21,040 bases of DNA from a virus. This document shows, piece after piece, positions 1 to 21,040 of this stretch (the first letter of the stretch is position 1; every line of letters begins with the position of its first letter). The translations under genes and the position numbers were made by a program. Under the pieces are notes generated by a model that was not told the DNA's origin, did not search any database, and worked only from the letters and a program-made list of their open reading frames with translations. The stretch spans positions 1-21,040 of the IMG/VR virus record IMGVR_UViG_3300003138_000004; one strand, written 5' to 3'.

Positions 1-105
1 TAATCACGCCAAAATGAATTATACATTTTTTTAATACTAAATGTACATTAAAACACACAAAAATAAAAAATATTATCGTTTTATTAAAATGCTATAAACA
101 TTCAC

Positions 106-113
106 TATCTTTG
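106..113 (+). promoter_or_regulatory. Candidate Bacteroidetes sigma-A promoter (-7 element)
   Basis: TATCTTTG matches the Bacteroidetes -7 consensus TAnnTTTG exactly. A start site a few bases downstream would fall at about 118-120, where the first helix of the structured RNA begins. No TTTG is visible at the usual -33 distance (around 83-86 reads ATTA), but that box is often weak. Positions 1-105 are very AT-rich and hold no gene that I can recognise. Confidence 0.5.
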
Positions 114-116
114 TGA

Positions 117-229
117 TGCCACACTTTTTAATGACAAGGAAAGAAGATACTGGGCGGGGTTCTACCCGTTGGGTAGTTTTACTTCCTTGTCTTTTTATTG
201 GAAGTGTGGCAAAAAACCCCGTCCTTTTT
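117..229 (+). ncRNA. Candidate small structured RNA with a pseudoknot and its own terminator
   Basis: Four complementary segments are visible. The outer helix is 117-126 with 202-211 (TGCCACACTT/AAGTGTGGCA), extended by two U-G pairs to 128/200. The inner helix is 133-141 with 183-191 (GACAAGGAA/TTCCTTGTC). A hairpin at 162-176 has the arms CTACCC and GGGTAG. Finally 152-161 (GGGCGGGGTT) pairs with 215-224 (AACCCCGTCC) through ten pairs including one G-U. That last helix crosses the first two, so the full fold is a pseudoknot; it is followed by five T. The three wobble pairs become A-C mismatches on the other strand, which favours a plus-strand transcript. The RNA lies tail-to-tail with a broken methyltransferase. 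I do not recognise the family. It is not a tRNA, and I see no hammerhead core. It could be a regulatory RNA, an anti-defence decoy RNA, or part of an unrecognised ribozyme or intron. Confidence 0.55.
152..229 (+). terminator. Long-loop terminator at the 3' end of the structured RNA
   Basis: The 3' arm 215-224 pairs with 152-161 to give a GC-rich ten-pair helix with one G-U, and T225-T229 follows directly. This is the arrangement of an intrinsic terminator, but the loop is about 53 nt and itself contains the 162-176 hairpin. It may therefore work both as the pseudoknot helix and as the terminator. No equivalent GC hairpin followed by a T tract is seen for the minus-strand gene that ends at 228. 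Confidence 0.4.
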
Positions 230-769
230 AATAGTTCATAACGATAAGCTCAACTTGTTTTCTCCTAGATGCATCTGTACTCTCCAGCTGACAATTTTCG
301 AGGCGTTTGGCAACTGCCTCAGCAATGGCATATTCCTTGGCATTACAAAGCTTTTTAACACATGTATTACGTGCTTTGTCGTAACCATAAGAACCATCTA
401 AACGACTGGCAAACCCAGTTTTGCTTAAATACCATAAAGCCCATGCCCTTTTTACTTGCGAAAAGAACTCAGGAAAGTTATAAACAAACATGGCATAGGT
501 GTGTAAATTCCTGCTGTGAATAGAGCTTTCTATTTCAAGTATTAATTCCTTCGAGTGTTGTTTAAAAACCTTATAAAAATTAATTAGCTCTCCGTTAATG
601 TCGTTAAGCACCTCCGTTCCGAAGGTTCTTTATCAAAAAAAACTGCAGCGCCTCCGCAAAATGCCTCTGTATATGTTTTATGAAAAGGAATAAGCGGCCT
701 GATATGTTTTAACATTGTTTGCTTGCCGCCATAATAAGATATTGGGGTTTTGATTTTTAAATTTTCCAT
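228..769 (-). pseudogene. Broken D12-class DNA N6-adenine methyltransferase (frameshifted and truncated)
   Basis: The N-terminus carries the Dam/D12-family S-adenosylmethionine-binding signature: PISYYGGKQTML near residues 9-20 and EAFCGGAAVFF near 35-45. The reading frame breaks near 615-622, shortly after KEPSE, and the conserved continuation (VLNDINGEL) resumes in the -1 frame, so one base is missing or two are extra. The family-like sequence then runs to about STDA (near 268) and changes into an unrelated tail that stops at 228. The catalytic DPPY motif, which should follow shortly after that point, is absent, and so is the rest of the usual roughly 270 residues. Two independent lesions make an active enzyme unlikely. 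The start (ATG at 767-769) lies 20 nt after the stop of the fibre gene, so it was probably the last gene of the minus-strand block, a position similar to the modification genes at the right end of Mu. A sequencing error could explain the frameshift but not the missing C-terminus. Confidence 0.75.
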
Positions 770-790
770 GTTGCCACACGTTTTAGTTAA

Positions 791-3604
791 TTAATTATCT
801 AATTGAACCCAAGCAGTTCCGTTATAAAAGTAAATGTGATTATCTGATCCATTTACATAAATTGTTCCTTTTATTGGTGATGCGGGTGCTGATGCTCTAG
901 GAGTTAAATGCAAAACAGTATTTATTGTTACCTCATCATCATAAGCTACGATCTCATCTATTCCGCTTTCTGCATCCATACCAACATAAGAACCTGCATC
1001 CAATGTTTGAAATAATAGGTATGTCCCAGTTCTAGTAACAGCATTAACCCCACTTGTTGCTGCAGTAAAGCTAAATTCTATGTTATTTGTAGAATTCTTT
1101 ATGCCAAAATCTGCCAATCCTGCATTGCTTATTAGAAAGTCAGCTCTTCCAGTTGAAGTAGTCTGTGTACCATCACCAATAACTAAATCGAATGTAGCAT
1201 TAGGACTCGTATTCCCAATTGAAACATTTCCTGAATTATAATATATTCCATTTGTAGCGGATGTCCATAGACTAGAACCCCCGGCTGGCGTATCCCAAAT
1301 AGGATTTGCTCCTGTGCCTAAAGTTTTAAGGTATTCTCCACTTGTCCCCGGTCCTAGTGTTGTCCAATCAGTTCCATTATGATATAACATGTCGCCTTGT
1401 GAGCCTATAGGCAAACTTCCACCTCCTCCAGCATTATCATCAACATATTTTTTTGTTGCTAATTGATAATCCTTTGTTGGAGTTTGATTTGGAGCGACTG
1501 GCAAAGAATTATAAACTACTGGTGATGTAAATCTACTATTTGGACTGTAACCAATATGAACGCTTTTACCAATACCATAATCATTACTGCCTTCAAACCA
1601 CATTGGCTCTCCTGATTCTCTTACGTATAATGGATTAGCTACGGTTGTCTCGGTATTTTCAGTAATAAATTGATTAAAATTCCATGTTGCTCCATAATCG
1701 TAAGAAACCCATTCTTTTATTTCTGCCTTTCCATAAGTTCCATAATTAGGGTTCTTTATATATTCTGACATTAAATATAAAGAACTATCATTTTTAAATT
1801 GTACGTCCCCTTGTACAGCACCAACAGTCCAGCTTGAAAAATTACCAAGCTCTATTGTATCCTCAACCCAAGCAGAATTTCTATAACTAAAATAAGATAA
1901 TCTATTAGCTTCAGTTGCATCACTTAAATATGCAAATATATGTGGATTGCTTGCATTATCAGCATCCATACCAAGTAAATAGCACTGGTCATATATGCTA
2001 GAGTTAAAAACCAAAGCATCACTATTAGTTGCCGGTATGGTTACTGTAGTTCCTGTAATATCTTTAAACGTAGGACTGACATTTTCTATATCATCAGAAT
2101 ATAAATAATATAAATTTTGATTATCGCTAGGTTTTAAATGAAAAGCAATATGCACCCTTCCATTTTTATCAATTCTTGATTGAAGGTAAGGATAATCAGC
2201 AGTAATGTCTATTACATTTGTCCAAGTATCTCCATTGTCAGCTGATATAGCTCTTGATATAACAGGACTATCAGCATCGCCTCCTCGATAAATACATATC
2301 AATGTTGAACCTTTTTGAAAAATAGTAGGATATGATGATGCGGCTATGCTAGGAGTGTTCTCTATAGTTACCTCTGCTTCAAATGAGCTTATATCATCAG
2401 GATTTGTAGACCTAACGGTTCTAATATAATTAGCCTGATACCCTCCATAAGTAATATGAATATATCCATCAGAATCCATAAATATTGTAGGAGCTGCATG
2501 AGCTCTATTTTGTGAAGTAGCTCCTGTAGATAATAATGAGCTTTGTGTCCAAGTTGTTGATGCCCAAACTCCGGTTGTATAATCATATTTAGCAACTTTT
2601 CTTGTGTTTGCTGTATAATCATTATAGCAAAAATATATATTGCCATTATAATAATGAGCTTTTGGAGATATTAACCACAATGAAGTATTGTTTTCTCCAA
2701 TATTTAATTTAGATTTCAATAATGATGATTGTTCAACTTGGTCAGACCATTTTAACCCTTCATCTAAATAGGAAGCTGCTAGTAATATCTGACCATCATT
2801 ACCAGCTGGCAATCTTGCATCTTGATTAGAATATGCCCATAAATCACCTTTAGTCGTTAATGGACTTAACCCAGAAACATCATCTACATATTTTTTAGTA
2901 GCTGGCTCATAGTCTGCGTCTGGAGTAAAAGAAGTTAAATTATCTAATTCAAGGACATTCGATTTCAAAGATAAAGCACTTAAATCTTGGTCACCAGTGT
3001 TTACTCCTGATAAATTACCTAGATTAGTAATATCAGTTACTGTTATATTAGATGCCTGACTTGATGTATATACTGGATCATTTTCGGTGTAAGAAGTTAT
3101 ATAACCTTCGTCATTAGTCCACTGACTATTGCTTCCTGATTTGTTCGTTAATATGTCAATTGATGATGCGGTAATATAGCCTTGTGTTGAGTGATCTCCC
3201 CAAGAATAGGCTGTATTCCAGTTATTAGAATTGTCTATGATTGAATTACCCCAAGAAGTACCTGTGGACACCGGAATCCCAGCTTCTGGGTATAATAAAG
3301 AACCAAGTTCTAATTCTATCCACGTGTCTGGCAGAACACTTAGTTGATAAATTTTATTTTCTGAAATCACATAAACAAGCATACCAACGACCTTTCTACT
3401 TGACTTTATATTAGACCTTGCAGTTAGATTAGGTACAACTCTATATCCACCAAAACCAAGAGAATCAACATGAGTAGGATAATCATCTTGTAAATCATTT
3501 GGGACAATAGGACTTGTTACCTGAGTTCCACTTATCTGCTGAGCTTGTATCATTGTTACTGACGTAACTAAGCCGATTATTATTAACAGTTTTAATATTT
3601 TCAT
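791..3604 (-). CDS. Large tail-fibre-like adhesin with Asp-box beta-propeller and signal peptide
   Basis: 937 residues from the ATG at 3604; a TTG start 8 codons upstream is less likely. Residues 1-22 form a signal peptide (MKILKLLIIIGLV then a cut after IQAQ). A fibre-type region follows, with repeated W-G-x and TGDQDLS motifs and the phage-fibre signature ATKKYVDD at 235-242. Residues about 310-700 look like a BNR/Asp-box propeller, with the Asp-boxes SADNGDTW (454-461) and SYDYGATW (634-641). Stretches such as DGYIHITYGG and VRSTNPDDISSFE recall the BNR_4 family, which includes polysaccharide lyases. A second ATKKYVDD lies at 716-723, followed by VSIGNTSPNATFDL and a C-terminal IYFYNGTAWVQL tip typical of Bacteroidetes fibres. 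The likely role is surface glycan binding or cleavage at the tail tip. The signal peptide is odd for a virion protein assembled in the cytoplasm. Enzyme activity is inferred only. Confidence 0.75.
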   Translation of the reverse strand: MKILKLLIIIGLVTSVTMIQAQQISGTQVTSPIVPNDLQDDYPTHVDSLGFGGYRVVPNLTARSNIKSSRKVVGMLVYVISENKIYQLSVLPDTWIELELGSLLYPEAGIPVSTGTSWGNSIIDNSNNWNTAYSWGDHSTQGYITASSIDILTNKSGSNSQWTNDEGYITSYTENDPVYTSSQASNITVTDITNLGNLSGVNTGDQDLSALSLKSNVLELDNLTSFTPDADYEPATKKYVDDVSGLSPLTTKGDLWAYSNQDARLPAGNDGQILLAASYLDEGLKWSDQVEQSSLLKSKLNIGENNTSLWLISPKAHYYNGNIYFCYNDYTANTRKVAKYDYTTGVWASTTWTQSSLLSTGATSQNRAHAAPTIFMDSDGYIHITYGGYQANYIRTVRSTNPDDISSFEAEVTIENTPSIAASSYPTIFQKGSTLICIYRGGDADSPVISRAISADNGDTWTNVIDITADYPYLQSRIDKNGRVHIAFHLKPSDNQNLYYLYSDDIENVSPTFKDITGTTVTIPATNSDALVFNSSIYDQCYLLGMDADNASNPHIFAYLSDATEANRLSYFSYRNSAWVEDTIELGNFSSWTVGAVQGDVQFKNDSSLYLMSEYIKNPNYGTYGKAEIKEWVSYDYGATWNFNQFITENTETTVANPLYVRESGEPMWFEGSNDYGIGKSVHIGYSPNSRFTSPVVYNSLPVAPNQTPTKDYQLATKKYVDDNAGGGGSLPIGSQGDMLYHNGTDWTTLGPGTSGEYLKTLGTGANPIWDTPAGGSSLWTSATNGIYYNSGNVSIGNTSPNATFDLVIGDGTQTTSTGRADFLISNAGLADFGIKNSTNNIEFSFTAATSGVNAVTRTGTYLLFQTLDAGSYVGMDAESGIDEIVAYDDEVTINTVLHLTPRASAPASPIKGTIYVNGSDNHIYFYNGTAWVQLDN

Positions 3605-3614
3605 AGGATTTAAT

Positions 3615-4631
3615 TTATTCAATTTCAAATTCGCTAATTGGTGAATTCATTTCGCTATTACTTACCCATATCTGGTAAGTAGCTGATCCGCCACTGGCAT
3701 TTATAAAAGCATCATCTCTAACTTTCGTAAATGCGGTAGAGGTAAGTCCGTTGATTTTAAATACAGGAGCACCCCAGGATGATGGAAAAGCAAATACCAG
3801 GTAATTCCCTGCGCCATCAATTCCGTTGTATGTCTTTATGCGACTGGTTGAAAACTCGCTTCCTGTGCCAACTCCTGCACCTGTTAAGGCTAATACATCA
3901 GCATCACTTATTGTAAACCCTCCATCAGTTGGTGGTACTGCGCTGGCAAAAGCTCCCCAGTATCGCTTCCACCTCCAAACAATAGTGACAGTACTGCTCG
4001 ATGATTTATCTTCTGAATTCACGTTAATCGTAAACGATGTTTGTGTATTTCTCGGGACAGATCTTCCTGCCAGAGTTCCATTTTGCGTATGATCTTCATC
4101 AAAGGGAGTGTCAATGGTTTGCGAAACTCCATCAACTTCAATCAATGTTATGGATAAACAAGCAATTGGTCTGGTTGCAGACCAGTTTAAGTCTGTGCTC
4201 AAATCTGTGCCAGCAGCCATATACTCCTGAGTGGTTGATAATGAACTGGCAATGGATGATGTTGGTGGAACCGAAGGATATAACAAGTTCTGTAGAACTT
4301 CAGTCACGCTATAACCGCCAATTACCTCTCCCGAAGGCCATGATGTTCGTGTTATCGTTCTGGTACCATCAAAGTAATTGGATACCTGTAAAACACTATC
4401 TACCTGTCTGGGTGTATAATATAAAATGGAGCTATCTTGCTTATTAACAAAATGTAATAAGGAATCTCCCAAACTGGTGTATGTTGAACCATCATAAAAG
4501 TATAGACTACCCTTAACGATTAAATAATTAGGTATATAAGCAGGTTCACCTTCTGTTAATTTAACCACCCCCTGCGACATGGCCGGAAGGGTTAAAACAG
4601 CTAAAATTAAAATGGTAATTAGTCTTTTCAT
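3615..4631 (-). CDS. Exported fibre-like structural protein
   Basis: 338 residues. A signal peptide is clear (MKRLITILILAVLTLPAMSQ, cut near residue 20). The next part contains LIVKGSLYFYDGSTYTSLGD, a short strand-rich motif common near fibre tips. The middle carries Ser/Thr-rich segments like an immunoglobulin-type fold. The C-terminal third (NYLVFAFPSSWG, FKINGLTSTAFT, YQIWVSNSEM) resembles C-terminal domains of other Bacteroidetes prophage tail proteins known to me only as hypothetical. It ends 10 nt before the larger fibre gene starts, and the two share the signal-peptide-plus-fibre layout, so they probably act together at the distal tail. No catalytic motif is visible. The family assignment is weak; the fibre role is inferred from position and composition. 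Confidence 0.6.
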   Translation of the reverse strand: MKRLITILILAVLTLPAMSQGVVKLTEGEPAYIPNYLIVKGSLYFYDGSTYTSLGDSLLHFVNKQDSSILYYTPRQVDSVLQVSNYFDGTRTITRTSWPSGEVIGGYSVTEVLQNLLYPSVPPTSSIASSLSTTQEYMAAGTDLSTDLNWSATRPIACLSITLIEVDGVSQTIDTPFDEDHTQNGTLAGRSVPRNTQTSFTINVNSEDKSSSSTVTIVWRWKRYWGAFASAVPPTDGGFTISDADVLALTGAGVGTGSEFSTSRIKTYNGIDGAGNYLVFAFPSSWGAPVFKINGLTSTAFTKVRDDAFINASGGSATYQIWVSNSEMNSPISEFEIE

Positions 4632-4641
4632 ACTATTCTTT

Positions 4642-5004
4642 TTATTCAGGCAATCCGCCTGGTAAGGTTACTTCTTTATGTATCTTCGATCTTACCCAGT
4701 AGTTATCCGGGCGTTTTATGTATATAAAATCTGCATCAGTAGAAAATGAATAGGTACTGGCTACTTCCACTGTACTTACTCCATCGGCATCAAAATCTAT
4801 GGCTGAAAAATCGATATCACCTGTATGTAAATGACCCTTATCCGATTTGTCTGCAAGCAAATCAGCCAGTCCATTTACATTCTCTGCAGCTATTCCTTCA
4901 GCTATTAGCAAGAATGAATCGATCAAATCAGCAAACTGCTGTTGAGTAGGCTTATCGTGTTTTTCAAACCATTGCTTTAATGTATTTCTATCTTGTGCAG
5001 CCAT
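4642..5004 (-). CDS. Small tail-fibre accessory protein
   Basis: 120 residues, start MAAQDRNTLKQWF. The N-terminal half is predicted helical (FEKHDKPTQQQFADLIDSF, then AENVNGLADLLADKSDKGHLHTG), and the second half is strand-rich. GLADLLADKSDKGHLHTGD is the kind of linker found in phage fibres, where repeats like LADKSDKGHTH precede receptor-binding parts. It lies 5 nt from the collar-domain gene and just upstream of the exported fibre gene, and it has no signal peptide. It is likely a fibre connector or trimer component. The exact function is unknown. Confidence 0.5.
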   Translation of the reverse strand: MAAQDRNTLKQWFEKHDKPTQQQFADLIDSFLLIAEGIAAENVNGLADLLADKSDKGHLHTGDIDFSAIDFDADGVSTVEVASTYSFSTDADFIYIKRPDNYWVRSKIHKEVTLPGGLPE

Positions 5005-5009
5005 GTCTG

Positions 5010-5924
5010 TTATATTTTAATAATGAAATTCGCAGCCATACTGCGGTTTCTGATGTCAATAGCAGCATTGGAACCCTTATTATCAGTTTCTCCCATTATC
5101 TCGTGGCTATGATTTGCAGCAACTCCTGTTTCTTCGGTATAATTACCTAGGTTAGGATCTAAGCCGGTGTCTAATACTTTCACTGTTTTGGTACTGGAGC
5201 CATCTTTCTGCATGGTTTCACCATAGATAGTATGTGAGTGTGCTCCCCTGGCAACGGTATACAAAGTTCCTTTGCCATGCTTATGTTGTGGCATTTGCGA
5301 TTCACTTAAGCTAACGTTATCGCTACCCGCTATGCTTCCAACGCTTCTACCTCCTGCGCCTACAATTCCAAGCCCGTCCAAATCGGGAGTATTTGCTCCA
5401 ACTAAAGCTCTTAATGCGGCATGTTCTGCATCATCGGGTATTGCACTGCCATTACAAAGCATCCATCCAGAAGGTGCAACTGTACCAACGAAAGGAACAA
5501 TCATTCCGGTTTTATAAATGGTATCAACCAAAGCAGTAAGGTTATCCAAGTCGCTTCGAACAGCAACCAGATTGATCAACTGGCTTACTCGTTGTAGCGA
5601 TGATATATTAACTGCTCCGACACCTGATCCTGGGGTGGCATATCTGTCATAATCACCTGTACCTGCAGTTACCTCTGCATCAACTATAATAAATTTGGTA
5701 TTGTTTGCTCCGCTTTTAAAACGCAGCAATTCACCATTATAGTAAATCCAGCCATTGGTTAACTGGGTGCCACTTACTTCAACTCCGTTAATAATATAGT
5801 TACCATCTCCCAATAATTTCAGTAAGCCATTTACACCTTCAGCGAGTCCATCCTGTATCCAGGATAAATCTTGTTTCTGAAGTTCCATAATGGTTCCTGC
5901 TGGTGGTATTTTGTGGTATTTCAT
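5010..5924 (-). CDS. Tail-collar domain fibre protein
   Basis: 304 residues. The central part is a phage tail-collar domain: GMIVPFVGTVAPSGWMLCNG at about 140-159, then TPDLDGLGIVGAGG, then the SESQMPQHKHG motif at about 207-217. The protein ends MAANFIIKI, the usual end of collar (microcystin-dependent protein) proteins. Three H-x-H motifs occur (HKH at 214-216, HSH near 229, HSH near 273); in T4 gp37-type fibres such motifs bind iron, and metal binding here is an inference from that. The first 130 residues are strand-rich (NGWIYYNGELLRFKSG) and probably attach it to the baseplate or make the shaft. It has no signal peptide, unlike the two larger fibre genes after it. It is probably a short tail fibre. 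Confidence 0.8.
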   Translation of the reverse strand: MKYHKIPPAGTIMELQKQDLSWIQDGLAEGVNGLLKLLGDGNYIINGVEVSGTQLTNGWIYYNGELLRFKSGANNTKFIIVDAEVTAGTGDYDRYATPGSGVGAVNISSLQRVSQLINLVAVRSDLDNLTALVDTIYKTGMIVPFVGTVAPSGWMLCNGSAIPDDAEHAALRALVGANTPDLDGLGIVGAGGRSVGSIAGSDNVSLSESQMPQHKHGKGTLYTVARGAHSHTIYGETMQKDGSSTKTVKVLDTGLDPNLGNYTEETGVAANHSHEIMGETDNKGSNAAIDIRNRSMAANFIIKI

Positions 5925-5934
5925 ATCCTATGTT

Positions 5935-6435
5935 TTAAGCGTTCTCAATAATAATATGTCTTTTGCCAGGCAGTTTGTAATAATCCAATAAAGAGTTCAT
6001 TTTAATTCGCTGCTGTTCAGTTAATGTAAATGGAACGTATACTGCAAAACCTCCCAAGCCGGAAGCCTCACGGTCATACAAATACACCGGGTCATTTCCC
6101 CGGTCATTCAGGTACACTTTTTCATCATCGGCAAGCTGGTCCCAGGCATCACGATCATAAAGTATTAAGGGTACCTGCTTAATAATATTCAATATGTATA
6201 TTCTTCGTTCGGTATAATCAAACGAATCATTTAATGCACGCTCGAGGTAAATAACCTGGCTTGTAATTTTTATATTGTAGGCAATCTCTTTCCTATATGT
6301 ATCGAAACTTCCTTTTAAATAAGAAACAGGAGCTATGAGGCAACGCAATAAATTATAAAGATCACCTAAATTTAAAACAGGGTGATTTAACCAGTATACC
6401 AGCTTATTATAATTTATATCGTAGTTTGTTGCCAT
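5935..6435 (-). CDS. Baseplate protein (tail protein I / Mu gp48-like position)
   Basis: 166 residues, directly after the baseplate J gene (3 nt gap) and before the fibres. That is where Mu gp48 or P2 gpI lies. Its sequence (NKLVYWLNHPVLNLGDLYNLLRC, then YLERALNDSFDYTERRIYIL) is mostly helical at the start, followed by strands and VPFTLTEQQRIKMNSLLDYYKLPGK near the end. I see no recognisable catalytic motif. The assignment rests on gene order and size. The likely role is joining wedge to fibre network. Confidence 0.5.
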   Translation of the reverse strand: MATNYDINYNKLVYWLNHPVLNLGDLYNLLRCLIAPVSYLKGSFDTYRKEIAYNIKITSQVIYLERALNDSFDYTERRIYILNIIKQVPLILYDRDAWDQLADDEKVYLNDRGNDPVYLYDREASGLGGFAVYVPFTLTEQQRIKMNSLLDYYKLPGKRHIIIENA

Positions 6436-6438
6436 AAT

Positions 6439-7410
6439 CTAAACGTTTGGTATGTATAATATCTCTAAGTATCCTTTCCTTGTCCAGGTGCCTTCTTCAA
6501 GTACTTCGGTTGTTAAATCATCAGCTTCGGTTTCAGCCGTTGTAAAATATCCTGAAAAGGGTTGATGCCTGGTAACAAGAGGCAAGAAACTGCCATCCTG
6601 CGCCTCATATTCGGCATTTGTAATCTCAGGTATATCAGCACCACCAACTTTTTGTAATTCATCGGTTAGATCATTCAATACCAATACACCATCGAAATCG
6701 ATTCCTGTCTTTAAGTACTCGGCAACTATATCTCTTATAGGCTCACTATCACCACCTGTTAACAGATTCCCGGTTGAATTAAGAATTAGAGGATTATAAT
6801 AAACCCGAATTTGTAGTTTCAATTTGTCGGCAACACGGTTAATAAACTTAATATATACACCTGCATCACCGATCTTTTCAAAGTAAGCTTTGAATGAATC
6901 ATAATAAGGATTTTCAGGATCGTTGCTTAATTGAATTAAATTACCTTCAGCATCAGCCCCGGCGATCTTCATTTCTATGTCATAATCGTCATCAGCAGAA
7001 AGCTTATTTACTGAGACCTTTTTAATTACCATGGAAGCTTCCACCTCTTCCTCTGTCCGGTTGGCATTGTCGTAGTAATCTTCTTCATTATCAATAATAT
7101 CGTTCAGCGTGTGGCCGTACTGAAAAGCTAATGCCTTTTGCTCATACCATCGCAATGTATGCACCTTCTGATTTTTCAGATCTTCATTCGTATCAGCTTT
7201 ATGATCATCAAACAACACTTCGAGTGTCCACATTGCTGTTGCAACAATAAAGGCAATAATGTTTAAAATATTGGTGCGGCTTATTAATCCCTGGGTAATA
7301 TGTTCGTCCCAGGTTAAAGAGTCATCCAAATTAAACTTCTCAACCAGCGTAGCATCGGCAAGATACTGCGTTGTAATGGTTTTCTTTATGTCTGCTATGC
7401 TTCGTGCCAT
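6439..7410 (-). CDS. Baseplate J-like wedge protein
   Basis: 323 residues. The N-terminus (MARSIADIKKTITTQYL, then a hydrophobic helix NILNIIAFIVATAMWTLEVLF and HTLRWYEQKALAFQYG) is characteristic of the Bacteroidetes form of the baseplate J/gp47 protein; relatives are sometimes mis-annotated as nucleotidyltransferases. The middle part (VSVNKLSADDDYDIEMKIAG and VADKLKLQIRVYYNPLIL) has the J-type fold pattern. It follows the LysM-type gene by 5 nt and precedes the gp48-like gene by 3 nt, so the order X-J-I of P2/Mu baseplates is kept. It would form the wedge that drives the baseplate conformational change. Confidence 0.7.
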   Translation of the reverse strand: MARSIADIKKTITTQYLADATLVEKFNLDDSLTWDEHITQGLISRTNILNIIAFIVATAMWTLEVLFDDHKADTNEDLKNQKVHTLRWYEQKALAFQYGHTLNDIIDNEEDYYDNANRTEEEVEASMVIKKVSVNKLSADDDYDIEMKIAGADAEGNLIQLSNDPENPYYDSFKAYFEKIGDAGVYIKFINRVADKLKLQIRVYYNPLILNSTGNLLTGGDSEPIRDIVAEYLKTGIDFDGVLVLNDLTDELQKVGGADIPEITNAEYEAQDGSFLPLVTRHQPFSGYFTTAETEADDLTTEVLEEGTWTRKGYLEILYIPNV

Positions 7411-7415
7411 ATCTT

Positions 7416-7700
7416 TTAGCTTACTACAAAATCAACTTCAATAGCCCAGTAATTAATTCCTTCCAGTATATTTTGGGAGAAGTCATTGCCTGTGGCAATT
7501 TTCGGGTATAACTTCAGAAACTCCTGTACGTTTCTGTTCACAACATTACCATGTACCTCAATCTTTTCTCCCGGATTAATATCCTGGGTAAATGAAAATT
7601 CACTGTTCTCCCTGAACTTAAGGATACCCTCGATACTACCGTACTCTTGTACAGCAATATCGTATATGTTTTGTCCGGGGCTTACAGCTACTGATTTCAT
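7416..7700 (-). CDS. LysM/gpX-like tail protein
   Basis: 94 residues. The first 45 form a short LysM-like unit (VSPGQNIYDIAVQEYGSIEGIL, then INPGEKIEV), the type seen in P2 gpX and in LysM proteins of contractile injection systems, where it clamps the hub and spike together. The remainder (NVQEFLKLYPKIATGND, then GINYWAIEVDFVVS) is unfamiliar. Its ATG overlaps the stop of the hydrolase by one base (TAATG), so translation is probably coupled. It is likely internal to the baseplate. Confidence 0.65.
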   Translation of the reverse strand: MKSVAVSPGQNIYDIAVQEYGSIEGILKFRENSEFSFTQDINPGEKIEVHGNVVNRNVQEFLKLYPKIATGNDFSQNILEGINYWAIEVDFVVS

Positions 7701-8377
7701 TATTCCTGAAGTTTAGATATCATGTGATCTCTTGTAAAATCATTAAATTCTCCTGTAATGTCTCCAGGAGGAAAACCACAATCGGTTTGGAATGCTTCAA
7801 CAGCTTTCTTTGTTTTAGTACCATACAAACCATCTGCCTTACCTACCTTGTATCCCATCGCATTTAACAGGTTTTGTAATGTTTCTACATAAACATTGTC
7901 ATCTCCATAACTTAATGGAGCTTTAGGAACATCTTTGGTTTGGATATTTTCAAGTCTTCTGAACCCCAGTAAATGGTCTAAATCGTATAAAGCAACGGAT
8001 ACTTCATTTCCCTGGTTTCCCCCAACGCAGTATACTGCATTTTCGTAAAAATCAAACCCCAATACGATTGCTTCATGCCCTTTAATACCTTCTCTGCTTC
8101 CTCTCCAGAACACAACTATATCACCAGGCCTAACTTCATTTATCTGAACAGGTACACCAACCTTTAAACCATCACGTGCCAACGCACTTTTTAAATAAGG
8201 CAATCCTGCCTGCTTAAGGCACCAGTTAACAAATATGGCACACCATGGCGTTTCATCATCATTGATCCATTTTAACCCTATATCGTGAGCATAATCAACA
8301 ATCGTTTTATTATGCTTACTTCCGGTAATTTCTTTTACTCCCAGTTGAGAGCATGCTATTTTTAATAGTTTACTCAT
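7700..8377 (-). CDS. Peptidoglycan hydrolase: CHAP-like peptidase plus PG_binding_1
   Basis: 225 residues from the ATG at 8377, one base after the previous stop; an ATG 4 codons upstream (8389) is possible. Residues 1-145 are a TIGR02594/CHAP-like Cys-His hydrolase: Cys46 in TPWCAIFVNWC, His101 in GHEAIVLG, and Asn121 in VGGNQGNEV form the expected triad. Residues about 157-222 form a PG_binding_1 domain (VYVETLQNLLNAMGYKVGKADGLYG split over two lines in family terms, then KAVEAFQ). It has no signal peptide. It lies inside the baseplate cluster between gp25-like and LysM genes, not with the holin-like genes 5-6 kb away. It could be the endolysin or a tail lysin used in entry; the position favours a virion role and the domain layout fits either. 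Confidence 0.85.
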   Translation of the reverse strand: MSKLLKIACSQLGVKEITGSKHNKTIVDYAHDIGLKWINDDETPWCAIFVNWCLKQAGLPYLKSALARDGLKVGVPVQINEVRPGDIVVFWRGSREGIKGHEAIVLGFDFYENAVYCVGGNQGNEVSVALYDLDHLLGFRRLENIQTKDVPKAPLSYGDDNVYVETLQNLLNAMGYKVGKADGLYGTKTKKAVEAFQTDCGFPPGDITGEFNDFTRDHMISKLQE

Positions 8378-8378
8378 A

Positions 8379-8684
8379 TCAATAATCATTTACATAGTTT
8401 AAAATCGTTTCGCCTTCTTCACTAACCTCCAGCTCACTTGCTTTGTATCCATCGTTTTTAAGCTGTACGGTTATTTCTCTTCTCATTGATTTAGCCGATG
8501 AGTACTGCTTTTTTCTCCAGGCTTCAAGTCCGGATCCAGCTGCAGGAAATTCTTTAAAAGAATTTTTAGGACTTATGAGCAATAGTTCCACATGTTGGTT
8601 ATCACTTTGAGCCACTAACAAATCTCTGCCATCAGCCTGCAGGTTGTAATTATCATCCAGTAATATGTCTTTTCTTACACCCAC
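8379..8684 (-). CDS. gp25/gpW-like baseplate wedge protein
   Basis: 101 residues with a GTG start that overlaps the upstream stop (TAGTG), indicating coupled translation. The sequence has DILLDDNYNLQADGRDLLVAQ, an oligo-strand opening, and a C-terminal strand-helix unit (REITVQLKNDGYKASELEVS). Size, order (after spike, before J) and the D-x-N-L pattern fit the Mu gp46 / gpW family of short wedge proteins. No ATG lies near the start, so GTG is preferred. Confidence 0.55.
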   Translation of the reverse strand: MGVRKDILLDDNYNLQADGRDLLVAQSDNQHVELLLISPKNSFKEFPAAGSGLEAWRKKQYSSAKSMRREITVQLKNDGYKASELEVSEEGETILNYVNDY

Positions 8685-9169
8685 TATTTCAGAACTTGGT
8701 TGATATTTGTTTTAATCAGTTCCAGAGCCGGCACATTTGGGCCCGTTCCCTGTACTACTATAATCTTTTGAACCTCTGAAATAAAATCATTCAGTAAGCT
8801 TTTTAAGTTGTTACTACCTCGCTGTATCATAAACCCCTGTGCATTGATCAGAAATTCAGTTGTATTGATCAAGCCTTTGATCTCCTCAATTTTATTAGCA
8901 GCAAGTACATATGCATCCGTTGGGCTGTTTTCAACCAGGATACATAGTACTTTACTGCCTTCCTGGGGGTAAATGGTTACAACATCATCGCCAGCTTCAA
9001 GTATCGAATTCAATCTTACATCGAGCAGTTCAGGTAAATCACCACGATCTACATCGCAGGTATTGGCTTCTTTATCAACACTTGTCACTTCTCCCTCGGT
9101 AAGAAAAAGGGGTATGTTTTTTCGTACAATCTTCTCAACAGCTTTTTCAAATGCGCTCTCTCCACTCAT
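8684..9169 (-). CDS. Baseplate spike / puncturing protein (gpV or Mu gp45-like)
   Basis: 161 residues. The opening is helical (EKAVEKIVRKNIPLFL), followed by an OB-fold-like strand region (GEVTSVDKEANTCDVDRGD, then GSKVLCILVENSPTDAYVLA) as in gpV or gp5-type spikes. The last third (FLINAQGFMIQRG and a helical SLLNDFISEVQKIIVV) is a common tail in Bacteroidetes spike proteins. It overlaps the gpD-like hub gene by four bases (ATGA). The role is to sit on the hub and pierce the outer membrane. No tip-metal His motif was seen. Confidence 0.65.
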   Translation of the reverse strand: MSGESAFEKAVEKIVRKNIPLFLTEGEVTSVDKEANTCDVDRGDLPELLDVRLNSILEAGDDVVTIYPQEGSKVLCILVENSPTDAYVLAANKIEEIKGLINTTEFLINAQGFMIQRGSNNLKSLLNDFISEVQKIIVVQGTGPNVPALELIKTNINQVLK

Positions 9170-10134
9170 ACTTTATAGCTTAAAGTGTTATCTCGTTCAA
9201 ACCCTTGTGTAAGGCTGTATCGTATAATTGTTTTTTCGATCAGGTAATTGCCTTCACGATCCGGTTCCTGGTCATCAATTATTGTTAAAACATCACCTGC
9301 ATGTGTGCGAGGCATAGCAAAACCTTTAATGCTTCCCGAGTAGCCGTCAAATGCAAATCGCTTAAAATCGGCTTTTACACTTTCCTTTAGTTCCTCAAAG
9401 CTTATAGGATGATAATTTATTGTTCGCCTCGAAGCATCGTTATCATCGCTCCCTGTTTCATAGGTAAACTTATTACCATTGCGCTGGTTTGCGATTCCCT
9501 TTACACGCACCTTAACATCCTCGGCACGGTGCCAGGTTAAACCATTGCTTTTTTTGATATTTACCCCAAACTTATACTTGTGCCTTTCCCAGAATTTAAA
9601 ATCAAAGGACCAATAACAGCGTAATACTTTATCTTTGATTTTAGTGTAAAATCCATGTTGCTGCTGAATATCTCGCAACACTTTGTAAGTGCTCACATTA
9701 TCAATCATAAAACTTCCCAGATTTACATCTGAACATTCAATGGTATAAGCTGGAGCTATATAAGTTAGTAAATCGTATAATGTGACTGATTTAAAAGTTT
9801 TCTTTAAACGGTTATGCTTTAGCGGATACATCTCGTCATCGATGTGCAAAACAAGTGGTGCATCGGCTTCAATTTCGGAAAGAAACCCGGTAAACTCAAT
9901 ATGGTAATCACCATTGGTACCGAGCTCGATAGTTACAGGATCGCCCACAGCAATGTAATCTAACACACTAATGGCATCAAATGCTTTGTTGTTTTTGGGT
10001 AAAATTGCTACTGCGTGATTACCTCCCAGTTCAATAACGCTTTCGTTAATAACGATATCATTAACATTGTTAAAAACTGCATTAGCAATGGTAACGCGTG
10101 CATTAGGTTCGTAATATAGTAATCGTTCGCTCAT
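9166..10134 (-). CDS. Baseplate hub protein (late control gene D / Mu gpP-like)
   Basis: 322 residues. The pattern is that of gpD/gp27-type hubs: an N-terminal strand-rich domain (ARVTIANAVFNNVNDIVINESVIEL, quoted in parts), KKTFKSVTLYDLLTYIAPAY near the middle, TYKVLRDIQQQHGFYTKIKD, then RVKGIANQRNGN and a C-terminal GDVLTIIDDQEPDREGNYLIEKT domain. It overlaps its neighbours by ATGA at both ends. Its position before the spike gene matches P2 D-V and Mu P-45 order. It would form the trimeric hub joining tube to spike. Confidence 0.75.
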   Translation of the reverse strand: MSERLLYYEPNARVTIANAVFNNVNDIVINESVIELGGNHAVAILPKNNKAFDAISVLDYIAVGDPVTIELGTNGDYHIEFTGFLSEIEADAPLVLHIDDEMYPLKHNRLKKTFKSVTLYDLLTYIAPAYTIECSDVNLGSFMIDNVSTYKVLRDIQQQHGFYTKIKDKVLRCYWSFDFKFWERHKYKFGVNIKKSNGLTWHRAEDVKVRVKGIANQRNGNKFTYETGSDDNDASRRTINYHPISFEELKESVKADFKRFAFDGYSGSIKGFAMPRTHAGDVLTIIDDQEPDREGNYLIEKTIIRYSLTQGFERDNTLSYKV

Positions 10135-10775
10135 TGTATCAGAAATTCTGCCGATTCAACACTACGTGCATTCACGCTAAATTTTACCGTATCAACAAAG
10201 CCTTCCACAAAATCAATCTTCAATCCTCCTTCAAAAAAGACTTCGTATATTTCCAGGTCATTAAATATGTCGCCACTAACCTTGTATGTTCCTGCAGCTC
10301 CAAAGATCTCATGTACCTGCTTTACCAAATCAGAAGGATACTGATGTTCTTCCTGGTCAATGAGTATCCCTCGTAAATTAAACAGGTATGATTTGTTGCC
10401 AAAGTTTTCAACCACCTCATGTTCGCTTCTGTCTATTGGTGTAATGACCGTATGTTTGTCACGACTGAATGAAACCATTGGAGGTGGTGCGAGAAACTTT
10501 CTTTCCCCGGTTTTTTGCTTAATGAAGGGTAATGCAGGAGTTCCATTTTCCAATGCATCGATGCCAAACTGATACTTATTACCCGATTTTGAATTAACAA
10601 ACTCCATTTCGGCATAAGTCGATTGTGTATCGGCAAAGCTTACAGTGTTAAGATACCACGACGGTTTAATAAACCCGGCTTGAATAAGCCGGGGCGTTAC
10701 TTTCATGGCTGCAAATCCAAAAGCACGATCATATCTTTTAAATAAGCCATCTATGCTAATCGGAACCCTGGTCAT
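10131..10775 (-). CDS. DUF6046-type tail protein
   Basis: 214 residues. It resembles the DUF6046 family of Bacteroidetes contractile tails (FGIDALENGTPALPFIKQK, APPPMVSFSRDKHTVITPI, HEVVENFGNKSYLFNLRG, and a C-terminal VDTVKFSVNARSVESAEFLI). The middle segment has the strand pattern of tail-terminal or LysM-like baseplate adapters. It starts inside the end of the -1-frame chaperone extension (20-nt overlap at 10756-10775) and overlaps the hub gene by ATGA. In Mu this slot, after the tape measure, holds gpN. The function is probably tube-to-hub connection. Confidence 0.65.
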   Translation of the reverse strand: MTRVPISIDGLFKRYDRAFGFAAMKVTPRLIQAGFIKPSWYLNTVSFADTQSTYAEMEFVNSKSGNKYQFGIDALENGTPALPFIKQKTGERKFLAPPPMVSFSRDKHTVITPIDRSEHEVVENFGNKSYLFNLRGILIDQEEHQYPSDLVKQVHEIFGAAGTYKVSGDIFNDLEIYEVFFEGGLKIDFVEGFVDTVKFSVNARSVESAEFLIQ

Positions 10776-11357
10776 CGGATTTTTTGTTTTCTGTTTTTAC
10801 CCCTAGTAATCCTTTAGCTGAAAGCCATTGTATTTGTCGATATTTTTCAAACCAAATATCATCAGGCAGTTTTTCAGGAAAAGGAATGTTCATATATAAA
10901 CTCATCAATGCATTACCCTGACGTATAAAGTTTGATGCCCAGCGCCCAGCGCTTTCTTCATCATCAACAACGTCAATTGCCGGGTAATGCTCTATAAGTT
11001 TTTTATGACAGCCTTCCTGATCGGAAGTATCTCGGCAATGGCATTAAATGCTGCTAAGAATTTATCATCATGTGCAAGAACTTCTTCTTTACTTGATAAA
11101 AGGCAGGCTTTAACAAGAATCTGTTTTGACTTATCAGGATTTTTGTCAAGCCACTTTTCAAATTCACCCATAGTTACCCTGTCGGGCACACGAATAACAA
11201 CATCAAAGGGCGCAAACGAATCGTTATCATCGTTTAGTGTAGCAAGTTTTACCTTGTTTTCGCCGTAGCGTTCCTTCCACGCTTTTACTGTTTCTTCCGT
11301 TACTCCATCGGGCAGTAATATTTTATCCTTCTTAGCTTTACTTTTATTTTCGTCCAT
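10756..11357 (-). CDS. Tail assembly chaperone, -1 frameshift (GT-type) product
   Basis: A slip at the A AAA AAC heptamer (10998-11004, minus strand) moves ribosomes from the 121-residue frame into a -1 frame open from there to a stop at 10756. The product has 120 shared residues plus 80 new ones (LIEHYPAIDVVDDEESAGRW at its start, later NIPFPEKLPDDIWFEKYRQ and a polar end). The extension fills a stretch of about 0.2 kb that has no start codon able to cover it and is otherwise non-coding. Paired chaperones made by -1 frameshifting just after the tail-tube gene are a conserved feature of long-tailed phages (lambda G/GT, P2 E/E+E', Mu). The coordinates cover both frames, so the sequence is not a single open frame. 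Confidence 0.8.
10992..11357 (-). CDS. Tail assembly chaperone, unshifted (G-type) product
   Basis: 121 residues, MDENKSKAKKDKILLPDGVT at the start. It is small, charged and mainly alpha-helical (TEETVKAWKERYG, MGEFEKWLDKNPDKSKQIL, HDDKFLAAFNAIAEIL). It lies 26 nt downstream of the tail-tube gene, the fixed place for tail assembly chaperones, which bind the tape-measure protein during tail assembly and are absent from the virion. The stop lies two codons after the slip site, as usual for the short product. I recognise it by position, size and the frameshift, not by strong sequence motifs. Confidence 0.75.
   Translation of the reverse strand: MDENKSKAKKDKILLPDGVTEETVKAWKERYGENKVKLATLNDDNDSFAPFDVVIRVPDRVTMGEFEKWLDKNPDKSKQILVKACLLSSKEEVLAHDDKFLAAFNAIAEILPIRKAVIKNL
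10998..11004 (-). promoter_or_regulatory. -1 ribosomal frameshift slip site AAAAAAC
   Basis: Read on the minus strand in the chaperone frame the bases are ATA AAA AAC TTA TAG, so the heptamer A AAA AAC is in the correct register for a -1 slip (X XXY YYZ). A modest helix is possible downstream, CCCGGC at 10979-10984 with GCTGGG at 10938-10943 or 10945-10950, but its spacer of about 13 nt is longer than usual. AAAAAAC is among the strongest bacterial slip sequences and may need little help. Confidence 0.75.
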
Positions 11358-11383
11358 TTTAGTAGCGTTTAATCAATGTTTAA

Positions 11384-11803
11384 TTACACATTATTATAAT
11401 CGATATCAATTACGAATAACGCATACTGCTTTTTTAAATCCATTCCACCATCAACACTTCTTCCCTGGTCGGTGAATTTCACAGTAAGAGTATCGTTAAT
11501 TATATCGTTATATTCGTTGGTGAAGGTTACGTTAATATCAAAAGGCTTAATTCTTAACAAGCTACCTTTAGCTGCCTTTTCAATTGCCGATATCGAAGCC
11601 AAACGAATAGTAATACTTGCCGTATCATCAATTTTGCCCATACTCCACGATGAAGCTTTGTTGCTTCCCAACATATGATTCTTTTGATGCTCCTGTTCTG
11701 TATTATATTCAATTTCGGTAACTTCGTAATCGATGCTCCCAAACATGGCGATTTGCACATCACCACTATCGTATGCTTTACCGTTGCGTTTAATTAAGCT
11801 CAT
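11384..11803 (-). CDS. Tail tube protein
   Basis: 139 residues, strand-rich. MSLIKRNGKAYDSGDVQIAM opens as tail tube proteins of this group do, followed by VTEIEYNTEQEHQKNHMLGS, KIDDTASITIRLASISAIE, and the C-terminal VKFTDQGRSVDGGMDLKKQY. Its position right after the sheath gene (one-base overlap, TAATG) and before the chaperone is the standard sheath-tube-chaperone order. It forms the inner tube through which DNA is ejected. Alternative assignments are unlikely. Confidence 0.8.
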   Translation of the reverse strand: MSLIKRNGKAYDSGDVQIAMFGSIDYEVTEIEYNTEQEHQKNHMLGSNKASSWSMGKIDDTASITIRLASISAIEKAAKGSLLRIKPFDINVTFTNEYNDIINDTLTVKFTDQGRSVDGGMDLKKQYALFVIDIDYNNV

Positions 11804-13095
11804 TACAATGATTTTTTAACGTTAAGTTTTGCAGATATCTGTCCAAGAGTTGCTGTGTCAACCATATTAAATTCAGTTGCCAGCTCTTTATCGCCCGATT
11901 TTAAATCAGAATCAGGATTAACAATTACTTGTCCTCCTGAAATCTCCCCGGCATTTAGCATTTCAGTGAAGGCTTCGTTACCAATACCTTCAAAGTACTT
12001 CACCATTCCGGGTGTCAGTTTTCCTGTAGCCGTATCAACTGGCACAGTGCTCTTCACTTTAGGCAGCAATTTCTTTCTTACTAACCTGGCAAGTTTATTA
12101 AGTGTTGCACCAATGGCAATCGTGTGAACATTCATGTTGTTGTTTGCATCAATAATAACCGGTGCACAAACATGATCGTTATTCCAACGATATCCTGCGA
12201 ATCCAACATAACTTAGTGCAAAAATGTAGCCCTTGTCCTCGTAGTCCTGCAGGTCTTCTTCATCAATTGCTGAGACCTTGGTATGATTGCTCAATCCAGC
12301 TGTTAACCAGATCAACTGATCTGCATCGCTGAGATCCAATCCTTCTTCATCACCTTCTTCGCCAATTTCACCAGGGTTTTCATTAACTTTAATACCTGCT
12401 TTTGTTCCCATAAAGGTTCCAACATCAGCATATTTCTGGTATTCACCAACAAGTGTTTCAGCATAATCCCAGTCCTGACCGATAATAACTGATACATAAT
12501 CATACTCAATTACAACATCAGCCACTGTTATTGCTCGTAAGTCCTGCGCTGCAGCTGCAGTTCCGTTTATACCCCTGCCTTCAAGGAAAACATTTAAAGG
12601 TTTATCATGAGCAAATGCCCAGTCGGCCAATGTTTGCGCTGCAGCAATAGCTGCATCAACTACAGCTTCCAACCCGTTAACGTAGGTTGGAGCATATCCT
12701 CCAGGAGGATTATAAGCCACTGACAAATATCTTACATCACCACCAGATCCATTAATCAATGCTTCACCGTGGTCATTTATCATGGTTTCCATATCTTTTG
12801 CCGGATCGGCAAACATGAGATATAACTTAGTACCTTCTCCTGCCATACGGTAAAACTCGGTAATATGACGGTAAACCCTCACATCGTTATCGGTATCAAA
12901 TGCAGCATCAATCCCCCTGTTTTCTGCATCGTTAACTGATTCAAGTTTCACAACCGTAGTCAGGGCTAATCCAAGTATATCTCCGGCAGCGACTATGGCA
13001 GGTGCATTGATAAGCAATCCGGAAACTCCGTCATTGTTTTCTACATTTGCACCTACTTTGCCTTTTGTTATTGGAACACCTCTTAAATTACTCAT
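11803..13095 (-). CDS. Contractile tail sheath protein (DUF2586-type)
   Basis: 430 residues. The start MSNLRGVPITKGKVGANVEN and segments FYRMAGEGTKLYLMF, RYLSVAYNPPGGYAPTYVNG and NVFLEGRGINGTAAAAQDL match the sheath family seen in Bacteroidetes Mu-like phages. The C-terminal part (NMNVHTIAIGATLNKLARLV, then LPKVKSTVPVDTATGKLTPG) is the more conserved region that interlocks sheath subunits. It makes the phage a contractile-tail type. It overlaps the upstream membrane-protein gene by 8 nt. Confidence 0.8.
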   Translation of the reverse strand: MSNLRGVPITKGKVGANVENNDGVSGLLINAPAIVAAGDILGLALTTVVKLESVNDAENRGIDAAFDTDNDVRVYRHITEFYRMAGEGTKLYLMFADPAKDMETMINDHGEALINGSGGDVRYLSVAYNPPGGYAPTYVNGLEAVVDAAIAAAQTLADWAFAHDKPLNVFLEGRGINGTAAAAQDLRAITVADVVIEYDYVSVIIGQDWDYAETLVGEYQKYADVGTFMGTKAGIKVNENPGEIGEEGDEEGLDLSDADQLIWLTAGLSNHTKVSAIDEEDLQDYEDKGYIFALSYVGFAGYRWNNDHVCAPVIIDANNNMNVHTIAIGATLNKLARLVRKKLLPKVKSTVPVDTATGKLTPGMVKYFEGIGNEAFTEMLNAGEISGGQVIVNPDSDLKSGDKELATEFNMVDTATLGQISAKLNVKKSL

Positions 13096-13546
13096 CGTTT
13101 GCTTGCATTAAATCATTAATCTCTTTTCGTATATTTTTCCCAGCTTCATCAACTGCTTTGGGTATATCCTTTAACTCTTTCAATGCGGCATCTTTTTGTA
13201 CCTTAAACTTCTCCACCAGTTCTTTTGCACTCATATCATCATTTTGCGCAAAGCTCTCCATGGTTTGTAAAAGGCTTGTTATGGCTCCGGATGCCTGGGC
13301 AATCTCGGTGGAAACATTCGATAAGCCCGTAGTCACCGCCAGGGGTATATCAATCACCTCCTTTATTTTCCTGGTAATACCCTTGAAGTGTTTCTTGGCC
13401 CAAACCACTACACCACCTAACAGGGTTAAACCAGCGCCTGATAACCAGCCGATAATGCCGCCTTTATCAGCCTCTCCTGTTTGTGCTAAAAGCAACATAG
13501 GAGCTAATATGATCATTATGGTAAAAAATACTTTTCGTGTTTTCAT
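13088..13546 (-). CDS. Exported or membrane protein, possible holin or spanin-like role
   Basis: 152 residues. Residues 1-22 look like a signal peptide (KVFFTIMIILAPMLLLAQ). Residues about 29-48 are a transmembrane helix (GGIIGWLSGAGLTLLGGVVV), followed by a basic patch (WAKKHFKGITRKIKE) and a helical tail (AKELVEKFKVQKDAALKELK). It overlaps the sheath gene by 8 nt and the small upstream gene by ATGA. It could be a lysis protein that works with the XhlA-like protein upstream. I know no family for it. The two hydrophobic segments, one looking cleavable, are what the sequence shows. Confidence 0.5.
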   Translation of the reverse strand: MKTRKVFFTIMIILAPMLLLAQTGEADKGGIIGWLSGAGLTLLGGVVVWAKKHFKGITRKIKEVIDIPLAVTTGLSNVSTEIAQASGAITSLLQTMESFAQNDDMSAKELVEKFKVQKDAALKELKDIPKAVDEAGKNIRKEINDLMQANDE

Positions 13547-13746
13547 TTCTCGTTTTTTATGATTTTCAAAAATGCTTCAGCAATGTCGTATCTCTCTTCT
13601 CTCAACTCCTCCCTGTCTGCTTCAGTAAGCCCGTCAGAATCGCGCTTTAATTTTCTGCGTTTAACCAAGTAATCAATAGTCTCGTATAAAGCTTCACGAA
13701 CACCTTTGTTCGTTAACAAGAAATTAATAATTAAAGCCAGTTTCAT
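13543..13746 (-). CDS. Small charged protein of unknown function
   Basis: 67 residues, MKLALIINFLLTNKGVREAL at the start and a very charged remainder (VKRRKLKRDSDGLTEADREE, IAEAFLKIIKNEK). The beginning could be a weak amphipathic helix. It overlaps the downstream exported-protein gene by ATGA and follows the coiled-coil gene by 6 nt, so it is a real member of the operon. No recognisable domain. Its place between capsid and sheath suggests a lysis or neck role, unproven. Confidence 0.5.
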   Translation of the reverse strand: MKLALIINFLLTNKGVREALYETIDYLVKRRKLKRDSDGLTEADREELREERYDIAEAFLKIIKNEK

Positions 13747-13752
13747 ACTTAC

Positions 13753-14193
13753 TTACTTAGCGATAGTTTCAACAACTTCCCTGGTAATCGTTTTTACCTT
13801 CTTCTTGTCTTTTTCCGACAATTGAGCAAGGTTTTGGTTCGTAAAATACTCCTCTTTAGAGTTTTTGTAGATTTCATCCACTTTGTACCTGTCCATGATT
13901 TTTAACTCCGCTTTTGCTTCCTCAATTTTATCTTTGGAAGGTTTATTCTTTTTTGCTTCAGCTTCTTTCTTTGCTTTTTCTTCAGCTTCTTTCTTCGCCT
14001 TTGCTTCAGCTGTCTCCTTTTCTTTTTTCGCTTTCTCTTCTTCTTCCTCACGTGCTTTCTCAATTTCAGCAGATACAGATTCAATGAGTTCCTTTGCTTC
14101 AGACTTTTCTTTATCAGTCTTCGCATTTTTCAACAGCTCATGATATTCCTTCAGATCTGTTGTTAACTGTTCTAATGTTTTTTTCTGTGCCAT
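13753..14193 (-). CDS. K/E-rich coiled-coil protein with a conserved C-terminal tail
   Basis: 146 residues. The first 90 form a long charged helix or coiled coil (LEQLTTDLKEYHELLKNAK, then a low-complexity run of Glu, Lys and Ala at about 47-85 encoded by imperfect tandem repeats at 13953-14050). The last 45 residues differ, with YKVDEIYKNSKEEYFTNQNL and EKDKKKVKTITREVV, a strand-loop unit of a type I recall from other phage head-tail region proteins. It follows the XhlA-like gene by 5 nt. It may be a head-tail or scaffold-type protein. The repeat-rich region probably changes length by slippage. Confidence 0.5.
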   Translation of the reverse strand: MAQKKTLEQLTTDLKEYHELLKNAKTDKEKSEAKELIESVSAEIEKAREEEEEKAKKEKETAEAKAKKEAEEKAKKEAEAKKNKPSKDKIEEAKAELKIMDRYKVDEIYKNSKEEYFTNQNLAQLSEKDKKKVKTITREVVETIAK

Positions 14194-14198
14194 TTATT

Positions 14199-14453
14199 TT
14201 ATTGATTAAATAATCCGAAAATATTTACAATCAAAGTGAAAATGATAGATACAATTCCTACAGCTCCTGCAATTACAACAATTCGTGTCTCCATCTGTGT
14301 TTCCACCTTTGTAAGTCTGTCCTTTATATCAGGAACTTGCTTCTTAACATCCTTCATGTCTTCCTGGAATGATTCCATTTGATCTGAAAGGCGGATAAGA
14401 AGCTCACGTTGTGTGAGCTTGGTTTTATCTACTATTTCGTCTCGCTGCGACAT
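14199..14453 (-). CDS. XhlA-like small membrane protein (hemolysin/holin-associated)
   Basis: 84 residues. A soluble helical region with heptads (LIRLSDQMESFQEDMKDVKK, DIKDRLTKVETQME) is followed by one C-terminal transmembrane helix at about 58-80 (VVIAGAVGIVSIIFTLIVNI). This is the layout of XhlA, which works with a holin and hydrolase in PBSX-type lysis. Here the hydrolase is encoded about 6 kb downstream in the baseplate cluster. The family identification comes from topology and size, not from a unique motif. Confidence 0.55.
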   Translation of the reverse strand: MSQRDEIVDKTKLTQRELLIRLSDQMESFQEDMKDVKKQVPDIKDRLTKVETQMETRIVVIAGAVGIVSIIFTLIVNIFGLFNQ

Positions 14454-14456
14454 ATA

Positions 14457-14909
14457 TTACTTCAGCAAGAGTTTTATATGCTGTGCACCAAGTTTAGCCT
14501 TGGTGCTGGCATTGGTTCCTTTTATAAATCCTCCTATAAACCGCCAGCTTTCCGTAACAGATGTCTGGTCAAACAGTGCTGTAGTATCAGATGATGTCAT
14601 GCTCCATACGACTGTATCAATCGGTTGCATATTATCTGTGGTAATACCTCCTTTTAAAATCAATAAGGTTGTTCCGGCAGCATTTAGACTATCACAACTC
14701 ATCTGGAACCTATATCCGTACGGATCACTCTTATCAATTAAGAAAGTTTTACCAACCTCCATCGTGTTGCCTTCAATGGTATCGCCATCGGCAATCACTG
14801 TAATTGCTTTGTAGGTTCCCTGGCTCAGGGTTACATCCTGTGCCTGTGTTACCGCTGCAGCCATAAACATGACTGCAACAAACAACAATAAAAATTTAAA
14901 GTTTCTCAT
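14457..14909 (-). CDS. Exported protein of unknown function next to the capsid gene
   Basis: 150 residues with a clear signal peptide (KFLLLFVAVMFMAAAVTQAQ, cut near 23). The mature part is strand-rich (LSQGTYKAITVIADGDTIEG, VGKTFLIDKSDPYGYRFQM, DTVVWSMTSSDTTALFD) with a final SWRFIGGFIKGTN. It lies 12 nt after the major capsid gene, where many phages encode a capsid decoration or head-completion protein, but a Sec signal argues for a periplasmic or surface location. No cysteine follows the cut, so it is probably not a lipoprotein. It could act in superinfection exclusion or host-surface change; the sequence does not say. Confidence 0.5.
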   Translation of the reverse strand: MRNFKFLLLFVAVMFMAAAVTQAQDVTLSQGTYKAITVIADGDTIEGNTMEVGKTFLIDKSDPYGYRFQMSCDSLNAAGTTLLILKGGITTDNMQPIDTVVWSMTSSDTTALFDQTSVTESWRFIGGFIKGTNASTKAKLGAQHIKLLLK

Positions 14910-14921
14910 ATCTCAACAATA

Positions 14922-15839
14922 TTAGTTTTGTGCTACATAGTTATCCGATACAATAGCCGCACGCCCTTCTTCACGTGTTGGCATAACGATAAAGTGATGT
15001 CGGAAATTCATCATATTACGCTGATTAGCCGGGTCTTTTGCAGCTTCTGAATAATACATCTTAGTCCATCCCTGTGCTTTTGCAGCTCTTTCAAGCGTAA
15101 AAAATACGGATGCTTTTCTCGAAGTGGCTGTTGGTACAGCACCAAAGGCAAGCTTGGTTTTAGTTGCCGGTTCATACAATGGATTGCCGGTATAATCAAA
15201 TACCTGGAATCCTACAAAATCAGAAACCTTACCCGATTTGTAGTTATAATACTGGTCTGCAAATTTCTGATCCCAGCTTAAAATATCGTTCACATGATCG
15301 TTGCATAGCACCAACCTTCTTCCTTCTTCAGGAATTTCAAGATCATCAAGTTCTTTTTTCAACCGAACGATATCGGCATAAGCCAACCTTCTTCTTCCGG
15401 TTCCATCATCATCACCTGTAGTTACAAGGATAGGCATTGCAGCCGTTGCTCCACTTGGAGCCAGGGCATGAATAGCCTTTTTAATCTTGTTACGGGCAAT
15501 AGCTTTGGCATGCTTACTTTTTACAGTAGCAATCTTATCGTAAGTGAGAGCATACAGCTCATCATCGGTAACAGGGGTTTGCTTGGTTTGGTACTTATCC
15601 AATTGAAGAGTAACATCCTCTTCGCCTAATTCCTGAACAGGAATAGGATAGGTAGTATTGTTAATCAATACATCGGGAGAAACTCCCATATACACAGCAT
15701 GTATAACCTGAGCTTCGTCACCTACGTTACTCACGTAGCGGCTAAAGTCTTCAATTCCTTCAAGGAAAGTGCTTTTTTCGAGTGCGGAGAATTCTTCAAT
15801 TACTTTCCCCGTCCAAATTTCTTTTCTAACTCCTGACAT
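14922..15839 (-). CDS. Major capsid protein
   Basis: 305 residues, MSGVRKEIWTGKVIEEFSAL at the start. It contains segments typical of the Bacteroidetes Mu-like capsid family: DVTLQLDKYQTKQTPVTDDE, YDKIATVKSKHAKAIARNKI, VLCNDHVNDILSWDQKFAD and VFFTLERAAKAQGWTKMYY. The length and the basic/acidic pattern fit an HK97-fold shell protein without a long N-terminal delta domain. It sits directly after the protease-scaffold gene (19 nt), the usual order. No cross-linking residues can be assigned from sequence alone. Confidence 0.8.
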   Translation of the reverse strand: MSGVRKEIWTGKVIEEFSALEKSTFLEGIEDFSRYVSNVGDEAQVIHAVYMGVSPDVLINNTTYPIPVQELGEEDVTLQLDKYQTKQTPVTDDELYALTYDKIATVKSKHAKAIARNKIKKAIHALAPSGATAAMPILVTTGDDDGTGRRRLAYADIVRLKKELDDLEIPEEGRRLVLCNDHVNDILSWDQKFADQYYNYKSGKVSDFVGFQVFDYTGNPLYEPATKTKLAFGAVPTATSRKASVFFTLERAAKAQGWTKMYYSEAAKDPANQRNMMNFRHHFIVMPTREEGRAAIVSDNYVAQN

Positions 15840-15858
15840 TGGTTCTTATTTTAAATGA

Positions 15859-16356
15859 TTATAATTCAGGTTCAACACCATATTTAGCTTTATACAAAGC
15901 CTTGAAAGCTTCAGGGTCTTTCCTTGGCATGGCTTCTAACTCTGCCTCCACAACCTTGTTAGCTGCGGCCTCTGTCTGCCATTTATCCCAGTCCCAATCT
16001 TTACGGCTGGCTGCTTTAGGGCCTTCTCCACCACCTTTACCTTCTAATTTATCGGTAATACTCTCGTATACCTGCATGTCGGCAAATATTGCATTCAGCT
16101 CTTCCAAACCAATTCGTTCGCCCCTTTCTTCATATTCTGCCACTTTCGCCTCTGGAATTTTACCAGCATCCTTAGCTGCTTTCACAGCTGCTTTAATAGC
16201 AGATTTCTGCGACTCTTTTAGTTTCGTCTCGGCTTCTTTGGCTTTGTCATCGCCAGCCTTGATTTTAGTGTCAATTGCAGCCATGATCTCCTCCTCAGAG
16301 CTGGCTTCGGTAACAGTTGTTAAGCCGTACCTGTTGATCAAAGTTTTTTTGTCCAT
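15859..16356 (-). CDS. Possible nested scaffold protein (internal start)
   Basis: Codon 219 of the protease gene is an ATG at 16356 that opens MDKKTLINRYGLTTVTEAS, exactly where the protease domain ends and the helical scaffold region begins. It would give a 165-residue scaffold in the same frame, as in Mu Z and lambda Nu3. The bases before it (AAAATAAAACGGAA) contain no strong Shine-Dalgarno, which is normal for Bacteroidetes genes. It is inferred by analogy; the full-length protein could simply be cut instead. Confidence 0.4.
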   Translation of the reverse strand: MDKKTLINRYGLTTVTEASSEEEIMAAIDTKIKAGDDKAKEAETKLKESQKSAIKAAVKAAKDAGKIPEAKVAEYEERGERIGLEELNAIFADMQVYESITDKLEGKGGGEGPKAASRKDWDWDKWQTEAAANKVVEAELEAMPRKDPEAFKALYKAKYGVEPEL

Positions 16357-17010
16357 TTCCGTTTTATTTTGAATTTTCAATTCGGGTATAAGTACTGCGG
16401 CAAAACGTTCATATACGCCTCTTGCCCCAAGCGTTTCAATTTCTTCTCTGTTCAGCGTAGTAATATCAGTTACTGTCGATGGTATTTTTTTATTGAACAA
16501 TCCCATCTCAATTAACTCATCGGCATCGTACCAGTAATCGCTACCATCCATCCATTCGTTAACTTCAGCCTCTGTTTTATTGGTAATCTCTAAAAGCCTT
16601 TTCTTAAACTGCTTTTCAATGATGCGAAGTAATTTGGCAGTTTGCTCCATGTCCTTAGCAGTTCCATATGCTCCACCTCTGACTGTATGAATCATGCTTA
16701 AACCATTGCTAGCTATGTAACGTGTGTTGCATGCCATTGCAATAGGCACGCCCATCGAAGCAATAATACCTGGAGCATATAAATCAACAACACCGCCTGC
16801 TTTCTGAAATTCATTAATGAAAGTAATCATCAAATTACCTTCGAAAACATCACCGCCATAGGTGTGCATCCAGAAGTCAACATGCTTAATTCCCGATGTT
16901 TTAATGTCGTGCAACGCATTCTCAACAGCCCTAAAATCAAGATAGGCACCACCTACGTAACCGTAAATGGTGAGAATTGCCTTATCCGATTTCTTTTCTA
17001 ATCTAAACAT
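15859..17010 (-). CDS. ClpP-like prohead protease with C-terminal scaffold region
   Basis: 383 residues. Residues 1-180 have the ClpP/S14 fold: VDFWMHTYGGDVFEGN at about 44-59, the nucleophile Ser85 in APGIIASMGVPIAMAC, His108 in SMIHTVRGGA, and an acidic residue near 155-158 before DADELIEMGLFN. Residues 219-383 are charged and helical (KAGDDKAKEAETKLKESQKS, AIFADMQVYESITDKLEG) and resemble a scaffold. It is the first gene of the minus-strand block. The arrangement recalls Mu I/Z and lambda C/Nu3, where the protease frame contains a nested scaffold start. Maturation probably removes the scaffold from the prohead. Confidence 0.8.
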   Translation of the reverse strand: MFRLEKKSDKAILTIYGYVGGAYLDFRAVENALHDIKTSGIKHVDFWMHTYGGDVFEGNLMITFINEFQKAGGVVDLYAPGIIASMGVPIAMACNTRYIASNGLSMIHTVRGGAYGTAKDMEQTAKLLRIIEKQFKKRLLEITNKTEAEVNEWMDGSDYWYDADELIEMGLFNKKIPSTVTDITTLNREEIETLGARGVYERFAAVLIPELKIQNKTEMDKKTLINRYGLTTVTEASSEEEIMAAIDTKIKAGDDKAKEAETKLKESQKSAIKAAVKAAKDAGKIPEAKVAEYEERGERIGLEELNAIFADMQVYESITDKLEGKGGGEGPKAASRKDWDWDKWQTEAAANKVVEAELEAMPRKDPEAFKALYKAKYGVEPEL

Positions 17011-17204
17011 TCAACATTGGTTTACATGATTTTCAAGGTTTAATTAAACTGAAATAATTCAGAGTAAAAGCAATTACAATTTTAACACGATTTGTGTATT
17101 ATACCTATTATATATGTCAGTATATCAGTATTTTATGACAGTATATCAGAATAACTGTTTTTTGAAATGGTTAAAAACCACCTTTGTATAAAATAGGTAT
17201 TATT
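17011..17204. promoter_or_regulatory. Divergent control region with repeated operator-like sites
   Basis: About 190 AT-rich bases separate the two transcription arms. CAGTATATCAG occurs twice as direct repeats (17118-17128 and 17139-17149), 21 bp apart, i.e. two helical turns. Outside them lies an inverted pair: ATACCTATT at 17101-17109 and its complement AATAGGTAT at 17192-17200, extending to 13 of 15 matches. A weak promoter may lie at 17179-17186 (CACCTTTG against TAnnTTTG, one mismatch), with TTTG at 17161-17164. No -7 element could be found for the minus-strand block. The layout suggests a phage late activator or repressor acting on both arms; which one is unknown. Confidence 0.45.
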
Positions 17205-17717
17205 ATGGCAAAAGAACGTGAACGAAAACTCGCTTATCATTTCATCGTAGAGCAGGGAAAATCATCGAAGGAAACATGTCTGCTTCTTAAAAATTTAGGT
17301 ATGTCGGTTTCTGAAGTGACCATGAGTAAGTGGGTTGTTGATGGTAACTGGAGAGATCTGCGTAATGCGAAAATATCTAATCCGCAAAACAGGATCAACA
17401 ATATCAAACAAATCATTAACGATCTTACTGAGGATCGCATTGAAAAATCAAAGCTCTTAAAAAAGGCAGAATTTAATAAGGATGAAGAGGGAGTAAAACA
17501 ACTGCGTTCTGAAATTGCCAAAATTGATGATTCTGTATCGAAGTGGAATAAAACGCTTCTTTCGGTCGACAGCGAAAATAAGGTAACCCTATCCACATAT
17601 ATTGCTGTTATGGAAATGATCTTCGATGCTCTGAATAAGTTTGATGAAAAACTGTACTTAAAAACTTTCGATTTTCAAGAAACTCACTTAAACGAAGTTT
17701 CATTAAAATTTAACTAA
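17205..17717 (+). CDS. Terminase small subunit (DUF1804-like)
   Basis: 170 residues from the ATG at 17205 (MAKERERKLAYHFIVEQGKS). A TTG start at 17184 would add 7 residues but overlaps the candidate promoter. Residues 1-55 hold a helix-turn-helix (KETCLLLKNLGMSVSEVTMS, then KWVVDGNWRDLR), as in Mu gp27/DUF1804 proteins. Residues 60-125 are a coiled coil (IEKSKLLKKAEFNKDEEGVK). The stop is immediately followed by the large-subunit ATG. The protein would recognise phage DNA for packaging and recruit the large subunit. Confidence 0.75.
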   Translation: MAKERERKLAYHFIVEQGKSSKETCLLLKNLGMSVSEVTMSKWVVDGNWRDLRNAKISNPQNRINNIKQIINDLTEDRIEKSKLLKKAEFNKDEEGVKQLRSEIAKIDDSVSKWNKTLLSVDSENKVTLSTYIAVMEMIFDALNKFDEKLYLKTFDFQETHLNEVSLKFN

Positions 17718-19247
17718 ATGAAAGTACAGGATAAAGAATCAATAAAAAGATACCGTGAGAAGATAAAGGCAAGAAGACAAAATAAAGCTTTTATCCGTGA
17801 TGACGAAACACGCGAAGAGCAGCAACGAAGAATAAAAAAAGCTAAAAATAATGTAGGTTTTTTTGTTGAAACTTACATGACTGAAATAGCCGAATGCAAG
17901 TCATCATGGTTTCAAATTCGCCTGGCTAACCTCGTTCTAAAAATGTGGGTTATACGAATATTAGTGCGCTGGGGGCGTGGACTTGCAAAATCAGTTTGGG
18001 TTGACTTAATTATTCCACTTTGGCTTTGGGTTAACGGAGAATCCATCTACATGGTTCTCGTGGCTAATAACTTTGATAAAGCAGCTGAATTACTTTCTGA
18101 TATACAACTGGAATTTGAGGAGAACGATTTATTACGTCATGATTTTGGAGAGCAGGTATTATCCGGCTCGTGGGCCGATGGTGATTTTTCCACAAAAGAT
18201 GGAAGATTCCACGGAGTGGCATTGGGTATGGGGCAAAGTCCCAGGGGTTTGCGTAAAAGGAAACACCGCCCTAATTACATCGTGTGCGATGATTTGGAAG
18301 ATAAGGACACCAGCCGAAACCCCAAACGTCAAGATGATATTGTAAAGTGGATTGAAAGAGATTTGCTACCAACAATGGACGGCCCGATTAGAAGGTACCT
18401 GCATGCCAATAACGATCCATGGCCCCGTTCCATTCAAAATTTATTGGAAAGCCGACACCCAAAATGGATTGTTGATGAAGTAAAAGCTTACGATCAAACG
18501 ACCTACGAGCCAGCATGGAAAGAAAAGTATGACAATACTTATTATCGTGATTGGGAAGAAGATATTGGAGCATTAGCAGCTCGTGCTGAGTTCAACCACG
18601 AAAAGCACGTGGAAGGTAAAATTTTTACCGATGAACACATTCAGTGGGGAAAACCTCCGGCAATGAACCATTTTAAAATATTAATCGGCTTTTGGGATGT
18701 TGCATTTTCGGGTAAAAGCGACTACAACGCCGTTAAGGTGTGGGGATTGTATGAGCGTGAGTTTTGGCAAATGAAGGCTTTTGTACGCCAGTGCAAAATG
18801 GTTGATGCTATTCGGTTCATATATGATTATGAAGAAGGATTACCCGAAACCGTGGTTGTACACTGGAAGGTTGAAAGCCAGTTCTGGAATGATCCTTTAA
18901 GAGATGCACTCCGGTTGGTTGAGATGGAGAAAGGCAGGCCGCTTAACATTGCTATTGTTGACCGCCCACGCACCAACAAGTATGACCGTATTGTAGCCGG
19001 ATTGCATCCATACTACCAAAACGGGCGCATTTACTACAACGAAAAGGAGAAAGCAAACAACGATATGCAGGTTGGTATATCGCAGCTTAAAGGAATTGAA
19101 CCGGGTTACAAAACCCACGACGACAGTCCCGATGCCGATGAACAGGCTCTTAACCATCTGGGTACTTATATAAGAGCCGAGAACTATGGTTCTATTCGCA
19201 CACGCAGTAAAGCAAGCATTCATGTTAATTCTAAAAACAGGTTTTAA
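17718..19247 (+). CDS. Terminase large subunit (Mu gp28-like)
   Basis: 509 residues. The ATPase has a Walker A-type motif RWGRGLAKS at 84-92 and Walker B YIVCDDLED at 187-195. The RNase H-like nuclease has its first acid in IGFWDVAFSGKSDY (Asp327) and the last in HDDSPDADEQA (467-477), a close match to the family signature. It lies immediately after the small subunit with no gap. It pumps DNA into the prohead and cuts the concatemer or, in Mu-like phages, the integrated genome plus host DNA. Both halves look intact. The packaging mechanism cannot be told from sequence alone. Confidence 0.85.
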   Translation: MKVQDKESIKRYREKIKARRQNKAFIRDDETREEQQRRIKKAKNNVGFFVETYMTEIAECKSSWFQIRLANLVLKMWVIRILVRWGRGLAKSVWVDLIIPLWLWVNGESIYMVLVANNFDKAAELLSDIQLEFEENDLLRHDFGEQVLSGSWADGDFSTKDGRFHGVALGMGQSPRGLRKRKHRPNYIVCDDLEDKDTSRNPKRQDDIVKWIERDLLPTMDGPIRRYLHANNDPWPRSIQNLLESRHPKWIVDEVKAYDQTTYEPAWKEKYDNTYYRDWEEDIGALAARAEFNHEKHVEGKIFTDEHIQWGKPPAMNHFKILIGFWDVAFSGKSDYNAVKVWGLYEREFWQMKAFVRQCKMVDAIRFIYDYEEGLPETVVVHWKVESQFWNDPLRDALRLVEMEKGRPLNIAIVDRPRTNKYDRIVAGLHPYYQNGRIYYNEKEKANNDMQVGISQLKGIEPGYKTHDDSPDADEQALNHLGTYIRAENYGSIRTRSKASIHVNSKNRF

Positions 19248-19249
19248 TT

Positions 19250-19687
19250 ATGGCATTTTTATCAGATAACGATTACGATGTTCAGATACGTGCTGAAATA
19301 GCAAAGCTAATCGATACCACACAGGAAAAAAGTAAGTTAAAAAGAGCTGTTGATGTGGCGATAGATCAAATTAAAAACTATTTGGCCGGACAATATGATG
19401 TAAATCAAATATTTGTTGATGCTCCTGTTGGCGAAGAAGAAGATACACGTGATCATTTTATTGTAATGTGTACCATCGATATGGCATTATACCACCTATG
19501 GAGCAAAGAAGGAGGTAATAAGATCCCACAAACCCGCAGCGACAGATATGCTGATTGCCTGGAATGGTTAAAGGCTGTGCAGAAAGGTGCGCCATGTAAC
19601 CTTCCACTGATTACCGATGATGAAGGTAATACCGTGACTGATATAAGAATCTGGAGTAAACATGAACCTGAAGATAATCGATTTTAA
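19250..19687 (+). CDS. DUF1320-family protein (Mu gp36-like)
   Basis: 145 residues, MAFLSDNDYDVQIRAEIAKL at the start, then YLAGQYDVNQIF and MCTIDMALYHLWSKEG, then the conserved RYADCLEWLKAVQKG near the C-terminus. This is the DUF1320/gp36 pattern, a head-completion or neck-type protein in Mu-like phages. In Mu it follows the capsid genes; here it sits between terminase and portal, 2 nt from each, which is a different order. The function is inferred from the family. Confidence 0.7.
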   Translation: MAFLSDNDYDVQIRAEIAKLIDTTQEKSKLKRAVDVAIDQIKNYLAGQYDVNQIFVDAPVGEEEDTRDHFIVMCTIDMALYHLWSKEGGNKIPQTRSDRYADCLEWLKAVQKGAPCNLPLITDDEGNTVTDIRIWSKHEPEDNRF

Positions 19688-19689
19688 TT

Positions 19690-20928
19690 ATGGAATACGA
19701 AGTACAATCACAATCATATTTGTTTGGTTTAGTTAAGCGAGAAACCAAAATACCAGTAGCAGCTGCAAGCAGTGCTAATAAAAAAGGTTTAATCGCTCAA
19801 ATTGTTGGTGAGTTTAAAGATAAAACCAGATCAGACATTAAAAAGTGGCGTGGGGCCCTTGATGCTGCCGATAACTACGAAGATCCCCGCTGGTTTATTT
19901 TACAGGATTTGTACGATAACCTGATGTCCGACGGTCACTTACAGGCACTTATGCAAATAAGAACAGCTGCTGTTACCGGTAACAGGTTTTATATTATGGA
20001 TCAGGACGGAAACGAGAACGAAGAGGCAAGCCGCCAGTTGGAAACCGAATGGTTTTACAACTTAATGGAGCGTTGGCTTTACAGTATTTATCGTAAGTAT
20101 TCTGTAAATGAGTTAGTGGATCCGGTTAATATGATCTGGAAAATGGTCCCACACCGGAATGTTTGTCCTCAATTTGAGAGAATATATTTCGAGGTTGGTG
20201 GTAATAAATTCATTAATTATACTGATCCTAAATTTCAAAAGAACTTAATTTCTGTTGAAAGTATTCATCCATATGGCGCATTGAATGATATCATTCCTCA
20301 ATTAATTTGGAAAAGGAATGCCCAACAGGTGTGGGCCGATCTTTCCGAACGTTTTGGAATACCAATGGTAACAGCCGAAACAATTACCACTGATAAAAAG
20401 AAACTGGACGAAATTGAGGAAGCCTTAAACAACCTCGGCCAGGCTGCCAATGCTGTTTTACCTGAAGGTACCAAGGTTACCATTCACGATGGTTCAACCA
20501 AAGGAGATCCACACAAGATTTTCATGGAGCAAATAAAAACCACGAATGATGAAATGAGTAAGGCTTTCTTAGGTGGTACAATGGTTGTTGATGACGGTAG
20601 CTCCAGAAGCCAGAGCGAAGTTCACGAGCGCACGCTGGATGAAAAGATTGCCGAAAAAGACAGACGCATGATTGAGTTTACGGTTAATAACAAACTCATT
20701 CCAATGCTTCGTATGCATGGCTTTAAATTTAACGATAACGAGCGTTTTGTTTTCGACCGCTCCGAATCATTATCCTTAAAAGAACATTGGGAAATTGTTC
20801 AGGGGGTACTCAATAGTTATGAGGTTGATGAACAATGGATATCGAAAACATTTAACGTGCCAATTCTTGGTAAAAAAGAAAGCCAGGCAGTTAATCCTAC
20901 TCAGAGCCTTGCTGCAAATTTTCGTTAG
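19690..20928 (+). CDS. Portal protein (DUF935, Mu gp29-like), zero-frame product
   Basis: 412 residues. Features match DUF935 portals: DPRWFILQDLYDNLMSDGHL near 67, LQALMQIRTAAVTGN, ADLSERFGIPMVTAET in the middle, VHERTLDEKIAEKDRRMIE and the C-terminal ESLSLKEHWEIVQGVLNS, then SKTFNVPILGKK. The TAG at 20926 comes soon after this conserved end, and the frame then appears to continue in the -1 register (see the frameshift site). The protein is shorter than Mu gp29 (512 residues). It forms the dodecameric vertex through which DNA enters the head. It starts 2 nt after the DUF1320 gene. Confidence 0.85.
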   Translation: MEYEVQSQSYLFGLVKRETKIPVAAASSANKKGLIAQIVGEFKDKTRSDIKKWRGALDAADNYEDPRWFILQDLYDNLMSDGHLQALMQIRTAAVTGNRFYIMDQDGNENEEASRQLETEWFYNLMERWLYSIYRKYSVNELVDPVNMIWKMVPHRNVCPQFERIYFEVGGNKFINYTDPKFQKNLISVESIHPYGALNDIIPQLIWKRNAQQVWADLSERFGIPMVTAETITTDKKKLDEIEEALNNLGQAANAVLPEGTKVTIHDGSTKGDPHKIFMEQIKTTNDEMSKAFLGGTMVVDDGSSRSQSEVHERTLDEKIAEKDRRMIEFTVNNKLIPMLRMHGFKFNDNERFVFDRSESLSLKEHWEIVQGVLNSYEVDEQWISKTFNVPILGKKESQAVNPTQSLAANFR

Positions 20929-20957
20929 GTGGTAATCCGGGGGCATCGATTACCACC
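20916..20957 (+). promoter_or_regulatory. Candidate -1 programmed frameshift site at the end of the portal gene
   Basis: In the portal frame the bases read GCA AAT TTT CGT TAG. A AAT TTT (20916-20922) is a correctly phased X XXY YYZ heptamer. Five bases later a perfect 10-bp stem begins: GGTGGTAATC (20928-20937) with GATTACCACC (20948-20957) around a 10-base loop. Heptamer, 5-nt spacer and strong hairpin are the standard parts of a -1 frameshift signal. No T tract follows the stem, so a terminator reading is less likely. AAATTTT is a weaker slip sequence in bacteria than A AAA AAG. Confidence 0.6.
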
Positions 20958-21040
20958 GAACATAAGCCCGAACTTTACAGCGATGTTTGCCCGCACTGTG
21001 GAGGCAAACATCCAACGGCTATGGATGATATTCCGGCTAC
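20922..21040 (+). CDS. -1-frame extension of the portal protein (runs off the window)
   Basis: After a slip at 20916-20922 translation would continue as SLGGNPGASITTEHKPELYS and then DVCPHCGGKHPTAMDDIPA, open to the end of the window (at least 39 residues). The -1 frame is open from 20895. It contains no ATG, GTG or TTG before the ATG at 21021, so the extension needs frameshifting or a repaired indel rather than its own start. CPHCGGKH (from about 20988) looks like one half of a metal-binding C-x-x-C site. It might be the true C-terminus of the portal or a linker to a head-morphogenesis domain. It is partial here. Confidence 0.55.

What the first reader, a model, noticed from the sequence alone, without database searches (positions are those of the whole stretch)
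20892..21040. Probable -1 programmed frameshift extends the portal protein
The DUF935 portal stops at 20926, but the -1 frame is open from 20895 to the window end without a usable start and encodes a sensible segment with CPHCGGKH. A correctly phased heptamer A AAT TTT, a 5-nt spacer and a perfect 10-bp hairpin lie exactly at the junction. Frameshifting is well known for tail chaperones, but I do not know of it as a feature of Mu-like portals. Two portal forms in fixed ratio could matter for a dodecamer or join the portal to a head protein.
Basis: partly seen in the sequence, partly recalled or inferred. Interest (0 to 1): 0.8.

Follow-up and report, generated by a model that had tools for sequence, protein, structure and literature searches.

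The report
Frameshift fuses phage portal to MuF
In this virus of Bacteroidota bacteria, and in dozens of related viruses, a conserved slippery site plus RNA hairpin at the end of the portal gene (the ring through which DNA enters the virus head) should make some ribosomes slip back one base and add a second head protein, often ending in a toxin-like domain, to a minority of ring subunits.

Summary
The window is a 21,040-base IMG/VR fragment that ends 40 codons into the -1 frame. In every close relative the same -1 frame runs on for about 450 codons and encodes a MuF (Mu F / SPP1 gp7-like) minor head protein with no usable start codon, usually with a C-terminal toxin-like domain. The heptamer A AAT TTT, a 5-nt spacer and the hairpin are conserved in 19 relatives with strong compensatory base changes. 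Across 144 non-redundant Mu-type portals, mostly from Bacteroidota, 83 have MuF overlapping in the -1 frame. Of these, 78 carry an in-phase X XXY YYZ heptamer (17.5 expected), mostly T TTT TTC or A AAT TTT, and 63 of the 78 have a hairpin, mostly 5-6 nt downstream. The heptamer and an ATG start are almost mutually exclusive. Twenty-one other portals are fused to MuF in one ORF, and the fused and frameshifted forms interchange repeatedly on the portal tree. Best reading: programmed -1 frameshifting makes a low-copy portal-MuF(-toxin) fusion that anchors MuF in the portal ring. Hankyphage has such a site. I found no paper describing it. Expression, ratio and function are untested.

The parts
19690..20928 (+). 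Mu-type portal protein gene (DUF935 / Portal_Mu PF06074), zero frame, 412 aa
   Evidence: ORF and Pfam E 9.8e-67; relatives 54-83% identical
20916..20922 (+). slippery heptamer A AAT TTT (X XXY YYZ) in portal phase
   Evidence: present in all close relatives
20923..20927 (+). 5-nt spacer CGTTA between heptamer and hairpin
   Evidence: a spacer of 5 nt in 29 and 6 nt in 21 of 63 junctions with a strong hairpin
20926..20928 (+). zero-frame stop codon TAG of the portal
   Evidence: conserved as TAG in the A AAT TTT relatives of the window
20928..20957 (+). stimulatory hairpin, 10-bp stem (20928-20937 with 20948-20957), 10-nt loop
   Evidence: MFE -17.6 kcal/mol, z -2.23; 19-sequence covariation, 7 of 9 pairs with compensatory changes
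20895..21040 (+). -1 reading frame: start of the MuF (Phage_Mu_F / SPP1 gp7-like) part, cut by the window end; predicted junction ...QSLAANF|SLGGNPGASITTEHKPELYSDVCPHCGGKHPTAMDDIPA
   Evidence: 31 of 40 residues from FSLGG onwards equal L002 by inspection; the L002 continuation has PF04233 E 6.9e-16 and CdiA_C

Best explanation
Ribosomes translating the portal mRNA meet A AAT TTT, where the hairpin 5 nt downstream makes them pause. A fraction slip back one base (AAT to AAA in the P site, TTT to TTT in the A site), bypass the TAG and continue in the -1 frame through MuF. Most ribosomes stop and make plain portal; a minority make a portal-MuF fusion, roughly 860 aa. In most relatives MuF carries a C-terminal toxin-like domain. 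A dodecameric portal ring that includes a few fusion subunits would therefore carry a few covalently anchored MuF domains, probably inside the head, from where MuF or its toxin domain could act early in infection. This would do by frameshift what SPP1 does by binding of gp7 to the gp6 portal. Shown by sequence: site, conservation, covariation, absence of start codons, identity of the -1 product, and repeated interchange with in-frame fusions. Inferred: that slippage happens, its ratio, incorporation into the ring, and the role in infection.
For: Heptamer, stop and hairpin conserved in 19 relatives, with 94.2% of stem cells paired against 76.5% shuffled and covariation 0.676 against 0.311. 78 of 83 -1 overlaps have an in-phase heptamer: 17.5 expected after codon shuffling, 8.7% of control windows; TTTTTTC is in phase 0 times in 32,891 internal portal codons but at 31 junctions. 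A strong hairpin follows in 63 of 78 junctions against 14.9% of controls, spacer mostly 5-6 nt; structure z p = 6e-19. An ATG start is present in 3 of 78 loci with a heptamer and 5 of 5 without (Fisher 1.9e-6). -1 ORFs: MuF in 52 of 55; CdiA_C 23, LPD3 6, Gln_amidase 2, PBECR2 1. In-frame portal+MuF ORFs in 21 loci and in PHROG 35074; at least 10 changes involving the fused state on the portal tree. SPP1 gp7 binds the portal, sits in few copies per capsid, and MuF toxins are proposed to be targeted this way (PMC6316719; PMC5576092).
Against: No expression, mass-spectrometry or reporter data were available. 17 of 78 heptamer junctions also have some ATG/GTG/TTG in the -1 frame nearby, including an ATG in Hankyphage, so separate initiation there is not excluded. 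Fifteen junctions, many with A-rich heptamers, lack an obvious simple hairpin. A pseudoknot was not supported. The toxin assignment rests on Pfam matches; structural comparison to the PDB found nothing. Loci are related by descent, so counts are not independent beyond 90% identity clustering.
Confidence: 0.88

Rival explanations
1. MuF is a separate cistron translated by reinitiation or coupling at a non-canonical start near the portal stop; heptamer and hairpin serve something else.
For: Distant Mu-type phages do have overlapping separate genes with ATG (JD024, lotta8-1, FPSV-S1). Hankyphage has an ATG at the junction, and some annotations start MuF there or further downstream.
Against: 61 of 78 heptamer junctions have no ATG, GTG or TTG near the junction before MuF. 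Heptamers are in portal phase and spaced 5-6 nt from hairpins. In-frame fusions recur.
Confidence: 0.06
2. Sequencing or assembly indel, or a decaying gene, splits a single fused ORF.
For: In-frame fused ORFs exist in relatives. L021 shows a further frame change after the junction.
Against: The same -1 split with the same heptamer recurs in independent assemblies and isolates. Hairpin covariation and third-position substitutions in the -1 frame show both parts are under selection.
Confidence: 0.01
3. Transcriptional slippage on the homopolymer run, not ribosomal slippage, gives the fusion.
For: Some junctions have A9-A10 or long T runs (L101, L155-L158), the kind of run on which RNA polymerase can slip.
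Against: The commonest sites are AAATTTT and TTTTTTC, too short for efficient polymerase slippage (general knowledge). They are codon-phased, and a covarying hairpin sits at ribosome-entry spacing.
Confidence: 0.04
4. The frameshift is real, but the fusion's role is purely structural (fixing portal ring composition or recruiting head proteins), with no toxin delivery.
For: L035, an in-frame fusion, shows no toxin-like domain in Pfam, and only 32 domain matches to toxin-like families were found among 55 -1 ORFs.
Against: Most -1 ORFs do carry a C-terminal toxin-like domain, as in MuF polymorphic toxins (PMC5576092).
Confidence: 0.3

Closest known systems
Lambda gpG/gpGT-type tail assembly chaperone -1 frameshift (Xu, Hendrix, Duda 2004, cited in PMC6316719)
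   Same: Conserved -1 frameshift in tailed phages giving a minor C-terminally extended form; same heptamer types (TTTTTTC in SPP1 17.5; GGGAAAG is the lambda heptamer from general knowledge).
   Different: Different genes and function: here the portal and MuF in the head module, not tail chaperones before the tape measure gene.
SPP1 gp6 portal and gp7 (MuF) (PMC6316719)
   Same: Adjacent genes; MuF is targeted to the head interior by the portal in a few copies; homologous MuF domain (TIGR01641).
   Different: In SPP1 the two are separate proteins that bind non-covalently; here a frameshift would join them.
In-frame portal-MuF fusion genes (Microbacterium phages of subclusters EA3, EA5, EA8 and cluster EB, PMC7302621; P. 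gingivalis phages and PHROG 35074)
   Same: Portal and MuF in one polypeptide.
   Different: There all portal subunits carry MuF; the frameshift version would make a mixture.
MuF polymorphic toxins (Jamet et al. 2017, PMC5576092)
   Same: MuF followed by a C-terminal toxin-like domain, encoded next to the portal in temperate phages.
   Different: Described there for temperate phages of Firmicutes as separate genes; no frameshift and no Bacteroidetes mentioned in that text.

Membership tests
-1 programmed ribosomal frameshift site | X XXY YYZ heptamer in zero-frame phase | tested here: met
   A AAT TTT at 20916-20922; 78 of 83 relatives
-1 programmed ribosomal frameshift site | stimulatory RNA structure about 5-9 nt downstream | tested here: met
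   10-bp hairpin after 5 nt; covariation; 63 of 78 relatives
-1 programmed ribosomal frameshift site | downstream -1 ORF conserved and lacking its own start | tested here: met
-1 programmed ribosomal frameshift site | measured -1 fusion product | not testable with these tools
   needs a reporter or mass spectrometry
Mu-type portal (PF06074) | profile match over the domain | tested here: met
   E 9.8e-67, profile 1-336 of 336
MuF / SPP1 gp7 family (PF04233, TIGR01641) | profile match in the -1 ORF | tested here: met
   met in relatives: 52 of 55 -1 ORFs, TIGR01641; in the window itself only the N-terminal 40 codons are present
MuF polymorphic toxin | C-terminal toxin domain after MuF | tested here: met
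   in relatives: CdiA_C, LPD3, Gln_amidase, PBECR2; not readable in the window, which ends earlier
MuF polymorphic toxin | toxic activity and delivery | not testable with these tools
   Foldseek against PDB gave no significant match for the L032 model
lambda G/GT tail chaperone frameshift | located between major tail and tape measure genes, tail chaperone homology | tested here: not met
   the zero-frame product is a portal and the -1 product is MuF

The most novel reading that the evidence does not exclude
A second conserved frameshift of tailed phages: across Bacteroidota Mu-type phages and prophages, Hankyphage included, -1 frameshifting at varied heptamers sets the number of portal subunits that carry a covalent MuF-toxin arm, so that a few toxin copies per virion are built into the DNA gate and delivered with the genome.
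Probability: 0.55. Interest if true: 0.88.

Novelty: new variant of a known kind. Interest (0 to 1): 0.8.

Why it matters
The well-known conserved frameshift of tailed phages is in tail chaperones. This adds a head-module site in one of the most conserved phage genes, explains why MuF genes in many Bacteroidota prophages have no start codon, and corrects annotations such as Elizabethkingia phage TCUEAP3. It suggests a way to put a few copies of a protein into an otherwise homomeric ring, and makes testable how MuF proteins and their toxin domains enter the capsid. Hankyphage in Bacteroides thetaiotaomicron is a ready model, and published virion mass-spectrometry data could be searched again.

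Tried and rejected
Pseudoknot between hairpin loop and downstream GCC(C): by eye suggestive (GGGC/GCCC), but native loop-downstream complementarity (mean 4.12 bp) is no better than swapped partners (3.96), so rejected. Rfam: no match. PDB sequence search for MuF-toxin: none; for the portal: two solved portals, 9khx and 8rka. AlphaFold model of L032 MuF-toxin is confident (pLDDT 85.5), but Foldseek against PDB gave nothing significant, so the toxin call stays at Pfam level. Transcription terminator: rejected by inspection, as the hairpin follows the T run instead of preceding one. A first start-codon count used a wrong codon phase and was redone. Literature: ten searches found no portal-MuF frameshift; the papers opened that report phage frameshifts place them in tail genes. 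PRFect lists MuF-like genes only among false positives. Preprint servers and most subscription journals are not in that library.

Full report
Observation. The window is a complete IMG/VR record of 21,040 bases classed as linear, and the finding sits at its right end. The portal ORF 19690-20928 (412 aa) matches Portal_Mu PF06074 over the whole profile. It ends GCA AAT TTT CGT TAG. The heptamer A AAT TTT (20916-20922) is in portal phase, followed by a 5-nt spacer and a perfect 10-bp hairpin (20928-20957). The -1 frame is open from 20895, with no ATG, GTG or TTG from there until the ATG at 21021, after the CPHCGG motif.

What the -1 frame encodes. The window holds only 40 codons of it from the junction on. 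Eight first relatives (portals 56-83% identical) all keep AAATTTT, a TAG stop and the hairpin, and in all of them the -1 frame continues into a long ORF. These ORFs match Phage_Mu_F PF04233 and a C-terminal domain such as CdiA_C or LPD3. The window's 40 residues from FSLGG onwards equal 31 of 40 in L002 (by inspection). Changes between the window and L002, L004 and L005 fall mostly at third positions of the -1 frame (8,2,11; 5,3,13; 6,5,12). The loci checked for it hold a single MuF copy.

Hairpin. Nineteen relatives align over the junction. RNAalifold finds the same stem without guidance. Of 9 stem pairs, 7 show changes on both sides; 94.2% of cells pair (shuffles 76.5%, slid controls at most 56.1%) and covariation is 0.676 against 0.311. 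A pseudoknot was tested and not supported.

Generality. PF06074 searches in about 1,180 genomes around Carboxylicivirga linearis, named phages and fetched regions gave 152 loci with a portal, 144 at 90% non-redundancy. In 83 of these the MuF ORF overlaps the portal in the -1 frame, and 78 of the 83 have an in-phase X XXY YYZ heptamer in the last 57 nt of the portal. Expectation from shuffling the junction codons is 17.5; windows inside the portal give 8.7%; the two wrong phases at the junction give 27 and 19. T TTT TTC is the commonest (31) and never occurs in phase in 32,891 internal portal codons. Next come A AAT TTT (23) and A-rich, T7 and G GGA AAG sites. An ATG near the junction in the -1 frame is present in 3 of 78 loci with a heptamer and 5 of 5 without (Fisher 1.9e-6); counting GTG and TTG too, 61 of 78 have none. 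Downstream folding is stronger than in control windows (z -1.66 against -0.09, p 6e-19). A strong simple hairpin follows in 63 of 78 (controls 14.9%), with spacers of 5 nt (29) or 6 nt (21).

Three architectures. The same two proteins occur as a frameshift pair, as one in-frame ORF (21 loci, including Porphyromonas gingivalis phages, and Marinifilaceae L033), and as separate genes with their own start (lotta8-1, FPSV-S1, JD024 and other distant loci). On a tree of 119 portals the frameshift state needs 17 changes and the fused state 13, of which well-supported branches force 11 and 10. The window lies deep inside a clade that is frameshifted throughout, apart from L021. PHROG 35074 contains the fused form, and both the window portal and the L002 MuF match it in consecutive parts. 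This interchange is the strongest indirect argument that the covalent fusion is the product.

Named phages. Hankyphage (BK010646) has T TTT TTC, a GGGAAA spacer and GCCCCG...CGGGGC before its portal stop, besides an ATG at the junction that annotators used. Its relative L048 and the genomic locus L052 have no ATG at that point. Elizabethkingia phage TCUEAP3 has T TTT TTC and a strong hairpin (z -4.10), while its minor head gene is annotated about 100 codons too late. None of the records viewed is annotated as joined.

Mechanism. The simplest reading is simultaneous -1 slippage of the P- and A-site tRNAs on the heptamer, stimulated by the hairpin, giving plain portal plus a minority portal-MuF fusion. 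In SPP1, gp7 (MuF) is carried into the procapsid by binding the portal gp6, in few copies, and virions without gp7 are about 25% infectious; toxins fused to MuF are thought to use this route (PMC6316719; PMC5576092). In the present phages a frameshift would make the attachment covalent and fix its dose. Of 55 -1 ORFs, 52 match MuF; 23 match CdiA_C, 6 LPD3, 2 Gln_amidase and 1 PBECR2. Slippage, ratio, ring composition and delivery are inferred, not shown.

Novelty. Frameshifts in phage tail chaperones are well known. In-frame portal-MuF fusion genes are described in Microbacterium phages (PMC7302621). Ten literature searches found no report of a frameshift at the portal-MuF junction, with the caveat that preprint servers and most subscription journals are not held. 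I rate it a new variant of a known kind: known recoding mechanism, new gene pair, new proposed use.

Noticed in passing
window 228-769, minus strand: Two overlapping ORFs in different frames look like the two halves of a Dam/D12-class adenine methylase (PISYYGGK...FCGGAAVFF and VLNDINGELINFYKVFK); the gene appears split by a frame change around 590-610. Family assigned from memory, not searched.
   Followed up: no
window 14922-17010 (minus) and 17718-20928 (plus): The capsid (PF25209) and Clp-like protease genes run on the minus strand while terminase-like ORF, gp36 and portal run on the plus strand, a divergent arrangement of the head module.
   Followed up: no
L021:5249-5330: Close relative of L020 in which the -1 frame closes after 33 codons and MuF continues in the portal frame, with an ATG 39 nt after the stop: a natural re-split or an assembly error.
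   Followed up: partly
L022:5210: The portal is followed directly by a tape-measure-like gene (PF10145) and no MuF was found nearby.
   Followed up: no
L053, L073, L091: These portal-MuF junctions carry G GGA AAG, the heptamer used by lambda gpG-T, at or next to the portal stop.
   Followed up: partly
L095, L099, L151, L155-L158: A separate portal clade uses A AAA AAG or A AAA AAA runs (A9-A10) at the junction with no obvious simple hairpin in most; transcriptional slippage is possible there.
   Followed up: partly
L039 (OK632026.1): The minor head protein of Elizabethkingia phage TCUEAP3 is annotated from locus base 4054, about 100 codons after the open -1 frame begins at 3742.
   Followed up: yes
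A3 members (55 -1 ORFs): Two MuF proteins end in a papain-fold glutamine deamidase toxin domain (PF15644) and one in PBECR2, so the C-terminal domain is swapped as in polymorphic toxins.
   Followed up: no
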